Below are positions 1 through 64,000 of a DNA stretch of 64,000 bases, piece by piece. Positions within the stretch are counted from its first letter, which is position 1, and each line of letters opens with the position of its first letter. The notes below the pieces were generated by a model. That model saw only the letters and a list, made by a program, of their open reading frames with translations. It searched no databases and had not been told where the DNA came from. Where the stretch lies: positions 2,542,001-2,606,000 of the forward strand of contig NZ_CP108474.1 in the NCBI RefSeq assembly GCF_036226445.1, given 5' to 3'. The DNA is from Streptomyces sp. NBC_01255. Lineage in GTDB: Bacteria; Actinomycetota; Actinomycetes; Streptomycetales; Streptomycetaceae. The translations under genes were made by a program, and so were the position numbers.

Positions 1-113
1 TCGAGCAGGGAGAGCAGCTCGGCGCGGTTGACCACGCAGGATGCCGACATGGGCATGGAACGGGCGCCCTGAACGGTCGCGACGATCTCGTCGAGCTTCT
101 TCTGCACGTCCAC
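1..113 (-). CDS. DivIVA-like coiled-coil protein (5' fragment)
   Basis: Only the first ~37 codons are in the window; the rest runs off the left edge. The peptide begins V-D-V-Q-K-K-L-D-E-I-V and continues into SMPMSASCVVNRAELLSLL. From memory this resembles the N-terminus of the DivIVA/cell-division-initiation-type coiled-coil protein encoded beside coaD in Streptomyces. The GTG at 113 is chosen because the known family starts with a similar DVQKK peptide. A purine-rich GAGAG lies upstream but is rather far away. No catalytic feature is visible. The family link is inference from a short fragment. Confidence 0.55.
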   Translation of the reverse strand, partial: MDVQKKLDEIVATVQGARSMPMSASCVVNRAELLSLL

Positions 114-223
114 CGGGTGCTCGCCACTCTCTACAGCTGGATGGAGACGGACGGGACGACTGTAAGGGCAGTCGGCTCCCGTCCGACACCAGGTGACGGA
201 GCGTCAGCGAAGGTGGCCGCGTG

Positions 224-733
224 TCACTTCCGCGCGAGGCGCTCGGTCAGCCGGCCGAGGACCTGCGGCGGGACCAGGTGGGAGACGTCGCCGCCCCAGG
301 CCGCCACCTCCTTGACCAGCGAGGAGGAGAGGAAGCTGTACGTCGGGTTGGTGGGGACGAAAAGGGTCTCCACGCCCGAGAGCCCGATGTTCATCTGCGC
401 CATCTGCAACTCGTAGTCGAAGTCGCTGACCGCGCGCAGGCCCTTGACGATGGCGGGGATGTCCCGCTGCTTGCAGAAGTCGACGAGCAGTCCGTGGAAG
501 GACTCCACCTCGACGTTGCCGAAGTCGGCGGTGACCTCGCGGATCAGCTCGATCCGCTCGTCGACCGTGAACAGTCCCTGCTTGGACTGGTTGATCATCA
601 CCGCGACGTGTACGACGTCGTACAGCTTGGAGGCGCGGGCGATGATGTCGAGATGTCCGTTGGTGATGGGGTCGAATGACCCCGGACAGACGGCGCGGCG
701 CAACGTGAGTCCCTCGCTCTCCGGTCCGGTCAT
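224..733 (-). CDS. coaD: phosphopantetheine adenylyltransferase
   Basis: Catalyses the fourth step of coenzyme A synthesis in the cytoplasm, joining 4'-phosphopantetheine and ATP to give dephospho-CoA. The 169-residue protein has the nucleotidyltransferase signature [11 protein letters not shown] at residues 17-27, with the T/HxGH-type ATP-binding motif ending at H27, and the [11 protein letters not shown] motif at ~133-143 that corresponds to the ISSTxVR region. Length is normal for bacterial CoaD. The ATG overlaps the stop of rsmD as ATGA, so the two genes are translationally coupled; rsmD-coaD adjacency is common in bacteria. Confidence 0.96.
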
Positions 734-1314
734 GGTGCGTCTTCGCACGTAGAGGCGGCGCGACCGTACCAAAACGTTCCCTCGCCGTAACGACGGGCCC
801 GCAGTGGCTCGAATCCGTCCGGCCAGCCGAACTCCCCGCCTCGGGTGCTGCGCTCCACGGTGACGAGGGCATCGTCCGTGAGCCAGCCCTCCGAGCGGAG
901 TGTGAGGAGGATCTCCCGAAGATCGTCGTCCGCGACGGCGTACGGGGGGTCGAGGAAGACCAGGTCGTACGGGTCGGCGGGGGCCGGTCCCGTGACGATC
1001 TGCTCCGCCTTGCCGGTCCGGAGCTCGGCGCCGGGCAGGCCCAGTGTCCTGATGTTCTCGCGGATCGTCTTCGCGGCGCGGGGCTCGGCCTCGACGAGGA
1101 GCGCGTGGACCGCGCCCCGGGAGAGCGCTTCGAGCCCGACGGCGCCGGAGCCCGCGTACAGGTCGGCGACCCGGGTCCCGTCGAGGGTGCCGAGGAACGC
1201 CTCCCAGGTGGAGAAGAGGCCTTCGCGCGCCCGGTCGGAGGTGGGGCGGGTGCCGGTGCCGGGGGGCACGGCAAGTCGGCGTCCGCCGGCGGTGCCGGCG
1301 ATCACGCGGGTCAT
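730..1314 (-). CDS. rsmD: 16S rRNA (guanine(966)-N(2))-methyltransferase
   Basis: SAM-dependent methyltransferase that modifies G966 of 16S rRNA in the assembled small subunit. The 194-residue protein begins [14 protein letters not shown], typical of the family, has the SAM-binding motif [14 protein letters not shown] at ~51-64 and the base-methylating LDPPY motif at 121-125 (an N-methyltransferase [DN]PPY box). It overlaps coaD by four bases and sits 67 bp downstream of recG on the same strand, so recG-rsmD-coaD is probably one transcript. All expected motifs are present. Confidence 0.93.
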
Positions 1315-1381
1315 CGGTGTCCTCGTTCTCCGTAAGCCATTGCGTTCGCAACAGCTTATGGCGGTTGCCGCCGCCCCGGGG

Positions 1382-3613
1382 TCAGCCCTTCTCCAGGTAT
1401 TCCTCCCGGTCCTTGTCGAGCAGGGCTTCGAGGGCGGTGCGCAGCCCGGGGTGGGCGGTGAGGTCCGGGTCGGCGAGGACGAGGGTGGTGGCCTCCTCGC
1501 GGGCGGCGGCGATGACCTCCTCGTCGTCGATGACGGTGAGCACCTTCAGGGAGGAGCGGACGCCGGACTGGGCCTGGCCGAGGACGTCTCCCTCGCGGCG
1601 CTGTTCGAGGTCGATGCGGGAGAGCTCGAAGCCGTCGAGGGTGGCGGCGACGGCGCCGAGGCGCTGCCGGGCGGGGCTGGCCTCGGGCATCTCGGTGACG
1701 AGGAGGCAGAGGCCGGGGGCGGACCCTCGGCCGACGCGGCCGCGGAGCTGGTGGAGCTGGGAGACGCCGAAGCGGTCGCCGTCCATGATCACCATGGCGG
1801 TGGCGTTGGGGACGTTGACGCCGACCTCGATGACGGTGGTGGCGACGAGGACGTCGAGGTCGCCGGCGGCGAAGCGCCGCATGACGTCGTCCTTGTCGTC
1901 GGGATGCATGCGGCCGTGCAGGACGGCGATCCGCAGGCCCGCGAGGGGGCCGGTACGGAGCTTCTCTGCGACCTCCAGGACGGCGAGCGGCGGACGCTTC
2001 TCGGCCTCGTCCTCGGCGGACGCCTTGGACTTCTTCTTCTGGTCCTCCTCGTCGCCGATCCGGGGGCAGACGACGTACGCCTGGTGGCCGTTCTCGACCT
2101 CCTCGCGCACCCGCTCCCAGGCGCGGGCGAGGAAGTGCGGCTTGTCGGCGGCGGGGACGACGTGGGTGGCGATCGGGGAGCGTCCGGCGGGCAGCTGGTC
2201 GAGGACGGAGGTCTCCAGGTCGCCGAAGACGGTCATGGCGACCGTGCGCGGGATGGGGGTGGCGGTCATCACGAGCAGGTGGGGCGGCTGCTTGCCCTTG
2301 CCGCGCAGGGCGTCGCGCTGTTCGACACCGAAGCGGTGCTGCTCGTCGACGACGACCAGACCGAGGTCGTGGAACTGGACCTTGTCCTCGATCAGCGCGT
2401 GGGTGCCGATGACGATCCCCGCCTCGCCGGTGACGAGGTCGAGGAGGGCCTGCCGGCGGGCGGCGGTGCCCATGGAGCCGGTGAGCAGGACGACCTTGGT
2501 GGCCCGGTCGGCGCCGCCGAGCATGCCTCCCTCGGCGAGCTCGCCCATCATCTCGGTGATCGAGCGGTGGTGCTGCTGGGCGAGGACCTCGGTGGGGGCG
2601 AGCATCGCGGCCTGTCCCCCGGCGTCGACGACGGCGAGCATGGCGCGCAGGGCCACCATGGTCTTGCCCGATCCGACTTCTCCCTGGAGGAGGCGGTGCA
2701 TGGGGTGTTCGGTGGCGAGGTCGTCGAAGATCTCGCGGGAGACCTTCTGCTGGCCGTCGGTGAGGGTGAAGGGCAGCTTGGCGTCGAAGGCGTCGAGGAT
2801 GGCGCCGGGGACGGGGCGCCGGGCGACGGCGGGGAGTTGGGTGTCGGCGTGCCGCCGACGGGCGAGGGCGACCTGGAGGACGAAGGCCTCGTCCCACTTG
2901 AGCCGGTCGCGGGCGTCGGCGACGTCCGCCTTGGTACGGGGGCGGTGGATCTTCCTCAGGGCTTCGGGCAGCTCGGCGAGGCCGCGGCCCTCGCGCAGGG
3001 CGGGCGGCAGGGGGTCGGCGGCGTCCTCGGCGTGCGGGAGGACGGCGTCGACGGCCTTGGCGATCTTCCAGGACTCCAGTTTGGTGGTGGCCGGGTAGAT
3101 CGGGATGAGGGCCCCGGCCCAGCCGGCCACGGTGTCGGCGCTCGCGGTGGCCTCGTCGCCGTCGCCGCGGAGGAGTTCGTACGCGGGATGGGCGAGCTGG
3201 AGACGGCGGTTGAAGAGCGAGACCTTGCCGGAGAACATCGCGCGGGTGCCGGGCAGCAGGTCCTTGTGCGGCTTGTGCACACCCTTGCCGAAGAAGACCA
3301 GTTGGAGGCGGCCGCTGCCGTCCGTGATGGTCACTTCGAGGCGCTGGCCGCGTCCCTTGGAGCCGTTGAAGGTGAGCACGCGGGCGTCGGCGACCTGCGC
3401 GACGACCGTGACGTGCTCGTCGAGCGGCAGGTCGGAGAGTGTGGTCAGCTCCCCCCGCTCGGCGTACCGGCGGGGGTAGTGGTGGAGCAGGTCACCGACC
3501 GTGTGCAGGTCGAGTGCCTCGGCCATGACCTTGGCGGTGGCGGGGCCGAGGGACTTCTTGAGTGGTTCGTCGAGCGCGGGCACGACTCCTATTGCACACC
3601 ACCGCTCTGACAT
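1382..3613 (-). CDS. recG: ATP-dependent DNA helicase RecG
   Basis: Superfamily 2 helicase that regresses stalled replication forks and processes branched DNA. The 743-residue protein has an N-terminal wedge/OB region (~residues 50-160), a Walker A GEVGSGKT at ~310, a DEQH box (VVVDEQHRFG) at ~423, the TATPIPRT motif III and a C-terminal helicase domain with QLRGRVGRG near 620. The ATG at 3613 is preferred over an upstream in-frame ATG because GGAGG lies six bases before it; a GTG further in (VPALDEPLKK) has an AGGAG only two bases away. It is followed by rsmD and coaD. Confidence 0.95.
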   Translation of the reverse strand: MSERWCAIGVVPALDEPLKKSLGPATAKVMAEALDLHTVGDLLHHYPRRYAERGELTTLSDLPLDEHVTVVAQVADARVLTFNGSKGRGQRLEVTITDGSGRLQLVFFGKGVHKPHKDLLPGTRAMFSGKVSLFNRRLQLAHPAYELLRGDGDEATASADTVAGWAGALIPIYPATTKLESWKIAKAVDAVLPHAEDAADPLPPALREGRGLAELPEALRKIHRPRTKADVADARDRLKWDEAFVLQVALARRRHADTQLPAVARRPVPGAILDAFDAKLPFTLTDGQQKVSREIFDDLATEHPMHRLLQGEVGSGKTMVALRAMLAVVDAGGQAAMLAPTEVLAQQHHRSITEMMGELAEGGMLGGADRATKVVLLTGSMGTAARRQALLDLVTGEAGIVIGTHALIEDKVQFHDLGLVVVDEQHRFGVEQRDALRGKGKQPPHLLVMTATPIPRTVAMTVFGDLETSVLDQLPAGRSPIATHVVPAADKPHFLARAWERVREEVENGHQAYVVCPRIGDEEDQKKKSKASAEDEAEKRPPLAVLEVAEKLRTGPLAGLRIAVLHGRMHPDDKDDVMRRFAAGDLDVLVATTVIEVGVNVPNATAMVIMDGDRFGVSQLHQLRGRVGRGSAPGLCLLVTEMPEASPARQRLGAVAATLDGFELSRIDLEQRREGDVLGQAQSGVRSSLKVLTVIDDEEVIAAAREEATTLVLADPDLTAHPGLRTALEALLDKDREEYLEKG

Positions 3614-3811
3614 TTCGCCCCTCCGCGTGTTTCTGGAACTCGGGGACACTCGTGTCGCCGGGGCGCTAGATTCGCGGCATGCCGTTGGGCATCGGGCAGG
3701 GCTTGTCCGTCATGAGTTCGCGTCAGCGGGCATGTGAGGAGCCACCGCATCACGCACCGGCGGAGTCACTGCACACCACGGCACCGACCGACACCGTGTG
3801 CCAAAGCGCCT

Positions 3812-3847
3812 GGGCTTTGGGGCCGCGATCTCGCGAGCCCAAAGTCC
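3812..3847. terminator. stem-loop just downstream of the Dak2-domain gene
   Basis: GGGCTTTGGG at 3812-3821 pairs with CCCAAAGTCC at 3838-3847 (one G-T position), and an inner CGCGA/TCGCG stem closes the loop. It lies eight bases beyond the stop of the minus-strand gene at 3856, so it can separate that gene from recG. There is no long T-tract, as is usual for Streptomyces terminators. The rest of 3614-3855 holds no convincing gene. Confidence 0.55.
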
Positions 3848-3855
3848 GGGCGCTC

Positions 3856-5490
3856 TCACTCCACTCCGATGAGCAGCGGCGGGGCTCCTTCGCCCGCGTG
3901 GTACGTGGTCGTGTCGACGGCCAGGTAGCCGCTGCGGACGTGGCGTTCGAGGGTGGCGGCGAGGTCGGGCGGGGTGTCGTCGGCGACGATCAGGGTGACG
4001 AGTTCGCCGCCCGCCGACAGCATGCGGTCGAGGACCGTGCGGGCCGTCTCGGTGAGGTCGTCGCCGATGACGGCGACGTCGCCCTCGATGAGGCCGAGGA
4101 TGTCGCCGGCCTGGCAGACGCCGGCCGAGGTGAAGGACTGGCGCTCGGCGACGGCGAGTTCGGCGTAGCGGGTGGCGCCGGCGGCGGCGGTCATGGCGAC
4201 GACGTCCTCGTCGAAGCGGCGGTCCGGTTCGTGGACGGCGAGGGCGGCGATGCCCTGGACGGCGGCCCGGGTCGGGATGAGGGCGACGCGGATGCCCTCC
4301 GCCCGGGCCCGTTCGGCCGCGGCGGCGGCGGTCTGGCGCAGGTCGGTGTCGTTGGGCAGGAGGACGACCTCGCGGGCGTGGGCCCGGCGGATCGCGTCGA
4401 CGAGTTCGTCCCCTGCGGGCTGTTCGCCGGGGCGTGTCTGGACGGTGGTCGCGCCCGCCTCGGCGCACAGTCCGGCCAGGCCCGCGCCGGGGACGACGGC
4501 GACCACCGCGCGCTGGGCCCGCGCCCCGCGCGCGTCCGGCTCCGTCTCCGCCACGGGGCTCGCGAAGTGGGTGATGCGGATCCGGTGGGGCCGCCCGGCA
4601 TCGATGCCGGCCTCGACGGCGGCTCCCGCGTCGTCGACGTGCACGTGGACGTTCCACAGCCCGTCGCCGCCGACGACGACCAGGGACTCCCCCAGCGCGT
4701 CGAGGCGGGACCGCAGCAGGTCCACGGCCGCGTCCTCGGCCTCCAGGAGGTAGATCACCTCGTACGCGGGTCCGTCCTCGGTGCCGCATTCCTCGGGCGC
4801 GGCGGGCCGGGCCGGTACGACCACGCCGTGCGGCGCCGTCTCCGGGCGGTCCGGCGTCCGGCCGGTCACGGTCTCCACGAGCGCTCCGAGGACGGTCACC
4901 AGGCCCTGTCCGCCGGCGTCCACGACCCCGGCGCGGGTGAGGACGTCCAGCTGGCCCCGGGTGGTCGCCAGGGCGGTCGTGGCGCCCTCGTAGGCGCTTC
5001 CGGCCACGTCCGCGAGTCCGCCGCCCCCATTGCAGGCCCGTGCGGCGGCGGAGGCCACCGTGAGGATCGTGCCCTCGACGGGGTGGGCGACGGCCCGGCG
5101 GGCCGCGTCGGCGGCCTCCGCCAGGGCGCGGGCGAGGTGATCACCGTCACGTCCCTCGGCGAGGACGGCCGCCATGCCGCGCAGCAGCTGGGCGAGGATG
5201 GTCCCGGAGTTGCCGCGGGCACCGAGCAGGGCCCCGTGCGCCATGGCCCGTACGGTCTCGGCGGCGTCGGGTTCGGCGGCGGCGAAGACGGCTTCGACGG
5301 CCTGGTGGGCGGCTTCCGCCGTCAGGTACAGGTTGGTGCCGGTGTCCCCGTCCGCGACCGGGTAGACGTTGATCGCGTCGATCTCCTCGCGCTCCCGCCC
5401 GAGGGCGTCAAGCGCCCGCGCGGACCAGGTCCGGAGCGCTTCGGCGTCGAGCTCGACGAGCTCCTCGGAAGGCGGAAGGGCTCGCGACAA
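3856..5490 (-). CDS. Dak2/DegV-type fatty-acid kinase-like protein
   Basis: A 544-residue protein of the Dak2-domain (YloV/FakA) family. Family members phosphorylate fatty acids bound by DegV/FakB partners; the actinobacterial substrate is not established. The N-terminal kinase domain has NVYPVADGDTGTNLYLT near residues 38-54, where the conserved DGDTGTN binds Mg-ATP, and GARGNSGTILAQLLRG near 90-105. The C-terminal half is the DegV-like middle and end domain. TTG at 5490 is taken as the start because AAGGAGG lies seven bases upstream. Neighbour recG is on the same strand, and the divergent neighbour is rpmB. No DegV/FakB gene is in the window. Confidence 0.8.
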   Translation of the reverse strand: MSRALPPSEELVELDAEALRTWSARALDALGREREEIDAINVYPVADGDTGTNLYLTAEAAHQAVEAVFAAAEPDAAETVRAMAHGALLGARGNSGTILAQLLRGMAAVLAEGRDGDHLARALAEAADAARRAVAHPVEGTILTVASAAARACNGGGGLADVAGSAYEGATTALATTRGQLDVLTRAGVVDAGGQGLVTVLGALVETVTGRTPDRPETAPHGVVVPARPAAPEECGTEDGPAYEVIYLLEAEDAAVDLLRSRLDALGESLVVVGGDGLWNVHVHVDDAGAAVEAGIDAGRPHRIRITHFASPVAETEPDARGARAQRAVVAVVPGAGLAGLCAEAGATTVQTRPGEQPAGDELVDAIRRAHAREVVLLPNDTDLRQTAAAAAERARAEGIRVALIPTRAAVQGIAALAVHEPDRRFDEDVVAMTAAAGATRYAELAVAERQSFTSAGVCQAGDILGLIEGDVAVIGDDLTETARTVLDRMLSAGGELVTLIVADDTPPDLAATLERHVRSGYLAVDTTTYHAGEGAPPLLIGVE

Positions 5491-5597
5491 CAGGGGGCCT
5501 CCTTCGGCGGTGAGCTCACCGCAGGGTAGACCCGGGGTGTCCTGCCCGTGACCTGGGCCCGGGGCGAGGTCGGCGCAGACCATGGTAGTTTCGTTCC

Positions 5598-5712
5598 ACC
5601 GAAGCAGGCGTTGTATGCTGCTTCGGTTGCCCGGTTCACACCGGGCCATCCCCCGGCAAGCCACTTCAGACTCCTGATTCCGGTGCGCCGGATTTCACTG
5701 TAAATCTGAAGT
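5598..5712 (+). promoter_or_regulatory. structured leader/operator region of rpmB
   Basis: Three perfect inverted repeats lie in the 236-bp gap before rpmB. ACCGAAGCAG (5598-5607) pairs with CTGCTTCGGT (5618-5627) around a TTGTATG core that could contain a -10. GCCCGGT (5629-5635) pairs with ACCGGGC (5640-5646) over a 4-nt loop. ACTTCAGA (5663-5670) pairs with TCTGAAGT (5705-5712), enclosing a TCCGG/CCGGA hairpin at 5679-5692. The last arm ends four bases before the GGAG ribosome-binding site at 5717-5720, so the stem could gate translation. The structures are directly visible; the regulatory role is inference. Confidence 0.5.
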
Positions 5713-5726
5713 CTTTGGAGTGACCC

Positions 5727-5912
5727 GTGGCTGCCAACTGCGACGTCTGCGGCAAGGGGCCGGGCTTCGGCAACAACATTTCGCACTCGCACCGCCGTAC
5801 GTCCCGTCGCTGGAACCCGAACATCCAGCGCGTGCGTGCCGTGGTCGGTCGGACGCCGAAGCGGCTCAACGTCTGCACCTCGTGCATCAAGGCCGGCAAG
5901 GTCTCGCGCTAA
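5727..5912 (+). CDS. rpmB: 50S ribosomal protein L28 (zinc-ribbon form)
   Basis: A 61-residue ribosomal protein of the large subunit, beginning [22 protein letters not shown] and ending with the basic tail KAGKVSR. Two CxxC pairs (C5/C8 and C50/C53) make this the zinc-binding paralogue. Streptomyces usually also encode a cysteine-free L28 induced by zinc starvation, which is not in this window. The GTG start is set by GGAG six bases upstream. It is monocistronic, with a structured leader before it and a strong palindromic terminator after it. Confidence 0.96.
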
Positions 5913-5953
5913 TTGCGACGTTCCGTCGTAGCGCAGCCCCTGCGGTTGCCTTG

Positions 5954-5985
5954 AGAGGCCGGTTCACCTAGGTGAACCGGCCTCT
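5954..5985 (+). terminator. rpmB terminator (32-bp perfect palindrome)
   Basis: The arm AGAGGCCGGTTCACCT is followed directly by its exact reverse complement, 42 bases after the rpmB stop. Being symmetrical it can also stop minus-strand thiD transcription, whose stop is at 6018. Confidence 0.9.
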
Positions 5986-6017
5986 TGCCGTACCCGGAAT
6001 CTTTTCCGGAGAACCGG

Positions 6018-6848
6018 CTACTTCCTGAACCGCCAGCCGTGGTCGACCGGGCCTATGCCCGTGCCCAGGGCGAATCCGGCGGCGATGGCCCCGGTCACGT
6101 ACTCCTTGGCCTGCCGTACCGCCTCCGGCACCGCCAGGCCCTTGGCGAGCCCGGAGGCCACCGCCGAGGCGAGCGTGCAGCCCGTGCCGTGCGTGTGCCG
6201 GTTGTCGTGCCGGGGCGCGCGCAGCCAGTGCTCCTCGGTGCCGTCCGTGAGCAGGTCCACGGCCTCCTGGCCCGTGGGCAGGTGCCCGCCCTTGATCAGG
6301 GCCCAGTCCGCCCCGTACGACAGGATCGCCTCGGCGGCCACCCGCATGTCGCTCTCGTGCACGACGTGGACGCCTGTGAGCTGCGCCACCTCGTCCAGGT
6401 TGGGCGTGGCGACGGTCGCGACCGGCAGCAGTTTCGTCCGGACGGATTCCAGGGCCGAGGCGGCGAGCAGCGAGTCCCCGTGCTTGGAGACGCCGACCGG
6501 GTCCACGACCACGGGCGCCGCCGTCCCGGCGAGGAGCTCGGCCACCGTCTCGACGAGCCCGGCGGAGGCCAGCATGCCCGTCTTCACGGCCTGGACGCCG
6601 ATGTCGTCGACGACGGCCCGGTACTGGGCCCTGACGGCCTCCTCGGGAAGTTCCCACGCGCCCTGGACGCCCCGCGAGTTCTGGGCGGTGACGGCGGTGA
6701 GCACGCTCATGCCGTGGACGCCGAGCGCGAGCATCGTCTTCAGGTCGGCCTGGATGCCTGCGCCGCCGCCGGAGTCGGATCCGGCGACGGTGAGGACGAG
6801 CGGAGGCACGAGTGGAGGCACGAGCGGAGGCTGCCCGGAGGGCGTCAC
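6018..6848 (-). CDS. thiD: hydroxymethylpyrimidine/phosphomethylpyrimidine kinase
   Basis: Phosphorylates HMP and then HMP-phosphate to HMP-PP for thiamine synthesis. The 276-residue protein has the ribokinase-like N-terminal signature [20 protein letters not shown] (~19-38), the catalytic GTGC anion-hole motif at 221-224 and the conserved LIKGGH at ~184-189. The GTG start overlaps the stop of thiL (GTGA), so translation is coupled. The N-terminal extension is odd: a PPLV tetrapeptide repeated three times before the fold starts, from a short tandem DNA repeat. No TPP riboswitch is visible in front of the operon. Confidence 0.93.
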
Positions 6849-7807
6849 TCCGTCTCCCCGAAGTGGTCCCAGCCGCCCGTGCTGTGCCAGGGGGCTCCGT
6901 CCACGGTGACCTGCGGCAGCGCCGAGGGGTTCAGGACCTCGCCGATGACCTTCCAGCGGGCGGGGAGCTTCACGTCCGGCGGGAAGGTGGCCACGATGGC
7001 GTGGTCCTCTCCCCCGGTGAGCACCCACTGCATGGGGTCGACACCGACGGCCTGGCCGATGTCGTTCATCTGGGTGGGGATGTCGATGAGCCCGGAGCGC
7101 AGGTCGATGCGGACCTTGCTGGCCTCGGCGATGTGGCCGAGGTCGGCGATGAGGCCGTCGCTGACGTCGCACATGGCGGTGGCGCCGAGTCCCGCGGCGG
7201 CGGGGCCCGCGTGGTACGGCGGCTCGGGCCTGCGGTGGGCCTCGACGAAGGCGCGGGGCGAGCGGAAGCCTCGGGAGAGGACGGCGTATCCGGCGGCGGA
7301 CCAGCCGAGCCAGCCCGTGTAGGCGACGACGTCGCCGGGCTGGGCCCCGCCCCGGGTCACCGGGTCGTGGTTGCGGAGGTCGCCGAGGGCGGTGATGGCG
7401 ATGGTGATGGTGTCGCCCCGGACGACGTCGCCGCCGACGACGGCCGCGCCCGCGACCTGACATTCGTCGCGCAATCCGTCCATGAGTTCGACGGGCCAGG
7501 TGGCGGGCAGTTCGGCGGGGACGACGAGGCCGAGGAGGAGCGCGGTGGGGACCGCGCCCATGGCGGCGATGTCCGCGAGGTTCTGCGCGGCGGCCTTGCG
7601 GCCGACGTCGTACGCCGTCGACCAGTCGCGGCGGAAGTGACGTCCTTCGAGGAGGATGTCCGTGCTGGCCACCACGCGCCGGTCGGGTGCGGAGACGACC
7701 GCGGCGTCGTCGCCGGGCCCGATCCGTACCGCCGGGGTGGAGGTGAGCCGGGACGTGAGCTCTCTGATGAGCCCGAACTCGCCCAGCTCTCCGACTGTGC
7801 CCTTCAC
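6845..7807 (-). CDS. thiL: thiamine-monophosphate kinase
   Basis: Converts thiamine monophosphate to thiamine pyrophosphate with ATP. The 320-residue protein is an AIR-synthase-fold kinase with the N-terminal GPGDDAAVV metal-binding motif at ~30-38, [11 protein letters not shown] at ~48-58, and the conserved GDVVRGD and CDVSDGL segments. It is the first gene of a two-gene operon with thiD (4-nt overlap). In the 233-bp divergent gap upstream, two TTGACGGT boxes lie 12 bp apart on the minus strand (7893-7917), possibly a -35 element and a copy of it. Confidence 0.94.
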
Positions 7808-8040
7808 CGCGTCTCACCTCGTGTCTTCGTGCCGGCCGGCGGGCGGGGGCGTGCCTGGGCGCGCCGCGGGTCGCGGGCCGTCACCGTGCTGGGTACCGTC
7901 AAGTAGACCGTCAACTTCTGTCGTGCGTACGCCACAACGCGAGTGCCCCGGGACGCGGGGGTCTCCCCGTGGCCCGCGGCGACGCGGTACCGTGGCGTCC
8001 CTTTCTCCCACAAGATCCTCGTGGTCGCCCTGGAGGTTCC

Positions 8041-8274
8041 GTGGTACAGGCGTACATCCTCATCCAGACCGAGGTGGGCAAGGCGTCGACCGTCGCCGAC
8101 ACCATCTCCAAGATCCCGGGGGTGCTCCAGGCCGAAGACGTGACCGGACCCTACGACGTGATCGTGCGCGCGCAGGCGGACACGGTGGACGAGTTGGGCC
8201 GCATGGTGGTCGCCAAGGTCCAGCAAGTGGACGGCATCACGCGCACCCTCACCTGCCCGGTCGTTCATCTGTAG
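8041..8274 (+). CDS. Lrp/AsnC ligand-binding-domain (RAM) protein
   Basis: A 77-residue protein consisting only of the AsnC-type effector-binding domain (VVQAYILIQTEVGKASTVAD ... GPYDVIVRAQADTVDELG ... GITRTLTCPVVHL), with no helix-turn-helix. Stand-alone RAM-domain proteins form oligomers that may bind amino acids; this one cannot bind DNA by itself. The GTG at 8041 is preferred over upstream starts because GGAGG lies just before it and the domain begins there. The lipoprotein gene follows 20 bp downstream and is probably co-transcribed. Confidence 0.85.
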   Translation: MVQAYILIQTEVGKASTVADTISKIPGVLQAEDVTGPYDVIVRAQADTVDELGRMVVAKVQQVDGITRTLTCPVVHL

Positions 8275-8294
8275 CCCCCGTCTACGCTTGGCCG

Positions 8295-8792
8295 GTGAAG
8301 TCATCCCACCGGCCCTTCGGCCTGCCCGCCGCCGTCACGGCAGCCGTCCTGCTGCTGGCCGCCACCGGCTGCTCCTGGACGGACGCCGGGGCGTCCGTGG
8401 CGGTTCCCCACCCCCCGGCGGCGGAGGCGGACCTCTGCCGGGCGCTGGAGAAGGAGCTGCCCGACACCGTGGCGGGTCTTGAGCGGAGCGATCCTGAGCC
8501 GGGCTCCGAGCTGACCGCCGGGTGGGGTGACGGTGCGATCGTACTGCGCTGCGGGGTCCCCCGGCCCGAAAAGATGAGCGATCCGAACTCCCAGGCCGTC
8601 GAGGCGAACGGCGTGAACTGGATGCTGGAGCGTCCGGAGGGCAGCGGACCCCGTTTCACGTCGGTGTACCGGGAGACGTACGTCGAGGTGACGCTGGACG
8701 AGCGGTACCGGCACGACGCCACACCGCTCGCCGATCTCGCCGCCCCCGTGGAGAAGACGATCCCCTGCGGCCTTGATCCGGAGTGCGTCTAG
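8295..8792 (+). CDS. DUF3515 family lipoprotein
   Basis: A 165-residue secreted lipoprotein. A basic start (VKSSHRP) is followed by a hydrophobic stretch ending in the lipobox LAATGC at ~29-34, then PHPPAAEADLCRALEKELP, the DUF3515 core, and a CGLDPEC tail. Function is unknown. Family members sit in this same position in many actinobacteria, next to the Lrp-domain gene and ddl. A GTG start is used; no strong ribosome-binding site is visible in the 20-bp gap, which suggests translation coupled to the upstream gene. Confidence 0.8.
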   Translation: MKSSHRPFGLPAAVTAAVLLLAATGCSWTDAGASVAVPHPPAAEADLCRALEKELPDTVAGLERSDPEPGSELTAGWGDGAIVLRCGVPRPEKMSDPNSQAVEANGVNWMLERPEGSGPRFTSVYRETYVEVTLDERYRHDATPLADLAAPVEKTIPCGLDPECV

Positions 8793-8855
8793 GCGCACCC
8801 CGGATCTCACGGTCCGGTCCGAACCGGGATCGGCTTCGGTCCGGCCCCGGTCCGG

Positions 8856-9995
8856 CTAGCGCAGGCCCGTGGAGCGGGTCAGCGCGGCCTGGATCAGCCG
8901 GTCGACGAGCTCGGGGTAGCTCACGCCGCTCTCCTGCCACATCCGCGGGTACATGGAGATGGGAGTGAAGCCGGGCATCGTGTTGATCTCGTTGATCACG
9001 AACTCGCCGTCCTCGGTGAGGAAGAAGTCGGCGCGGACCAGGCCCTCGCAGGAGACGGCCTCGTAGGCGGCGACGGCCAGGCGCTGGATCTCGGCGGTGG
9101 CCTCGTCACCGATCGGCGCGGGCACGATGCCGGAGGCCGAGTCGATGTACTTGGCCTCGAAGTCGTAGAAGTCGTGGTTCGTGACCGGCGGGATCTCGGC
9201 CGGGACGCTGGCGCGCGGGCCGTCCTCGAACTCCAGGACGCCGCACTCGATCTCGCGGCCGCGCAGGAGCGACTCGACGAGGATTTTGGGGTCGTGGCGG
9301 CGGGCCTCCTCGATGGCCTCGTCCAGGCCCGAGAGGTCGTCGACCTTGGTGATGCCCATGGACGAGCCGCCGCGGGCCGGCTTCACGAAGAGCGGCCAGC
9401 CGTGGTCGGCGGCGAACTCGACGATCTTCTTGCGGGCGGCGGCCGGGTTCTGCTCCCACTCGCGCGGGCGGATGACCTCGTACGGGCCGACGGGCAGTCC
9501 GAAGGAGACGAAGACGCGCTTCATGTACTCCTTGTCCTGGCCGACGGCGGAGGCGAGGACGCCCGCGCCGACGTAGGGGACGCCGGAGAGCTCCAGGAGG
9601 CCCTGGAGGGTGCCGTCCTCGCCGTACGGGCCGTGCAGCATCGGGAAGACCACGTCTACCTCGCCGAGGGCCCGCGGGACGGAGCCGGGCTCGCTGAGGA
9701 CGACCTCGCGGTTCGCGGGGTCGACGGAGAGGACGACACCGCCCTCCGCGGACTCGGCCAGGTCGGCGACGTTCGGCAGGGCGCGGTCGGCGATGGCCAT
9801 GCGCTCGGGGGCGTCGGCGGTGAGCGCCCAGCGCCCGTCCGTCGTGATGCCGATGGGCAGCACGTCGTACTTGTCCCGGTCGATGGCGCTCAGGACGGCG
9901 CCCGCCGTGACGACGGAGATGGCGTGCTCGGAGCTGCGACCGCCGAAGACGACGGCCACGCGCGGCTTGCGGGGGCTCTGGGTGTTCTCGCTCAT
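8856..9995 (-). CDS. ddl: D-alanine--D-alanine ligase
   Basis: ATP-grasp ligase that makes the D-Ala-D-Ala dipeptide for peptidoglycan precursors in the cytoplasm. The 379-residue protein shows RVAVVFGGRSSEH near the N-terminus, FVKPARGGSSMGI (ATP-binding loop), GREIECGVLE, and the C-terminal metal-binding VINEINTMPGFTPISMYP. It is converging on the DUF3515 gene and lies 75 bp downstream of gpsA on the same strand. The sequence looks like an ordinary D-Ala-D-Ala enzyme; nothing in the window suggests a vancomycin-type D-Lac cluster. Confidence 0.96.
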   Translation of the reverse strand: MSENTQSPRKPRVAVVFGGRSSEHAISVVTAGAVLSAIDRDKYDVLPIGITTDGRWALTADAPERMAIADRALPNVADLAESAEGGVVLSVDPANREVVLSEPGSVPRALGEVDVVFPMLHGPYGEDGTLQGLLELSGVPYVGAGVLASAVGQDKEYMKRVFVSFGLPVGPYEVIRPREWEQNPAAARKKIVEFAADHGWPLFVKPARGGSSMGITKVDDLSGLDEAIEEARRHDPKILVESLLRGREIECGVLEFEDGPRASVPAEIPPVTNHDFYDFEAKYIDSASGIVPAPIGDEATAEIQRLAVAAYEAVSCEGLVRADFFLTEDGEFVINEINTMPGFTPISMYPRMWQESGVSYPELVDRLIQAALTRSTGLR

Positions 9996-10070
9996 ATCGC
10001 GATGAGCGTACCTTGCGGCTCCCGAACGGCTGAGCGCCCCGCTCCCCCGCGCGCGTCCGTCACCCGTCCG

Positions 10071-11072
10071 TCAGCGGCGCTCGGACTTCGCGCTGCGGGA
10101 CATCAGCTCCTTGAGGGCGACGACCGGCGGCTTGCCCTCGTGGACGATCGAGACGACGGTCTCGGTGATCGGCATGTCGACGCCGTGGCGGCGGGCCAGA
10201 TCGAGCACGGACTCGCAGGACTTGACGCCCTCGGCGGTCTGCTTGGTGGCCGCGATGGTCTCCTGGAGGGTCATCCCGCGGCCCAGGTTGGTGCCGAAGG
10301 TGTTGTTCCGGGAGAGCGGCGAGGAGCAGGTGGCGACCAGGTCGCCGAGGCCGGCGAGGCCGGAGAAGGTGAGCGGGTCGGCGCCCATGGCGAGGCCGAG
10401 GCGGGTGGTCTCGGCGAGGCCGCGGGTGATGAGCGTGGCCTTCGAGTTGTCGCCGAGTCCCATGCCGTTGGCGATGCCGACGGCGAGCCCGATGACGTTC
10501 TTGACCGCGCCGCCGAGCTCGCAGCCGACGACGTCGGTGTGCGTGTACGGGCGGAAGTACGGGGTCATGCAGGCCGCCTGGAACCGCTGCGCGACCGACT
10601 CGTCGACGCAGGCGACGACGGCGGCGGCGGGCTGCCGGGAGGCGATCTCCAGGGCCAGGTTGGGTCCGGTGAGGACGGCCACGCGGTCGGCGGGCACGTC
10701 CGCGACCTCCATGACGACCTCGCTCATCCGCTCGGCGGTGCCGAGTTCGACGCCCTTCATGAGGGAGACGAGGACGGTGTCGGGGGCGAGCAGCGGCTTC
10801 CAGGCGGCGAGGTTGCCGCGCAGGGTCTGCGAGGGGACGACGAGGACGGTGAAGTCGGCGTCGTGGGCGGCCTCGGCCGGGTCCGCGGTGGCCGTGATCG
10901 CCCTCGGGAGTTCGATGCCGGGAAGGTAGTCGGGGTTGACCCGGGTGGCGTTGATCTCCTTCGCGAGCTCCGCGCGGCGGCCCCAGAGGCTCACCTCGCA
11001 GCCCGCGTCGGCGAGCACCATGGCGAATGCGGTGCCCCAGGATCCGTTGCCGAAGACGGCTGCCTTGGTCAC
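10071..11072 (-). CDS. gpsA: glycerol-3-phosphate dehydrogenase [NAD(P)+]
   Basis: Reduces dihydroxyacetone phosphate to sn-glycerol-3-phosphate, the backbone for phospholipids. The 333-residue protein has the NAD(P)-binding motif FGNGSWGTAFA at ~6-16 and the GpsA motifs LVSLMKGVE, LTGPNLALEI, and GGAVKNVIGLAVGIANGMGLG with the catalytic lysine. The GTG start overlaps the plsC stop by four bases (GTGA), coupling production of glycerol-3-phosphate to the acyltransferase that may use its product. Confidence 0.96.
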   Translation of the reverse strand: MTKAAVFGNGSWGTAFAMVLADAGCEVSLWGRRAELAKEINATRVNPDYLPGIELPRAITATADPAEAAHDADFTVLVVPSQTLRGNLAAWKPLLAPDTVLVSLMKGVELGTAERMSEVVMEVADVPADRVAVLTGPNLALEIASRQPAAAVVACVDESVAQRFQAACMTPYFRPYTHTDVVGCELGGAVKNVIGLAVGIANGMGLGDNSKATLITRGLAETTRLGLAMGADPLTFSGLAGLGDLVATCSSPLSRNNTFGTNLGRGMTLQETIAATKQTAEGVKSCESVLDLARRHGVDMPITETVVSIVHEGKPPVVALKELMSRSAKSERR

Positions 11073-11821
11073 TTGATGCCTCCTTCGGCGGCCTTGCGCC
11101 GCTGTTCGAGGCGGGCCTTGCGGTGGTCGTACGGTTCGTCGGGCGCCTTCTCGCCGCGGACCTCCTCCAGGAGGGCGGTGATGGCGGCCATGATGACCTC
11201 GGTGGCCTCGCGGAGCACCTCGGGCGTCGCCTCCAGGCCGTCGAAACGGGAGAGGTCGACGGGCGGACCGGCCTGCACGGTCAGCGTCTTGCGGGGGAAC
11301 AGGCTGAGCTTCTTGTCCTTGGCGTACGGCGGCATCGCGAGGTTGGCGCCCCACTGGGCCACCGGGATGACCGGGACCTTGGTGAGGAGCGCGACACGGG
11401 CGGCGCCGGTCTTGCCCGCCATGGGCCACATGTCGGGGTCCCGGGTCAGGGTGCCCTCGGGATAGAAGGCGACGCACTCGCCGCGCTCGATCGCGTCGAC
11501 GGCGGCCCGGAAGGCGTCCAGCGCGTTCGTGGTCTCGCGGTAGACGGGGATCTGGCCGGTGTTGCGCAGCATCATGCCGACGAAGGGGCTCTTGAAAAGG
11601 CCCGCCTTGGCGAGAAGGCGCGGGACCCGGCCGGTGTTGTACTGGTAGTGCGCGTACGACAGCGGGTCCAGGTACGAGTTGTGGTTGACCACGGTGATGA
11701 ATCCGCCGTCGGCCGGAATGTGCTCCATACCGCGCCAGTCCCGCTTGAACAGAACCACCAGGGGGGGTTTGGCGATGACCGCCGCGAGGCGGTACCAGAA
11801 GCCGATTCTGCGGCGGGGCAC
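11069..11821 (-). CDS. plsC: 1-acyl-sn-glycerol-3-phosphate acyltransferase (PlsC family)
   Basis: Membrane-associated acyltransferase expected to acylate lysophosphatidic acid to phosphatidic acid. The 250-residue protein has the HX4D acyltransferase motif NHNSYLD, the substrate-binding FYPEGTLTRD (PEGT box) and the conserved VPVIPVAQWG. The GTG at 11821 (VPRRRIGFWYRL) is preferred over an upstream ATG because GAAAGG lies seven bases before it and the family begins near there. It is the first gene of a two-gene unit with gpsA. PlsC is a broad family, so exact acyl-acceptor specificity is not proven. Confidence 0.9.
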   Translation of the reverse strand: MPRRRIGFWYRLAAVIAKPPLVVLFKRDWRGMEHIPADGGFITVVNHNSYLDPLSYAHYQYNTGRVPRLLAKAGLFKSPFVGMMLRNTGQIPVYRETTNALDAFRAAVDAIERGECVAFYPEGTLTRDPDMWPMAGKTGAARVALLTKVPVIPVAQWGANLAMPPYAKDKKLSLFPRKTLTVQAGPPVDLSRFDGLEATPEVLREATEVIMAAITALLEEVRGEKAPDEPYDHRKARLEQRRKAAEGGIK

Positions 11822-11947
11822 TCGGACACCTTTCTCCGGGACTGGCTGGCAGGGGGTCAAGTGTCGCCCCATGCTCCTGGTCTGTCGAGGACACGGTACG
11901 CCCCGGGGCCTCCGCCGGACCGCGCGGGCGGGACAGAATGGGCCCCG

Positions 11948-12595
11948 ATGAACAGTGACGCGGACGACGACTGGTGCCTCGTCTTACCCCTGAAACCCCT
12001 TGCCCTGGCGAAGAGCAGACTGGCCGCGGCGACGGGAGCCCTACTGCGCCCCCGGCTCGCCCTGGCGTTCGCCCAGGACACGGTGGGGGCGGCGCTGAAC
12101 TGCGCGCGCGTACGGGATGTGGTGGTCGTCACGGACGATCCGACGGCCGGGACCGCCCTCGCGGCCCTGGGGGCGCGGATCGTGCCGGACCTTCCGGCGG
12201 CGGGGCTCAACGCGGCGCTGGAGCACGGGGTCGGCGCGATACGGGAGCGGCGGCCGCACGCGCGGGTGGCGGCGCTCAACGCCGATCTGCCGGCGCTGCG
12301 GACCGCGGAGCTGGCCCGGGTCCTGGACACCGCCCGAAAATTTCCGAGGGCATTTCTCGCGGATGCCGCCGAAATAGGTACGACATTCCTCTCGGCGGGT
12401 CCGGGGGTGGAATTGGAACCGGCATTCGGGGGCGCGTCGAGGCTGCGCCATTTGTCGTCGGGTGCGGTGGAAATCCGGCTGACCGGGGTGGATTCCGTAC
12501 GCCGGGACGTGGACACCGGCGAGGATCTGGCGGAGGCCCGGGCGCTGGGGCTCGGCCCGCGGACGGCCGCCCAGTGGCTGCCGGCGGCCGGATAG
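11948..12595 (+). CDS. cofC: phospholactate/phosphoenolpyruvate guanylyltransferase (F420 biosynthesis)
   Basis: Transfers GMP to 2-phospholactate or phosphoenolpyruvate to start coenzyme F420 side-chain assembly. The 215-residue protein starts WCLVLPLKPLALAKSRLAAA, a nucleotidyltransferase loop with the conserved KPL..AKSRL residues, and contains VVVVTDDP, NADLPAL and a C-terminal RDVDTGEDLAEA. Codon 13 (11984-11986) is TTA, the rare leucine codon read by the bldA tRNA, so translation may depend on development. No good ribosome-binding site precedes the ATG, so the mRNA may be leaderless or weakly translated. It is divergent from plsC. Confidence 0.87.
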   Translation: MNSDADDDWCLVLPLKPLALAKSRLAAATGALLRPRLALAFAQDTVGAALNCARVRDVVVVTDDPTAGTALAALGARIVPDLPAAGLNAALEHGVGAIRERRPHARVAALNADLPALRTAELARVLDTARKFPRAFLADAAEIGTTFLSAGPGVELEPAFGGASRLRHLSSGAVEIRLTGVDSVRRDVDTGEDLAEARALGLGPRTAAQWLPAAG

Positions 12596-12605
12596 GCTGC
12601 GGTCC

Positions 12606-12815
12606 ATGCAGGCGACCGCGTACACGTACGACTCCGAGACCCGCAGCGGAAGTGTGCTGCTCGACGACGGCACCCCGGTGGACTTCGGGGCGGAGGCCTT
12701 CGACGCGGGCGGGCTGCGGCTGCTCCGGCCGGGGCAGCGGGTGCGGATCGAGGCGGAGCCGGGGACGTCCGGGGCCGGCCTGCGGATCACCCTGGTGACG
12801 CTCCAGACGTTCTGA
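12606..12815 (+). CDS. small cold-shock-domain-like protein
   Basis: A 69-residue protein with the pattern AYTYDSETRSGSVLLDDGTPVDFGAEAF ... LRPGQRVRIEAE, resembling an OB-fold cold-shock domain (GxVxxDDGxxVxF...GQRV), but without the aromatic KGFGFI RNP1 motif of classical CspA. It starts 10 bp after cofC, so it is likely in the same transcript. Function is unknown, and nucleic-acid binding is only a structural guess. Confidence 0.75.
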   Translation: MQATAYTYDSETRSGSVLLDDGTPVDFGAEAFDAGGLRLLRPGQRVRIEAEPGTSGAGLRITLVTLQTF

Positions 12816-12835
12816 CCTTCCACACGGACGCGCCG

Positions 12836-12868
12836 CGGGCCGGGCTCCTGGATGGGGAGCCCGGCCCG
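12836..12868. terminator. bidirectional terminator between cofC unit and hupS
   Basis: CGGGCCGGGCTCC (12836-12848) pairs perfectly with GGAGCCCGGCCCG (12856-12868) over a 7-nt loop. It lies between the converging 12606-12815 gene and hupS and can serve both. Confidence 0.85.
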
Positions 12869-12887
12869 GCGGGTGGTACCGCTCGTC

Positions 12888-13595
12888 CTACTTCTTGGCG
12901 GCAGCCTTCTTGGCGGTCGTCTTGCGCGCCGTGGTCTTCTTCGCGGGCGCCTTCGTCGCCGTGGCCTTCTTCGCGGCCGGCGCGGTCTTCTTGGCCGTGG
13001 CCTTGACGGCCTTCTTCGCCGCGGCCGTGGTGGTCTTCTTCGCGGCGGCGGTCGTGGTCTTCTTCGCCGCCGTCGAGGCCTTCTTCGCCGCAGCGGTCGT
13101 CTTCTTCGCCGCCGCGGTGGTGGTCTTCTTGGCCGGGGTCGCCTTCTTCGCGGCGGCCGTCGTGGCCTTCTTCGCCGGGGCCGCCTTCTTCGCGGCGGCC
13201 TTCTTGGCGGTGGTGGCCTTCTTCGCCGCGGCCTTCTTCACGGTCGCGGCGGCGGCACCACCGGTGAGGCTGCCCTTGGGGGCCTTCTTGACGGAGACCT
13301 CGCCACCCTTGGGGAGCTTCTTCGAGCCGCTGACCAGGTCCTTGAAGCCCTGACCCGCACGGAAGCGCGGAACCGAGGTCTTCTTGACCCGGACGCGCTC
13401 GCCCGTCTGCGGGTTGCGGGCGTAGCGGGCCGGACGGTCGACCTTCTCGAACGAGCCGAAGCCCGTGACCGAGACCCGGTCGCCCGCGACCACGGCACGC
13501 ACGATGGCGTCGAGCACGTGGTCGACGGCTTCGGCGGCCTGCTGGCGACCGCCCATCTTGTCGGCAATCGCTTCTACGAGCTGCGCCTTGTTCAC
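12888..13595 (-). CDS. hupS: HU-family nucleoid protein with lysine-rich tail
   Basis: A 235-residue histone-like protein. Residues 1-~94 are a complete HU domain (MNKAQLVEAIADKMGG, VSVTGFGSFEKVDRPARYARNPQTGERV). The rest is a long lysine/alanine tail made of repeated KKA, KKTT and AAAKK units, similar to the C-terminus of linker histone. This two-part form is the HupS type of Streptomyces, which from published work compacts DNA during sporulation. The tail is encoded by degenerate GCC/AAG repeats, so its length may vary between strains. Confidence 0.94.
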   Translation of the reverse strand: MNKAQLVEAIADKMGGRQQAAEAVDHVLDAIVRAVVAGDRVSVTGFGSFEKVDRPARYARNPQTGERVRVKKTSVPRFRAGQGFKDLVSGSKKLPKGGEVSVKKAPKGSLTGGAAAATVKKAAAKKATTAKKAAAKKAAPAKKATTAAAKKATPAKKTTTAAAKKTTAAAKKASTAAKKTTTAAAKKTTTAAAKKAVKATAKKTAPAAKKATATKAPAKKTTARKTTAKKAAAKK

Positions 13596-13647
13596 GTCTT
13601 CCCCTTCGGAGACATTGCCAGAACGAAAGTGTTCAAGCTTTTTCGCA

Positions 13648-13676
13648 CGTTAGGCATGTATATACCGCAAATCAAA
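13648..13676 (-). promoter_or_regulatory. probable hupS promoter
   Basis: On the minus strand TTGATT (13671-13676) and TAACGT (13648-13653) are separated by exactly 17 bases, about 50 bp upstream of the hupS start. The region is unusually AT-rich for this genome. Confidence 0.5.
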
Positions 13677-13738
13677 CACGAAACGGGCTAATCACCCTAG
13701 TGCCGCAACGCAAAAGACCCGTCGCGGAGTTCCTGGTG

Positions 13739-13966
13739 TCAGTCGTCCTCTGGGAATCGGCCCTCGTCGAGGTCCTTCATCAACCGGTCCAGACGCGTTG
13801 CCGCGTCCTTGAGATCGTGCTTCGCCGCGGCCGTCACGACCAGCAGCTTCCGGGACAGCGCCATCCTTACGCCCTCCGGGACTTGCAGTGAGCGCACTCT
13901 TGTGTGCGCTTCCTTCAATCGGGCGGCGACTGACTCGTAGAGCTCGAGTTGGCTGTCGCGTTCCAT
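13739..13966 (-). CDS. small conserved hypothetical protein
   Basis: A 75-residue, charged, helical protein (MERDSQLELYESVAARLKEAHTRVRSLQVPEGVRMALSRKLL ... RLDRLMKDLDEGRFPEDD). The heptad-like spacing of leucines suggests a short helical bundle. No domain is recognised. The ATG at 13966 is chosen because the upstream in-frame extension is rich in R/C/H and unlike a protein start. It lies between leuD and hupS on the same strand, an arrangement I recall from other Streptomyces, which supports it as real. Confidence 0.7.
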   Translation of the reverse strand: MERDSQLELYESVAARLKEAHTRVRSLQVPEGVRMALSRKLLVVTAAAKHDLKDAATRLDRLMKDLDEGRFPEDD

Positions 13967-14019
13967 GCACCGATTGTGCCATCTAGGGCGAGTTGTCGCC
14001 CGACAGGGTCCCAACAAGC

Positions 14020-14055
14020 GACTGCGCCCCCCACCAGGCGGTGGGGGGCGCAGTC
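14020..14055. terminator. leuCD terminator
   Basis: GACTGCGCCCCCCACC (14020-14035) pairs perfectly with GGTGGGGGGCGCAGTC (14040-14055) over an AGGC loop, 15 bases beyond the leuD stop. Confidence 0.9.
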
Positions 14056-14070
14056 TTGGAAAAGCGCTGC

Positions 14071-14664
14071 TCAGACCGTAATTGTACGGGGCTTATGGGC
14101 CGGTCGTGCCGCCTCGTAGGCCGCGATGTCGGCTTCGTTCTGAAGGGTGAGGCTGATGTCGTCGAGTCCGTTCAGCAGACGCCAGCGGGCGTTCTCGTCG
14201 AGCTCGAAGTCCGCGTCGATCCCGGCGGCCAGGACCTTGCGCTGCTCCAGGTCGACCGTGATCTCGGCGGTCGGGTCGGCCTCGGTCAGCTCCCAGAGGG
14301 CGTCCACCGTCTCCTGCGGCAGGACGACGGTGAGCAGGCCGTTCTTCAGCGAGTTGCCTCGGAAGATGTCGGCGAAGCGGGCGGAGATGACCGTCTGGAA
14401 GCCGTAGTTCTGGAGCGCCCAGACGGCGTGCTCACGGGAGGAGCCGGTGCCGAAGTCGGGGCCGGCGACCAGGACGGAGGCGCCCTGCCGCTCGGGGCGG
14501 TTGAGGATGAACTCGGAGTCCTTGCGCCAGGCCTCGAAGAGGCCGTCCTCGAAGCCGTCGCGGGTGACCTTCTTGAGCCAGTGCGCCGGGATGATCTGGT
14601 CGGTGTCGACGTTGCTGCGGCGCAGCGGGACGGCCCGGCCGGTGTGCGTGGTGAAAGCTTCCAT
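14071..14664 (-). CDS. leuD: 3-isopropylmalate dehydratase small subunit
   Basis: Small swivel-domain subunit of isopropylmalate isomerase, which converts 2- to 3-isopropylmalate in leucine synthesis. The 197-residue protein contains the hallmark [21 protein letters not shown] and the N-terminal [24 protein letters not shown]. It follows leuC after a 6-bp gap, forming a leuCD operon. Confidence 0.97.
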
Positions 14665-14670
14665 GGTTCC

Positions 14671-16095
14671 TCAGACCCCCGCGGTGGTGGTGGCGTCGGA
14701 CAGATCGGCCGGGGAGGCCAGGTGGCCCAGGACGGCTGTGGCGGCGGCGACCTGGGGCGAGACCAGGTGGGTCCGGCCGCCCTTGCCCTGCCGGCCCTCG
14801 AAGTTGCGGTTGGAGGTGGACGCGGAGCGCTCACCGGGGGCCAGTTGGTCGGGGTTCATGCCCAGACACATCGAGCAGCCCGCGTGCCGCCATTCGGCGC
14901 CGGCCTCCTTGAAGACCTTGTCCAGGCCCTCCTCCACGGCCTGCAGGGCGACCCGGACGGAGCCGGGGACGACCAGCATGCGGACACCGTCGGCGACCTG
15001 GCGGCCCTGGAGCAGTCCGGCGGCGTTGCGCAGGTCCTCGATGCGGCCATTGGTGCAGGAGCCTACGAAGACGGTGTCGACCTTGATGTCGCGCAGCGGC
15101 TGCCCGGCGGTCAACCCCATGTACTCCAGGGCCTTTTCGGCGGCGAGGCGCTCCGAAGCGTCTTCGTACGAAGCCGGGTCGGGGACGTTCGCCGAAAGCG
15201 GCGCACCCTGGCCCGGGTTGGTGCCCCAGGTGACGAACGGCGCCAGCGAGGCGGCGTCGATGACGACCTCGGCGTCGAAGACGGCGTCCTCGTCGGACTT
15301 CAGCGTCTTCCAGTACGCGACGGCGGCGTCCCAGTCCTCGCCCTCGGGGGCGTGGGCACGGCCCTCCAGGTAGGCGAAGGTGGTCTCGTCGGGGGCGATC
15401 ATGCCCGCGCGGGCGCCGGCCTCGATCGACATGTTGCAGATGGTCATCCGGGCCTCCATCGAGAGCTTCTCGATGGCGGAGCCGCGGTACTCCAGGATGT
15501 AGCCCTGGCCGCCGCCGGTGCCGATCTTCGCGATGATCGCGAGGATCAGGTCCTTGGCGGTGACGTCCTCGGGCAGTTCGCCGTCGATCGTGATGGCCAT
15601 GGTCTTCGGGCGGGCCAGCGGCAGCGTCTGGGTGGCGAGCACGTGCTCGACCTGGCTGGTGCCGATGCCGAACGCCAGCGCGCCGAAGGCGCCGTGCGTG
15701 GAGGTGTGCGAGTCGCCGCAGACCACGGTCGTGCCCGGCTGGGTCAGGCCCAGCTGCGGTCCGACGACGTGGACGACGCCCTGCTCGACGTCGCCCAGCG
15801 GGTGCAGCCGGACGCCGAACTCGGCGCAGTTCTTCCGCAGGGTCTCCAGCTGGGCGCGGGAGACGGGGTCCGCGATGGGCTTGTCGATGTCGAGGGTCGG
15901 GGTGTTGTGGTCCTCGGTGGCGATGGTGAGGTCGAGGCGCCGCACCTGCCGGCCGTTCTGGCGGAGGCCGTCGAAGGCCTGCGGGCTGGTCACCTCGTGC
16001 AGCAGGTGCAGATCGATGAAGAGGAGGTCGGGCTCGCCCTCGGCGCGCCGGACGACATGGTCGTCCCAGACCTTCTCCGCGAGTGTCCTACCCAT
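14671..16095 (-). CDS. leuC: 3-isopropylmalate dehydratase large subunit
   Basis: Aconitase-family large subunit carrying the [4Fe-4S] cluster. The 474-residue protein has the cluster cysteines in VGSCTNGR (~345-351) and [10 protein letters not shown] (~404-413), plus the [14 protein letters not shown] motif. GGAGGG lies before the ATG. It is transcribed divergently from ndgR, whose product is known in Streptomyces to control leucine genes; the 140-bp shared gap contains an operator-like palindrome. No leucine-rich leader peptide is evident. Confidence 0.97.
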
Positions 16096-16200
16096 CGCTT
16101 TCCCTCCGGCCGACGTCTACGCCGACACAACTAGAGACCCGTTTCGCGGGCCGTTGTGCGGCCGCATCACCAGAGTGCCAAGGTCCTCGGAAAATTGAAC

Positions 16201-16230
16201 TTGCGTTTCACAGAGTGAGACGCGAATATC
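16201..16230 (+). promoter_or_regulatory. ndgR promoter with overlapping palindrome
   Basis: TTGCGT (16201-16206) and AATATC (16225-16230) are 18 bases apart. The predicted start point falls at or next to the ndgR ATG at 16236, implying a leaderless mRNA. An imperfect inverted repeat, GCGTTTCAC-AGA-GTGAGACGC (16203-16223, 8 of 9 pairs), covers the -35 and spacer and is a good candidate for NdgR binding to its own promoter and that of leuC. Confidence 0.5.
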
Positions 16231-16235
16231 GTTGC

Positions 16236-16952
16236 ATGGACAACTCTAGCGGCGTAGGCGTTCTCGACAAGGCAGCCCTTGTCCTGAGCGCCCTGGAGTC
16301 CGGTCCGGCCACCCTCGCAGGACTGGTCGCGGCGACGGGACTCGCACGACCCACGGCACATCGTCTCGCCGTGGCACTGGAACACCACCGGATGGTGGCG
16401 CGTGACATGCAGGGCCGGTTCATCCTCGGACCGCGCCTCTCGGAGCTCGCGGCCGCGGCCGGCGAGGACCGCCTGCTCGCGACCGCCGGCCCCGTGCTGA
16501 CGCATCTGCGCGACGTCACCGGCGAGAGCGCGCAGCTCTACCGGCGCCAGGGCGACATGCGCATCTGCGTGGCGGCGGCCGAGCGGCTCTCGGGCCTGCG
16601 GGACACCGTCCCGGTCGGCTCGACGCTGACGATGAAGGCCGGGTCCTCGGCGCAGATCCTGATGGCCTGGGAGGAGCCCGAGCGGCTGCACCGCGGCCTC
16701 CAGGGCGCCCGCTTCACCGCGACGGCCCTGTCGGGCGTACGGCGCCGCGGCTGGGCCCAGTCGATCGGTGAGCGGGAGCCGGGCGTCGCGTCCGTCTCCG
16801 CGCCCGTACGCGGCCCTTCGAACCGCGTCGTGGCCGCCGTGTCGGTCTCGGGTCCGATCGAGCGTCTGACGCGCCACCCGGGCCGTATGCACGCCCAGGC
16901 GGTCATCGACGCCGCCGCCCGTCTCTCCGAGGCGCTCCGCCGCAACGGCTGA
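16236..16952 (+). CDS. ndgR: IclR-family regulator of amino-acid metabolism
   Basis: A 238-residue DNA-binding regulator. Residues ~10-65 form the winged helix-turn-helix (VLDKAALVLSALESGPATLAGLVAATGLARPTAHRLAVAL) and the rest is the IclR effector domain (AQLYRRQGDMRICVAAAERLSGLRDTVPVGSTLTMKAGSSAQILMAW). Position beside leuCD and the length match NdgR of S. coelicolor, reported to regulate leucine and other amino-acid and sulfur genes. The start has no ribosome-binding site but fits a leaderless transcript. Confidence 0.92.
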   Translation: MDNSSGVGVLDKAALVLSALESGPATLAGLVAATGLARPTAHRLAVALEHHRMVARDMQGRFILGPRLSELAAAAGEDRLLATAGPVLTHLRDVTGESAQLYRRQGDMRICVAAAERLSGLRDTVPVGSTLTMKAGSSAQILMAWEEPERLHRGLQGARFTATALSGVRRRGWAQSIGEREPGVASVSAPVRGPSNRVVAAVSVSGPIERLTRHPGRMHAQAVIDAAARLSEALRRNG

Positions 16953-17001
16953 CGCCTCCGTTCCTCCTGGCAGCCTTCTCCTGCCGACCCGTCCGAATCC
17001 T

Positions 17002-17035
17002 CGGCCCACCGCTTCAACGCCGCAGCGGTGGGCCG
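17002..17035 (+). terminator. ndgR terminator
   Basis: CGGCCCACCGCT (17002-17013) and AGCGGTGGGCCG (17024-17035) form a perfect 12-bp stem, 50 bases past the ndgR stop. Confidence 0.85.
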
Positions 17036-17082
17036 GAGTTGTACCTGCTTCTCCTGCGTGACAGCCGCGCACGAACAGCGAA

Positions 17083-17110
17083 GAAGCCCTCCCCCGAAGG
17101 GAAGGGCTTC
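17083..17110 (-). terminator. terminator of the tRNA array
   Basis: GAAGCCCT (17083-17090) and AGGGCTTC at the other end (to 17110) form a stem with one bulge, ten bases beyond the 3' end of the last tRNA-Glu. It could also act as a second stop for ndgR. Confidence 0.65.
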
Positions 17111-17119
17111 CTCGTTCTG

Positions 17120-17192
17120 TACCCCCGACCGGATTCGAACCGGCGCTACCGCCTTGAGAGGGCGGCGTGCTAGGCCGCTACACAACGGGGGC
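17120..17192 (-). tRNA. tRNA-Glu (anticodon CUC)
   Basis: A 73-nt cloverleaf on the minus strand. The acceptor arm GCCCCCG pairs with CGGGGGT, the anticodon loop is CCTCTCA with CTC at 34-36, and the T-arm has GGTTCGAATCC. The discriminator is A and CCA is not encoded. Identical in sequence to two further copies at 17320 and 17477. Confidence 0.95.
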
Positions 17193-17233
17193 CTTTGCGG
17201 ATCAGATCCGCGGGTGCAGATGAGCTCTGCGAG

Positions 17234-17305
17234 CTGGCCTACCTGGACTCGAACCAAGAATGACGGTACCAGAAACCGTAGTGTTGCCAATTACACCATA
17301 GGCCA
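17234..17305 (-). tRNA. tRNA-Gln (anticodon CUG)
   Basis: A 72-nt cloverleaf on the minus strand with acceptor TGGCCTA/TAGGCCA and discriminator G. The anticodon stem ACGGT/ACCGT encloses loop TTCTGGT, giving CTG. The T-arm has GGTTCGAGTCC. In actinobacteria without GlnRS this tRNA is charged by GluRS and amidated. Confidence 0.95.
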
Positions 17306-17319
17306 TGGTGGTTACACCG

Positions 17320-17392
17320 TACCCCCGACCGGATTCGAACCGGCGCTACCGCCTTGAGAGGGCGGCGTGCTAGGCCGCTACACAACGGGGGC
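17320..17392 (-). tRNA. tRNA-Glu (anticodon CUC), second copy
   Basis: Same 73-nt sequence as the copy at 17120-17192, 14 bp from the neighbouring tRNA-Gln. Confidence 0.95.
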
Positions 17393-17403
17393 CCTAGCGA
17401 TCC

Positions 17404-17423
17404 CACCCGGCATGAGCCGGGTG
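17404..17423 (-). other. hairpin between tRNA-Glu copies
   Basis: CACCCGGC (17404-17411) and GCCGGGTG (17416-17423) form a perfect 8-bp stem with an ATGA loop in the 84-bp spacer. It could be a processing site or weak terminator dividing the array into two units. Confidence 0.5.
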
Positions 17424-17476
17424 ATGTCACCGCGGATTCACCGGGAGCTACCCAAGTGTTCCGCAGGATGGATCTG

Positions 17477-17549
17477 TACCCCCGACCGGATTCGAACCGG
17501 CGCTACCGCCTTGAGAGGGCGGCGTGCTAGGCCGCTACACAACGGGGGC
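17477..17549 (-). tRNA. tRNA-Glu (anticodon CUC), third copy
   Basis: Same 73-nt sequence as the other two tRNA-Glu genes. It is 41 bp downstream of the second tRNA-Gln in the direction of transcription. Confidence 0.95.
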
Positions 17550-17590
17550 TTTGTGGATGCCATCCACGAGTTGCAGATGAGCTCTGCGAG

Positions 17591-17662
17591 CTGGCCTACC
17601 TGGACTCGAACCAAGACTAACGGAACCAGAAACCGTCGTGCTGCCAATTACACCATAGGCCA
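17591..17662 (-). tRNA. tRNA-Gln (anticodon CUG), second copy
   Basis: 72-nt cloverleaf with the same acceptor and T-arms and CTG anticodon as the first copy, but several differences in the anticodon stem and variable region. The 31-39 position reads T-T here instead of a T-A pair. It is the most upstream gene of the array. Confidence 0.94.
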
Positions 17663-17755
17663 CCGGGGCAACGTCCCCACCAGGGAGGACCTTACTCGGC
17701 TTGCGCTTTCCGGGTTCTTGCCTTTCGGCTTGTTCCCCTCGGCGCAGAAAGAACA

Positions 17756-18478
17756 TTACCCGAAGGTGGACGGTGCTCCAAAACGGGTATCCCCGCCGAG
17801 CAGGGCGGGGAGCTGGCGGAGGTCGGTGATCCGTCGCAGCTCGGGCCGGCCGCCGGTGTCCGCGCGGTCCAGCCAGATGCCCAGGAGCCCCGCCTCCACC
17901 GCGCCCCGCGCGTCGGTGTCGGGCTGGTCCCCGACGTACGCGATCTCCTCCGGGGCCAGGCCGAGGGCCGTGCAGGCGGCGTGGAAGGCCTCGGGGGCCG
18001 GTTTGGCGACACCGAGCTCGGCGGCGCACAGGACGGCCTCGAAACGGTCGTGGACGCCCAGGGCACGGAGCTTGGGTTCCTGGGCGTGGATGCTGGAGTT
18101 CGACAGGACCGCGTGCCGGTACTCGTCCGCGAGCAGGTCGAGGACGGGCAGGGCGTCGGGGAAGAGCTCCCAGGCCGCCTGGTAGTGGACGACGTACCGG
18201 TCGAACCAGTCGTCGGCCCCGGCGGCGGTGAGCTCCGGCGCCCCGAGGAAGTCCCGGACCCGGGCCCGCCGCTGGTCCTGGAAGTCGCCGCCCTCGATCT
18301 CGAAGCGGCGCCAGTGGAGTTCCGTGAGCTCCTTCCAGCGCTCCAGGGCCTGGTCGACGGAGTCGTACCCGTCGAGCAGGCCTTCGGCCGCCAGGTGCCC
18401 GCGCATGCCGGCGCGGTCGGCACCCTCGTAGTCGAAGATCGTGTCGTCCACGTCCCACAGGACGGCGCGGATGCTCAT
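17756..18478 (-). CDS. HAD-superfamily hydrolase
   Basis: A 240-residue phosphatase-like protein. Motif I is D9-V-D-D-T13 (nucleophile D9, acid D11), motif II is the serine in VLSNSS, motif III the lysine in GVAKPAPEAF, and motif IV YVGDQPDTDARGA. The cap is helical (subfamily I, YjjG-like), so a nucleotide or small phosphoester substrate is possible, but it cannot be assigned. It lies between gltX and the tRNA array on the same strand, separated from gltX by a strong terminator. Confidence 0.85.
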   Translation of the reverse strand: MSIRAVLWDVDDTIFDYEGADRAGMRGHLAAEGLLDGYDSVDQALERWKELTELHWRRFEIEGGDFQDQRRARVRDFLGAPELTAAGADDWFDRYVVHYQAAWELFPDALPVLDLLADEYRHAVLSNSSIHAQEPKLRALGVHDRFEAVLCAAELGVAKPAPEAFHAACTALGLAPEEIAYVGDQPDTDARGAVEAGLLGIWLDRADTGGRPELRRITDLRQLPALLGGDTRFGAPSTFG

Positions 18479-18538
18479 GCCACGACCGTACCGCCGCGCC
18501 CCGTCCCGCGCGGCTGTTTCGTCCGGGCCGGGAAACGC

Positions 18539-18578
18539 CCTGGGGGCGGCGACCGGAACTCCGGTCGCCGCCCCCAGG
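18539..18578 (-). terminator. gltX terminator
   Basis: A perfect 19-bp stem (18539-18557 with 18560-18578, core GGGGGCGGCGACCGG) with a 2-nt apex, 17 bases beyond the gltX stop. Confidence 0.92.
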
Positions 18579-18595
18579 GACGGGATGGGCGCGGC

Positions 18596-20071
18596 TCAGC
18601 CGGCGAGCTTCGCCAGCGCGGCGTCGATGCGCGCCAGGGACTTCTCCTTGCCCAGGATCTCCAGGGACTCGAAGAGGGGAAGGCCGACCGTGCGGCCGGT
18701 GACGGCGACGCGGACCGGGGCCTGGGCCTTGCCGAGCTTGAGGCCGTGGGCCTCGCCGGCGGCCAGGACCGCGTTCTTGAGGGACTCGGGGTCGCTCCAG
18801 TCGGCGTCCACGAGCTTCTCGCGGGCCGTGGTGAGCAGCGCGGCCGGCTCGCCCTTCATCGCCTTGTCCCACGAGGGCTGGTCGAAGACCGGCTCCTGGA
18901 GGAAGAGGAAGTCGACGTTGGCCGTGATGTCCGAGAGGACGGTGATACGGGTCTGGGCGTGCGGCGCGATGGCCTCCCAGGCGGCGCGGTCGAAGTCCTC
19001 GGGCGCCCAGTTGGCGTGCGGGGCCTGGAGCCAGGGCTCGCAGGCCTCGGCGAAGGCCTTCACGTCGAGCATGCGGATGTGGTCCGCGTTGATCGACTCG
19101 GCCTTCTTGAGGTCGAAGCGCGCCGGGTTGGCGTTGACGTCGGCGATGTCGAACTTCGACACCATCTGCTCGATGGTGAAGATGTCCTGGTCCGCCGAGA
19201 ACGACCAGCCCAGGAGGGACAGGTAGTTGAGCAGGCCCTCGCGGAGGAAGCCGCGCTCCCGGTAGAGGTTGAGGGAGGCCTCCGGGTCGCGCTTGGAGAG
19301 CTTCTTGTTGCCCTCGCCCATGACGTACGGCAGGTGGCCGAAGGCGGGGATCTCCTTGGCGACGCCCAGCTCGATCAGCGCCTTGTAGAGCGCGATCTGG
19401 CGCGGGGTGGAGGAGAGCAGGTCCTCGCCGCGCAGGACGTGGGTGATCTCCATCAGCGCGTCGTCGACCGGGTTGACCAGGGTGTACAGCGGGGCGCCGT
19501 TGGCGCGCACGATGCCGTAGTCCGGGACGTTGTCCGGGGTGAAGGTGAGCTCGCCGCGGACGAGGTCGGTGAAGGTGATCGGCTCGTCGGGCATCTTGAA
19601 GCGGACGATCGCGTCGCGGCCCTCGGCGCGGTAGCGCTCGATGCGCTCGGCGCTCAGGTTGCGGCAGGTGCCGTCGTAGCCGGACGGCTTGCCGGCCAGG
19701 CGGGCGGCGTCACGACGGGCCTCCAGCTCCACGGCGGTGCAGAAGCAGTGGTACGCGTAACCGCCGGCGAGCAGCTTCTCCGCGACGTCCTTGTAGATGT
19801 CCATCCGCTGCGACTGGCGGTACGGCGCGTGCGGGCCGCCGATCTCCGGGCCCTCGTCCCAGTCGAGCCCGAGCCACTTCAGGGAGTCGAGCAGCTGGTC
19901 GTACGACTCCTCGGAGTCGCGCGCAGCGTCGGTGTCCTCGATGCGGAAGACCATGGTGCCCTCGTTGTGCCGGGCGAAGGCCCAGTTGAAGAGAGCGGTG
20001 CGGACCAGGCCCACGTGGGGGTTGCCGGTCGGCGAGGGACAGAAACGGACGCGGATGTTCGCGTTAGCCAC
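18596..20071 (-). CDS. gltX: glutamyl-tRNA synthetase
   Basis: Class I synthetase charging tRNA-Glu and, in organisms lacking GlnRS, also tRNA-Gln. The 491-residue protein has the HIGH-equivalent [11 protein letters not shown] (~12-22), the FRIEDTD motif, and the KMSKS equivalent KKLSKRD near residue 255. The GTG start lies inside the end of the upstream hydrolase gene, sharing eight bases (GTGGCTAA), so the two are coupled. Both of its likely tRNA substrates are encoded about 1 kb downstream. Confidence 0.97.
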
Positions 20072-20858
20072 GCTTGATCACCTTATTGGTGAGAGTGCCG
20101 ATGCCTTCGATGGTGACGGCGACCTCGTCGCCGACGTTGAGGGGGCCGACCCCGGCGGGGGTGCCGGTGAGGATGACGTCGCCCGGGAGCAGCGTCATGG
20201 CCTCGGTGATGTGGACGACCAGGTCCTCGATGGAGCGGATCATGTCGCTCGTCCGACCCAGCTGGCGCTGTTCGCCGTTGACCGTGGCCTGGATGGCCAG
20301 GTCGCTCGCGTCAGCGATGGTCATGTCCGTCTCCACCCAGGGGCCCAGCGGACAGGAGGTGTCGAAGCCCTTCGCGCGGGCCCACTGCTTCTCGCGCTGC
20401 TGGGCGTCGCGGGCGGTGACGTCGTTGGCGCAGGTGTAGCCGAAGATGACGTCCTTGACGCGCTCGCGCGGAACCTCCCGGCACATGCGGCCGATGACCA
20501 CGGCCAGCTCGGCCTCGTGGTGCAGCTCGTTGGAGAAGGAGGGGTACTCGATGGCGTCGCCGGAGCCGATCACCGAGGTGGTGGGCTTGAAGAAGGCGAC
20601 GGGTACGTCGGGGACCTCGTTGCCGAGTTCGGCGGCGTGCTCCGCGTAGTTGCGGCCGATGGCCACGACCTTGTTGGGGAGCACGGGCGGCAGGAGCCGT
20701 ACCTTGCCGAGCGGGACCTTGGTGCCGCTGAGCTCGAAGTCGGTGTACGGGATGCCCTTGATGATGTCGAGGACGAGGCCGCCGGACTCGACGGTTCCCT
20801 CGCCCTCGACGGCGCCGAAGGCCACATTGCCGTCGATGGAGAATCTGGCGATGCGCAC
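20064..20858 (-). CDS. fumarylacetoacetate hydrolase family protein
   Basis: A 264-residue protein with the FAH C-terminal fold. Metal ligands are in [12 protein letters not shown] (the conserved E-x-E pair) and NDVTARDAQ, with GPWVETD and [15 protein letters not shown] completing the active site. Family members hydrolyse or decarboxylate acylpyruvates and related diketones; the substrate here is not known. It is translationally coupled to gltX, an arrangement I recall as conserved in Streptomyces. Confidence 0.88.
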
Positions 20859-20948
20859 GAGTGCTGTCGCCCCTCACTTGGTACTGGCTGGAGTCTGACG
20901 CTCCAGGCTAACGCGGCGAGGGGTGGCCGACCGGCGGTGCCGGTGGTG

Positions 20949-21236
20949 TCAGCGGGACGCGGCGGCGTACGGGGCCGGCTCGTAGGGCGCGGGGGCGGTC
21001 ATGAGGACGGTGCGGCGCGGGTTGGCCGTCTGCCCGGGGAGTTCGGTGGCGTACTCCGGCAGGGCGGGCCGGCCGAGCTGCGCGGCGTCCTCGAGGTGCG
21101 CGAGGGTGGAGCGGCGGGGGTTGGCCGTGGACTGGAGCGTCGCGGTGTTCGTGGGGTTCATGGTGTTGATCAGACCCTGTCCCGGGAGGGGCGCCCGTGC
21201 GGGCGCGAGCATCGTGTAAAGCGTCAGGCTAAACAT
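20949..21236 (-). CDS. small Pro/Ala-rich peptide with duplicated TANPRR motif
   Basis: A 95-codon reading frame with a plausible GAAGGGA ribosome-binding site six bases before its ATG. I do not recognise the product. It contains TANPRRSTL at 37-45 and TANPRRTVL at 70-78, separated by an acidic, helical stretch (AHLEDAAQLGRPALPEYATELPG), and ends in an APAPYEPAPYAAASR tail. There are no cysteines or membrane segment. It is divergent from the first conservon, and a GTGAG-TTTG-CTCAC inverted repeat lies 42 bp upstream. A precursor peptide or small regulatory protein is possible, but no modifying enzyme is adjacent. Confidence 0.6.
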   Translation of the reverse strand: MFSLTLYTMLAPARAPLPGQGLINTMNPTNTATLQSTANPRRSTLAHLEDAAQLGRPALPEYATELPGQTANPRRTVLMTAPAPYEPAPYAAASR

Positions 21237-21732
21237 GCGATTCCCTTCGAATGCATGGCTAAGACATCGATCATCGTGTGAGTTTGCTCACCAATCACTT
21301 CACATTCCAGGCATTACGGACTGCCGCGACCCGTCACGGAAACGGGCATTCCGGCACTGAATGCTCTATTCCGCTCCTGATCATCGCGACTGGGACACAC
21401 GGACACCTGGACCTTTTCGAGGAGAAACGCCCGAATCCTCCGTGATCATCTTCTACATGGGGTGACACATCGGGTACGGGTTGTCATCCCGCTCCGGGTC
21501 CGACACGGGGCCCTTGTTGGAGGTCCGGCACTGTGCTGGAATTCCACGCACCGTCGCGGGTTTCAAGCCGGCGCGCAGGGGGCGCAACGCAGCGCCGGTT
21601 CCGAGTGGCGGGGAAGGGGGAACTGCGCCGGTCACCGACGACCACCTTGGGGCGCATCCTGCGTCCCCACGACGCCGACACCGTCCTCTCCGTTCACCCG
21701 GAAGGACGCCTGGTCCAGAGGTTGCGACGCTA
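21237..21732. other. divergent regulatory region before the first conservon
   Basis: A 496-bp gap with no convincing gene, and AT-richer than its surroundings. It contains the inverted repeat GTGAG-TTTG-CTCAC (21278-21291) and three copies of GATCATC (21269, 21379, 21444). An open frame continues upstream of the chosen cvnA start to about 21481, but it lacks a ribosome-binding site and its residues look like low-complexity read-through. Confidence 0.5.
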
Positions 21733-24700
21733 GTGCAGGGACGTTTCAAGAGGGATGGCTCGGGGTCTCCCCAGGCCCGTCAGGGCCGAGCCGAAGCTCC
21801 GGCGGAGCAGGAACCGCGTGCCGGGACCGACCGCGGTCCCTCGGCCTCGCACACCCCCAACCAGGGCCAGGGACCGTCCGGCGACGGCGGTGACGGCAGG
21901 CGCGCGAGCACCAAGGCCGCACCGGCCGAGCCCGCCGCGGCTCCCGCCAAGCCCAAGGCCGCGAACGAGGTCGGCCCCCGAATAGCCCTGCGCAACTGGC
22001 GCATCTCCACGCGTCTGGTCGCCCTGCTGACCCTGCCCGTGGTCGCGGCCACCTCCCTGGGCGGTATCCGCATCAGCGAGTCGCTCCAGGACATCGAGCA
22101 GCTCGACCACATGCAGCTGCTGACCAAGCTGACCCGTGAGGCGACCGACCTCGCCCAGGCCCTCCAGGCCGAGCGTGACCTCTCCGCCGGCCCGCTGGCC
22201 AACGACAGGCCCATCACCGACTACCAGGTCGCGAACCCGCGCAAGCGGACCGACCGCGAGTACAAGGCCTTCCTCGACGCCACCAACGAGATCCCGAACG
22301 CCGAGGAGGACGACGCGCTGCGGAGCATCCGCCAGAACGTCAACCAGATCGCCTCGCAGGTCATCGGGCTCCACACGATCCGCGGCAACGCCTACGAGAA
22401 GGGCGTCTCCCACTCGGTGACGGTCGAGGCGTACAGCCGTCTCATCCGTTCGCTGCTCAGCCTGTCCCAGGACATGGCGCAGGCGACCAGCAACCCCGAG
22501 ATGATCAAGCGGACCCGGGCGCTCGCCGCCTTCTCGTCCGCCAAGGAGTACGCCTCCATCGAGCAGGCGATCATCGCCGGCGCGCTCCCCCCGAGCGACA
22601 GGAGCTCCGGAAAGATCCAGCAGGGCGACCGCCTCTACGGCGAGGCCGCCTTCAACTCCGAGGGCGTCGAGCTCAAGTCCTTCCGGGCCATCTACGAGGA
22701 CACCGGCGGCGACGCCGAGGACCTGACCGCCGCCCTCAACAACGGCGACCCGTCGATCACCGCCGCCGAGAAGTACGCCGAGCGCGTGCTGAAGTCGGAC
22801 GAGGCGATGCCCGGCGGCACCAAGCGCGGTTACCTGAACTTCACCGACGAGTACGGCACCAAGATCACCGCCATGAACCGCATCGAGAGCATCCTGCTCG
22901 GCGACATGGAGAGCATGGCGCGTGAGCTGCGGCAGGAAGCCCAGCGCGACGCCATCATCAACGGTGCGCTGATCCTCCTCGTCCTCGGTGTCTCGCTCAT
23001 CGGCGCCTTCATCGTGGCCCGGTCCATGATCCGCTCGCTGCGCCGGCTCCAGGACACCGCGACCAAGGTCGCCCAGGAGCGCCTGCCCGAGCTCGTCAAG
23101 CAGCTCTCCGAGTCGGACCCGCAGGACGTCGACACCTCCGTCGAGTCCGTCGGTGTGCACTCCCGGGACGAGATCGGCCAGGTGGCCGCGGCCTTCGACG
23201 ACGTGCACCGCGAGGCCGTCCGCCTCGCCGCCGAGCAGGCCCTCCTCCGGGGCAACGTCAACGCGATGTTCACCAACCTCTCGCGCCGCTCCCAGGGCCT
23301 CATCCAGCGTCAGCTCTCGCTCATCTCCGAGCTGGAGTCCCGCGAGGCCGACCCGGACCAGCTGTCCTCGCTGTTCAAGCTGGACCACCTCGCGACCCGT
23401 ATGCGCCGGAACGGCGAGAACCTCCTCGTCCTCGCCGGTGAGGAGCCGGGCCGTCGCTGGACCCGCCCCGTCCCGCTGGTCGACGTGCTCCGCGCCGCCG
23501 CCTCCGAGGTGGAGCAGTACGAGCGCATCGAGCTGGCCGCGGTCCCGGCGACCGAGGTCGCCGGCCGGGTCGTCAACGACCTCGTGCACCTCCTCGCCGA
23601 GCTGCTGGAGAACGCCACCTCGTTCTCCTCCCCGCAGACCAAGGTCCGTGTGACCGGTCACGCGCTGCCCGACGGCCGGGTGCTCGTCGAGATCCACGAC
23701 ACCGGCATCGGCCTCTCCCCCGAGGACCTCGCCGCGATCAACGAGCGGCTCGCCTCGCCGCCCACCGTGGACGTCTCGGTCTCCCGCCGCATGGGTCTCT
23801 TCGTGGTCGGCCGCCTGTCCCTGCGACACGGCATCCGGATCCAGCTGCGCCCCTCCGACTCGGGCGGCACCACCGCGCTCGTCATGCTTCCGGTCGACGT
23901 CGCCCAGGGCGGCAGGAAGCCCATGCCCAAGCCGAACGGCGCCGGCCAGGGCGCGATGCCCCCGGGTGCCTCGGCCCCCGGCGGCCGGCTCCCCGGCGGT
24001 CCCGGCGCGGCCGGTGGCCCCGGCGGCGGACGTCCGGGCGGTCCGGGCGGTCCGGGCGGTGCCCCCTCGTCGGCAGCCGGCCGGATCGGTGCCGGTGCCA
24101 CCCGCGGCCAGGTCGGTACGAGCGCTCCGCGCGCCGCGCTGCCGGGTCGTGACGGCGCCCCGCTCACCGGTGGCCCCCAGCCGTCCCGTACGCAGCAGCC
24201 GCAGCACGCGCAGGACCAGACCGGGCAGCTTCCGCAGGCCCCGCAGGCGCCCCAGGCCCCGCAGCAGGACCCGCTGCGTCCGGCCCCCGGCGCTGGCGGT
24301 CTCATCGGCGGTGCCGCGAGCGCCATCCCGTCCCGTACGGACGTGTGGGGCAACCAGGGCGGCCGGCAGGCCGGACCGGGTGCCCAGCCGCAGGCCCCGC
24401 AGGGCGAGCAGCCCGCCGGTTACGGCGCCCCGCGCGCCGAGCTCCCGGGCGGCAACCCTCAGGCGCAGCGTCCGCAGGCCGCGAGCTGGGGCAACGACCC
24501 GGCGCAGCAGCCGGTCCGGCGCCCGCAGCAGGAGATGACCCCGCTGGACGCCCCGCGCGGTCACGAGGACCCGGAGACGACGGGCCGGTACGCGGCTCCG
24601 GCGGCCCCCCAGGGCCCCGGTTCCACGGGCCAGTTCCCGCGCCCCGACTTCGGTGCGCCGCAGCAGGCCCCGCAGGGTCAGCAGGCGCCCCAGGCCCCGC

Positions 24701-25560
24701 AGATCCAGACGTACCAGGGCGGTGTGCAGGACCCGGCGTCGACGGCGCAGTTCCCGCGCCCGGACTTCGGCGCGGCGCAGGGTCCCGGTTCCACGGGCCA
24801 GTTCGCGCGGCCGGACTTCGGCGCACCGCAGCAGGCGCCCCAGCAGCCGCAGCACGCACAGCAGCAGCCGCAGGGCTACCAGGGCGGCCAGCAGCAGCAG
24901 TTCGGTCAGCAGCCTTACGTACCGCAGGCCCAGCAGGGCCAGCAGGCCCAGCAGCAGGCTCCGGCCCCGCGGCAGCGGACCGGCGGCCCCGACTTCGGTG
25001 CCCCGCGTCCGGCGAACGAGCAGGCCGAGCAGCCGCGTCAGCCGCAGCTCCAGCAGCCCCGCCGTCCGGAGGCCCTGCCGCCGGCCGGCGCGGGCGACGG
25101 TCGTACCCCGCTGTACGACACGCTGGAGACCAACTGGTTCCACCAGGAGCAGGGCCAGCAGCAGGCCGCCCCGCAGGGTCAGGCCCCGGCCGCTCCGGTG
25201 GCACAGCGTCCGGCCGGAGGCCCGGCCGGTGCCGGTGTCGTCGACGGCCGGCAGAACGGCGGGGCCGCCTGGCGGACCTCGCCCAACGACGAGCTGGTGC
25301 GTCAGGCCGAGCGGGTGCGCAAGCCCGCGGCCGGCGGCGTCACCACCTCCGGTCTTCCCCGGCGCGTGCCGAAGGCCAACCTCGTACCCGGGACCGCACA
25401 GGAGCAGGCGCACACGGCCGGCCCCCAGGTCTCGCGTGCACCCGACGACGTCCGCGGCAGGCTCACCAATCTGCGCCGCGGCATCCAGCAGGGCCGACAG
25501 GCGGGCAACTCGACCACGGGTAACCACCAGCTCGGTCCGAACCACCAGCAGGAGCGCTAG
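21733..25560 (+). CDS. cvnA1: conservon sensor-kinase-like protein CvnA (copy 1)
   Basis: A 1275-residue membrane protein, the receptor-like component of a Streptomyces conservon. TM1 is at ~95-115 (LVALLTLPVVAATSLGG), then a nitrate/nitrite-sensor-type (NIT) extracellular domain to ~400, TM2 at ~407-433, a HAMP-like linker, a pseudo-H-box region (FKLDHLATRMRRNGENLLVLAGEEPG) near 550-570, and a HATPase_c domain from ~615 (LLAELLENATSFSSP, DTGIGLS, RMGLFVVGRL). Residues ~726-1195 are disordered, Q/P/G-rich, with several PDFGA repeats, and the last ~80 are conserved with copy 2. The GTG start is uncertain because its ribosome-binding site is weak. Confidence 0.9.
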   Translation: MQGRFKRDGSGSPQARQGRAEAPAEQEPRAGTDRGPSASHTPNQGQGPSGDGGDGRRASTKAAPAEPAAAPAKPKAANEVGPRIALRNWRISTRLVALLTLPVVAATSLGGIRISESLQDIEQLDHMQLLTKLTREATDLAQALQAERDLSAGPLANDRPITDYQVANPRKRTDREYKAFLDATNEIPNAEEDDALRSIRQNVNQIASQVIGLHTIRGNAYEKGVSHSVTVEAYSRLIRSLLSLSQDMAQATSNPEMIKRTRALAAFSSAKEYASIEQAIIAGALPPSDRSSGKIQQGDRLYGEAAFNSEGVELKSFRAIYEDTGGDAEDLTAALNNGDPSITAAEKYAERVLKSDEAMPGGTKRGYLNFTDEYGTKITAMNRIESILLGDMESMARELRQEAQRDAIINGALILLVLGVSLIGAFIVARSMIRSLRRLQDTATKVAQERLPELVKQLSESDPQDVDTSVESVGVHSRDEIGQVAAAFDDVHREAVRLAAEQALLRGNVNAMFTNLSRRSQGLIQRQLSLISELESREADPDQLSSLFKLDHLATRMRRNGENLLVLAGEEPGRRWTRPVPLVDVLRAAASEVEQYERIELAAVPATEVAGRVVNDLVHLLAELLENATSFSSPQTKVRVTGHALPDGRVLVEIHDTGIGLSPEDLAAINERLASPPTVDVSVSRRMGLFVVGRLSLRHGIRIQLRPSDSGGTTALVMLPVDVAQGGRKPMPKPNGAGQGAMPPGASAPGGRLPGGPGAAGGPGGGRPGGPGGPGGAPSSAAGRIGAGATRGQVGTSAPRAALPGRDGAPLTGGPQPSRTQQPQHAQDQTGQLPQAPQAPQAPQQDPLRPAPGAGGLIGGAASAIPSRTDVWGNQGGRQAGPGAQPQAPQGEQPAGYGAPRAELPGGNPQAQRPQAASWGNDPAQQPVRRPQQEMTPLDAPRGHEDPETTGRYAAPAAPQGPGSTGQFPRPDFGAPQQAPQGQQAPQAPQIQTYQGGVQDPASTAQFPRPDFGAAQGPGSTGQFARPDFGAPQQAPQQPQHAQQQPQGYQGGQQQQFGQQPYVPQAQQGQQAQQQAPAPRQRTGGPDFGAPRPANEQAEQPRQPQLQQPRRPEALPPAGAGDGRTPLYDTLETNWFHQEQGQQQAAPQGQAPAAPVAQRPAGGPAGAGVVDGRQNGGAAWRTSPNDELVRQAERVRKPAAGGVTTSGLPRRVPKANLVPGTAQEQAHTAGPQVSRAPDDVRGRLTNLRRGIQQGRQAGNSTTGNHQLGPNHQQER

Positions 25561-25983
25561 TTGAACGCGATGAGCCAGGCGGCGCAGAATCTGAACTGGT
25601 TGATCACCAACTTCGTGGACAACACCCCTGGGGTGTCCCACACAGTGGTGGTCTCCGCCGACGGACTCCTGCTGGCCATGTCCGAAGGATTCCCCCGCGA
25701 CCGCGCCGACCAGCTCGCGGCGGTCGCATCCGGACTGACCTCGCTGACCGCGGGCGCGTCCCGGATCTTCGAGGGGGGCCCCGTCGCGCAGACCGTGGTG
25801 GAGATGGAGCGCGGCTTCCTCTTCCTCATGCAGGTCTCCGACGGTTCCTCGCTGGCCGTGCTCGCCCACCCCGAGTGCGACATCGGCCTCGTGGGCTACG
25901 AGATGGCGCTGCTGGTCGACCGGGCCGGTAGCGTGCTCACCCCGGATCTCCGTGCGGAGCTCCAGGGCAGCCTGCTCCACTAG
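25561..25983 (+). CDS. cvnB1: roadblock/LC7 protein CvnB (copy 1)
   Basis: A 140-residue roadblock/LC7-domain protein (NWLITNFVDNTPGVSHTVVVSADGLLLAMSEGFPRDRADQLAAVASG). In conservons CvnB partners with the CvnD GTPase as MglB does with MglA. It starts with TTG directly after the cvnA stop, with AGGAG six bases upstream; an ATG three codons in is the alternative. Nearly identical to CvnB2 at 30776. Confidence 0.93.
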   Translation: MNAMSQAAQNLNWLITNFVDNTPGVSHTVVVSADGLLLAMSEGFPRDRADQLAAVASGLTSLTAGASRIFEGGPVAQTVVEMERGFLFLMQVSDGSSLAVLAHPECDIGLVGYEMALLVDRAGSVLTPDLRAELQGSLLH

Positions 25984-26115
25984 CGGGTTTTTCGCACCGA
26001 CAGGGCGGTACGCCCCTCCGTACCGCCCTGAACATGTTCATCGTCCGGCCGCCCCACCCGGCCCCCCACCGGCCCCATCAGACGGCGGAAGCTCGCTGTC
26101 ACGCCCGGAGGATTC

Positions 26116-26520
26116 ATGACCCCGCCCCCCGCCTCTCACGATCCGTACGGCGCCTCAGTCGACGAGTACGGATACGAGGGCGACCAGCCGCTGGTGCGTC
26201 CGTACGCGATGACCGGCGGCCGGACCCGGCCGCGCTACCAGCTCGCCATCGAGGCGCTGGTCAGCACCACGGCCGACCCGGCGCACCTCGCCACCCTGCT
26301 GCCGGAGCACCAGCGCATCTGCCACCTGTGCCGTGAGGTCAAGTCGGTGGCCGAGGTGTCGGCGCTCCTTTCGATGCCGCTCGGTGTCGCCCGGATCCTC
26401 GTCGCCGACCTGGCAGAGGCCGGCATGGTGGCGATCCACCAGCCGGGCAACGGAGAGACCGGCGGCACGCCGGACGTGACACTGCTCGAAAGGGTGCTCA
26501 GTGGACTTCGCAAGCTCTAG
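26116..26520 (+). CDS. cvnC1: DUF742 protein CvnC (copy 1)
   Basis: A 134-residue DUF742 protein with the conserved core LVRPYAMTGGRTRPRYQLAIEALVSTT and a winged-helix-like C-terminal half (VAEVSALLSMPLGVARILVADLAEAGMVAIH). It is the third component of the conservon; its role is not well defined. It overlaps cvnD by 20 bases. The N-terminus is much shorter than in CvnC2, which has a Q/P/S-rich extension. Confidence 0.92.
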   Translation: MTPPPASHDPYGASVDEYGYEGDQPLVRPYAMTGGRTRPRYQLAIEALVSTTADPAHLATLLPEHQRICHLCREVKSVAEVSALLSMPLGVARILVADLAEAGMVAIHQPGNGETGGTPDVTLLERVLSGLRKL

Positions 26521-27091
26521 CGGCGGCGCCGGCTCTCCCAGCCGGTCGACCACCAGCGCGAAGATCGTCGTGGCGGGCGGCTTCGGCGTGGGCAAGACCA
26601 CGTTCGTCGGCGCCGTCTCGGAGATCAACCCGCTGCGTACCGAGGCCGTCATGACCTCCGCCTCGGCGGGGATCGACGACCTGACCCACACCGGGGGCAA
26701 GACCACCACCACGGTGGCCATGGACTTCGGTCGTATCACCCTCGACCAGGACCTGATCCTGTACCTCTTCGGTACGCCGGGCCAGGACCGCTTCTGGTTC
26801 ATGTGGGACGACCTGGTCCGCGGCGCCATCGGCGCCGTCGTCCTCGTCGACACCCGCCGTCTCGCCGACTGCTTCCCCGCCGTCGACTACTTCGAGAACA
26901 GCGGCCTCCCCTTCGTCATCGCCCTCAACGGCTTCGACGGAAGCCAGCCGTACCAGCCCGAGGAAGTCCGCGAGGCCCTGCAGATCGGCCCGGACACCCC
27001 GATCATCACCACCGACGCCCGCCACCGCGCGGACGCCAAGAGCGCGCTCATCACCCTCGTCGAGCACGCCCTCATGGCCCGCCTGAAGTAA
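26501..27091 (+). CDS. cvnD1: small GTPase CvnD (copy 1)
   Basis: A 196-residue Ras-like GTPase. The P-loop is GGFGVGKTTFVGAV (~26-39), switch region TSASAGIDDLTHTGGKTTTTVAMDFG, G3-type FGTPGQDRFWFMWDDLVRG, and the NKxD position reads ALNGFDG, a known variation in this family. Together with CvnA, B and C it is thought to form a membrane-associated signalling complex resembling a eukaryotic G-protein system. GTG start; the gene overlaps cvnC by 20 bases. Close to identical to CvnD2. Confidence 0.94.
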   Translation: MDFASSSGGAGSPSRSTTSAKIVVAGGFGVGKTTFVGAVSEINPLRTEAVMTSASAGIDDLTHTGGKTTTTVAMDFGRITLDQDLILYLFGTPGQDRFWFMWDDLVRGAIGAVVLVDTRRLADCFPAVDYFENSGLPFVIALNGFDGSQPYQPEEVREALQIGPDTPIITTDARHRADAKSALITLVEHALMARLK

Positions 27092-27462
27092 CGGGCCGCA
27101 GGATCGGACGGCCCGTCGGACCGTGGACGGGCCCGTGCGTTTGTCATATGCCTCCGCGCGGGGTGATCTGTGTCCTTCGACACGGACGCCCCCGCGTTCA
27201 TAACGTTTCGACAGAGAATTGGGGCGCCTCGGACACCCGACGCATCCGACCGGTGTCACTGCGCTCACATGAGCCCCGCCATTTGGCGGGGCTCGCTCTT
27301 TATGCCCGTTTTATGTCGGGCCTGGACCACGGAAAGCGGTCGCTTCCCACTGTTTGGAACGGAACCCCTTCACGTGCTGCAATTCATGAACTCCCGAGTA
27401 GTACGGCCCTGAACGAAACACCGGCACAACGTAGGTGCCGACGCCGAGAGGTTGTTGGTCGA
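27092..27462 (+). other. spacer between the two conservons
   Basis: A 371-bp gap. It holds the terminator listed at 27271-27294, AT-richer sequence after it that probably contains the second conservon's promoter, and no convincing gene. No clear -35/-10 pair was assigned. Confidence 0.6.
27271..27294 (+). terminator. terminator of the first conservon
   Basis: GAGCCCCGCC (27271-27280) pairs perfectly with GGCGGGGCTC (27285-27294) over an ATTT loop, followed by GCTCTTTA. Confidence 0.85.
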
Positions 27463-30400
27463 GTGAGGCGCAGCAAGGAAAGCTCCGCGGAGCAGGAGAC
27501 GCGGGGCAACTTCACCCCGCCGTCGCGCACAGCGGTGTCGCCCGCGGACGTGCCCGTGACACCGCCCCCGGCGGCGGTCCCGGGCAACTCCAGCAAGCTG
27601 TCGCCGCGCAACTGGCGGGTGCCCACCCGTCTGAACGCGATCCTCCTGATACCCGTGCTGGTCGGCCTCGTCATGGGCGGCTTCCAGGTCAAGGGAGCGA
27701 TCGACACCTGGCAGGAGGCGCAGGACGCCGAGAAGACGGCCCTCATCGTGCGGGCCGCCTCGGAGTACAGCACCGCGCTCCTCAACGAGCGCGACCTCAC
27801 GGCCGCTCCCCTGCTCGCCGCGAAGACCCCCGAGGACCGCAAGGCCGACGCGGTCGAGCAGGCGTACGCCGCGACCGATGCCGCTCGTCTGAAGTTCGAC
27901 GAGGCCGCCAAGAACCTTCCCTCGGGCCAGGGTCTGGAGCGCCGTCTGCGGCTCTTCAAGGACGAGGAGCCGAAGCTCGACGCGCTCCGCAAGGCCGCGT
28001 ACAGCCGCTCGCTCGACCCGGTGAACACCCAGCTCGGGTACACCGGCGTCCAGCACTACCTCACCGAGTTCTCCAACGAGCTCGGTCTCGGCACCGGCAA
28101 CGTCACCACCTACGGCCGCAGCGTCTACGCGGTCCAGCTGGCCAAGGGCGCCGAGTCGCTCCAGCGCTCCATCGGCACGCAGCTCCTGGTCCGGCCCAGC
28201 CGGACGGAGGCGGTCTTCGCCCAGCAGTCCGTGGCGTTCAACTCGTACAACTACCTGGAGCAGATCGCCCTCGGCGAGTACAGCTCCGGCGCCCTGCCCG
28301 AGGACGTCGAGTTCCTCAAGAAGGTCATGGCCCGCAAGGCCGCCGACGGCGCGAAGCAGATGCAGGCCGCCGACGTCGAGCTACCCAAGGGCAAGGACGG
28401 CTCCGTCTACTCCGGCGTCGCCTCCGCGATCGGCACCGCCAAGAGCCCCGAGGCGCTGGCGGCCCTGAAGTCGAAGGGCATCACGACCGAGACCTGGATG
28501 GCCGTCGCGACCGCCAAGTTCGAGGGCTACTCCGAGGCCGAGAAGGCGCTCGTCGACAAGGCCGTGACCGAGGCCGTCAAGATCTCCGACGAGGCCAAGA
28601 CGGACGCCTGGGTCATCGGTGGCATCGTCGTGGTCGCCCTGCTCGCCGCCTTCATCCTGGCCGGGATGATGGCCCGCCAGATGAGCCGCTCGATGCAGCA
28701 GCTGCGCACCGCCGCCTTCGGCATCGCCGAGCAGCGCCTGCCGATGCTCGTCGACCAGCTCTCCCGTACCGAGCCCGGCCGGGTCGACACCCGCGTACAG
28801 CCGATCCCGATCGACTCGCAGGACGAGATCGGCGAGGTCGCCCGCGCCTTCGACCAGGTCCACCGCGAGGCCGTCCGGCTCGCCGCCGAGCAGGCCATGC
28901 TCCGTGGCAACGTCAACGCGATCTTCACCAACCTCTCGCGCCGCAACCAGTCTCTGATCGAGGGCCAGCTGACCCTCATCACCGACCTGGAGAACAACGA
29001 GGCCGACCCGGACCAGCTGGAGAACCTCTTCAAGCTGGACCACCTGGCGACCCGTATGCGCCGCAACGGCGAGAACCTCCTGGTCCTCGCCGGCGAGGAG
29101 CCGGGCCGTCGCTGGGACCAGCCGGTGCCGCTGGTCGACGTCATGCGCGCCGCCTCCTCCGAGGTGGAGCAGTACGAGCGCATCGAGCTGGCCGGCGTGC
29201 CCGAGGCCGAGATCCACGGCCAGGCCGTGACCGACCTCGTCCACCTGCTCGCCGAGCTCCTGGAGAACGCCACCACGTTCTCCTCCCCGCAGACCAAGGT
29301 GCGCGTCACCGCGACCCGTCTCCCCGACGGCCGCGTGATGGTCGAGATCCACGACAAGGGCATCGGCCTCACCGCCGAGGACTTCGCGGACATCAACCAC
29401 AAGCTGGCCAACCCGCCGACCGTGGACGCCGCCGTCTCGCAGCGCATGGGCCTCTTCGTGGTCGGCCGCCTCGCCGACCGGCACGGCATCCGGGTCCAGC
29501 TCCGCCCCTCGGGCGAGCAGGCCGGGACGACCTCGCTGGTCATGCTGCCGGACGCGATCACGCACGGTGGTGGCGGCGAGCAGCCGGTCCACGACGACTT
29601 CACCGTCTCGCAGATCATTCCCCAGCAGCAGCAGAACGCCTTCGAGGCTCCGGCTCCGCAGGCGATGCTGACCGCCGCGGACCTGGGCTTCGACGACTCG
29701 CGCTACGAGGAGCAGGGCGACGGCGAGCGCGAGCTCGACCCGGTCAACCGCTCGCTGACACGCGAGGAGCGGCGTGCGGCCCTGGGCGCCCAGGTGCAGG
29801 GCGGCGACCGTCCGCTCTTCCGCGACGAGGCGGAGCCCGCGGCGCAGGAGTACGGCCAGGGACAGCAGGAGTACGGCCAGGGCCAGGAGTACGCGCAGCC
29901 CGAGGCGTACGGCCAGGAGTACGCGGGCGAGTACGCGCAGCACCAGGAGCAGCCGCAGGAGTACGGGCAGCACCAGGAGTACGCGCAGCAGCAGTACGGC
30001 CAGGCCCAGGGCCAGGCTGGGGAGTACGCCGGCGAGTACCCGCAGCAGGGCTACGAGGCGTACCCGCAGCAGGGCTATGCGGAACCCACGTACGAGGCTC
30101 CGGCAGTCGAACAGCAGCAGTACGGCAATGCGTTCGATACCCAGCCCCACCAGGGTGAGTGGCAGGATCAGAGCGCTTACCAGGGTGGCTACGGACAGCA
30201 GTACGGGGCGGAATCGGAATCTGCTCCGGCCGCTCCCGAACAGGCCCCCGACCGCGTAGGCTTCGACCGTCCGGGTCCCACTTCGAACCCCGCCCCGGAC
30301 GCCGGCCACGCGCTGACCGACGCAGGTCTGCCGCGCCGCGGCAGCGTCGCCCCGCAGACGCAGCAGGCGCCGCGACAGGCACCGCCCGCGCAGACCCAGC

Positions 30401-30774
30401 AGCCCGCGCAGGCGCAGCAGCCGGTGCAGGCCGAGCAGCCGGCGGGGTCGGTAGAGCAGCAGCAGGAAGCCGATGGCCCCGAGGCCTGGCGCTCGGCCAA
30501 CGACGAGCGCTGGCAGCGGGCCGGGAAGCTGAAGGACCCGAAGGCGGGCGGGGTCACCTCGTCCGGTCTTCCCCGGCGGGTCCCGAAGGCCAACCTGGTC
30601 GAGGGCACGGCTGAGCAGACGCCGCAGGGCGGCCCCCAGGTCTCCCGCGCACCCGAGGACGTACGGGGCAGGTTGAGCAACCTGCGCCGCGGCGTCCAGC
30701 AGGGACGCAACGCGGGAACGGACACGAACGGATCGGGCCTCGGCCCGGGCAGTACCTACAACCAGGAGCGTTAG
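27463..30774 (+). CDS. cvnA2: conservon sensor-kinase-like protein CvnA (copy 2)
   Basis: A 1103-residue paralogue of CvnA1. TM1 is at ~56-76 (RLNAILLIPVLVGLVMGG), the NIT-type sensor follows, TM2 is at ~381-405 (WVIGGIVVVALLAAFILAGMM), and HATPase_c lies at ~590-700 (LLAELLENATTFSSP, DKGIGLT). The membrane-distal sensing region differs strongly from copy 1, while the kinase-like core is almost the same. The tail (~700-1020) is rich in EYGQ/EYAQ repeats, then comes the shared C-terminal block containing GGVTSSGLPRRVPKANLV and RGRLSNLRRGVQQGR. The GTG at 27463 is chosen for position; its ribosome-binding site is distant. Confidence 0.9.
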   Translation: MRRSKESSAEQETRGNFTPPSRTAVSPADVPVTPPPAAVPGNSSKLSPRNWRVPTRLNAILLIPVLVGLVMGGFQVKGAIDTWQEAQDAEKTALIVRAASEYSTALLNERDLTAAPLLAAKTPEDRKADAVEQAYAATDAARLKFDEAAKNLPSGQGLERRLRLFKDEEPKLDALRKAAYSRSLDPVNTQLGYTGVQHYLTEFSNELGLGTGNVTTYGRSVYAVQLAKGAESLQRSIGTQLLVRPSRTEAVFAQQSVAFNSYNYLEQIALGEYSSGALPEDVEFLKKVMARKAADGAKQMQAADVELPKGKDGSVYSGVASAIGTAKSPEALAALKSKGITTETWMAVATAKFEGYSEAEKALVDKAVTEAVKISDEAKTDAWVIGGIVVVALLAAFILAGMMARQMSRSMQQLRTAAFGIAEQRLPMLVDQLSRTEPGRVDTRVQPIPIDSQDEIGEVARAFDQVHREAVRLAAEQAMLRGNVNAIFTNLSRRNQSLIEGQLTLITDLENNEADPDQLENLFKLDHLATRMRRNGENLLVLAGEEPGRRWDQPVPLVDVMRAASSEVEQYERIELAGVPEAEIHGQAVTDLVHLLAELLENATTFSSPQTKVRVTATRLPDGRVMVEIHDKGIGLTAEDFADINHKLANPPTVDAAVSQRMGLFVVGRLADRHGIRVQLRPSGEQAGTTSLVMLPDAITHGGGGEQPVHDDFTVSQIIPQQQQNAFEAPAPQAMLTAADLGFDDSRYEEQGDGERELDPVNRSLTREERRAALGAQVQGGDRPLFRDEAEPAAQEYGQGQQEYGQGQEYAQPEAYGQEYAGEYAQHQEQPQEYGQHQEYAQQQYGQAQGQAGEYAGEYPQQGYEAYPQQGYAEPTYEAPAVEQQQYGNAFDTQPHQGEWQDQSAYQGGYGQQYGAESESAPAAPEQAPDRVGFDRPGPTSNPAPDAGHALTDAGLPRRGSVAPQTQQAPRQAPPAQTQQPAQAQQPVQAEQPAGSVEQQQEADGPEAWRSANDERWQRAGKLKDPKAGGVTSSGLPRRVPKANLVEGTAEQTPQGGPQVSRAPEDVRGRLSNLRRGVQQGRNAGTDTNGSGLGPGSTYNQER

Positions 30775-30775
30775 T

Positions 30776-31195
30776 GTGAGCATGAGCCAGGCGGCGCAGA
30801 ATCTGAACTGGTTGATCACCAACTTCGTGGACAACACCCCTGGGGTGTCCCACACCGTGGTGGTCTCCGCCGACGGACTCCTGCTGGCGATGTCCGAGGG
30901 TTTCCCTCGTGACCGAGCCGACCAGCTGGCGGCCGTCGCCTCCGGACTGACCTCGCTGACCGCGGGCGCGTCCCGGATCTTCGAGGGTGGTGCGGTCAAC
31001 CAGACCGTGGTGGAGATGGAGCGCGGCTTCCTCTTCATCATGTCGGTCTCGGACGGCTCCTCGCTGGCCGTGCTGGCGCACCCGGAGGCCGACATCGGCC
31101 TCGTGGGCTACGAGATGGCACTGCTCGTGGACCGCGCGGGATCCGTCCTGACTCCTGACCTCCGGGCGGAGCTTCAGGGAAGTCTTCTCAACTAA
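30776..31195 (+). CDS. cvnB2: roadblock/LC7 protein CvnB (copy 2)
   Basis: A 139-residue roadblock/LC7 protein nearly identical to CvnB1 (main differences: AVNQ for PVAQ and IMSV for LMQV). GTG start one base past the cvnA2 stop, with AGGAGCG before it. Expected partner of CvnD2, although near identity means cross-pairing with the first conservon is likely. Confidence 0.93.
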   Translation: MSMSQAAQNLNWLITNFVDNTPGVSHTVVVSADGLLLAMSEGFPRDRADQLAAVASGLTSLTAGASRIFEGGAVNQTVVEMERGFLFIMSVSDGSSLAVLAHPEADIGLVGYEMALLVDRAGSVLTPDLRAELQGSLLN

Positions 31196-31288
31196 CAGAC
31201 AGACAGTGCGTTTCACGTCACCGCACCGTAAGGTGCGGTGGCGCGGCTCCAAGGGACATGGAACCGCGAGGCAGTCGGAGGAGGAGAC

Positions 31289-31837
31289 GTGGGAACACCC
31301 CCGGGCGCAAGCCACTACAACGGATACGACGCGTACCAGACGCCGCAGGGCGACACCGCGCAGAACCGGTTCAACTTTCCCTCCGCCCCGAGCAGACAGG
31401 GCGTTTCGCAGCCCTATCGGCAGCCTCAGGCCCAGCACACGCCCGCGGGTTCGCCGAGCGCCCCGCGCGCTTCGTCCTCGGGCGGTTCGGGCGGGCACAA
31501 CCCGCTCGTGCGTCCTTACGCGATGACCGGCGGCCGGACCCGGCCGCGCTACCAGCTCGCCATCGAGGCGCTGGTCAGCACCACGGCCGATCTGTCCAGG
31601 CTGCAGGGGCAGTTGCCCGAGCACCAGCGGATCTGCCAGCTGTGCATCGAGATCAAGTCGGTCGCCGAGATCTCGGCCCTGCTCTCCATTCCTCTCGGCG
31701 TCGCCCGGATCCTTGTCGCCGACCTGGCGGAGGCCGGACTTGTCGCCATCCACCAGCCAGGCGGCGACGAGGCCGCCGGCGGCCAGCCAGCCGTGACACT
31801 GCTCGAAAGGGTGCTCAGTGGACTTCGCAAGCTCTAG
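31289..31837 (+). CDS. cvnC2: DUF742 protein CvnC (copy 2)
   Basis: A 182-residue DUF742 protein. The C-terminal ~115 residues match CvnC1 closely. The N-terminal ~68 residues (GTPPGASHYNGYDAYQTPQ and onwards) are a Q/P/S-rich, disordered extension absent from copy 1. GTG at 31289 is supported by AGGAGG four bases upstream. The gene overlaps cvnD2 by 20 bases, the same as in copy 1. Confidence 0.92.
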   Translation: MGTPPGASHYNGYDAYQTPQGDTAQNRFNFPSAPSRQGVSQPYRQPQAQHTPAGSPSAPRASSSGGSGGHNPLVRPYAMTGGRTRPRYQLAIEALVSTTADLSRLQGQLPEHQRICQLCIEIKSVAEISALLSIPLGVARILVADLAEAGLVAIHQPGGDEAAGGQPAVTLLERVLSGLRKL

Positions 31838-32399
31838 CGGCGGTGCAGCCCGCTCAACCACCAGCGCGAAGATCGTGGTGGCGGGCGGCTTCGGCGTGGG
31901 CAAGACCACGTTCGTCGGCGCCGTCTCGGAGATCAACCCGCTGCGTACCGAGGCCGTCATGACGTCTGCGTCCGCGGGCATCGACGACCTCACGCACACC
32001 GGCGACAAGACGACGACGACTGTCGCCATGGACTTCGGCCGTATCACCCTGGACCAGGACCTGATCCTGTACCTCTTCGGTACGCCCGGTCAGGACCGCT
32101 TCTGGTTCATGTGGGACGACCTGGTCCGCGGCGCCATCGGCGCCGTCGTCCTCGTCGACACCCGCCGTCTCGCCGACTGCTTCCCCGCCGTCGACTACTT
32201 CGAGAACAGCGGCCTGCCGTTCGTCATCGCCCTCAACGGCTTCGACGGGCACCAGCCGTACCAGCCCGAGGAAGTCCGCGAGGCCCTGCAGATCGGCCCG
32301 GACACCCCGATCATCATCACCGACGCCCGCCACCGCGCGGACGCCAAGAGCGCGCTCATCACCCTCGTCGAGCACGCCCTCATGGCCCGCCTGCGGTAG
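31818..32399 (+). CDS. cvnD2: small GTPase CvnD (copy 2)
   Basis: A 193-residue Ras-like GTPase, with the P-loop GGFGVGKTT and the same switch and G3 sequences as CvnD1. Differences are confined to the short N-terminal S/G-rich segment (three residues fewer) and a handful of substitutions (GSQ to GHQ, ITT to IIT, final K to R). Last gene of the second conservon. Confidence 0.94.
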   Translation: MDFASSSGGAARSTTSAKIVVAGGFGVGKTTFVGAVSEINPLRTEAVMTSASAGIDDLTHTGDKTTTTVAMDFGRITLDQDLILYLFGTPGQDRFWFMWDDLVRGAIGAVVLVDTRRLADCFPAVDYFENSGLPFVIALNGFDGHQPYQPEEVREALQIGPDTPIIITDARHRADAKSALITLVEHALMARLR

Positions 32400-32425
32400 T
32401 CCCGACGGACGTCCCTACGGATCTA

Positions 32426-32469
32426 CGAAGGAGGCCCCGCGCACCGGTCGGTGCGCGGGGCCTCCTTCG
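32426..32469 (+). terminator. terminator of the second conservon
   Basis: A perfect 21-bp stem (32426-32446 with 32449-32469, core AAGGAGGCCCCGCGCACC) and a 2-nt apex, 26 bases past cvnD2. Confidence 0.93.
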
Positions 32470-32530
32470 TGCGTCCGGGGGGCGTCCGGGGGGGGGGCGT
32501 CCGGCGGGCCTCCGACGGGCCTCCGACGGG

Positions 32531-32587
32531 CGTACCGCCGGCGGTACGCCGAAGGCCCCCGCTCCGGGTGGGAGCGGGGGCCTTCGG
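32531..32587 (-). terminator. accE-side terminator with adjacent palindrome
   Basis: CCGAAGGCCCCCGCTCC (32549-32565) pairs with 32571-32587 as a perfect 17-bp stem just downstream of accE. It is flanked by an 18-bp perfect palindrome (32531-32548, half CGTACCGCC). GGGCCTCCGAC is directly repeated just before it. Confidence 0.85.
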
Positions 32588-32598
32588 TGCGGCGGGGG

Positions 32599-32802
32599 TC
32601 AGCCCTGCCAGGAGTGGGAGGGGCGGAAGCCCGACTGGCGCTCCAGGCGGCGCCAGCCGGCCGTGGAGCGGCCGTCGTGCGCCGCCGCGAGCTCATCGGG
32701 GCGGGCGGACGCGCGGGCGAGCAGGACCGCCGTGATGGCGGCGAGCTCCTCGGGGTCGGCGTGGCCCTTCTCTACACGGAGAAGATTGGCAGGGGTGGTC
32801 AC
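32599..32802 (-). CDS. accE: acyl-CoA carboxylase epsilon subunit
   Basis: A 67-residue protein (MTTPANLLRVEKGHADPEELAAITAVLLARA ... AGWRRLERQSGFRPSHSWQG). The EELAA(I/L)TAVL pattern and the C-terminal W..W end are typical of the small epsilon subunit that strengthens binding of the biotinylated alpha chain to the beta core in actinomycete acyl-CoA carboxylases. It lies 15 bp downstream of the beta-subunit gene. Confidence 0.88.
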   Translation of the reverse strand: MTTPANLLRVEKGHADPEELAAITAVLLARASARPDELAAAHDGRSTAGWRRLERQSGFRPSHSWQG

Positions 32803-32817
32803 GTTGGGTGGCTCCTC

Positions 32818-34401
32818 TTACTGAGGCGGGTTGCCGTGCTTGCGGGACGGCAGGTCGGCGTGCTTGGTGCGGAGCATCGCGAGGGACCGGGCGAGCACCT
32901 GGCGGGTCTCGGCGGGGTCGATGACGTCGTCGACCAGGCCGCGCTCCGCCGCGTAGTACGGGTGCATCAGCTCGGCCTTGTACTCCTTGACCATGCGGGC
33001 ACGCATGGCCTCGGAGTCCTCGGCCTCGGCGATCTGCTTGCGGAAGATCACGTTGGCGGCGCCCTCGGCGCCCATGACCGCGATTTCGTTGGTGGGCCAG
33101 GCGTACGTCAGGTCGGCGCCGATGGACTGGGAGTCCATGACGATGTAGGCGCCGCCGTAGGCCTTGCGCAGGATCAGGCTGATCCGGGGCACGGTCGCGT
33201 TGCAGTACGCGTAGAGCAGCTTCGCGCCGTGGCGGATGATTCCACCATGCTCCTGGTCGACGCCCGGCAGGAAGCCGGGTACGTCCAGAAGGGTGATGAT
33301 CGGGATGTTGAAGGCGTCGCACATCTGTACGAAGCGGGCGGCCTTCTCGGAGGCCTCGATGTCCAGGACACCGGCCAGCGACTGGGGCTGGTTGGCGACG
33401 ATGCCCACGACCTGGCCGTCGATCCGGGCCAGGGCGCAGATGATGTTGCGCGCCCAGCGCTCGTGGATCTCCAGGTAGTCGCCCTCGTCGACGAGCTCCT
33501 CGATGACCTTGTGCATGTCGTACGGGCGGTTGCCGTCGGCGGGCACCAGGTCGAGCAGGACGTCGGAGCGGCGGTCCGCCGGGTCCTCGGAGGCGACGGT
33601 CGGCGGGTTCTCGCGGTTGTTCTGCGGAAGCATCGACAGGAGGTAGCGGACCTCCGCGATGCAGGTCTCCTCGTCGTCGTACGCGAAGTGCGCGACGCCC
33701 GAGGTCTCGGCGTGCACGTCGGCGCCGCCGAGGCCGTTCTGGGTGATCTCCTCGCCGGTGACCGCCTTGACGACGTCCGGGCCCGTGATGAACATCTGCG
33801 AGGTCTCGCGGACCATGAACACGAAGTCGGTCAGGGCGGGGCTGTAGGCCGCGCCGCCGGCGCACGGGCCGAGCATCACGGAGATCTGCGGGATGACTCC
33901 CGAGGCCTTGGTGTTGCGCTGGAAGATGCCGCCGTAGCCGGCGAGCGCCGAGACGCCCTCCTGGATACGGGCGCCGGCGCCGTCGTTCAGGGAGACCAGC
34001 GGGGCACCGGCCGCGATGGCCATGTCCATGATCTTGTGGATCTTCGTCGCGTGGGCCTCGCCCAGCGCGCCGCCGAAGATCCGGAAGTCGTGCGCGTAGA
34101 CGAAGACCGTGCGGCCCTCGACCGTGCCCCAGCCGGTGATGACACCGTCGGTGTACGGCTTCTTCGCCTCCAGGCCGAAGCCCGTCGCCCGGTGGCGGCG
34201 CAGCTGCTCGACCTCGCTGAAGGAACCCGCGTCGAGCAGCAGCTCGATGCGCTCGCGAGCGGTCAGCTTGCCCTTCGCGTGCTGGGCCTCGGTGGCGCGG
34301 TCACTCGGGCCGCGGAGCGCCTGCTCGCGCAGGACGTGCAGCTCGGCCACTCGGCCACGGGCGTCAGCGGGCTCGCTCGGGATCTGGTCCACAACGGTCA
34401 T
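32818..34401 (-). CDS. accB: acetyl/propionyl-CoA carboxylase beta subunit
   Basis: A 527-residue carboxyltransferase that makes malonyl-CoA (and methylmalonyl-CoA) from biotin-carboxyl and acyl-CoA, feeding fatty acids and polyketides. Oxyanion-hole segments are GAGARIQEG (141-149), GPCAGGAAY (178-186) and the C-terminal GGIIRHGAK and KAYGGAY. Residue 420, in GGAYIVM, is Ile, the state published for S. coelicolor AccB, rather than Asp as in the propionyl-specific PccB. The mRNA is probably leaderless: no ribosome-binding site, but a TAGGGT -10 lies six bases upstream. Co-transcribed with accE. Confidence 0.95.
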   Translation of the reverse strand: MTVVDQIPSEPADARGRVAELHVLREQALRGPSDRATEAQHAKGKLTARERIELLLDAGSFSEVEQLRRHRATGFGLEAKKPYTDGVITGWGTVEGRTVFVYAHDFRIFGGALGEAHATKIHKIMDMAIAAGAPLVSLNDGAGARIQEGVSALAGYGGIFQRNTKASGVIPQISVMLGPCAGGAAYSPALTDFVFMVRETSQMFITGPDVVKAVTGEEITQNGLGGADVHAETSGVAHFAYDDEETCIAEVRYLLSMLPQNNRENPPTVASEDPADRRSDVLLDLVPADGNRPYDMHKVIEELVDEGDYLEIHERWARNIICALARIDGQVVGIVANQPQSLAGVLDIEASEKAARFVQMCDAFNIPIITLLDVPGFLPGVDQEHGGIIRHGAKLLYAYCNATVPRISLILRKAYGGAYIVMDSQSIGADLTYAWPTNEIAVMGAEGAANVIFRKQIAEAEDSEAMRARMVKEYKAELMHPYYAAERGLVDDVIDPAETRQVLARSLAMLRTKHADLPSRKHGNPPQ

Positions 34402-34407
34402 GTACCG

Positions 34408-34413
34408 ACCCTA
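34408..34413 (-). promoter_or_regulatory. leaderless -10 element of accB
   Basis: TAGGGT on the minus strand lies six bases before the accB ATG, the standard actinobacterial leaderless arrangement (TANNNT-N6-ATG). No clear -35 was found. Confidence 0.55.
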
Positions 34414-34564
34414 CGAAGTCGGACAAGAAAACCCCGCCGTCGACTCCGTACAGTCTCCCGTGTCGATTCCTGGTGGGGCTGGACAGAACCGTGGCCCGTC
34501 CAGCCCGAGTCAACAGCCAGGCACCCCCCGTGTTTGTGGGGTTCTCACATAGACGAGCGAGGCT

Positions 34565-36886
34565 CTAGACGAGGACCTCGCAACGGTGCGTGGCTCCCGC
34601 CGTACCGGGGGTGATCCGCAGACGGAGCGAACCGCCGGTGCCGAGCACCTCCACCGAGGGGTCGTTCGCCAGTACCCGGCGGACCGGGCGGTCCCAGACC
34701 AGCTCCAGCGGCTGTCCCGTGCGGGGCGGTTCGGCGACCCTCAGGTCGAGCACCGAGCGCCGCCGGCGGACGAGGACGCTCGCCGGGGCGGTGACCGTGA
34801 GCGGCCCCACCGTACCGGCCTGCCAGAAGTTCGCCGCGGTCAGTCCGAGGGACGGGACGGCGACCGCCTGCCGCTCGGCGGTGTTGTCGAGAACGTGCAG
34901 CCAGCCGGGGTCGGCGGCGCGGGCGGCGATCCGGCGCCGGGAGGCACCGGGCATCAGGAGATACGCGTACGAGGCGGCGACCGGGTCCGTGCCGTGGTCG
35001 AGCCAGAGCGTCCGGTACCGGCGGGTGCGGCGCTCGGTCGAGCTGGTGGTGTTGATGTCGCTCCAGGCGCCCGTGCGGTCGTCGAGGAGCGTGTGGAGGT
35101 TCCCCGTGCCCGCGGGGAACACCCAGCCGCCGTGGCCGTCCAGGTGCGCCCAGCGCTCGCCGGTGGTGAAGGCCTGGGTGCCGGCCTCGCCGAGCAGGCG
35201 GTTGTCGACGATCGTCTCGACGGGCACGCCGTCGGTCGCGGCGATCCCCGCGCCGAGGCAGATGACGGCGTCCGCCGCGCAGAACCAGGACTTCCGGGCC
35301 TCCAGGGTGGAGCCGAGGCCCTTGAGGTGCTGGCCGACGGCCGCGTACTCGCCGTCGGTGGCGCCGCCGACCCACCGTACGGCCGGCTTGGGCGCGCCCC
35401 ACTCGCCGCCGGCCCGGTCGGCGAGGCGCCGGGTGGAGACGGTGGCGCCGGGGAGGCGGTACGGGTCGACGGTGGGCCAGAACCAGTCGGTGTACTGGTC
35501 GCCGAGGTCCGGGGTCCACCAGGAGAGCATCCCGGCGCCGGTGTGCCAGCCGCGCGGGTTCTCGCCGTTGCCGCACTCGTAGTACGAGATCCGCTGCGAG
35601 GCCATGGCGATGTTGGCGGCCCAGCCGGGGCGGCGGTGCACGGCCCGGTCCATGGCGGTGAAGAGCCGGTGTCCGGTGGGCTCGGGCGCGGCGGGGACGG
35701 GGGCGGCGGCCACGGCGTGCAGCCGGGCGAGGTCGGCGACGCCGAACTGGCGGGCGGCGAGGATCGGGGAGACGGTGTCGCGGCGGATCCACCCCTTCAC
35801 GCGCGCGTGCCAGCGGTCGCGCTCGGCGGGAGAGGCCCCGCCGGCGAGGAGGGCCATCGCGGCGATCACGCCCTGACCGTGGAAGTGGTCGGAGCGCATG
35901 ATCTGCCGGTCGTCGTTCTTGAGGTACCCGCGGCTGATGGCACGGCCGTTGACGCTGTCCATCATCAGGCCGTCGTAGATGAGGGGCGCGTAGGCCTTCT
36001 CGACGCTGTCGAGGACGATCTGCCGGTTCGGGTCGGTGACGGCCCAGGTGGAGCCGGCGAGGAGCGAGAAGAGCCGGCCGAGGCCGTCGAGCATGACCTG
36101 CCCGTACGTGCCCGAGTAGGCGACCCAGGTGTGCTGGACGAAGGAGCCGTCGGCGTAGAGGCCGTCGCCCTGGGTCACGTACGGGAAGACGGGCGAGAGG
36201 GCGTCGCGGGCGAGGGCGATCTTGGCGGGGTTCGCGCCGAGGACCCCGCGCAGGGCGACCGAGCGGCACAGGTCGACGCGGTTGGCGCCGGTGGAGGTGC
36301 CGCTGTAGTTCGCGAGCACCGAGTCCGGGACGAAGTGGTCGACGGCGGCGCAGGCGGCGGCGATCCGTTCGGCGCCGAGGTGGGGGTGGAGCGCGGCGAC
36401 GATGTCCATGAGGAGGCGGGGGCTGCCGATCTGCCACTCCCACCAGTTGCCGTAACGGGGAGCGCCCGCGCGGTAGACCGTGGCGGAGAGGTGGTCGAGG
36501 CCGGTCAGGACGTCGGCGAGCAGGGCCGGGTCGCCGGTGAGGCCGGTGCCGGGCTGCGCGTACGCCTGGGTCATGGTCCACAGGCGGCTGTAGCTCTGGG
36601 TGATGCCGGCCGGCGGGTCGAAGGTGACGCCGGGCCAGAGGGACGTGGGCGCGGGGGCCATGGAGGCGCGGAAGGCACGGGCGAGGGTGCCCGTCTCGGC
36701 GAGCTTGGAGGCGTAGGGCTCGGCCCCGGCGTCGAAGCCGGAGCCGAGCGCGAGGTCGAGCCAGCGGAGCCGCAGCTCCTCGAACTCGCTCTCCGCCGCG
36801 GAGGCGGGGAGCGGGAGTCCGAGGGCCGCGGCCGTGGCGGAGGCGGTGATCAGGAACGTACGGCGGGACCAGGCGGGGACGGGCAC
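34565..36886 (-). CDS. secreted polysaccharide lyase family 8 protein
   Basis: A 773-residue extracellular lyase of the hyaluronate/chondroitin/xanthan type. A Tat-like signal (SRRTFLITASATAAALG, RR at 8-9) is cut after ~ALPASA. Catalytic-region motifs are NWWEWQIGSPR (~145-155, Asn), QHTWVAYSGTYG (~251-262, His and Tyr) and NGENPRGWHTGAGML (~438-452), then the beta-sandwich domains. The GTG at 36886 has GGGAGG five bases upstream, and a promoter (36929-36957) lies inside the region that an upstream ATG at 36964 would need as coding. Exact substrate cannot be read from sequence. Confidence 0.88.
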   Translation of the reverse strand: MPVPAWSRRTFLITASATAAALGLPLPASAAESEFEELRLRWLDLALGSGFDAGAEPYASKLAETGTLARAFRASMAPAPTSLWPGVTFDPPAGITQSYSRLWTMTQAYAQPGTGLTGDPALLADVLTGLDHLSATVYRAGAPRYGNWWEWQIGSPRLLMDIVAALHPHLGAERIAAACAAVDHFVPDSVLANYSGTSTGANRVDLCRSVALRGVLGANPAKIALARDALSPVFPYVTQGDGLYADGSFVQHTWVAYSGTYGQVMLDGLGRLFSLLAGSTWAVTDPNRQIVLDSVEKAYAPLIYDGLMMDSVNGRAISRGYLKNDDRQIMRSDHFHGQGVIAAMALLAGGASPAERDRWHARVKGWIRRDTVSPILAARQFGVADLARLHAVAAAPVPAAPEPTGHRLFTAMDRAVHRRPGWAANIAMASQRISYYECGNGENPRGWHTGAGMLSWWTPDLGDQYTDWFWPTVDPYRLPGATVSTRRLADRAGGEWGAPKPAVRWVGGATDGEYAAVGQHLKGLGSTLEARKSWFCAADAVICLGAGIAATDGVPVETIVDNRLLGEAGTQAFTTGERWAHLDGHGGWVFPAGTGNLHTLLDDRTGAWSDINTTSSTERRTRRYRTLWLDHGTDPVAASYAYLLMPGASRRRIAARAADPGWLHVLDNTAERQAVAVPSLGLTAANFWQAGTVGPLTVTAPASVLVRRRRSVLDLRVAEPPRTGQPLELVWDRPVRRVLANDPSVEVLGTGGSLRLRITPGTAGATHRCEVLV

Positions 36887-36928
36887 GGGAGCCTCCCGGG
36901 GGAAGTGGTGGAGACCGTTCGGCGCCTG

Positions 36929-36957
36929 GTGTAACACCGGTTTTCCGACGCAATCAA
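36929..36957 (-). promoter_or_regulatory. probable promoter of the PL8 gene
   Basis: On the minus strand TTGATT (36952-36957) and TTACAC (36929-36934) are separated by 17 bases, with the predicted start ~35 bases before the GTG at 36886. Confidence 0.5.
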
Positions 36958-36988
36958 TGAGCACGGCACGGGCGGGCGCCGGTTCGGC

Positions 36989-37000
36989 GAAAGCGCTTAC
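36989..37000 (-). promoter_or_regulatory. LacI-type operator-like site
   Basis: GAAAGCGCTTAC differs by one base from the perfect palindrome GAAAGCGCTTTC, a form common among LacI-family sugar regulators. It lies 31 bp upstream of the PL8 -35. No LacI gene is in the window. Confidence 0.35.
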
Positions 37001-37037
37001 CGCCCGGTGCCGGCTGCTCAGGCCCCGTCAGCTCCCG

Positions 37038-40000
37038 TCAGCTCCCGCAGTGGAAGCGGGCGTTCCCCCAGTCCGCGTGGTCGTTGCCGTTGCTGTCGCC
37101 GCCGTCTCCGACCACCAGGTCGACATAGGTGGCGCCGGTGAGGTCGGCGGTCAGCGACCAGGCGGTGTCCGTGGCCTTGAGGACCGGGGACTTCACCTTC
37201 TCGGTGCCGTCCGCGAGCACGCTGAACTGGACGGTGCCGCGGCTGGTCTGGACGTCGTCGACGCCGACCTCTGCGGTGAGGGAGGTGCACCGGCCGCCCA
37301 GGTAGTAGCGGACCTTGGCGGGGGCGTGGCTGCCGAGTCCCTTGGCGTACGTCACTCCCCCGATCCGCAGCGGGGAGCCGTCCCCGGTGCCGGTCTCGCC
37401 GTTGGAGAGGTCGCGCTCGACGGGTCCCCAGCCGTTGGCGGACGAGGTCCAGTCGAGGTCGCTCGCCCAGCTGTCGGCGGTGGGCGGCGGGGGCAGGGTG
37501 CGGACGGAGGTGGCGGCGGTGAGCTTCCGCGCGCCGCCCCCGAGGGTGTACGTGACCTCGGCGCCGAGCGTGTACGGCCGGTAGGCGGCGTCCACGGGCG
37601 GGGTGATCCGCCAGGCGACGGTGGTGCTGCCGCCCGCCGCGACGGGGTCGAGGGCGACGGGCGCGGCCGGTTCCGCGGTCCAGCCCTCGGGGAGGGTGAG
37701 CGCGGCCTTGGCGCCGGTGATCGCGGCGGCCTCGTCGTTGGTGAGGGTCGCCGTGACCTCGTTGGCGCGGCCGGGCTCCAGGGTCTCCGGGGCGGCGACG
37801 GCGAGGGTGCCGCAGGCGGCCCGCTCGGCGGCCGGGCCGAGGTCGGTGACGGTGAAGGAGTCGAGGACGAAGTCGGCACCGTCGGGGGCGTCGCCGCGCT
37901 TGCGGAGCCCGGTCCAGGTGTCGCCGCAGCCGGCCGTCACGGTCTCGGAGAAGTGCCCGGTCGTGCGCTGCTGCCCGATCGGGGTGCGGCGGGTCTCGAC
38001 GGCCGGCCCGGTGCCGGTCGTCCGGTCGTAGCCGGTGACCCACTCGTACGCGCCCGCGTGGCTGGACTGGTAGTCGTACGCGACGCGGTAGGTGTGGCCG
38101 TCCTTCATCGGGACGGTCCAGGGCGCGGTGCGGTAGACGAGGCCGCTGTTCTCGTCGTGCGACTTGAGGGACTCGGCGCCGCCGATGACGTCGTCGATCA
38201 GCTTGCCGTTCCAGCCGGCCTGCGTGTAAGGGGCGTGCAGCTGGGAGATGTGGGTGCGCGGGTCGGTCGTCCCGCCGGAGTCGCCCTTGAGGAAGGGGCC
38301 CCAGCCCTGGTCGACGGCCTCGAAGTCCTCGTACGCGGCCGCGCCGGCCTTCGTCGCCGGTGCGTTGGCCACGATCCGGACGTCGTCGATCCGGACGGTC
38401 GCCGGGCTGCCGCTCGCGGCCTCGATGCGCAGCGGGGTGGAGCCTTCGGCGGGCGCGGTGAAGGTGACCTTGGCGCGCTGGAAGCGGGTGCCGTTCCAGT
38501 CGGAGGCGGCGACCCGGTCGTCGAGGGCGGAGCGCTCGACGGTGACGGAACGCCCGCCGATGGAGAGGGTGGTGGGGCGCGTCGTGCCGGGTTCGACCTC
38601 GATGAGGGCGGAGGCGGTGTAGCGCGTGCCGGGGGTGAGGCCGGTGATCTGCTGGCGTACGGACGCCGTGGCCGAGCCGCTGAGCTTCGCGCTGTTGCGG
38701 CCCTGCGCGTCGGTGTCACGGGCGACGGCGCCCGCCGTGGCCCAGGAGCCGAGCCTGGCGTCGTTGAAGCCGGGGTCCTTCACCGGGGTGCCCTGGCCCC
38801 ACTTCGGGGCGGGCTGTGCGGGGGCGCGGTCGGGGTGGAGGACGTAGGGCTGTCCGGCGACGGCGTCGAGGGTGATCTTCCCGTCGACGGGCCGCACGGT
38901 CGCGGTCTTCACGCGGCCGTTGTCGGTGAGCTTGTGGACGGAGTACGAGCGGGTCCCGGCGGGGACGGCCCAACTGGTCGTGCCGCCGGTCTTGTTGTAG
39001 TGGTAGAGCTTCTTGCCTCCGTCCCACGGCAGCAGGTAGTTCTCGCCGTCGAGGACCTTGCGGCCGTTCTCGTAGAAGGTGCGACGGCCGTCCTCGACGG
39101 TGCCGCGGACACCGCCGGTGAAGGTGATGTCGTTGCCGTTCCAGCGGGTGATCCTCTGCTGCTGGAGGTACTTGGCGGGGAGGTTCCGCTGCCAGATGTT
39201 GGCGGTGAAGTCGTTCCAGTCGGTCTCGCCTGTCCAGCCCTCGAAGTCGACGAGCGCGGTCTGGCCGAGGACCGGGTGGTTGTTCCAGACGTCCTTCTCG
39301 CCGTTGCGGATGAAGCGGACGATCTGGGAGTTGAGGCCCTTGTTGGTGGCGCCGCCGTAGTCGAGGTCGTTGGCCCAGTGGGACCAGAGGGAGGCGCGCT
39401 CGAACTTCTCGGACCACTCGGTGGCGACGTTCCAGCCCTGCTTCTGGACGGCCTGGACGGTCTTGTCGGCGATCCAGCCGTGTGTGTAGTAGACGTCGAT
39501 GTAGAGGGCCGAGAGGTTGGGGTCGGTCTCGTCGCGCAGCTGCTGGAAGCGGCGGGCGAGGTCGCCGCTGTTGATGTCCCGGCGCTGGTCGATGTAGTAG
39601 CTCTGGTTGAGCCAGTTCCAGCCGGGCTTGGTCTTGTCGACCAGGGTCTCGCTGAAGTTCTTCGCCTCGGGGTACGACTCGGTGGCGTTGACGTGGACGC
39701 CGAAGCCCGCGCCCCACTTCCTGCCCTCCCTGAGGAGGGTGTTGAGGTCGGCGAGGCCGCCGGCGCGCTTGTTGTAGTTGCCGCCGTAGTCGGGGTGGGC
39801 GGAGTCGTGGCCCTCGGAGCCGTACCCCTTGAGCAGCGCGAACTGGCCGAGTCCGTCGGTGGCGAGCGAGATCCGCTTGACGTCGTCCAGGGTGCGCAGG
39901 AAGGGGTGTGTGGCCTGCGAGGCGAAGTTGAACGGGATGTGGGCGACCACCCGGTCGGGGGTCTGCTCGCTGCCGGGCGCCTTGATCCCGATCGTACGGA

Positions 40001-40898
40001 AGGCGAGGGCGCCGTCCTGCCAGTCGGTGGCGCCGTCGGCGTTGGCGTCGGGGGTGACGACGACCTTGGCCCAGGGCAGGCCGTCGCCGCTCTCGGGCTG
40101 CGGGGCGCCGGCGCCCCGGTAGGTCCACTGGCCGGACCAGACGCCGACGCGGGTCTCGGTCGCGGTCGTCCTGGCCTGGTGCCAGAAGCGGGCGCCGTCG
40201 CGGGCCGAGGCGCCGGCGGGCTTGTCGTAGCTGGAGTTGGACTCGACGGCGGCGGCCAGCCGGCCGGTGTTGACGAGCGCGTAGCTCGCGCCGACCGGGT
40301 TCGGTTCGGCGGCGGTGGCTGCGGTGACCTGGGCGAAGACGTCGGCGGTGCGGGTGGAGTCCGGGTCGAGGCGGGTGAAGGCGGTGGCGGCGCCGCCGTC
40401 CGACGATCCCACGGAGACCAGGTCGTGGCCGGGGATGTCGAGGGTGCCGACGCGGAAGGTGTCGGTGTCGCGGACGGCGGTGACCCGGAAGGTGGTGGTC
40501 CGGCCTGCGACGCTCAGGCTCGCGTCGATCTCGACGCCGGGCAGCGCGGGGAAGGCAAGGGTGTACGCGGCGGAGGCGGCGGTCAGGACGGGGGCGCCCT
40601 TGGCCTGGACGGCGTAGGGCGTGCCGTTGAGGACGACCTGCGTCACCGGCGCCGTACTGCCGAGGAGGCGGGCGCCGCCGGCCCGGTCGGTGTACGAGAG
40701 GACGCGGGGGAAGTCCTCGGCGACGGCGACGGAGAGCCGGTCGGAGGCGATGACGGCCGAGGCGGTGTCCTCGGCCCTGGTGTCCGCGACGGTGGTCCGG
40801 CTCTCGGCGAGGGCGGGTCCCGCCAGGGCGAACACGGCCGACGAGGCGGCGGCGAGTGCGCAGGCCGCACGGATTCTTCGCGACTTGGGGAGGGGCAT
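37038..40898 (-). CDS. secreted endo-alpha-N-acetylgalactosaminidase (GH101)
   Basis: A 1286-residue extracellular glycosidase expected to release the core-1 disaccharide from O-linked glycoproteins. A Sec signal peptide (MPLPKSRRIRAACALAAASSAVFALAGPALA) is followed by a galactose-mutarotase-like domain, then the barrel with LYIDVYYTHG (~464-473, likely nucleophile Asp) and ATEWSEKFE (~490-498, likely acid/base Glu), two carbohydrate-binding-type sandwich regions (~700-1000), an NPCBM-associated Ig-like segment and a C-terminal NPCBM domain (GGVTYAKGLGSHAPAKVRYYL). The ATG is not preceded by a ribosome-binding site but coincides with a predicted transcription start. Confidence 0.88.
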   Translation of the reverse strand: MPLPKSRRIRAACALAAASSAVFALAGPALAESRTTVADTRAEDTASAVIASDRLSVAVAEDFPRVLSYTDRAGGARLLGSTAPVTQVVLNGTPYAVQAKGAPVLTAASAAYTLAFPALPGVEIDASLSVAGRTTTFRVTAVRDTDTFRVGTLDIPGHDLVSVGSSDGGAATAFTRLDPDSTRTADVFAQVTAATAAEPNPVGASYALVNTGRLAAAVESNSSYDKPAGASARDGARFWHQARTTATETRVGVWSGQWTYRGAGAPQPESGDGLPWAKVVVTPDANADGATDWQDGALAFRTIGIKAPGSEQTPDRVVAHIPFNFASQATHPFLRTLDDVKRISLATDGLGQFALLKGYGSEGHDSAHPDYGGNYNKRAGGLADLNTLLREGRKWGAGFGVHVNATESYPEAKNFSETLVDKTKPGWNWLNQSYYIDQRRDINSGDLARRFQQLRDETDPNLSALYIDVYYTHGWIADKTVQAVQKQGWNVATEWSEKFERASLWSHWANDLDYGGATNKGLNSQIVRFIRNGEKDVWNNHPVLGQTALVDFEGWTGETDWNDFTANIWQRNLPAKYLQQQRITRWNGNDITFTGGVRGTVEDGRRTFYENGRKVLDGENYLLPWDGGKKLYHYNKTGGTTSWAVPAGTRSYSVHKLTDNGRVKTATVRPVDGKITLDAVAGQPYVLHPDRAPAQPAPKWGQGTPVKDPGFNDARLGSWATAGAVARDTDAQGRNSAKLSGSATASVRQQITGLTPGTRYTASALIEVEPGTTRPTTLSIGGRSVTVERSALDDRVAASDWNGTRFQRAKVTFTAPAEGSTPLRIEAASGSPATVRIDDVRIVANAPATKAGAAAYEDFEAVDQGWGPFLKGDSGGTTDPRTHISQLHAPYTQAGWNGKLIDDVIGGAESLKSHDENSGLVYRTAPWTVPMKDGHTYRVAYDYQSSHAGAYEWVTGYDRTTGTGPAVETRRTPIGQQRTTGHFSETVTAGCGDTWTGLRKRGDAPDGADFVLDSFTVTDLGPAAERAACGTLAVAAPETLEPGRANEVTATLTNDEAAAITGAKAALTLPEGWTAEPAAPVALDPVAAGGSTTVAWRITPPVDAAYRPYTLGAEVTYTLGGGARKLTAATSVRTLPPPPTADSWASDLDWTSSANGWGPVERDLSNGETGTGDGSPLRIGGVTYAKGLGSHAPAKVRYYLGGRCTSLTAEVGVDDVQTSRGTVQFSVLADGTEKVKSPVLKATDTAWSLTADLTGATYVDLVVGDGGDSNGNDHADWGNARFHCGS

Positions 40899-40904
40899 GC
40901 GCAC

Positions 40905-40932
40905 TAGTTGGCCCCGCCCCGGCGGCACCGTC
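40905..40932 (-). promoter_or_regulatory. possible leaderless promoter of the GH101 gene
   Basis: TTGACG (40927-40932) and CCAACT (40905-40910) are 17 bases apart on the minus strand and place the start at the ATG (40898). The -10 match is weak. Confidence 0.35.
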
Positions 40933-40963
40933 AACGAGATCGCGCCGCGCGGGCCCCTCCAGT

Positions 40964-41009
40964 CCAAGAACCCCCTCCGGTTAGTCCAAGTGGCCACCGG
41001 AGGGGGTTC
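40964..41009. terminator. terminator of the M15-like gene
   Basis: AAGAACCCCCTCCGGT (40964-40979) pairs perfectly with 40994-41009 (16 bp), 20 bases beyond the stop at 41030. It separates this gene from the GH101 gene. Confidence 0.88.
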
Positions 41010-41029
41010 TTTACGGGCGGGGCGTGCGG

Positions 41030-41539
41030 TCAGCAGCCGCCGCAGTTGTAGAAGGTCACGTCCCAGTGGTTGCCCTCGTCGGCGTAGACGTTGCCCGCGC
41101 CGGACTTCCACTGCGGGGCTCCGTCACCGCGTACACCGATGTACGTGAAGGTGTTCTTGATGTAGTTCCCGACGCACGTGTACTTGCTGAAGTCGAGCTT
41201 GTAGCCGTTCCAGTGGGAGTACGTGCCGCTCGCGTGGCCGGTCTCAGTGCCGCCGGTGATGTTGAGGGCGCAGCCGCTGGCGCTCTTGAGGGTCTGGGCG
41301 CCCTGGGCGGTGGCGAGGTTGAGCTGCTCGAAGGACGTACAGGTCGAGACGTTCCGGTTGGAGCAGTTGCCGGACGACGACCAGGTGATCCCGGAGGACC
41401 GGAACATCGAGGTCGCGGTGGCGTGGCTGATCTTGGTGACCGCGTGGGCCTCGCCTGCGGAGGTGAGGACGCCGACGCCGGGGGCGAAGAGTGCCCCGAG
41501 GACGAGGGCGAGGGCGGTGAGGACGGAGCGGAGTTTCAT
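41030..41539 (-). CDS. small secreted M15-like zinc peptidase domain protein
   Basis: A 169-residue exported protein with a Sec signal peptide (~1-32, cut after AHA). The mature part carries S108-H109-x-x-G112-x-x-x-D116 and E155-x-x-H158-W, matching the SxHxxGxxxD and ExxH zinc motifs of M15 D-Ala-D-Ala carboxypeptidases and VanX-like enzymes. Six cysteines (59, 67, 90, 122, 166, 169) suggest three disulfides. AGGAGG lies eight bases before the ATG. A role in cell-wall cleavage is inferred from motifs only; the protein is short for the family. Confidence 0.65.
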   Translation of the reverse strand: MKLRSVLTALALVLGALFAPGVGVLTSAGEAHAVTKISHATATSMFRSSGITWSSSGNCSNRNVSTCTSFEQLNLATAQGAQTLKSASGCALNITGGTETGHASGTYSHWNGYKLDFSKYTCVGNYIKNTFTYIGVRGDGAPQWKSGAGNVYADEGNHWDVTFYNCGGC

Positions 41540-41604
41540 CGGGAGTGCCTCCTGCTGGTGACCGTGACGGTTGGGGACGGCGGTGCAGGTGGTGCCGGCA
41601 GTAC

Positions 41605-41658
41605 GGGTGGAGCCGGTGGTGCGAGTGGAGCCGGTGGCGCGAGTGGAGCCGGTGAATC
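41605..41658. repeat. three 18-bp tandem repeats
   Basis: Units of the form GAGTGGAGCCGGTGGCGC at 41605-41622, 41623-41640 and 41641-41658, with one to four differences. They lie 66 bp upstream of the M15-like gene's start, in the gap shared with yceI. Confidence 0.8.
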
Positions 41659-41832
41659 CGGTGGCGCATGGGAGATGGTGCCGCAGTTCTACGCGCGTCC
41701 GAAAGAGGGCCTCGGGCGTCTTTCGGCGCCGTGCGGGTGAACATCCTCCGGAGATGTTGAAAGTTGAACGGAATGGAGTTACAGTCATTCTCGTTGAAGG
41801 TTAAACCAATCCCGATCAAGGAGCTGTCCGCC

Positions 41833-42444
41833 ATGGGTCTCTTCGGCCGCAAGAACACCGAGTCCGCCACTGCCACCGCCACCCTCCCCGTCGACCCGGC
41901 GCTCGCCGCCCTGACCGGTGACTACAGCATCGACCCGGCCCACAGCAGCATCGGCTTCACCGTCCGCCACGCCATGGTCACCAACGTCCGCGGCACGTTC
42001 GCCGAGCACGAGGGCGCGCTGAAGCTGGACGGCTCGAACCCGGGCGCCTCCTCCGCCTCGATCGACGTCAAGATCGCCTCCATCGACACGGGCATCAACG
42101 ACCGCGACGGCCACCTGCGCAGCGGCGACTTCTTCGACGCCGAGCAGTTCCCGCTGATGAGCTTCCGCTCCACGCGCGCCGAGCAGCTGGGCGGCGAGAA
42201 GTACCGGGTCACCGGCGACCTGACGATCAAGGACGTCACGAAGCCGCTCGCCATCGACCTGGAGTTCAACGGCACGGCCACCGACGTCTACGGCAATGAG
42301 CGCGTCGGCTTCGAGGGTTCGGCCGAGATCCTGCGCTCCGAGTGGGGCCTGACCTGGAACGCGGCCCTGGAGACCGGCGGCGTGATGGTCAGCGACAAGG
42401 TCAAGCTGAACTTCGACATCTCCGCGATCAAGAACGCCGCCTGA
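41833..42444 (+). CDS. YceI-family lipid-binding protein
   Basis: A 203-residue protein with the YceI lipocalin-like fold (LTGDYSIDPAHSSIGFTVRHAMVTNVRGTF ... GHLRSGDFFDAEQFPLMSFRST ... VTGDLTIKDVTKPLAIDLEF). Family members bind polyisoprenoids or other lipids. Unlike the periplasmic E. coli protein it has no signal peptide and starts MGLFGRKN, so it is predicted cytoplasmic. AAGGAG lies nine bases upstream of the ATG; an in-frame upstream ATG (41764) lacks this. Confidence 0.88.
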   Translation: MGLFGRKNTESATATATLPVDPALAALTGDYSIDPAHSSIGFTVRHAMVTNVRGTFAEHEGALKLDGSNPGASSASIDVKIASIDTGINDRDGHLRSGDFFDAEQFPLMSFRSTRAEQLGGEKYRVTGDLTIKDVTKPLAIDLEFNGTATDVYGNERVGFEGSAEILRSEWGLTWNAALETGGVMVSDKVKLNFDISAIKNAA

Positions 42445-42469
42445 CCGGCTGGACGTCCTGCCGGACACA

Positions 42470-42511
42470 CGAGCGCGCCCGTCCTCCGCTGCTGCGGAAG
42501 GCGGGCGCTCG
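42470..42511. terminator. terminator between yceI and the serine hydrolase
   Basis: CGAGCGC... at 42470 pairs with ...GCGCTCG at 42511, with the TCCGC/GCGGA stem near the apex and one bulge. It serves two converging genes. Confidence 0.8.
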
Positions 42512-42530
42512 GCGTTCGCGGGGGGGGCGG

Positions 42531-43688
42531 TCAGACCGCCTTCGCCGCCGCCTCGACGACGGCCGGAACCAGCCGGGTGTTCTCGGCCGCGCCCGGGCCT
42601 CCGGCGAAGGCGAAGCGGCGGCGCGCGTAGCCGTAGGCCAGGCCGGTCGCCGGGTCGGCGAAGGCCTGGGAGCCGGGGGCCCCGCTGTGGCCGACGGCGG
42701 CCGCGCTCAGGGACGGGTAGCGGATGGCGAGCGGGACCAGGCCGAGCGCGAAGGCGTTCTCCATCCCGGTGACGAGGTCGGTGCCCTTCGAGTGGATCCG
42801 GGCGAACTCGGCGAGCGTCTCGGGCGCGAGGAGCGGGGGCCGGCCGTCGAGCTCGCCGGCGAACGCCGCGTACATCCGGGAGAGGCCGCGCGCGGAGCCG
42901 ACACCGCCGCCGGAAAGCGGCGCCCGCTCCCGTACCGCCCGGGAGTTGGCGTAGTCGACCAAGTCGAGGGGTGTGGCGGCGTGGAAGTTGAACGCGATGG
43001 CCATGAGGCTGTCCGGCGCGATCGGGTTCTCCGCGAGGAACGCCTGCTCGGCGGGGGTGGGCAGCATCGGCAGAGCCGTACGGAAGCGGGGCTCCAGCTC
43101 CTCGGGCAGGCCGAGGTGGTACTCGATGCCGTACGGAGCGCGGACCCGCTCCTCGTACAGATCCTGGACCGTCCGGCCGGTGGCCCGCAGGACCACCTCG
43201 CCGACCAGGGCGCCGATGACCACGGCGTGGTAGCCGTGCCCGGCGTCCGGCTCCCAGTAGGGGCGCTGCCCCGCGAGGCGGGCGGCGATCAGCCGGTCGT
43301 CGGCGAGCTCCTCGGGCGAGAGGCCGCCGTCGGCGCCGATCACTCCGGAGCGGTGGGCGAGCAGCTGGCGGAGGGTGATCCGCCCCTTGCCCTCGGCCGC
43401 GAACTCGGGCCACCAGGAGGAGACTTCCCGGTCCAGGTCGAGGGCCCCCTCCTGGACGAGGAGGGCGGTGACCAGCGCCATGGCGCCCTTGGAGCAGGAG
43501 TAGAGCCCGAGCAGGGAGTCCCCGTCGACGCCGTCACCGCCCCACAGGTCGACGACGAGACGGCCGCGGTGGTGGACGGCGAGCTGCGCGCCGCCGTCCC
43601 GCGCCTCGTTCGCGGCGACCTCCGCGAACACCTCGCGTACGGACTCGAACCCGGGCTCCACCGTGCCGTGGACGCGGACGTCGCTCAT
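42531..43688 (-). CDS. serine hydrolase (beta-lactamase/EstB-like)
   Basis: A 385-residue class C beta-lactamase-fold hydrolase. The nucleophile motif SxxK is S64-C-S-K67, the tyrosine motif is Y153-H-A, and the C-terminal triad position reads HSG (VGHSGAPGSQAF). This pattern fits EstB-type esterases as well as DD-peptidase relatives; there is no signal peptide, favouring a cytoplasmic esterase. The ATG at 43688 has GGGAGAG six bases upstream. Probably co-transcribed with the DUF4267 gene located 43 bp upstream. Confidence 0.88.
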   Translation of the reverse strand: MSDVRVHGTVEPGFESVREVFAEVAANEARDGGAQLAVHHRGRLVVDLWGGDGVDGDSLLGLYSCSKGAMALVTALLVQEGALDLDREVSSWWPEFAAEGKGRITLRQLLAHRSGVIGADGGLSPEELADDRLIAARLAGQRPYWEPDAGHGYHAVVIGALVGEVVLRATGRTVQDLYEERVRAPYGIEYHLGLPEELEPRFRTALPMLPTPAEQAFLAENPIAPDSLMAIAFNFHAATPLDLVDYANSRAVRERAPLSGGGVGSARGLSRMYAAFAGELDGRPPLLAPETLAEFARIHSKGTDLVTGMENAFALGLVPLAIRYPSLSAAAVGHSGAPGSQAFADPATGLAYGYARRRFAFAGGPGAAENTRLVPAVVEAAAKAV

Positions 43689-43731
43689 CGCGTGCTCTCC
43701 CCCATGCCTGCCGCTGTCGTGAACCACTTAA

Positions 43732-44178
43732 TCAAACACTAGTACGGTCGAGGGTGCGATCGCCTTCCCGCACGCCCGAGTTCACGGCCGCTCCGTCCCG
43801 GGAGGTCGCGAAGAGCAGGCCCGCCGCGAGGAGGACCACGGCGCCGGTCGCCGCGTGGATGCCGAGCGCGGCGGCGTATCCGCCTCCGTGGGTGAGGACG
43901 GCGAGGCAGTCCCCGAAGGGGACGATCGCGAGGAGCAGCATCACCCAGGCCAGCGGGCGGCGCTTGCCGAGGGCGAGCAGGGTGAGCACGATCGCGCCGT
44001 TGGCGAGGTCGCGGCCCGCCTTGACCGTGAAGTATCCGGCGGCGTCGCCCTGGGGCCAGGCGGGGATGCCGAAGCCGGTGGCCGCCCACTCCGGGGCGAA
44101 CAGGAAGTTGATCCCGAACCAGAGGCAGGCGAGGCCGAGCAGGACGGACAGGACGGTGGCGAGGCGGTGCGCCTTCAT
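43732..44178 (-). CDS. DUF4267 membrane protein
   Basis: A 148-residue integral membrane protein with four predicted helices (LATVLSVLLGLACLWFGINFLF, DLANGAIVLTLLALG, LAWVMLLLAIVPFGDCLAVL, IHAATGAVVLLAAGLLFA). It matches the DUF4267 pattern (FGINFLFAPEWAATGFGIP, AGRDLANG). Function is unknown. The promoter region contains operator-like palindromes described separately, so the gene and the downstream hydrolase are probably under a dedicated repressor. Confidence 0.82.
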   Translation of the reverse strand: MKAHRLATVLSVLLGLACLWFGINFLFAPEWAATGFGIPAWPQGDAAGYFTVKAGRDLANGAIVLTLLALGKRRPLAWVMLLLAIVPFGDCLAVLTHGGGYAAALGIHAATGAVVLLAAGLLFATSRDGAAVNSGVREGDRTLDRTSV

Positions 44179-44198
44179 GATTCCCCCAGAGGTTCGAT

Positions 44199-44262
44199 CT
44201 AGCGTTGCTAGGACTGACGGCAACGCTAGACCTATCAATGCCCTCATGTCTAGCGGCGCTAG
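44199..44262 (-). promoter_or_regulatory. paired CTAGC-N3-GCTAG operator-like sites
   Basis: CTAGCGTTGCTAG (44199-44211) and CTAGCGGCGCTAG (44250-44262) share the same 5-3-5 palindrome. Between them a GCAACGCTAGA arm pairs with the first site as an 11-bp inverted repeat (TCTAGCGTTGC). The pair sits 21-84 bp upstream of the DUF4267 start, where a TetR- or MarR-type repressor would bind. Confidence 0.55.
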
Positions 44263-44387
44263 CACTCGGCTAGGGCCGTGCACCGGCACCGAGAGCCGAG
44301 GGGCGCCTGAATCTGCTGGTCAACGGCATTGATGCTCCTATTGATCGTCAAGCGCTCTGCGGACGAGGTGGAGGGTAGGTTCGCTCT

Positions 44388-44639
44388 ATGTCACTGATTC
44401 CCGACGATGAAGTCCGCAGCCGCGACGAACTGGTCTCCTTTGTTCGAGGACTGCATGAGGACTATCTCCGAAGGGGAGACGAGTGGGAGAACCAGACCCT
44501 CGATCGATTCCTTGAGGCCCTTGCGGCATGGATGCATGACTCGCCGGGCTGGTATCAGAACGTGGGTCAAGAGCTCCCCGAAGGCGGGAACTGGGCTTTC
44601 CTGGCGAAAGCGCTTCAGGCCGCCACTGGCTATGAGTGA
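44388..44639 (+). CDS. DUF7660-like small protein
   Basis: An 83-residue soluble protein (VRSRDELVSFVRGLHEDYLRRGDEWENQTLDRFLEALAAWMHDSPGWYQN ... NWAFLAKALQAATGYE). The aromatic-rich, acidic pattern is that of a widespread uncharacterised family often linked to contact-dependent toxin immunity or orphan loci; I recognise the family but no function. Its stop lies 17 bp from the stop of the IS110 transposase, so the element inserted at the very 3' end and may have changed the last codons. Confidence 0.72.
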   Translation: MSLIPDDEVRSRDELVSFVRGLHEDYLRRGDEWENQTLDRFLEALAAWMHDSPGWYQNVGQELPEGGNWAFLAKALQAATGYE

Positions 44640-44656
44640 ACCTCCGCGTCAGAGGG

Positions 44657-45871
44657 TCAAGCTGCGATGAGCCAGTCGCGGTAGGCGCCTGCGAGGTAGT
44701 CGTCGCGGCGGGTGCCGCGTTCGACGCAGGAGATGACGGCGGGCCAGACGCCGAAGTGCTCGGCCACGGTGGTGAGGGTGATGTTCTTGGACCGCCGCAG
44801 AGGTCGTAGGTCGGCGATGTCGGGGACGGTGACCGTGGTGGTGAGGTAGCGGAACACCTCGCGGGCGATGGCCCGCTTGAGGAGACGGATGATCTCCTTC
44901 TTCGTCCGGCCGGCCGCGGTCTGCCGTGCCACGTATTCGCGTGTGCGCCGGTCGCTGGCCATGCGGACGAGGGATATGCGGTAGAGGGCCGCGTTGGCGG
45001 CCCGGTCACCGCCTCGGGAGAGGCGGTGACGGCTGGTCTTGCCACTGGAGGCCGGCACGGGTGCGACGCCGCATAGAGCGGCGAAGGACGCCTCGGTGCG
45101 GAGGCGGTCGGGGTTGCCGCCGGCGGTGATCAGGAGCTGGGCCGCGGTGTCGGGACCGACGCCGTAGGCAGCTCGCAGGCCCGGATTGTGGGTGCTGACC
45201 ACGCCGTCGAGTGCGGCTGTGAGCTCGTCGTGCTCGCCGGTGAGGGCCTGGACCCGCCTGGCCAGGCTCTTCAGGGCGGTCAGGACGGCAGTATGGACCG
45301 CGTCCCCGTGGGGTCGCTGGCGGGCGAGGGTGTCGATCAGCACCTTGCCGCGTAGGGCCCGGTAGCGGTCGCGGATAGCGTCGGGGGCACTGACCAGGAT
45401 GTGACCGATCTGGTTGATGGCGGCGGTGCGGGCTTTGACCGTGGACCGGGCGGCGTTGTGGAGGGCACGTATGCCGGTGACGGCGTCGTCCTTGGGCGCG
45501 CTGGACGCGCGTCCGGACAGTGCGGCGCGGGCGGCGGCGTAGGCGTCGATGGGGTCGGACTTGCCGTTGCGGCGGCGTTCGGCGCGGTCGGGGCGGTTGA
45601 CCTCGACCACGGTCAAACCGGTGGCCCGGGCCGCGCGGGTGAAGCCGGTTCCGTAGGACGCGGTGCCTTCCACGCCGATCGCGATCACGTCCCCATGGGC
45701 GCCCAGGAACGCGAGGGCCGCGGTGTATCCGGCCGTGGTGGTGGGGAACTCGGCGTCGGCAACGTGACCGCCGTTGTCGGTGACGACCGCGACGTGGATG
45801 GTGTCGGCATGAGAATCCACGCCGCCGAACACCCACTGCTGATCCATGTCCACCGTGCCCGCTGACGTCAT
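44657..45871 (-). CDS. IS110-family transposase (DEDD recombinase)
   Basis: A 404-residue transposase. The N-terminal RuvC-like domain has the complete DEDD set: D19 (FGGVDSHAD), E68 (IGVEGTASYG), D106 and D109 (KSDPIDAY). The C-terminal Tnp domain has the serine motif PVPASSGKTSRHRLSRGGDR with S275/S276 as the expected nucleophile. Length is normal and no frameshift or stop interrupts it, so it looks active. GGAAGG precedes the ATG. Proteins of this family are guided by a bridge RNA from the element's noncoding end. Confidence 0.95.
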   Translation of the reverse strand: MTSAGTVDMDQQWVFGGVDSHADTIHVAVVTDNGGHVADAEFPTTTAGYTAALAFLGAHGDVIAIGVEGTASYGTGFTRAARATGLTVVEVNRPDRAERRRNGKSDPIDAYAAARAALSGRASSAPKDDAVTGIRALHNAARSTVKARTAAINQIGHILVSAPDAIRDRYRALRGKVLIDTLARQRPHGDAVHTAVLTALKSLARRVQALTGEHDELTAALDGVVSTHNPGLRAAYGVGPDTAAQLLITAGGNPDRLRTEASFAALCGVAPVPASSGKTSRHRLSRGGDRAANAALYRISLVRMASDRRTREYVARQTAAGRTKKEIIRLLKRAIAREVFRYLTTTVTVPDIADLRPLRRSKNITLTTVAEHFGVWPAVISCVERGTRRDDYLAGAYRDWLIAA

Positions 45872-45902
45872 GCTGGGGGTGCCTTCCTAGCCGGAGGTGA
45901 CA

Positions 45903-45978
45903 CCGGCCAGGTGGCGCAGACAGGACATTGATGGGGCTTCTGACCAAGCTCCTATCAGGTCATGTTCCACCTGGCCGG
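45903..45978 (-). ncRNA. candidate bridge-RNA-like structure of the IS110 element
   Basis: CCGGCCAGGTGG (45903-45914) and CCACCTGGCCGG (45967-45978) are perfect 12-bp complements. Inside them lie further pairings interrupted by unpaired bases: ACAT with ATGT, GAT with ATC, and GGGGCTT with AAGCTCC around a CTGACC apex. This gives a long stem with internal loops on the noncoding side upstream of the transposase, where IS110 bridge RNAs are encoded. The pairing is seen; transcription and guide function are inference. Confidence 0.45.
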
Positions 45979-46116
45979 AGCCATGAAGAACGGGTCCCGG
46001 CGGCCGGACGGTACAACGCGAAGACAGCCCAGCAGGGCGTCAGTCAGTGGGAGAGCCACGGCCCCCGGAACCCGCTACGAGTATCAATGTCAGTGGGGGT
46101 CGCTAGCGTCGGCGGC

Positions 46117-47256
46117 ATGGAATTCCGTATCGACAGCAGCGTGTTGACCGACGCCGTGGCCTGGGCGGCGCGCGTCCTGCCGGCCCGCTCCCCGATGCCC
46201 GTCCTCGGCGGTCTGCTTCTGGAGACGGCCGAGGGCCGGCTACGGGTCTCCGGCCTCGACCACGAGGCCTCCGCCCGCGTCGAGGTCGAGGCCGACACGG
46301 TCGCCGAGGGCAGGGCCCTGGTGCTCGGCCGCCGACTCCTCGACATCTGCAAGGTGCTGCCGCACGGTCCCGCGGAGCTCGCGGTGGAGGGCGCCCGCCT
46401 CACGGTGACCTCGGGCGGCGCCCGCTTCGGCCTCTCCCTGCTGCCGCTCGACGACTACCCGGCCCCACCCGTGCTGCCCGAGGTCCGGGGCCTGGTGGAC
46501 GGGGACGCCTTCGCCGCGGCGGTCGGCCAGGTGGCCGTGGCGGCCGGCCGGGACGACTCCCTGCCTGTCCTCACCGGGATACGGCTCGCGCTGGACGGTT
46601 CGACGATGACGGTGGCGGCGACCGACCGCTACCGGTACGCGGTCCGCACCCTGGAGTGGCACCCGGACGCCGGGACTCCCGCCGGGGTGTCCGGAGCGTT
46701 CGAGGCGTCCACGGCGCCCGAGCCCGCCGACGTGGTCGTCCCGGCCCGCCGGCTGACCGAGATCGCCCGCTCCCTCGCGGGCGGCGGCCCGGCCCGCCTC
46801 GCGCTCGACGCCGGCTCGATCGGCTTCGAGAGCGCGGGCATGCGCACCACCACCCGACTGCTCGACGGCCGGCTCCCCCGCCACGACAAGCTCTTCGCCC
46901 TCGGCGACCACGCCCTGGCGGTCACGGAGCGGGCCACACTGACCGCGGCCGTCAAGCGGGTGGCGGTGGTCGCCGAGGGCGACAGTCCGGTCCAACTGAC
47001 CTTCACCGCCTCGGGAGTCCACCTCCAGGCGGGGTACGAGGACGACGTGGCCTCCCAGCACCTCCCGGGCACCCTCACCGGGACGGACTCCATGACGGTC
47101 GCCTTCAACCCCGGTTACCTCCTGGACGCGCTGACCTCCCTGGACGCCCCGGCGGTCCGCTTCCATCTCGTCGGCCCCGGCCAGCGGGCCCTGCTCACCG
47201 ACGCCGAGGAGCCGGCCCACCGACACCTGCTGATGTCGGTGAAGCCACTGGTCTGA
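46117..47256 (+). CDS. second DNA polymerase III beta-clamp homologue
   Basis: A 379-residue DnaN paralogue with three clamp domains (MEFRIDSSVLTDAVAWAARVLPARSPMPVLGGLLLE; DDSLPVLTGIRLALDGSTMTVAATDRYRYAV; C-terminal ... HRHLLMSVKPLV, matching the family LLMPVRL ending). It is separate from the chromosomal dnaN expected next to dnaA. Extra clamps of this kind are common in Streptomyces and may serve repair or specialised replication. A TAGCGT box seven bases before the ATG and lack of a ribosome-binding site suggest a leaderless mRNA. It lies just beyond the IS110 element. Confidence 0.88.
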   Translation: MEFRIDSSVLTDAVAWAARVLPARSPMPVLGGLLLETAEGRLRVSGLDHEASARVEVEADTVAEGRALVLGRRLLDICKVLPHGPAELAVEGARLTVTSGGARFGLSLLPLDDYPAPPVLPEVRGLVDGDAFAAAVGQVAVAAGRDDSLPVLTGIRLALDGSTMTVAATDRYRYAVRTLEWHPDAGTPAGVSGAFEASTAPEPADVVVPARRLTEIARSLAGGGPARLALDAGSIGFESAGMRTTTRLLDGRLPRHDKLFALGDHALAVTERATLTAAVKRVAVVAEGDSPVQLTFTASGVHLQAGYEDDVASQHLPGTLTGTDSMTVAFNPGYLLDALTSLDAPAVRFHLVGPGQRALLTDAEEPAHRHLLMSVKPLV

Positions 47257-47390
47257 CCTGAATTCCGGCCGTTCTCCGACCATTTCAGATGCTCATAAAA
47301 TCGCACGACTCCCCCCAGCGCCCGCCTGCCGCGCCCCCGCCGCGCCACGTGATACCCCTGCCTCATGGACGATCCCTTTTACCCCATTTG

Positions 47391-48755
47391 TCACTCCTCT
47401 GACGTGCGCCGGGTCCGCGCCATCGCGCTGGCCCGCGCCCTGAGCGCCGCCCCGTCGGCCTGGTGGGGCACGGTGCTCAGGCCATAGCTCAGGCGGGCGA
47501 GGGCCTGTTCGGCGCGGGCCGACCGGATGTGCGGGTAGTGGTCGAGGAAGAGACTCCAGTGGCCGAAGGCCTCCTCCGTCTCCCCGTCGCCGAACAGGAC
47601 CTCGGCGAGCCGCGCCTGGGTGAGCGCGTGCGCGCGGTGCTGCCCCGGCGGACGCAGGGCGACGGCCTGACGCAGCGCCCCCACCGCCTCCTTCCGCTGC
47701 CCCAGGGCGTGGAAGACCTCCGCCCGCTGGTAGTCGAGGCCCGACCGCGGATAGGCGGTGAAGGGGCCGGGCCGGCCGGTGGCCCGGTCGTGCAGCCGCT
47801 CCGCGGCGGCCATGTCGGCCCGCGCCGCCCGCTCCTCCCGCTTGAGGGCGTACGTGAGCGAGCGCTGGACCAGCGCGAAGGAGACGGTGACGTCGTCCCC
47901 GGTGGCCCGCGCCGCGCGCACGGCCTCGTCCGCGTAGGCCGCCGCGCTCCCCCGGTGCCCGAGCCGGGCGGCCTGGGCGCTCAGCGAGCGCAGCACGATC
48001 GCGCGCATCCGCAGGTCCTCCGCCTCGGCGGCGAGCCCCAGCGCCAGCCGGTAGTAGCGCTGGGCGAGCCCCGACCGCCCCGCGTCGTCCGTCGACGCGG
48101 CCAGGACATGGGTCAACTGCGCCGCGCTGGTGAACAGTTCGGCGCGCAGCCCGGGCGGGGCGGTGGACCGGAGCGCCCTGGCCACGTCGTCGCCGAGGTA
48201 GGCGGCGAGAGCGGTCCGAGCGTGCCCGCCGCCGTGCGACGCGGCGAGATCGCTGAAGACCTGGGTCAGCCGCCGCATCAGCTCGACGTCTCCGGCGCCC
48301 GCCCGGTGGGTCATGCGGGGCGCCGGCCGGCCCGTACCGCCGCGGCGTCCGGGCGGGGGGACGTAGGCCGCGTCGTACACGATCTCGGCGAGCAGGCCGC
48401 GGCGGGTGGGGCTCGCGTCGCTCCGGCAGAGCGCCATCAGCTCCCGCACGGGGTCGGCCCGGGCCGGCGGCGCGGCCACATCGGACCCGGCGCCGCCTCC
48501 GGCCCTGACGAGCCCGGTCTCCTCGGGCGTCACCACCCGGTCGAGGCGCTGGCTCAGCGCCTGCGCCGCCAGTTCGCCCGCCGGCGGGCGGGGGAAGGAG
48601 CCCGCCATCCAGTGCGCCACCGCCGAGCGGTCGTACCGCAGGGGGATGCCCTGCCGGGTGCCGAGGGCGTTCACGGCCCGGGCCAGGTCGCCGGCGCTCC
48701 ACCGCGCCTCGGCGAGCAGCCCGTTCAGCAGATGACCGGTACGTCGAGTGGTCAC
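47391..48755 (-). CDS. helix-turn-helix/TPR-type regulator
   Basis: A 454-residue protein with an N-terminal DNA-binding region of the Streptomyces XRE-like type (TGHLLNGLLAEARWSAGDLARAVNALGTRQGIPLRYDRSAVAHWMAGSFPRP) and a C-terminal half of helical repeats resembling TPRs (RYYRLALGLAAEAEDLRMRAIVLRSLS, YQRAEVFHALGQRKEAVGALRQAV). Such proteins often sense a ligand or peptide and control a nearby cluster. The GTG at 48755 has AGGAGG eight bases upstream. It sits 49 bp after the KAS III gene on the same strand. Confidence 0.8.
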   Translation of the reverse strand: MTTRRTGHLLNGLLAEARWSAGDLARAVNALGTRQGIPLRYDRSAVAHWMAGSFPRPPAGELAAQALSQRLDRVVTPEETGLVRAGGGAGSDVAAPPARADPVRELMALCRSDASPTRRGLLAEIVYDAAYVPPPGRRGGTGRPAPRMTHRAGAGDVELMRRLTQVFSDLAASHGGGHARTALAAYLGDDVARALRSTAPPGLRAELFTSAAQLTHVLAASTDDAGRSGLAQRYYRLALGLAAEAEDLRMRAIVLRSLSAQAARLGHRGSAAAYADEAVRAARATGDDVTVSFALVQRSLTYALKREERAARADMAAAERLHDRATGRPGPFTAYPRSGLDYQRAEVFHALGQRKEAVGALRQAVALRPPGQHRAHALTQARLAEVLFGDGETEEAFGHWSLFLDHYPHIRSARAEQALARLSYGLSTVPHQADGAALRARASAMARTRRTSEE

Positions 48756-48804
48756 GGCACTGTCCTCCTTCTCATGCGCGTCCGTCCTCCTGTCCATGGT
48801 CCCC

Positions 48805-49809
48805 TCACGGCAGCCTCACCACTTGGGCGGCGTAGGCGACGCCGGCCCCGAACCCCGACAGGAGGGCGAGCCCGCCGGAGAGTTCGGGCCGTTCGCCCAG
48901 CAGGGACTCCATGGCCAGCGGGATGGAGGCCGCGGAGGTGTTGCCGCGCCGGACCACGTCCCTGGCCACGGCCACGGTCGGGGGCAGCCCGAGCGCCTTG
49001 GCCAGACCGGTGATCATGCGGTCGTTGGCCTGGTGCGGGATGAAGGCGTCGAGCTCCCCGGCCGCGATCCCGGCGCGCTTCAGGGCCTGGCGCGCGTTCT
49101 CCGGCACGTGGGCCATGACCCAGCGGTACAGCTCGGGACCCCGCATCCGCAGGTACGGAGGCCGGGTCTCGCCCTCCGGTGGGTGCCGCGGGTCGCCGGG
49201 CGCCCGGCTGAGGAGGTCGCCCTGAGTGCCGTCGCTGCCCCACGCGGCGGCGGAGATCCCGGGCTCGCCGGAGCCCTCGACGACGACCGCGCCCGCGCCG
49301 TCGCCGAAGATGACGCTGGTGGTCCGGTCGGCGGCCTCGACGATGTCGGACATCCGCTCGGCCCCGACGAGCAGGACGCGGCGGAACACGCCTCCGGAGA
49401 CGAGGCAGCGGGCCAGTTCGAGACCGGTGGCGAAGCCGGCGCAGGCGGCGGAGACGTCCAGGGCCGCGCGTGGCGCCGGGTCCAGCCGGTCGGCGATCTC
49501 CCGGGCGAGCGAGGTGCCGCCCGCGAGGTGGCTCATCGTGGCGGCGAGGACGCAGTCGATGTCGCCCGCCCCCAGGCCCGCCCGCCGCACGGCCCGTTCG
49601 GCCGCGTGCGCCCCCATGAGGGCGAGGGTCTCGTGCGGGGCCGCGAGGCCGCGCGCGCCGATGCCGGTGCGGGCGCGGATCCACGCGTCGGTGGAGTCGA
49701 GACGGTAGGTGTCGATGAGTTCGGCGTTGCCGACGGAGCGGACCGGGTGGTACGCCGCGACCGAAACGATCCGCGCGTGGCGGCGCGTCGTGCTGCTCGC
49801 CGGGCGCAC
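48805..49809 (-). CDS. 3-oxoacyl-ACP synthase III-like protein
   Basis: A 334-residue FabH-fold condensing enzyme with an intact Cys-His-Asn triad: C123 (DVSAACAGFATGLE), H259 (FIPHQANDRM) and N290 (VRRGNTSAASIP). The FGDGAGAVVV motif is present. It is not beside fabD/acpP, so it is unlikely to be the housekeeping FabH. It starts two bases after the stop of the hot-dog gene (TGACCGTG), indicating tight coupling. A role in making a specialised acyl product or signal is inferred. Confidence 0.88.
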   Translation of the reverse strand: MRPASSTTRRHARIVSVAAYHPVRSVGNAELIDTYRLDSTDAWIRARTGIGARGLAAPHETLALMGAHAAERAVRRAGLGAGDIDCVLAATMSHLAGGTSLAREIADRLDPAPRAALDVSAACAGFATGLELARCLVSGGVFRRVLLVGAERMSDIVEAADRTTSVIFGDGAGAVVVEGSGEPGISAAAWGSDGTQGDLLSRAPGDPRHPPEGETRPPYLRMRGPELYRWVMAHVPENARQALKRAGIAAGELDAFIPHQANDRMITGLAKALGLPPTVAVARDVVRRGNTSAASIPLAMESLLGERPELSGGLALLSGFGAGVAYAAQVVRLP

Positions 49810-49811
49810 GG

Positions 49812-50765
49812 TCAGGAGTGCGGAGCCGGTCGGGAGGCGGGCAGCGGTGCGGGGCGCGCCGGCCCGTGGGCGCCGTCGTCGACGAGGACGAGCTCGACAC
49901 CGGCATCCGCGACGGTCTCGGAGCCGACCCGCGCGGTGCCGCGGAACGAGACGGCGGCGCCGGCAGCCCCCAGGGCTCCCTTCGGATCCTCGGCGGCACT
50001 GGTGACCTCGCCCTCGAAGACGACGGTCTCCCCCGCGTGCACGAGCTTGTCGGCGCTGAGGAACCAGCTGACCGGCAGCCACCGCAGGTGCCCGCCGCGC
50101 GCGGCGACGGCGTGGTCGATGAGCGAGGTCATGCCGACGGAGAGGGTGGCGACTGGGAGCACCGGGTGGCCGGCGAAGTGGCCGGGGCACATCTCGGGGG
50201 TGACGGTCAGTGTGGCGGTGCCGTGCCCGCCCCGGATCTCCACCCCCTCCAGGGGCATGGGCAGGGAGTACGGGTTGACCGTGACCGGGGCGTCGGGGAC
50301 CCGGTCGCCGAGGACCCGTTCGAAGACGGGCTGCGCCAGCACGTCGTACTCGACGTCGAGGGTGGCGAGCAGGCTGCCGTCCCGGTCGGTGAGACGAGTG
50401 GCCGCCGCCGCGCGCCGCGGGGAGGCGAAGAAGGCGCTGGCGCTGCCGGTCAGCCCGTCGGCGACGGGTGCGCCCTGCGGCGTGGCGGGGGCGTGCCAGC
50501 TGCCCCGGGCGGCGCGGGCCAGGTAGAAGTGGCGGCCCTCGCGGGGGTTGACGGTGGCGGCGGCGCAGAGTCCGGCGATCGCGAGGTGGCGGCCGATCTC
50601 GGAGATGCCGAGGGGGGTGGCCTGGCGGCCGCCGTCGGCCTCGGCGGCTATCTCGGCGGTGACCTCGCCGGGTGCCTCCCTGCGCAGGTCGCGGAGGGCG
50701 AAGTAGGGGGGTTCGACGCAGATCAGACCGTCGACGTCCAGCGGTGCGGTGGTGCTGTTCGGCAC
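49812..50765 (-). CDS. double hot-dog-fold (FabA/FabZ-like) protein
   Basis: A 317-residue protein that looks like two hot-dog domains. The second has EMCPGHFAGHPVLPVA at 191-206, matching the HFPGHPVMPG dehydratase motif with H196 and H200. The first (residues ~14-90, YFALRDLRREAPGEVTAEI ... ISEIGRHLAIAGLC) lacks this motif. An AfsA butenolide-synthase identity was considered, but its signature repeats are absent. The GTG at 50765 is preferred to an upstream ATG because AAAGG lies ten bases before it. Acts probably on an acyl-ACP or acyl-CoA made by the adjacent KAS III. Confidence 0.7.
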   Translation of the reverse strand: MPNSTTAPLDVDGLICVEPPYFALRDLRREAPGEVTAEIAAEADGGRQATPLGISEIGRHLAIAGLCAAATVNPREGRHFYLARAARGSWHAPATPQGAPVADGLTGSASAFFASPRRAAAATRLTDRDGSLLATLDVEYDVLAQPVFERVLGDRVPDAPVTVNPYSLPMPLEGVEIRGGHGTATLTVTPEMCPGHFAGHPVLPVATLSVGMTSLIDHAVAARGGHLRWLPVSWFLSADKLVHAGETVVFEGEVTSAAEDPKGALGAAGAAVSFRGTARVGSETVADAGVELVLVDDGAHGPARPAPLPASRPAPHS

Positions 50766-50902
50766 GGTGGTGCGACCTTTCGGTGTGTTCGCGGCGGCGC
50801 GGGCCGCGCCGCCGCGAGCACTGTCACCGATCACCGTTCGTGCGAGCACGTTTACTCAACGCGTTCAACGCGTGGGGGCCGCCGGGCCCGCAGAAGCTGC
50901 GG

Positions 50903-52255
50903 TCAGAACCCGCCGCCGCCGTCGAATCCGCCGCCTCCGCCGAAGTCGCCGCCGCCGAAGCCGCCACCCGAGCCGAAGTCGCCGCCGGAGAAGTCGCCGC
51001 TGGAGAAGTCGCCACCGGAGAAGTCGCCGCCCTCGAATTCGCCGCCGCCGTACTCGGAGGCGTACGCCGGGGTGGCGAGCGCGGAGCCGAGCATGGTGCC
51101 CACGAGGAGGCCGGGGAGGAGGCCGCCGCCGAAGTAGCCGCCGGCCCAGGGGCCGTAGGCGGGGCCCGCCTCCCAGTAGGGGCGGCGGCCCGAGTCCGTG
51201 TCGACCGTGCGGGCGAGGGGGTCGAGCCCGTCGTCGAGGCGCGCGGCGTCGGCGGCGCAGACCGGGACCTGGCGGGCGGCGCTGCCGGCGGGCCTCCACT
51301 CACGGTCCTCGGTGGAGAGCCCGTGGCGCGGGTCGAAGAAGCAGGGGGGCCGCCGCTCGGGCAGCGGGCGGGACTCGCGGCGGGCGGCCAGGAGGGCGAG
51401 GGAGAAGCGGCCGTCGTCCAGGGCCTGGGTGACCGGGCGGACGTCGTGCGGGTGAGCCGCGGAGCCCATCAGGGACTTGGCTTTGTCGTACGAGTCGAGG
51501 GCGCGTTCGTAGTCGTCTCGCTTGGCGTCGTCGGCGCCGGGCTCGGCGGGGTGGAAGTCGAGGCGTTCGAGCTCCTCGCCGAAGGCGGTGATGTCCTCGT
51601 CGACGACGACCCGCAGCTTGTCGAGGGCCGCCCGCTCCTCGGCCTCCTTGCGGAGCCTCTTGCGGCGGACGACGGCGTAGGCGGCTCCGCCGCTCACGGC
51701 GACGACCGCGCCGAGGGTGACGAGTCCGGCGACGGGGACCCCGGAGTCAGCGCCGACGGCGCCCCAGGTGGAGGGGGCGGAGCCGCGGATGGTGGGGAGG
51801 GCCTGGTCGGCGAAGTTGTTGAGCTCGGTGGCCGCGTCGACGCCGGGCTGGCGGACGGAGGTGACGAGGTTCTGCACGGCCCGCTCCGAGATGACGGAGG
51901 CGTCGGCCTTCGCGTCGAAGCCGTCGCCGAGGCGGATCGCGTACAGGCCGCTGACGCCGGTCTGGGTGCGCAGGATCTGGAAGAGGTCCTCCGGCGGGTA
52001 CTCGGCGGTCGCCGGCAGGACGGCCATGAAGAGCGGCTTGTCCGCGTCCTTGATCTTCTGGGCGAGGGCGTCCGCGTCGGCCTGCGAGAGCTGGTCGGCG
52101 GCGCCCGGGTCGACGTACACCGGGCCCTGCTTCAGGGCGGCGGCCGCGTCGGGTATCCCCGCGGCCCTGGCGCCCACGGAGGGGGCCAGGGCCAGGAGCA
52201 GCAGGAGTATCAGCCCGGCGAGGGCCGACAGTGCGGAAAGCGACCTGGTCCTCAT
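50903..52255 (-). CDS. TPM-like secreted membrane protein with Gly/Phe/Asp repeat tail
   Basis: A 450-residue protein with an N-terminal signal sequence (SALSALAGLILLLLLALAPSVGARA), an extracellular TPM/YgcG-like region (~35-165), a transmembrane helix at ~172-195 (VAGLVTLGAVVAVSGGAAYAVV), a charged coiled-coil-like segment (RRKRLRKEAEERAALDKLR), and a C-terminal tail with GGDFSGGDFSSGDFSGGDF repeats and glycine runs. Function is unknown; YgcG-type tails are low-complexity and probably disordered. It lies 137 bp upstream of the hot-dog gene on the same strand. Confidence 0.75.
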   Translation of the reverse strand: MRTRSLSALSALAGLILLLLLALAPSVGARAAGIPDAAAALKQGPVYVDPGAADQLSQADADALAQKIKDADKPLFMAVLPATAEYPPEDLFQILRTQTGVSGLYAIRLGDGFDAKADASVISERAVQNLVTSVRQPGVDAATELNNFADQALPTIRGSAPSTWGAVGADSGVPVAGLVTLGAVVAVSGGAAYAVVRRKRLRKEAEERAALDKLRVVVDEDITAFGEELERLDFHPAEPGADDAKRDDYERALDSYDKAKSLMGSAAHPHDVRPVTQALDDGRFSLALLAARRESRPLPERRPPCFFDPRHGLSTEDREWRPAGSAARQVPVCAADAARLDDGLDPLARTVDTDSGRRPYWEAGPAYGPWAGGYFGGGLLPGLLVGTMLGSALATPAYASEYGGGEFEGGDFSGGDFSSGDFSGGDFGSGGGFGGGDFGGGGGFDGGGGF

Positions 52256-52351
52256 GTATCGAAGTTACCCGAATGGCCCCAAACAAGACATAGGTGGCCG
52301 ATTCGGTTTGCCAGGTGGACGGCCCGGTCTGCTCGGCGGGGTCGGTCCGGT

Positions 52352-53983
52352 CTACTCGGCGGGGTCGATCCCGGCCCGCAGCAGCCCGTACGTGAAGGCG
52401 TCCTCCAGGGCCTGCCAGGAGGCCGCGATCACGTTCTCGCCGACGCCGACCGTGGCCCACTCGCCGTTGCCGTCGCTGGTCGTGATCAGGACCCGGGTCG
52501 TGGACTCGGTGCCGTGGCGGCCCTCCAGGATGCGGACCTTGTAGTCGACCAGCTCGAACTTGGCGAGCTGCGGGTAGATCCGCTCCAGGGCCACCCGCAT
52601 CGCCAGGTCGAGGGCGTTGACCGGGCCGTTGCCCTCGGCGGTGGCGACGATCCGCTCGCCCTTGGCCCAGAGCTTCACGGTGGCCTCGTTGGCGTGGATG
52701 CCGTCGGGGCGGTCCTCGACGATCGCGCGCCAGGACTCCGTACGGAAGTAGCGGCGGGCCCGGCCCTCGGCCTCCTCGCGGAGCAGCAGCTCGAAGGAGG
52801 CGTCGGCGGCCTCGTACGTGTAGCCCTGGAGCTCGCGCTCCTTGACCCGCTCGACGACGCGGGCGACGAGCGCGCGGTCGTCGCCCAGGTCGACGCCGAG
52901 CTCCTTGCCCTTGAGCTCGATCGAGGCGCGGCCGGCCATGTCGGAGACGAGCATCCGCATGGTGTTGCCGACGAGCTCGGGGTCGATGTGCTGGTAGAGG
53001 TCGGGGTCGACCTTGATGGCGGAGGCGTGGAGCCCGGCCTTGTGCGCGAAGGCGGAGACGCCGACGTACGGCTGGTGCGTGGAGGGCGTGAGGTTGACGA
53101 CCTCGGCGATGGCGTGCGAGATCCGGGTCATCTCGGCGAGGGCGCCCTCGGGGAGGACCTTCTTGCCGTACTTGAGCTCCAGGGCCGCGACGACGGGGAA
53201 GAGGTTGGCGTTGCCGACCCGCTCGCCGTAGCCGTTGGCGGTGCACTGCACGTGGGTGGCGCCCGCGTCGACGGCGGCGAGGGTGTTGGCGACGGCGCAG
53301 CCGGTGTCGTCCTGGGCGTGGATGCCGAGGCGGGCGCCGGTGTCGGCGAGGACGGTGGAGACCACGGCCTGGATCTGGGCAGGGAGCATGCCGCCGTTGG
53401 TGTCGCAGAGGATGACGACGTCGGCGCCGGACTCGTGCGCGGCGCGGACCACGGCCTTGGCGTAGTCGGGGTTGGCCTTGTAGCCGTCGAAGAAGTGCTC
53501 GCAGTCGACGAAGACGCGGCGGCCCTGGGCGGTCAGGTAGGAGACGGTGTCGCGGACCATCTCCAGGTTCTCGTCGAGGGTGGTGCGCAGGGCGAGCTCG
53601 ACGTGCCGGTCGTGGGACTTGGCGACGAGGGTGATCACCGGGGCGCCGGAGTCGAGCAGCGCCTTGACCTGCGGGTCCTCGGCGGCGTTGCCGCCGGCCC
53701 GGCGGGTCGCGCCGAAGGCCACGAGCTGCGCGTTCTTGAACGCGATCTCCTGGCGGGCGCGGGCGAAGAACTCCGTGTCGCGCGGGTTGGCGCCGGGCCA
53801 GCCGCCCTCGATGAAGCCCACGCCGAAGTCGTCGAGGTGGCGCGCGATGGTCAGCTTGTCGGCGACGGTGAGGTTGATGCCCTCCCGCTGCGCTCCGTCG
53901 CGCAGCGTGGTGTCGAAGACGTGGAAGCTGTCGTCGACATGGCGGTCGTCGAGGCGCGGGCTCTCGCCGTTCTCCGTGGTCAT
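52352..53983 (-). CDS. cimA: (R)-citramalate synthase
   Basis: Condenses pyruvate and acetyl-CoA to citramalate, a threonine-independent route to 2-oxobutyrate and isoleucine. The 543-residue protein is a DRE-TIM metallolyase: DTTLRDGAQ begins at D24, FVDCEHFFDGYKAN and ILCDTNGG carry metal ligands, and GIHAQDDTGCAVANT and CTANGYGERVGNANL complete the barrel. The C-terminal regulatory domain (~400-543, LVDYKVRILEGRHGTESTTRVLI) is the LeuA-type dimer domain. The ATG at 53983 is taken over an upstream ATG; AGGAG lies 11 bases away. ilvE, in the same amino-acid family, lies 9 kb on. Confidence 0.92.
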   Translation of the reverse strand: MTTENGESPRLDDRHVDDSFHVFDTTLRDGAQREGINLTVADKLTIARHLDDFGVGFIEGGWPGANPRDTEFFARARQEIAFKNAQLVAFGATRRAGGNAAEDPQVKALLDSGAPVITLVAKSHDRHVELALRTTLDENLEMVRDTVSYLTAQGRRVFVDCEHFFDGYKANPDYAKAVVRAAHESGADVVILCDTNGGMLPAQIQAVVSTVLADTGARLGIHAQDDTGCAVANTLAAVDAGATHVQCTANGYGERVGNANLFPVVAALELKYGKKVLPEGALAEMTRISHAIAEVVNLTPSTHQPYVGVSAFAHKAGLHASAIKVDPDLYQHIDPELVGNTMRMLVSDMAGRASIELKGKELGVDLGDDRALVARVVERVKERELQGYTYEAADASFELLLREEAEGRARRYFRTESWRAIVEDRPDGIHANEATVKLWAKGERIVATAEGNGPVNALDLAMRVALERIYPQLAKFELVDYKVRILEGRHGTESTTRVLITTSDGNGEWATVGVGENVIAASWQALEDAFTYGLLRAGIDPAE

Positions 53984-54090
53984 GACTGTGATGGCTCCTG
54001 TCGGATGTGGCTCCGGAAGGTCTGGATCCACTTGCCCCCATTCTCACGCGCTGTCCGCTTCCGGCGTGGGTGGGGCCGGAAAACGAAAAA

Positions 54091-54112
54091 ACCCCTCGCG
54101 GGTGCGAGAGGT
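54091..54112 (-). terminator. intrinsic terminator upstream of cimA
   Basis: On the minus strand ACCTCTCGC pairs with GCGAGGGGT (one mismatch), followed by a TTTTTT tract, rare in this genome. It stops read-through from the MHS transporter gene into cimA. Confidence 0.85.
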
Positions 54113-54266
54113 CTGCGCGCGGGTCTGAGGCACGGTGTCCACTGCCGCGGGGGATGTGCCGCGGAATCAGTGGCCACTGCGGACCGGCGCGCTGCTGCCG
54201 ATAATCATCGTGGTAGCAAGCACGCCGGAAGTCTGACACAGGTGTGGGGCCGCCGGGACGGCGGTC

Positions 54267-55607
54267 TCACGATACGGGCAGCTGATCTCGTTTCTGGCCG
54301 GGCAGGGTGCCGGGGCCGCCGGAGCCGGAGGCGCCGACCCGGCCCAGGTCGATGTCGCGGGTCTCCCGCATGACGAGATAGACGACCAGCGAGACGGCCG
54401 CGCAGCCCGCCACGTACCAGGAGAAGCCGGACTCGATCCCCGCGTTCTTGAACCACAGCGCCACGTACTCGGCGGTGCCGCCGAAGAGGGCGTTGGCGAC
54501 GGCGTACGGGAGGGCGACGCCGAGGGCACGGATGCCGGTCGGGAAGAGCTCGGCCTTCACACAGGCGTTGATGGAGGTGTAGCCGGTGACGACGAGCAGC
54601 GCGAGCAGGGAGAGGCCGAGGGCCGGCCAGAAGGAGCCCGCGTGCTTGAGCATCGCCAGGATCGGCACGCTGAGGAGGGTGGAGCCGATCGCGAAGGTGA
54701 TGAGGAGCGGGCGGCGGCCGATCCGGTCGGACAGCGCGCCGGCCAGCGGCTGGAGGCAGGCGAAGACGATGAGGGCGCAGAAGGAGACCAGGGTCGCGGT
54801 CTGCTTGGGCAGCCCTGCGGAGTTGGAGAGGTACTTGGTGAGGTACGTGGTGTACGTGTAGTAGGCCACGGTCCCGCCCATGGTGAGGGCGACGACGAGG
54901 AAGGCCTCGCGCCGGTGCCCCCAGAGCGCCTTGAGGGTGCCCTGCTCGCCGGCGGCCACCCCGTCGCCCGCGCTCTCCTCGTACACGTCCGTCTCCAGCA
55001 TCGTGCGGCGCAGGTAGAAGACGACGGCCGCACCGAGGGCGCCGATGACGAACGGGATGCGCCAGCCCCAGCTGTGCAGGGCCTCGCTGGACATCGTCTG
55101 CTGGAGCACGATCAGCAGGCCGAGGCCGAGGACCTGGCCCGCGGTCATCGACACGTACTGGAAGCTGGAGGCGAAGCCGCGGTGCTCCGGCGCGGAGGCC
55201 TCCGTGAGGTAGGTGGCGCTGGCGGCGTACTCGCCGCCGACGGAGAGCCCCTGGAGGAGGCGGGCGATCAGGAGGACCGCCGCGCCGCCGTAGCCGGCGA
55301 CGGCGTAGGTGGGGGCCACGGCGATCAGGAGCGCCGAGGCGGACATGAGGGTGACGGTGAGGGTGAGCGCCGCCTTGCGGCCCTTGCGGTCGCCGACCCG
55401 GCCGAGGAGCCAGCCGCCGACGGGCCGCATGAAGAAGCCGACGGCGAAGATGCCGGCGGTGTTCATGAGTTTCGCGGTGTCGTTCCCCTCGGGGAAGAAG
55501 GATCCCGCGAAGTAGGTGGCGAAGCTCGCGTACACGAACCAGTCGAACCATTCGACCATGTTGCCGGCGGAGCCGACCCAGATCTTCTTCCAGTGCTCTC
55601 GTCCCAT
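54267..55607 (-). CDS. MHS-family (MFS) organic-acid:proton symporter
   Basis: A 446-residue membrane protein with 12 predicted helices. Diagnostic motifs are GNMVEWFDWFVYASFATYFA at TM1, GWLLGRVGDRKGRK between TM2 and TM3 (MFS motif A), and RLLQGLSVGGEYAAS in TM4. This is the metabolite:H+ symporter group, which includes alpha-ketoglutarate, proline/betaine, shikimate and citrate carriers; the substrate cannot be told. A TetR gene begins 75 bp upstream of its start and points the same way, so local control is likely. Confidence 0.87.
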   Translation of the reverse strand: MGREHWKKIWVGSAGNMVEWFDWFVYASFATYFAGSFFPEGNDTAKLMNTAGIFAVGFFMRPVGGWLLGRVGDRKGRKAALTLTVTLMSASALLIAVAPTYAVAGYGGAAVLLIARLLQGLSVGGEYAASATYLTEASAPEHRGFASSFQYVSMTAGQVLGLGLLIVLQQTMSSEALHSWGWRIPFVIGALGAAVVFYLRRTMLETDVYEESAGDGVAAGEQGTLKALWGHRREAFLVVALTMGGTVAYYTYTTYLTKYLSNSAGLPKQTATLVSFCALIVFACLQPLAGALSDRIGRRPLLITFAIGSTLLSVPILAMLKHAGSFWPALGLSLLALLVVTGYTSINACVKAELFPTGIRALGVALPYAVANALFGGTAEYVALWFKNAGIESGFSWYVAGCAAVSLVVYLVMRETRDIDLGRVGASGSGGPGTLPGQKRDQLPVS

Positions 55608-55682
55608 GGACCGGAACCGTGCCGGAGGTCACGCACGCCCAACAAGGCTGTAGCGCACAACGATCCTGTGTACTTGCGTGCG

Positions 55683-56315
55683 TTACGGTCGCGGCAGCAG
55701 GTCCTGCTCGATGAACTCCCGTACGTGGGCGAGGACTTGCTCCCGGCCCGTGCCCGGGATCCCGACGGCCACATGCACACTGAAGCCGTCGAGCAAAGCC
55801 CTCGTACGGGTGGCGAACCGGTCCGGGTCGACCGCCCGGAACTCCCCCCGCGAGACCCCTTCGGCGAGGATCGCGACCAGGTCCCGGTGCCAGGCCCACT
55901 CGATGGCGGCCTGCCGGGCGCGGGCGTCGTCGTCGGCGTTCGGCGAGCGGTTCCAGACCTCCAGCCACAGGGTCCAGTGCGGGTCGCGCGGGCCCTTGGG
56001 CACGTACACGTCGACGTACCCGTCGAGCCGCTCGCGCGCGGTCCCGGGCCGGGCGAGCAGCGCGCTCCGCGCGGCGCCGAGCCGCCCCTCGCTCCACTCC
56101 AGGGTCTGGAGCAGCAGCTCGTCCTTGGTGCGGAAGTAGTAGAGCAGGTGCCCGCTGCTCATCCCGACCTGCCGCCCGAGCCCGGCCATGGTGAGCCCGT
56201 CGAGCCCGCGCTCGGCGATGGTGTCCATCGCCGCGGCGAGCACGTCCTCGCGGGGCGGGGCGGCCTGGTTGCGGCGGCGGGGAGGGGGTGGGGTCGGGTC
56301 GCTGCTCTGACTCAC
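55683..56315 (-). CDS. TetR-family regulator
   Basis: A 210-residue protein. A proline-rich N-terminal stretch (PTPPPPRRR) precedes the HTH (REDVLAAAMDTIAERGLDGLTMAGLGRQVGMSSGHLLYYFRTKDELLLQ), and the C-terminal half resembles the BetI-type ligand domain (WTLWLEVWNRSPNADDDARARQ). The neighbour downstream is the MHS transporter, its most likely target. The sigma-factor stop lies 9 bp upstream on the same strand, so read-through from it is possible. Confidence 0.87.
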   Translation of the reverse strand: MSQSSDPTPPPPRRRNQAAPPREDVLAAAMDTIAERGLDGLTMAGLGRQVGMSSGHLLYYFRTKDELLLQTLEWSEGRLGAARSALLARPGTARERLDGYVDVYVPKGPRDPHWTLWLEVWNRSPNADDDARARQAAIEWAWHRDLVAILAEGVSRGEFRAVDPDRFATRTRALLDGFSVHVAVGIPGTGREQVLAHVREFIEQDLLPRP

Positions 56316-56324
56316 CCGTATGTT

Positions 56325-57272
56325 CTACAGGATGGCCCCGTCGGGGCCGGTCCGGGCCCTGTCGGGTCGGCTCCCGGTCCACGCGCGGAGCTTCTCCGGG
56401 TTGCGGACCGCCCAGATGCGGGTGACGCGGTCGCCGTCGAGCTCGAACGCGGCCACGGTCACGGTCACCCCGGTGTGCTGGGCGACGAGCCCGGGCAGGC
56501 CGTTGACCGTCCGCTCCAGGAGCCTCAGCCCCGGGGCCTTGTCGGCGATGTGGATCAGGTACGCGGCGATCTGCTCGGCGCCCTCGACCGGGTGCAGGAC
56601 GGTGCCGACCAGGCCGCCGCCGTCGGAGACCATCGCGGCGTCGGGGTCGAGGAGGCCGACGAGGGCCTCGATGTCCCGGGCCTCCCACGCCTCCTTGAAG
56701 TGCCGCACCAGACCGGCCTGCCCCGGCGAAGGAGCCGTCGGCGCCGCCGGGACCCGCGCGGCGCCGACGCGCCGACGGGCCGAGGTCGCCAGCTGGCGGC
56801 AGGCGGCGGGCGTCCGCCCGATGATCTCGGCGATCTCCGCGAAGGGGTAGCGGAAGACGTCGTGGAGGACGAACGCCACGCGCTCGGCCGGCGTCATCGA
56901 CTCCAGGACGACGAGGAAGGCCATGCTCACCGACTCGTCCAGGGTGATCCGGTCGGCCGGGTCGCCCCCGCCCGCCCACTCCGCGCGGTCGGGCAGCGGC
57001 TCGGGTATCCACGCCCCGACATAGCGCTCGCGCCGGGCCCGCGCCGAGCCGAGCACGTCGAGGCAGATGCGGCCGGCCACGGTCGTCAGCCAGGCGCCGG
57101 GCGACGCGATGGCCGCCTGCTCCCGCCGCGACATCGCGTACCAGCGGGTGTACGTCTCCTGTACGGCGTCCTCGGCCTCGGCCAGTGAACCGAGCAGCCG
57201 GTAGGCGAGGTTGGTGAGGTGGCGCCGCTCGCCGACGACGGCGTCCGGTTCCACCTCGGGCTGTGTGCTCAT
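56325..57272 (-). CDS. ECF41-group RNA polymerase sigma factor
   Basis: A 315-residue extracytoplasmic-function sigma factor with sigma2 (residues ~15-80) and sigma4 (~110-170) regions and a fused SnoaL-like C-terminal domain (~185-300). All three ECF41 hallmark motifs are present: the linker YVGAWIPEP (84-92), DGGG (217-220) and NPEKL (291-295). In ECF41 proteins the C-terminal domain modulates activity in place of an anti-sigma factor. The divergent membrane protein gene has a matching promoter (57315-57341), so it is a likely target. Confidence 0.9.
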   Translation of the reverse strand: MSTQPEVEPDAVVGERRHLTNLAYRLLGSLAEAEDAVQETYTRWYAMSRREQAAIASPGAWLTTVAGRICLDVLGSARARRERYVGAWIPEPLPDRAEWAGGGDPADRITLDESVSMAFLVVLESMTPAERVAFVLHDVFRYPFAEIAEIIGRTPAACRQLATSARRRVGAARVPAAPTAPSPGQAGLVRHFKEAWEARDIEALVGLLDPDAAMVSDGGGLVGTVLHPVEGAEQIAAYLIHIADKAPGLRLLERTVNGLPGLVAQHTGVTVTVAAFELDGDRVTRIWAVRNPEKLRAWTGSRPDRARTGPDGAIL

Positions 57273-57314
57273 GGTGCCGACCGCTCCCTGTTCCCCCGTG
57301 GGTCCGACACCTCG

Positions 57315-57341
57315 CCTCACATTTCGCGGGGCTGCGTCGTC
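57315..57341 (+). promoter_or_regulatory. candidate ECF41-dependent promoter
   Basis: CCTCACA (57315-57321) and CGTC (57338-57341) are exactly 16 bases apart, fitting the published ECF41 pattern TGTCACA-N16-CGTC in five of seven -35 bases and all -10 bases. It lies 56 bp upstream of the divergent gene's start. Confidence 0.55.
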
Positions 57342-57396
57342 GGACTGTCGAGAGAGTACCGATCCACCGCCGCGAGGCAGAAGAAGGGACCACATC

Positions 57397-57792
57397 ATGG
57401 CCGTACAGACGACTCCGGCACCGGGCAGGTTCACGTTCTCGCAGGTCGCGGTCGCCCTGCAGACCCTGGCCCTGTTCTTCCAGGCGGTCACCGCCGGCAT
57501 GCTGCTGTCCGGGTCCCTCGGCACGACGCTGCACGACGCCGGCTCGAAGGTGATGTACGGCGCGTCGATGCTGTACCTCGTGGCCGCGATACTGGCGTGG
57601 CGGCGGGGCGGGGGCTCCCCTCGCCCGGCCCTGTACGCCACCGGCTTCCTCGTGCTCGCCTCGGCGCAGGTGGTGCTCGGCGTCATGCACGTGCCGTCGG
57701 TCCACGTCCCCCTGGGCATCGTGATGTTCGCCCTGAGCGTCCTGGCGCTGGCCGCCACGGTGCGGACTACACGCGGGGCTGCTGCTGCGTGA
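57397..57792 (+). CDS. small integral membrane protein, likely ECF41 target
   Basis: A 131-residue protein with four predicted helices (VAVALQTLALFFQAVTAGMLL, VMYGASMLYLVAAILAW, ALYATGFLVLASAQVVLGVM, PLGIVMFALSVLALAATV). No family is recognised, though the layout resembles small DoxX-like or DUF membrane proteins. It is divergent from the ECF41 gene, behind a matching promoter. Its 3' end overlaps the convergent agmatine deiminase gene by 26 bases. Confidence 0.72.
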   Translation: MAVQTTPAPGRFTFSQVAVALQTLALFFQAVTAGMLLSGSLGTTLHDAGSKVMYGASMLYLVAAILAWRRGGGSPRPALYATGFLVLASAQVVLGVMHVPSVHVPLGIVMFALSVLALAATVRTTRGAAAA

Positions 57793-58783
57793 TGCAGTGG
57801 ATGCCGCCGCCGCCCGCGAAGATCGCCCGTGCGTCGACCAGGGTCACCGTGCGGTCCGGGAAGAGCCGGCGGAAGATCTCGGCGGCGAGTTCGTCGTGCG
57901 GGTCGTCGAAGGCGCACAGGACCACGCCGTCGTTGCACAGGTAGTGGTTGATGTAGGAGTAGTCGACCCAGTCGCCCTCCTCGTCCTTGAGGACGGTGGG
58001 GGCCGGGATCTCCACGACCTCCAGGGGGCGGCCCTGCGCGTCCGTCTGACCGCGGAGGATGCTCACGTACATCCGCGAGCGCTCGTAGTCCGGGTGGGCC
58101 GGGTCCTGCTGGCTGTGGACGAGGATCGTGCCGGGGCGGGCGAAGGCGGCGACGATGTCGACGTGGCCCTGGGTGCCGTACAGGCCGTAGTCGCCGCTGA
58201 GGCCGTGCGGGAGCCAGATGGCCTTCGTGGTGCCGAGCTTGGCGTGGATCTCGGCCTCGACCTGTGCGCGGGTCCACTCCGGATTGCGGCCCGAGCCGAG
58301 CTGGACGGTGTCGGTCAGCAGGACCGTGCCCTCGCCGTCGACGTGGATCGCGCCGCCCTCGTTGACCAGCGGGGAGGAGAGTACGGGGATCCCGGCGGCG
58401 TCCGCGACATGGCGGGCGATCTTGGAGTCGTGCTCCCAGCGGGCCCAGTCCTGGGCGCCCCAGCCGTTGAACACCCAGTCCACGGCCGCCAGTTCGGTGC
58501 CGTTCGTGACGAAGGTCGGGCCGATGTCCCGCATCCAGGCGTCGTCGAGGTCGCGCTCGACCAGCTCGATCTCCGGGCCGAGGAGTTCGGCGGCCGACTC
58601 CGTGTCGCCGGGGGCGACGACCATCGTCACCGGCTCGTAGCCGCGTACGGCCCGGGCCACGGACGCCCAGGCGGCGCGCGCCTCGGCGAGCTCCTCCTCG
58701 TTGGTGAAGGTGGGGTTGGTGCTGGGCCAGGCCATCCAGGTGCGCTCGTGCGGCATCCACTCGGCGGGCATACGGAACGTCAT
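57767..58783 (-). CDS. aguA: agmatine deiminase
   Basis: Hydrolyses agmatine to N-carbamoylputrescine and ammonia. The 338-residue guanidine-modifying enzyme has MPAEWMPHERTWMAWP at the start, DDAWMRDIGPTFV (substrate-guanidinium acids), GGAIHVDGEGT, and the C-terminal catalytic cysteine C330 in GGGGIHCITQQQP. It lies nine bases after the urease-like alpha gene, so it is probably the third gene of that operon. No N-carbamoylputrescine amidohydrolase (AguB) is present in the window. Confidence 0.93.
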   Translation of the reverse strand: MTFRMPAEWMPHERTWMAWPSTNPTFTNEEELAEARAAWASVARAVRGYEPVTMVVAPGDTESAAELLGPEIELVERDLDDAWMRDIGPTFVTNGTELAAVDWVFNGWGAQDWARWEHDSKIARHVADAAGIPVLSSPLVNEGGAIHVDGEGTVLLTDTVQLGSGRNPEWTRAQVEAEIHAKLGTTKAIWLPHGLSGDYGLYGTQGHVDIVAAFARPGTILVHSQQDPAHPDYERSRMYVSILRGQTDAQGRPLEVVEIPAPTVLKDEEGDWVDYSYINHYLCNDGVVLCAFDDPHDELAAEIFRRLFPDRTVTLVDARAIFAGGGGIHCITQQQPRV

Positions 58784-58792
58784 CGAAGAGTC

Positions 58793-60475
58793 CTAGAGGA
58801 AGTAGAGGCGGTTGAGGGAGACGGACTCGGCCGCTTCGGAGCGGATCGGGGAGCCGTCGAGCGAGACGAGGCCCGTATCGCCGTCGACCTGCACGTCTCC
58901 GGTACGGGAGTTGAAGACCAGGTCCGCGGGGCCGATGCCGCGCGTGCCGCGCACGGGGACGCGGCGGCGGCGGGTCGGCAGCGCGTCGGAGCCGAGGTCG
59001 ACGGCGGCCCGCGCCACGAACGCGACGGAGAGGTCGGCGGCCGTGGCGCCGTGCGCGCCGAACAGCGGTCCGAGGACGAGCGGTTCACAGGTGTCCGTGG
59101 CGGCGTTCGGATCGCCCACGACCCCCCACGCGGGGAAGCCGGACTTCAGCACCATCTGCGGCTTGGCTCCGAAGAACTCCGGCCGCCACAGCACGATGTC
59201 GGCCAGCTTGCCGACCTCGATCGAGCCGATCTCGTGTGCGAGGCCGTGGGCGATCGCCGGGTTGATGGTGAGCTTGGCCATGTACCGCAGGACGCGCGCG
59301 TTGTCGTCGTGCGCGCCGTCGCCCTCCAGCGGGCCCAGCTCGGCCTTCATCTTCCCGGCCATGGCGAAGGTCCGGCGTACGGTCTCGCCGGCCCTTCCCA
59401 TCCCCTGCGCGTCGGATGAGGTGATCCCGATCGCGCCGAGGTCGTGCAGGACGTCCTCCGCGCCCATCGTCCCGGCCCGGATCCGGTCGCGCGCCATGGC
59501 GGCGTCGCCCGGGAGGTCGGTCTTCAGGTCGTGGACGGAGACGATCATCCCGTAGTGCTCGGCGACCGCGTCGCGGCCGAAGGGCAGGGTGGGGTTGGTG
59601 GAGGAGCCGATGACGTTCGGCACGCCCGCCATCTTCAGGACGTTGGGGACGTGTCCGCCGCCGCAGCCCTCGATGTGGAAGGCGTGGATGGTCCGGCCGT
59701 CCAGGACGCGGAGGGTGTCCTCCACCGAAAGGCATTCGTTGAGGCCGTCGCTGTGCAGGGCGACCTGGACGTCGTGCTCCTCGGCGACCCGCAGGGCGGT
59801 GTCGAGGGCCCGGGTGTGGGCGCCCATGTCCTCGTGCACCTTGAAGCCGGACGCCCCGCCCTCCGCCAGCGCCTCCACGAGCGGCGCCGGGTCCGAGGAC
59901 GAGCCGCGGGCCAGGAAGCCGATGTTCACCGGCCAGGCGTCGAAGGCGTTGAAGGCGTGGCGCAGCGCCCAGGGCGAGTTGACGCCGACGCCCCAGACGG
60001 GGCCGAACTCCTGGCCGATGATCGTGGTGACGCCGCTCGCGAGCGAGGCCTCCATGATCCGGGGGGAGAGCAGGTGGACGTGGGTGTCGACGGCTCCGGC
60101 GGTGGCGATGAGGCCCTCGCCGGAGACGATCGAGGTGCCGGTGCCGACGACGACGTCGACGCCGTCGAGGGTGTCGGGGTTGCCGGCCCGGCCGATGGCG
60201 TGGATCCGGCCCTCGCGGATGCCGATGGACACCTTGCGGATGCCCTGCACGGCGTCGATGACGAGGACGTTGCTGATGACGACGTCGCAGGTCTCGCGGA
60301 CGGCGGCGGCCTTGAGGTGGAGGCCGTCGCGGGCGGTCTTGCCGAATCCGGCGAGGAACTCGTCGCCGTGCTTCTGGGAGTCGGACTCGACGCGGACGAC
60401 GAGCCCGGAGTCGCCCAGGACGACGCGGTCGCCGGCCCGGGGGCCGTGTACGGAGGCGTACTCGTACGGGTCCAT
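58793..60475 (-). CDS. atypical urease alpha-subunit homologue
   Basis: A 560-residue amidohydrolase of the UreC family. Nickel-ligand equivalents are all present: H132 and H134 (VDTHVHLLSP), K212 (GFKVHEDMG, the carbamylated lysine), H241 (VALHSDGLNE), H267 (FHIEGCGGGH) and D355 (TSSDAQ). The flap that in true ureases reads MVCHHLD is replaced by IVSVHDL, so catalytic Cys319 and His320 (K. aerogenes numbering) are S313 and V314. It overlaps the preceding fused gamma/beta gene by one base. No ureDEFG accessory genes lie in the window. Urea may not be its substrate. Confidence 0.85.
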   Translation of the reverse strand: MDPYEYASVHGPRAGDRVVLGDSGLVVRVESDSQKHGDEFLAGFGKTARDGLHLKAAAVRETCDVVISNVLVIDAVQGIRKVSIGIREGRIHAIGRAGNPDTLDGVDVVVGTGTSIVSGEGLIATAGAVDTHVHLLSPRIMEASLASGVTTIIGQEFGPVWGVGVNSPWALRHAFNAFDAWPVNIGFLARGSSSDPAPLVEALAEGGASGFKVHEDMGAHTRALDTALRVAEEHDVQVALHSDGLNECLSVEDTLRVLDGRTIHAFHIEGCGGGHVPNVLKMAGVPNVIGSSTNPTLPFGRDAVAEHYGMIVSVHDLKTDLPGDAAMARDRIRAGTMGAEDVLHDLGAIGITSSDAQGMGRAGETVRRTFAMAGKMKAELGPLEGDGAHDDNARVLRYMAKLTINPAIAHGLAHEIGSIEVGKLADIVLWRPEFFGAKPQMVLKSGFPAWGVVGDPNAATDTCEPLVLGPLFGAHGATAADLSVAFVARAAVDLGSDALPTRRRRVPVRGTRGIGPADLVFNSRTGDVQVDGDTGLVSLDGSPIRSEAAESVSLNRLYFL

Positions 60476-61161
60476 CAGTTGCCCTCGATTCCCAGGTAGC
60501 CGCACGCCCGCGCCCTGCGCAGGGCTTCTTCCTTCGCGCCGGGCGCGTCCAGCGGGCCGTCGACCAGGCCCGCGAAGCCGATGGCGACGCGCGCGCCGCC
60601 GATCGGCACGAGGCCGACCTCGGCCTCGCCGCCCGGGTCGAAGCGGAAGGAGGCGCCGGCCGGGATGGCGAGCCGCATGCCGTAGGAGGCGGCCCGGTCG
60701 AAGTCGAGGCGGGGGTTGGCCTCGAAGAAGTGGAAGTGGGAGGTGACGCTCACGGGCACGGTCGCCGTGTTCCGTACGTGGACGGTGACCGCGGGCGCGG
60801 GCTCCGGGTGCTCGGGGCCGGGCAGCAGGGCGCCCGGCGCCTCCGCCCCCAGCCGTCCTCCGCCGATCGGGTCGGAGACGACCGCGAGCCGGGAACCGTC
60901 GTCGAAGACGGCCTCCACATGGACCTCGGTGACCACGTCGGCGACGCCGGGGAGGACGTCGTCGGGGCCGAGGACCGAGCGGGCCTGGGCGATCGCCTCG
61001 GCGAGTCGCTTGCCGTCGCGGGCCGCCTCGCAGACGGTGTCCGCGATGAGCGCGGTCGCCTCGGGGACATTGAGCCGCAGGCCCCGGGCCCGGCGGGCAC
61101 GGGCGAGCTCGGCGGCGCCGAAGAGCAGCAGCCGGTCGCGTTCCGTGGGGGTCAGTCGCAC
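60475..61161 (-). CDS. fused urease gamma-beta subunit homologue
   Basis: A 228-residue fusion. Residues 1-~100 are the gamma domain (MRLTPTERDRLLLFGAAELARARRARGLRLNVPEATALIADTVCEAARDG) and ~105-228 the beta domain (VHVRNTATVPVSVTSHFHFFEANPRLDFDRAASYGMRLAIPAGASFRFDPG). The fusion occurs in some other ureases. GTG start with AGGAGG ten bases upstream. It is the first gene of the operon with the alpha subunit and agmatine deiminase, divergent from the NCS1 permease with shared operator-like repeats. Confidence 0.87.
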   Translation of the reverse strand: MRLTPTERDRLLLFGAAELARARRARGLRLNVPEATALIADTVCEAARDGKRLAEAIAQARSVLGPDDVLPGVADVVTEVHVEAVFDDGSRLAVVSDPIGGGRLGAEAPGALLPGPEHPEPAPAVTVHVRNTATVPVSVTSHFHFFEANPRLDFDRAASYGMRLAIPAGASFRFDPGGEAEVGLVPIGGARVAIGFAGLVDGPLDAPGAKEEALRRARACGYLGIEGN

Positions 61162-61179
61162 GTCCGAAACACCTCCTGT

Positions 61180-61266
61180 TTGAGCGCCACTCTAAATGTT
61201 GAGACGCCGGGAGCCAAGCATTGACGTGGCCGACGACGTAAGTCACATTGAGCGTCACTCTAAAAG
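61180..61266. promoter_or_regulatory. two direct-repeat operator-like sites between the urease operon and permease
   Basis: TTGAGCGCCACTCTAAATG (61180-61198) and TTGAGCGTCACTCTAAAAG (61248-61266) match at 17 of 19 bases; each is also an imperfect palindrome around GAGYG-N-CACTC. The first overlaps a likely minus-strand -10 of the urease operon. The second lies at the start point predicted for the permease (TTGACG at 61221-61226, CACATT 17 bases on). One regulator could thus control both directions. Confidence 0.6.
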
Positions 61267-61304
61267 TGAGCCCGTTCCCGTCCCCCAGGCCCCCAGGAGT
61301 CCTC

Positions 61305-62729
61305 ATGCCGATAGAACAGCGCGGAGTCGACACCGTCCCCGAGGCCGAACGCACCAGCGGCCCCCGTGATCTCTTCTCGATCCTGCTCGGCTCCAACCTG
61401 TGTCTGGGCGTGATCGTCTTCGGCTGGCTCCCCGTCTCCTTCGGCCTCGACCTCTGGGGCTCGGTCACCTCGGTGGTCGCCGGGACCGTCGTCGGCGTCG
61501 CCGTCACCGCCCCGCTCGCGCTCGTCTCCCTCCGTACCGCCACCAACCTCTCCACCTCCTCCGGCGCCTTCTTCGGCGTCCGCGGCCGGCTCGTCGGCTC
61601 GGTGGTCGGACTGCTGCTGTCGCTCGGCTACACCGCGCTGACGCTGTGGATCGGCGGGGACGTCATCGTGGGGACGCTGGCCCGGCTGACGGGCCTGCCG
61701 ACCGGCGGCGCCTCGCACGCCGTCGTCTACGCCCTGCTCGCCGCCGGCACGGTCGTCGCCGCGGTCTACGGCTACCGGCTCCTGCTCGCGCTGAGCAAGG
61801 CCCTCGCGGTCGGCATGACCGTGCTCCTCGCGCTCGGCCTGGTCGCGTACGCCGGGGACTTCACGGCGGCCGCCGTACCGGAGACCCCGTACCTGCTCGG
61901 CTCGTTCTGGCCGACCTGGCTGCTCTCCGCGGTCGCCGCCGGGCTCAGCGGGCCCGTCGCCTTCATCACCCTGCTCGGCGACTACACCCGGTACGTCTCA
62001 CCCGAACGGCACGGCGCGAAGAAGGTCTGGCGCGCCACCTGCCTCGGCCTGCTCGTCGGCCTCCTGATCCCCCAGCTCTTCGGCACGTTCACCGCTCTCG
62101 CGTCCCGCGGTGCCCTCGACTACGCGGGGCCGCTCGTCGCCGCCTCCCCCGCCTGGTACCTGGTGCCGCTGCTGCTCGCGGCCACGGCCGGGTCCGTCGG
62201 CAACGCCGGGCTGATGCTGTACTCGATGGGGCTCGACCTCGACGCGATCCTGCCCAGGGCCACCCGGGCGCGCGCCACACTCGTCGTCGCGGCGGTGGCG
62301 ACGGCCTTCGTGTTCCTGGGCCACTTCGCCTCGGACGCCCAGACGGCGATGACCTCGTTCGTCCTGCTGCTCACCGCGATCGGCACCCCGTGGGCCGTGA
62401 TCACCCTGATCGGGCACGCGCGCTGCGGGGGGACGTACGACCCGGAGGCCCTCCAGGTCTACAACCGCCGCTCGCGCGGCGGGATCTACTGGTTCTCGGC
62501 GGGCTGGCACCCGCGCGCCACCGCCTCCTGGGCGATCGGCGCGGCGGTCGGCCTGGCCGGGGTGTCGACGCCGCTCTACGAGGGGCCGCTGCTCGCCCTG
62601 ACGGGCGGGATCGACTGCAGCTTCATGCTGTCGGGGCTGGTGGGCGGCGCGCTGTACGCCGTACTGACGCCGACGAGGGCCCCCGAGACGGTTCCTGCCG
62701 TCTCCGAGGCCCTCGCGGAAGTGGAGTAG
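61305..62729 (+). CDS. NCS1-family nucleobase/hydantoin-type permease
   Basis: A 474-residue membrane protein with about 12 helices. NCS1 features include SILLGSNLCLGVIVFGWLPVSFGL in TM1, GAFFGVRGRLVGSVVGLLLSLGYTALTLWIGGD, LLGDYTRYV in the middle and the second-half SPAWYLVPLLLAATAGSVGNAGLMLYSMGLDL. Family members import cytosine, purines, allantoin or hydantoins with protons or sodium. CAGGAG lies five bases before the ATG. Divergent from the urease-like operon; substrate is probably the ureide or nitrogen source that operon handles (inference). Confidence 0.88.
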   Translation: MPIEQRGVDTVPEAERTSGPRDLFSILLGSNLCLGVIVFGWLPVSFGLDLWGSVTSVVAGTVVGVAVTAPLALVSLRTATNLSTSSGAFFGVRGRLVGSVVGLLLSLGYTALTLWIGGDVIVGTLARLTGLPTGGASHAVVYALLAAGTVVAAVYGYRLLLALSKALAVGMTVLLALGLVAYAGDFTAAAVPETPYLLGSFWPTWLLSAVAAGLSGPVAFITLLGDYTRYVSPERHGAKKVWRATCLGLLVGLLIPQLFGTFTALASRGALDYAGPLVAASPAWYLVPLLLAATAGSVGNAGLMLYSMGLDLDAILPRATRARATLVVAAVATAFVFLGHFASDAQTAMTSFVLLLTAIGTPWAVITLIGHARCGGTYDPEALQVYNRRSRGGIYWFSAGWHPRATASWAIGAAVGLAGVSTPLYEGPLLALTGGIDCSFMLSGLVGGALYAVLTPTRAPETVPAVSEALAEVE

Positions 62730-62732
62730 CGA

Positions 62733-63821
62733 CTAGCCGAGCTCGTGCATCCAGCCGTGGGCGTCCTCGGCCTTGCCGGTCTGGACGGCGAGCAGCGCGT
62801 CGCGCAGCTTCATCGTGACCTCGCCGGGCTCGCCGCCCGACTGCTGCCACTCGCCCCGCTCGGACTTGACCGTGCCGACCGGGGTGATCACGGCGGCGGT
62901 GCCGCAGGCGAAGACCTCGGTGAGGGTGCCGTTCGCGGAGTCGGCCTGCCACTGGTCGATGGAGACGCGGCCCTCCTCCGGCTTCAGACCGAGGTCCGCC
63001 GCCAGCTTGAGCAGCGAGTCACGGGTGATGCCGGCGAGGAGCGAACCGGTGAGGGTCGGGGTGACGAGCTTGTCGCCGTACACGAAGTACAGGTTCATGC
63101 CGCCGAGTTCCTCGACCCACTTGTGCTCCACGGCGTCGAGGTAGGCGACCTGGTCGCAGCCCTTCTCCGCCGCCTCGGCCTGCGCGAGCAGGGAGGCCGC
63201 GTAGTTGCCGCCGGTCTTGGCGTCGCCGACGCCGCCGGGGACGGCGCGGACGCGGTTCTCGGAGAGCCAGATGGAGACGGGCTTCACGCCACCGGGGAAG
63301 TACGGGCCGGCCGGCGAGGCGATGACGACGAAGAGGTACTCGTTGGCCGGGCGGACGCCCAGGCCCACCTCGGTCGCGATCATGAACGGGCGCAGGTAGA
63401 GCGAGGCCTCGCCGCCGTGCGCCGGAACCCACGCCTTGTCCTGCCGGACGAGCAGGTCACAGGCCTCGACGAACGTCTCGACGGGCAGCTCCGGCATGGC
63501 CAGACGGCGGGCGGAGGCCTGGAAGCGGCGGGCGTTGGCGTCCGGGCGGAAGCTGGCGACGGAGCCGTCGGGGCGGCGGTAGGCCTTCAGGCCCTCGAAG
63601 ATCTCCTGCGCGTAGTGCAGGACGTTCGTCGCCGGGTCCAGGTGCAGCGGGCCGTACGGCACGAGCTGGCCGTCGTGCCAGCCTCGACCCTCGGTCCACC
63701 GGATGGTGACCATGTGGTCGGTGAAGTGGCGGCCGAATCCCGGGTTGGCCAGGATCGCCTCGCGCTCCGCGTCGGACAGCGGGCTGGAGGAGGGCTTGAG
63801 CTCGATCGTGGGCGTCGTCAT
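62733..63821 (-). CDS. ilvE: branched-chain amino-acid aminotransferase
   Basis: PLP fold-type IV transaminase catalysing the last step of leucine, isoleucine and valine synthesis. The 362-residue protein has [38 protein letters not shown] near the N-terminus, the PLP lysine in [36 protein letters not shown] and the C-terminal [17 protein letters not shown]. It converges on the NCS1 permease with a 3-bp gap between stops. A short leader open frame and a good -10 lie upstream. Confidence 0.96.
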
Positions 63822-63872
63822 GAGTGCGTGTCCTTCACCGGTTGTGTGTGTCGGACCGCGCTCACGCCTCAG

Positions 63873-63944
63873 TCATCGGCTGATGTCCATGACTGCTTGG
63901 ACGTCCGAGCATGCCCGCATGCCGCGGCCCCACGTTCGATTATC
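63873..63944 (-). promoter_or_regulatory. ilvE upstream region: -10 and possible leader peptide
   Basis: GATAAT (minus strand, 63939-63944) is a strong -10; the -35 is weak. A 15-codon open frame, MRACSDVQAVMDISR (63873-63920), follows it 52 bp before ilvE. It holds only one Ile and two Val, so an attenuation role is doubtful. Confidence 0.3.
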
Positions 63945-64000
63945 GCTCGCGGGGACCGGTGGAGGAAACGGGTGAACGCGGTCCAGGGTTCGATGGTGGC

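Follow-up and report, generated by a model that had tools for sequence, protein, structure and literature searches.

Urease is the textbook case of one enzyme acting on one tiny substrate and served by a dedicated nickel-loading machine. A precedent without the usual set of nickel accessory proteins is provided by the accessory-independent or iron ureases of Bacillus subtilis and Helicobacter mustelae (UreA2B2), which hydrolyse urea. N-carbamoylputrescine amidase (AguB), the enzyme that follows agmatine deiminase (AguA), is a Cys-Glu-Lys nitrilase. For Streptomyces Ure(AB)C, the products of SCO5525-SCO5526 have been named as urea-utilizing and SCO5527 as an ADC-pathway homologue (PMC3293853); the part of that publication dealing with these genes, by whose description we compare them, mentions neither a functional link nor an active-site change.

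The window analysed here, a 64,000-nucleotide stretch of the Streptomyces sp. NBC_01255 genome, carries a urease-like operon on its minus strand. Its first gene (60475..61161) encodes a fused gamma-beta urease subunit of 228 aa, which matches PF00547 and PF00699 over cut-off and scores 322 bits with NF009671 (cut-off 243). As the earlier note had reported, this gene is translationally coupled to the ureC-like alpha subunit gene (58793..60475, 560 aa; PF00449/PF01979), with the stop of the former and the start of the latter sharing the sequence TGATG, and a nine-base spacer (58784-58792) separates ureC (ATG at 60475, stop at 58793) from the AguA-family guanidino deiminase gene (58783-57767, also minus strand, 338 aa; PF04371, 383 bits). 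An NCS1-type permease gene (61248..62729, plus strand; PF02133, 290 bits) diverges from ureAB and is present in 57 of 80 orthologous loci; a PDB search with its product returned no relative at E 0.001. A TetR regulator with a BetI-type C-terminus (55683..56315, minus strand; PF00440, PF13977) has homologues in 77 of these 80 loci, and an MFS transporter (54267..55607, minus strand; PF00083/PF07690), a less certain member, is present in 42. The same genome contains two more urease-like operons, one ordinary urease and 7 AguA-family genes. In a seven-gene comparison of dN/dS values, which are usable for ranking only, the lowest was 0.12, which we count in favour of the reading preferred below.

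The alpha subunit retains all six metal ligands listed in the earlier note (H132, H134, K212, H241, H267 and D355), together with H214, D216, H315 and R331. These ten metal or catalytic residues, which include the equivalents of urease His219, Asp221, His320 and Arg336, are conserved in all 155 clade rows of the residue table (147 distinct proteins, as 8 rows duplicate another). The further claim that Cys319 and His320 had been replaced by Ser313 and Val314 stemmed from an alignment that was off by one: the ungapped alignment of window residues 309-317 (G-M-I-V-S-V-H-D-L) with D-M-L-M-V-C-H-H-L of ureases equates Cys319 with Val314, His320 with the retained His315 and His321 with Asp316. Loss of the catalytic flap His is therefore rejected, and this residue is found in 155/155 clade rows as well as in 42/42 other UreC. 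In contrast, the flap Cys is absent throughout the clade and replaced by Val in 138 rows and Ala in 17 (130 and 17 of the distinct proteins). Thr occupies this position in two AguA-linked relatives, and a Cys-to-Thr urease has reportedly been published from Staphylococcus xylosus. Val is also seen in 4 of the 42 other UreC, one of which has an otherwise ordinary loop and three a rebuilt one. Relative to ordinary urease, 31 clade-specific replacements were counted; Ala363 has become Gly, Trp222 is Met and Ala276 is Cys, and the Ala167 loop is rewritten and four residues shorter. The protein is about 45-52% identical to non-clade UreC and matches relatives with solved structures over the full length; with the UreC equivalog model TIGR01792 it scores 645 bits, under the cut-off of 680, and the paralogues score 638 and 646. 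UreC rows were assigned by identity, since sorting by motif placed L178 and L179 (type D) and L183 (type C) among the ordinary ureases.

The association of this clade with aguA is strong. Of 118 clade loci, 117 have an AguA-family gene adjoining ureC, as opposed to none of 21 ordinary ureC loci, and the pairs have a median gap of 42 bases and lie on the same strand in all 117 cases. In the single exception (L081), the sequence stops 36 bases beyond the portion of ureC that matched. All 118 UreC proteins are distinct, and the loci represent related sequences, not 118 independent events. The linkage persists where the genes are ordered differently and where AguA belongs to another subfamily, and it recurs in other actinobacterial families. 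A restriction of the clade to Streptomycetaceae, drawn from the phylum sample, was rejected by the class sample, which yielded relatives at ~85% in six genomes of one family (f78) and at ~52% in two of another (f89). Four deeper UreC-like loci, two with an AguA homologue and two with none, count against our preferred reading, as do three relatives in biosynthetic clusters whose surroundings, out to 9 kb, show no gene annotated as agmatine deiminase.

A second distinguishing feature concerns the accessory proteins. The earlier note had seen no ureG near the operon, and indeed no homologue was detected in the 16-kb stretch surveyed around it; ureG lies beside none of the 118 clade loci and beside all 21 ordinary ureC loci. 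The reported lack of ureD and ureF held in so far as neither query found a match at these loci; this is weaker evidence, because the queries reached their targets in only 10 of the 21 control loci. UreG scored above cut-off in 10 of the 12 genomes of one survey, precisely the ten with an ordinary UreC, and was missing at that level from 12 of 13 genomes whose sole UreC is urease-like. UreD above cut-off was found in none of three genomes (G162, G379 and G428). The genome of the window itself encodes UreG and UreD elsewhere. Since 12 of the 13 urease-like-only genomes lack UreG above cut-off, nickel loading by UreG is doubtful and the term "nickel enzyme" used previously is unproven; judging from gene content, UreG seems dispensable for building the metal centre.

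Comparison of loci carrying the same AguA subfamily revealed which enzymes occupy the neighbouring position. We selected 69 such loci, from all 61 genomes of the class sample that lie outside the genus and matched at E 1e-85, three genomes of the phylum sample (L247-L249), two fragments at the ends of Streptomyces contigs (L250 and L310) and three plasmid hits; 31 other Streptomyces genomes with a matching AguA were set aside, as were six further loci with AguA at 39-44% identity (two with a nitrilase, four with no hydrolase). The 69 loci comprise 25 with a nitrilase, 22 with an amidase, 8 with a UreC-like protein and 14 with none of these, and the kinds are mutually exclusive, with 0/69 loci carrying two. 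Displacement of one hydrolase by another is the simplest reading of this pattern. Several observations count against it: the 14 loci without a hydrolase, twelve of which were inspected at the level of ORF starts and two of which (the contig-end fragments) end less than 40 bases from aguA; nitrilase genes on the opposite strand in 8 of 25 cases; and, among the 22 amidase genes, that of L229, which lies 2.3 kb off and on the opposite strand. Among the 6 of 25 partner nitrilases that were scanned, 4 score 173-220 bits, below the AguB cut-off of 410, which likewise counts against, and AguB exceeds this cut-off in L248 (458 bits) and L249 (426 bits). In line with the earlier observation that no aguB lies near the window operon, none above cut-off was present in any of 12 whole genomes searched.

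The linked deiminase belongs to a subfamily characterised in the alignment by an NEGG motif, an insert before TxGHVD and a short gate loop; a simple pattern finds NEGG in 62 of the 69 AguA loci, and the alignment shows it in three of the remaining seven. Catalytic Cys366, His224, Asp226 and Asp94 (Medicago numbering) are intact in all 23 aligned rows. With the agmatine deiminase model TIGR03380 the window protein scores 314 bits and its paralogues 323 and 356, under the cut-off of 382. According to the relevant section of a study of the characterised enzyme, agmatine is held by Asp220 and the gate-loop Arg301 (PMC6447857). In six type A rows Gly or Pro aligns with Asp220, although the alignment is uncertain here owing to an insertion, and there is an Asp just before this position; this nearby Asp may substitute for the plant Asp that grips the amine of agmatine. 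Agmatine is a plausible starting compound, with two points of caution: the protein falls below the TIGR03380 cut-off, and the gate loop does not reach the length seen in the characterised enzymes.

On balance, we favour the view that the locus, of a kind present in many actinobacteria from soil, is a catabolic unit in which the deiminase makes a ureido compound and the urease-like complex probably hydrolyses this product, displacing the nitrilase or amidase. The starting substrate, a guanidino compound that is probably agmatine or something closely related, would be imported through the NCS1 permease, or at other loci through an ABC system. In view of its family membership and intact catalytic residues, the AguA-like enzyme would convert R-NH-C(=NH)NH2 to R-NH-CO-NH2 and ammonia. 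The UreABC-like complex, with its intact two-metal amidohydrolase centre, His315 and rebuilt substrate loop, would then release R-NH2, CO2 and ammonia, filling the slot held elsewhere by N-carbamoylputrescine amidase of the nitrilase family or by an amidase-signature enzyme. Substituted ureas, and not urea, are the probable substrates because the complex is paired with AguA and an unrelated nitrilase or amidase takes its place elsewhere. Hydrolysis of N-carbamoylputrescine or another ureide, which the earlier note had put forward, draws support from the AguA linkage and the exclusive partners, and its structural argument fell away, as the flap His is kept and only the Cys is lost.

The same retention of every urease catalytic residue but the flap Cys leaves urea hydrolysis compatible with the sequence. 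The complex could accordingly be a true urease isoenzyme that removes urea made directly by the AguA-like enzyme, for example from free guanidine. According to a review, the structure ruled out Cys319 as the general acid, and the residue is given a positioning role (PMC7433671); the Val in four other UreC and the Thr in two AguA-linked relatives also speak for this alternative. We nevertheless regard such an isoenzyme as unlikely: the carbonyl of Ala167, proposed to bond urea, lies in the rewritten loop, residues 222, 276 and 363 are changed as well, the nitrilase/AguB or amidase in the same position points to a substituted urea, and no riboswitch, including those for guanidine, reached the Rfam threshold in the window or at the two paralogous operons (L007 and L008).

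The order of the two steps might also be reversed, with the urease-like protein first acting as a cyclic amidohydrolase on a ring compound brought in by the NCS1 permease, and the deiminase then using the guanidino acid so produced. Carriers of the NCS1 type are known to transport hydantoins, allantoin and bases, and the alpha subunit weakly matches models for dihydroorotase, allantoinase and dihydropyrimidinase. However, on an Arthrobacter plasmid a permease annotated as cytosine permease adjoins tetR and aguA with an amidase gene close by and no Ure genes annotated in the region, and AguB, a ureido hydrolase that acts after AguA, fits a later step better; we consider ring opening improbable. 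Equally improbable is a substrate of another kind, either a different amide or a ureide with no connection to agmatine, with the AguA subfamily using a different guanidino compound. The agmatine-tail pocket looks altered, and both AguA and four of the six scanned nitrilases fall below their equivalog cut-offs. Against this, two AguB proteins exceed the cut-off at loci whose AguA is of the subfamily found in the window; L228 and L242 contain homologues of amine oxidase and of aldehyde dehydrogenase (in Tsukamurella L228 a primary-amine oxidase and an aminobutyraldehyde dehydrogenase); and in L249 aguA is immediately preceded by a PLP decarboxylase gene, homologues of which occur in five amidase loci.

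Our search of the open-access literature (PMC) retrieved no description of a urease-like complex with the function that we favour. More tentatively, and with less confidence than we attach to the catabolic unit, the whole branch might consist of hydrolases for substituted ureas, such as N-carbamoylputrescine or a near relative, that have replaced AguB in agmatine-type catabolism across several actinobacterial families with a UreG-free metal centre, and whose sister branch performs tailoring in NRPS clusters. If true, a conserved and widespread UreG-free branch acting on larger ureides would be a natural test of what the accessory proteins do and of the roles of the flap Cys and the Ala167 loop, and it would supply the second step still lacking from an agmatine-type route in Streptomyces. 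Moreover, the name "urease subunit alpha", under which databases list close relatives of the window protein, may be wrong. The bacterial urease UreABC of Klebsiella aerogenes and Sporosarcina pasteurii has the same three domains and is identical at the ten metal or catalytic residues; the window clade differs from it at the flap Cys, at Ala363 and in the length of the Ala167 loop, lacks an adjoining ureG and is coupled to an AguA-family gene. AguB of the nitrilase superfamily, which is not a metal amidohydrolase, shares neither fold nor chemistry with the urease-like complex, yet it is found at the corresponding genomic position, next to an AguA of the same subfamily.

The operon lies on the minus strand of an 8.57 Mb genome, which its nearest relatives place in Streptomyces, and comprises a fused gamma-beta gene, ureAB (60475–61161), a ureC-like gene (58793–60475) whose start overlaps the ureAB stop, and, nine bases further on, an aguA-family gene (57767–58783). 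An NCS1 permease gene (61248–62729) is divergent from the operon, and a TetR gene and an MFS gene follow farther downstream of aguA. The same genome carries one ordinary urease (L006), with ureF, ureG and ureD, and two further ureABC-like operons (L007 and L008), each adjoined by an aguA-family gene. Altogether, the AguA/PAD family is expanded to seven genes at seven places; a Tat signal is predicted for one product (L016:1492–2631), that of L007:12460–13614 appears similar by eye, and another family gene (L017) adjoins a further permease resembling NCS1. An Rfam match to 5′ ureB sRNA, antisense within the ureC-like gene of L008 (8723–9007, plus strand; 40 bits, exactly the threshold), most likely reflects merely coding homology. 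The window also holds five tRNA genes clustered in about 550 bases (17120–17662, minus strand).

Of 151 genomes in the genus, 88 contain the clade of the UreC-like protein (identity at least 78%), and a phylum-wide sample of 296 genomes gave no match above 52% outside it. Family-wide and class-wide samples extended the relatives to other genera of the family, the class-wide one also to two further actinobacterial families (f78, about 85% identity in six genomes; f89, about 52% in two). We compared 118 clade loci, all with distinct UreC (80 from genome contigs, 15 and 20 fetched by place, and L007, L008 and the window's own locus, L010). Of these, 117 carry an AguA-family gene on the strand of the UreC-like gene, at a median gap of 42 bases (maximum 1032), and the sole exception is truncated by its contig end. 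Beside ordinary ureC, none of 21 loci has an AguA-family gene and all 21 have ureG, which is absent beside the clade gene in all 118 loci. Queries for ureF and ureD had no match in clade loci either, which is weaker evidence because they matched only 10 of the 21 controls. Paralogous kinds of the operon differ in AguA subfamily, gene order and importer. In the UreC tree, loci with an ABC importer cluster with some loci of other genera carrying the window's AguA subfamily (support 0.96–0.99 at inner and 0.85–0.89 at outer nodes), which suggests that AguA partners were swapped while the pairing persisted.

This AguA subfamily is marked by NEGG in place of the LEGG of the plant and Streptococcus enzymes, by an insertion ahead of TxGHVD and by a short gate loop. 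Among 69 loci picked for it, two of them Streptomyces fragments ended by the contig end, the accompanying hydrolase is a nitrilase in 25, an amidase in 22, UreC-like in 8 and none of these in 14; two kinds never occur together, a pattern that fits displacement of one hydrolase by another. The nitrilase gene is on the opposite strand in 8 of its 25 loci, and one amidase gene (L229) lies 2.3 kb off. Two of six nitrilases scanned (L248, L249) are N-carbamoylputrescine amidases above the curated cut-off; the other four, including the Tsukamurella protein, score under it, yet that model is their best NCBIfam match. Both amidases scanned exceed the NF005127 cut-off. Flanking genes at some loci fit a route from agmatine through putrescine to aminobutyrate: L228 and L242 have homologues of amine oxidase and aldehyde dehydrogenase, and a PLP decarboxylase family is represented in L249 and in five of the amidase loci. 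In the AguA tree, UreC-linked type D sequences (L178, L179) sit amid nitrilase- and amidase-linked ones.

The earlier note held that both flap residues, Cys319 and His320 in urease numbering, had been replaced. Loss of the cysteine was borne out, but pairwise and multiple alignments correct the register: Val314 corresponds to Cys319 and His315 to His320. None of the 155 clade rows (147 distinct proteins) departs from the metal ligands or from the equivalents of His219, Asp221, His320 and Arg336. At position 319, 138 rows have Val and 17 have Ala, and Ala363 is Gly in every row; the Ala167-bearing loop, GQEFGPVWGVGVNS in the window protein, is four residues shorter than in ureases. The pocket residues compared are those given in passages of a review (PMC7433671) which describe His320 as fully conserved and Cys319 as excluded by structure as general acid. 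Given these invariant residues and the changes at 319, 363 and the loop, the catalytic machinery is, to judge by sequence, intact, and the alteration lies in the pocket walls. Other UreC proteins have Cys (38 of 42) or Val (4 of 42) at position 319, and three of the four with Val have a rebuilt loop, the exception being L119. Two AguA-UreAB-UreC operons of another actinobacterial family (L295, L296) have Thr at the flap cysteine position.

Evidence against gene decay comes from dN/dS, which is lowest for the UreC-like gene (0.12) among seven genes of 80 orthologous loci (UreAB 0.17, CimA 0.18, TetR 0.26, NCS1 0.28, IlvE 0.31, AguA 0.36; 400 pairs each), absolute values being unreliable at this high GC. 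The urease-like protein is the only UreC at E 1e-100 in 13 genomes, and UreG above the cut-off is absent from 12 of these (G162, G379, G428, G492, G514, G526, G532, G554, G558, G560, G574 and G594) and present in G614; UreD was above the cut-off in none of three searched. Eleven of the 12 have ureAB, ureC and aguA, the operons having been read in all but G560. Hence the protein is retained there with no UreG detected for nickel loading; either its centre holds another metal or is loaded by another route, or these are idle copies, against which the conserved residues argue.

Plasmids of Embleya and of two Streptomyces carry a sister UreAB/UreC-like pair (about 67% identity) inside an NRPS cluster (L231:8291–10677; L232:8273–10653; L233:8282–10647). 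Phosphotransferases are encoded alongside, as are 2OG-Fe oxygenase-like proteins (weak or barely above cut-off) and a protein in which a B12-binding domain is weakly matched; within 9 kb, none of the three loci has an annotated agmatine deiminase. In the UreC-like proteins none of the ten catalytic residues is lost, and the loop is again shortened. This suggests that the branch may accept larger substrates, and the pair is possibly a urease-family tailoring enzyme.

For the clade complex itself, we lean towards a ureido hydrolase, which at its metal centre would cleave the ureido product that the deiminase makes from an agmatine-like substrate; open-literature searches found no such proposal for the operon. 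One paper, in the part concerned, terms SCO5526–SCO5524 nrdABS (PMC4991794), probably a numbering slip, in conflict with the urease annotation of two others. In published passages, the operon is counted among urea-utilizing genes on which neither ArgR nor arginine has an effect, SCO5527 being listed apart as a homologue of the ADC pathway (PMC3293853), and it is described for S. coelicolor and S. avermitilis as a second urease cluster that lacks accessory genes (PMC2492869).
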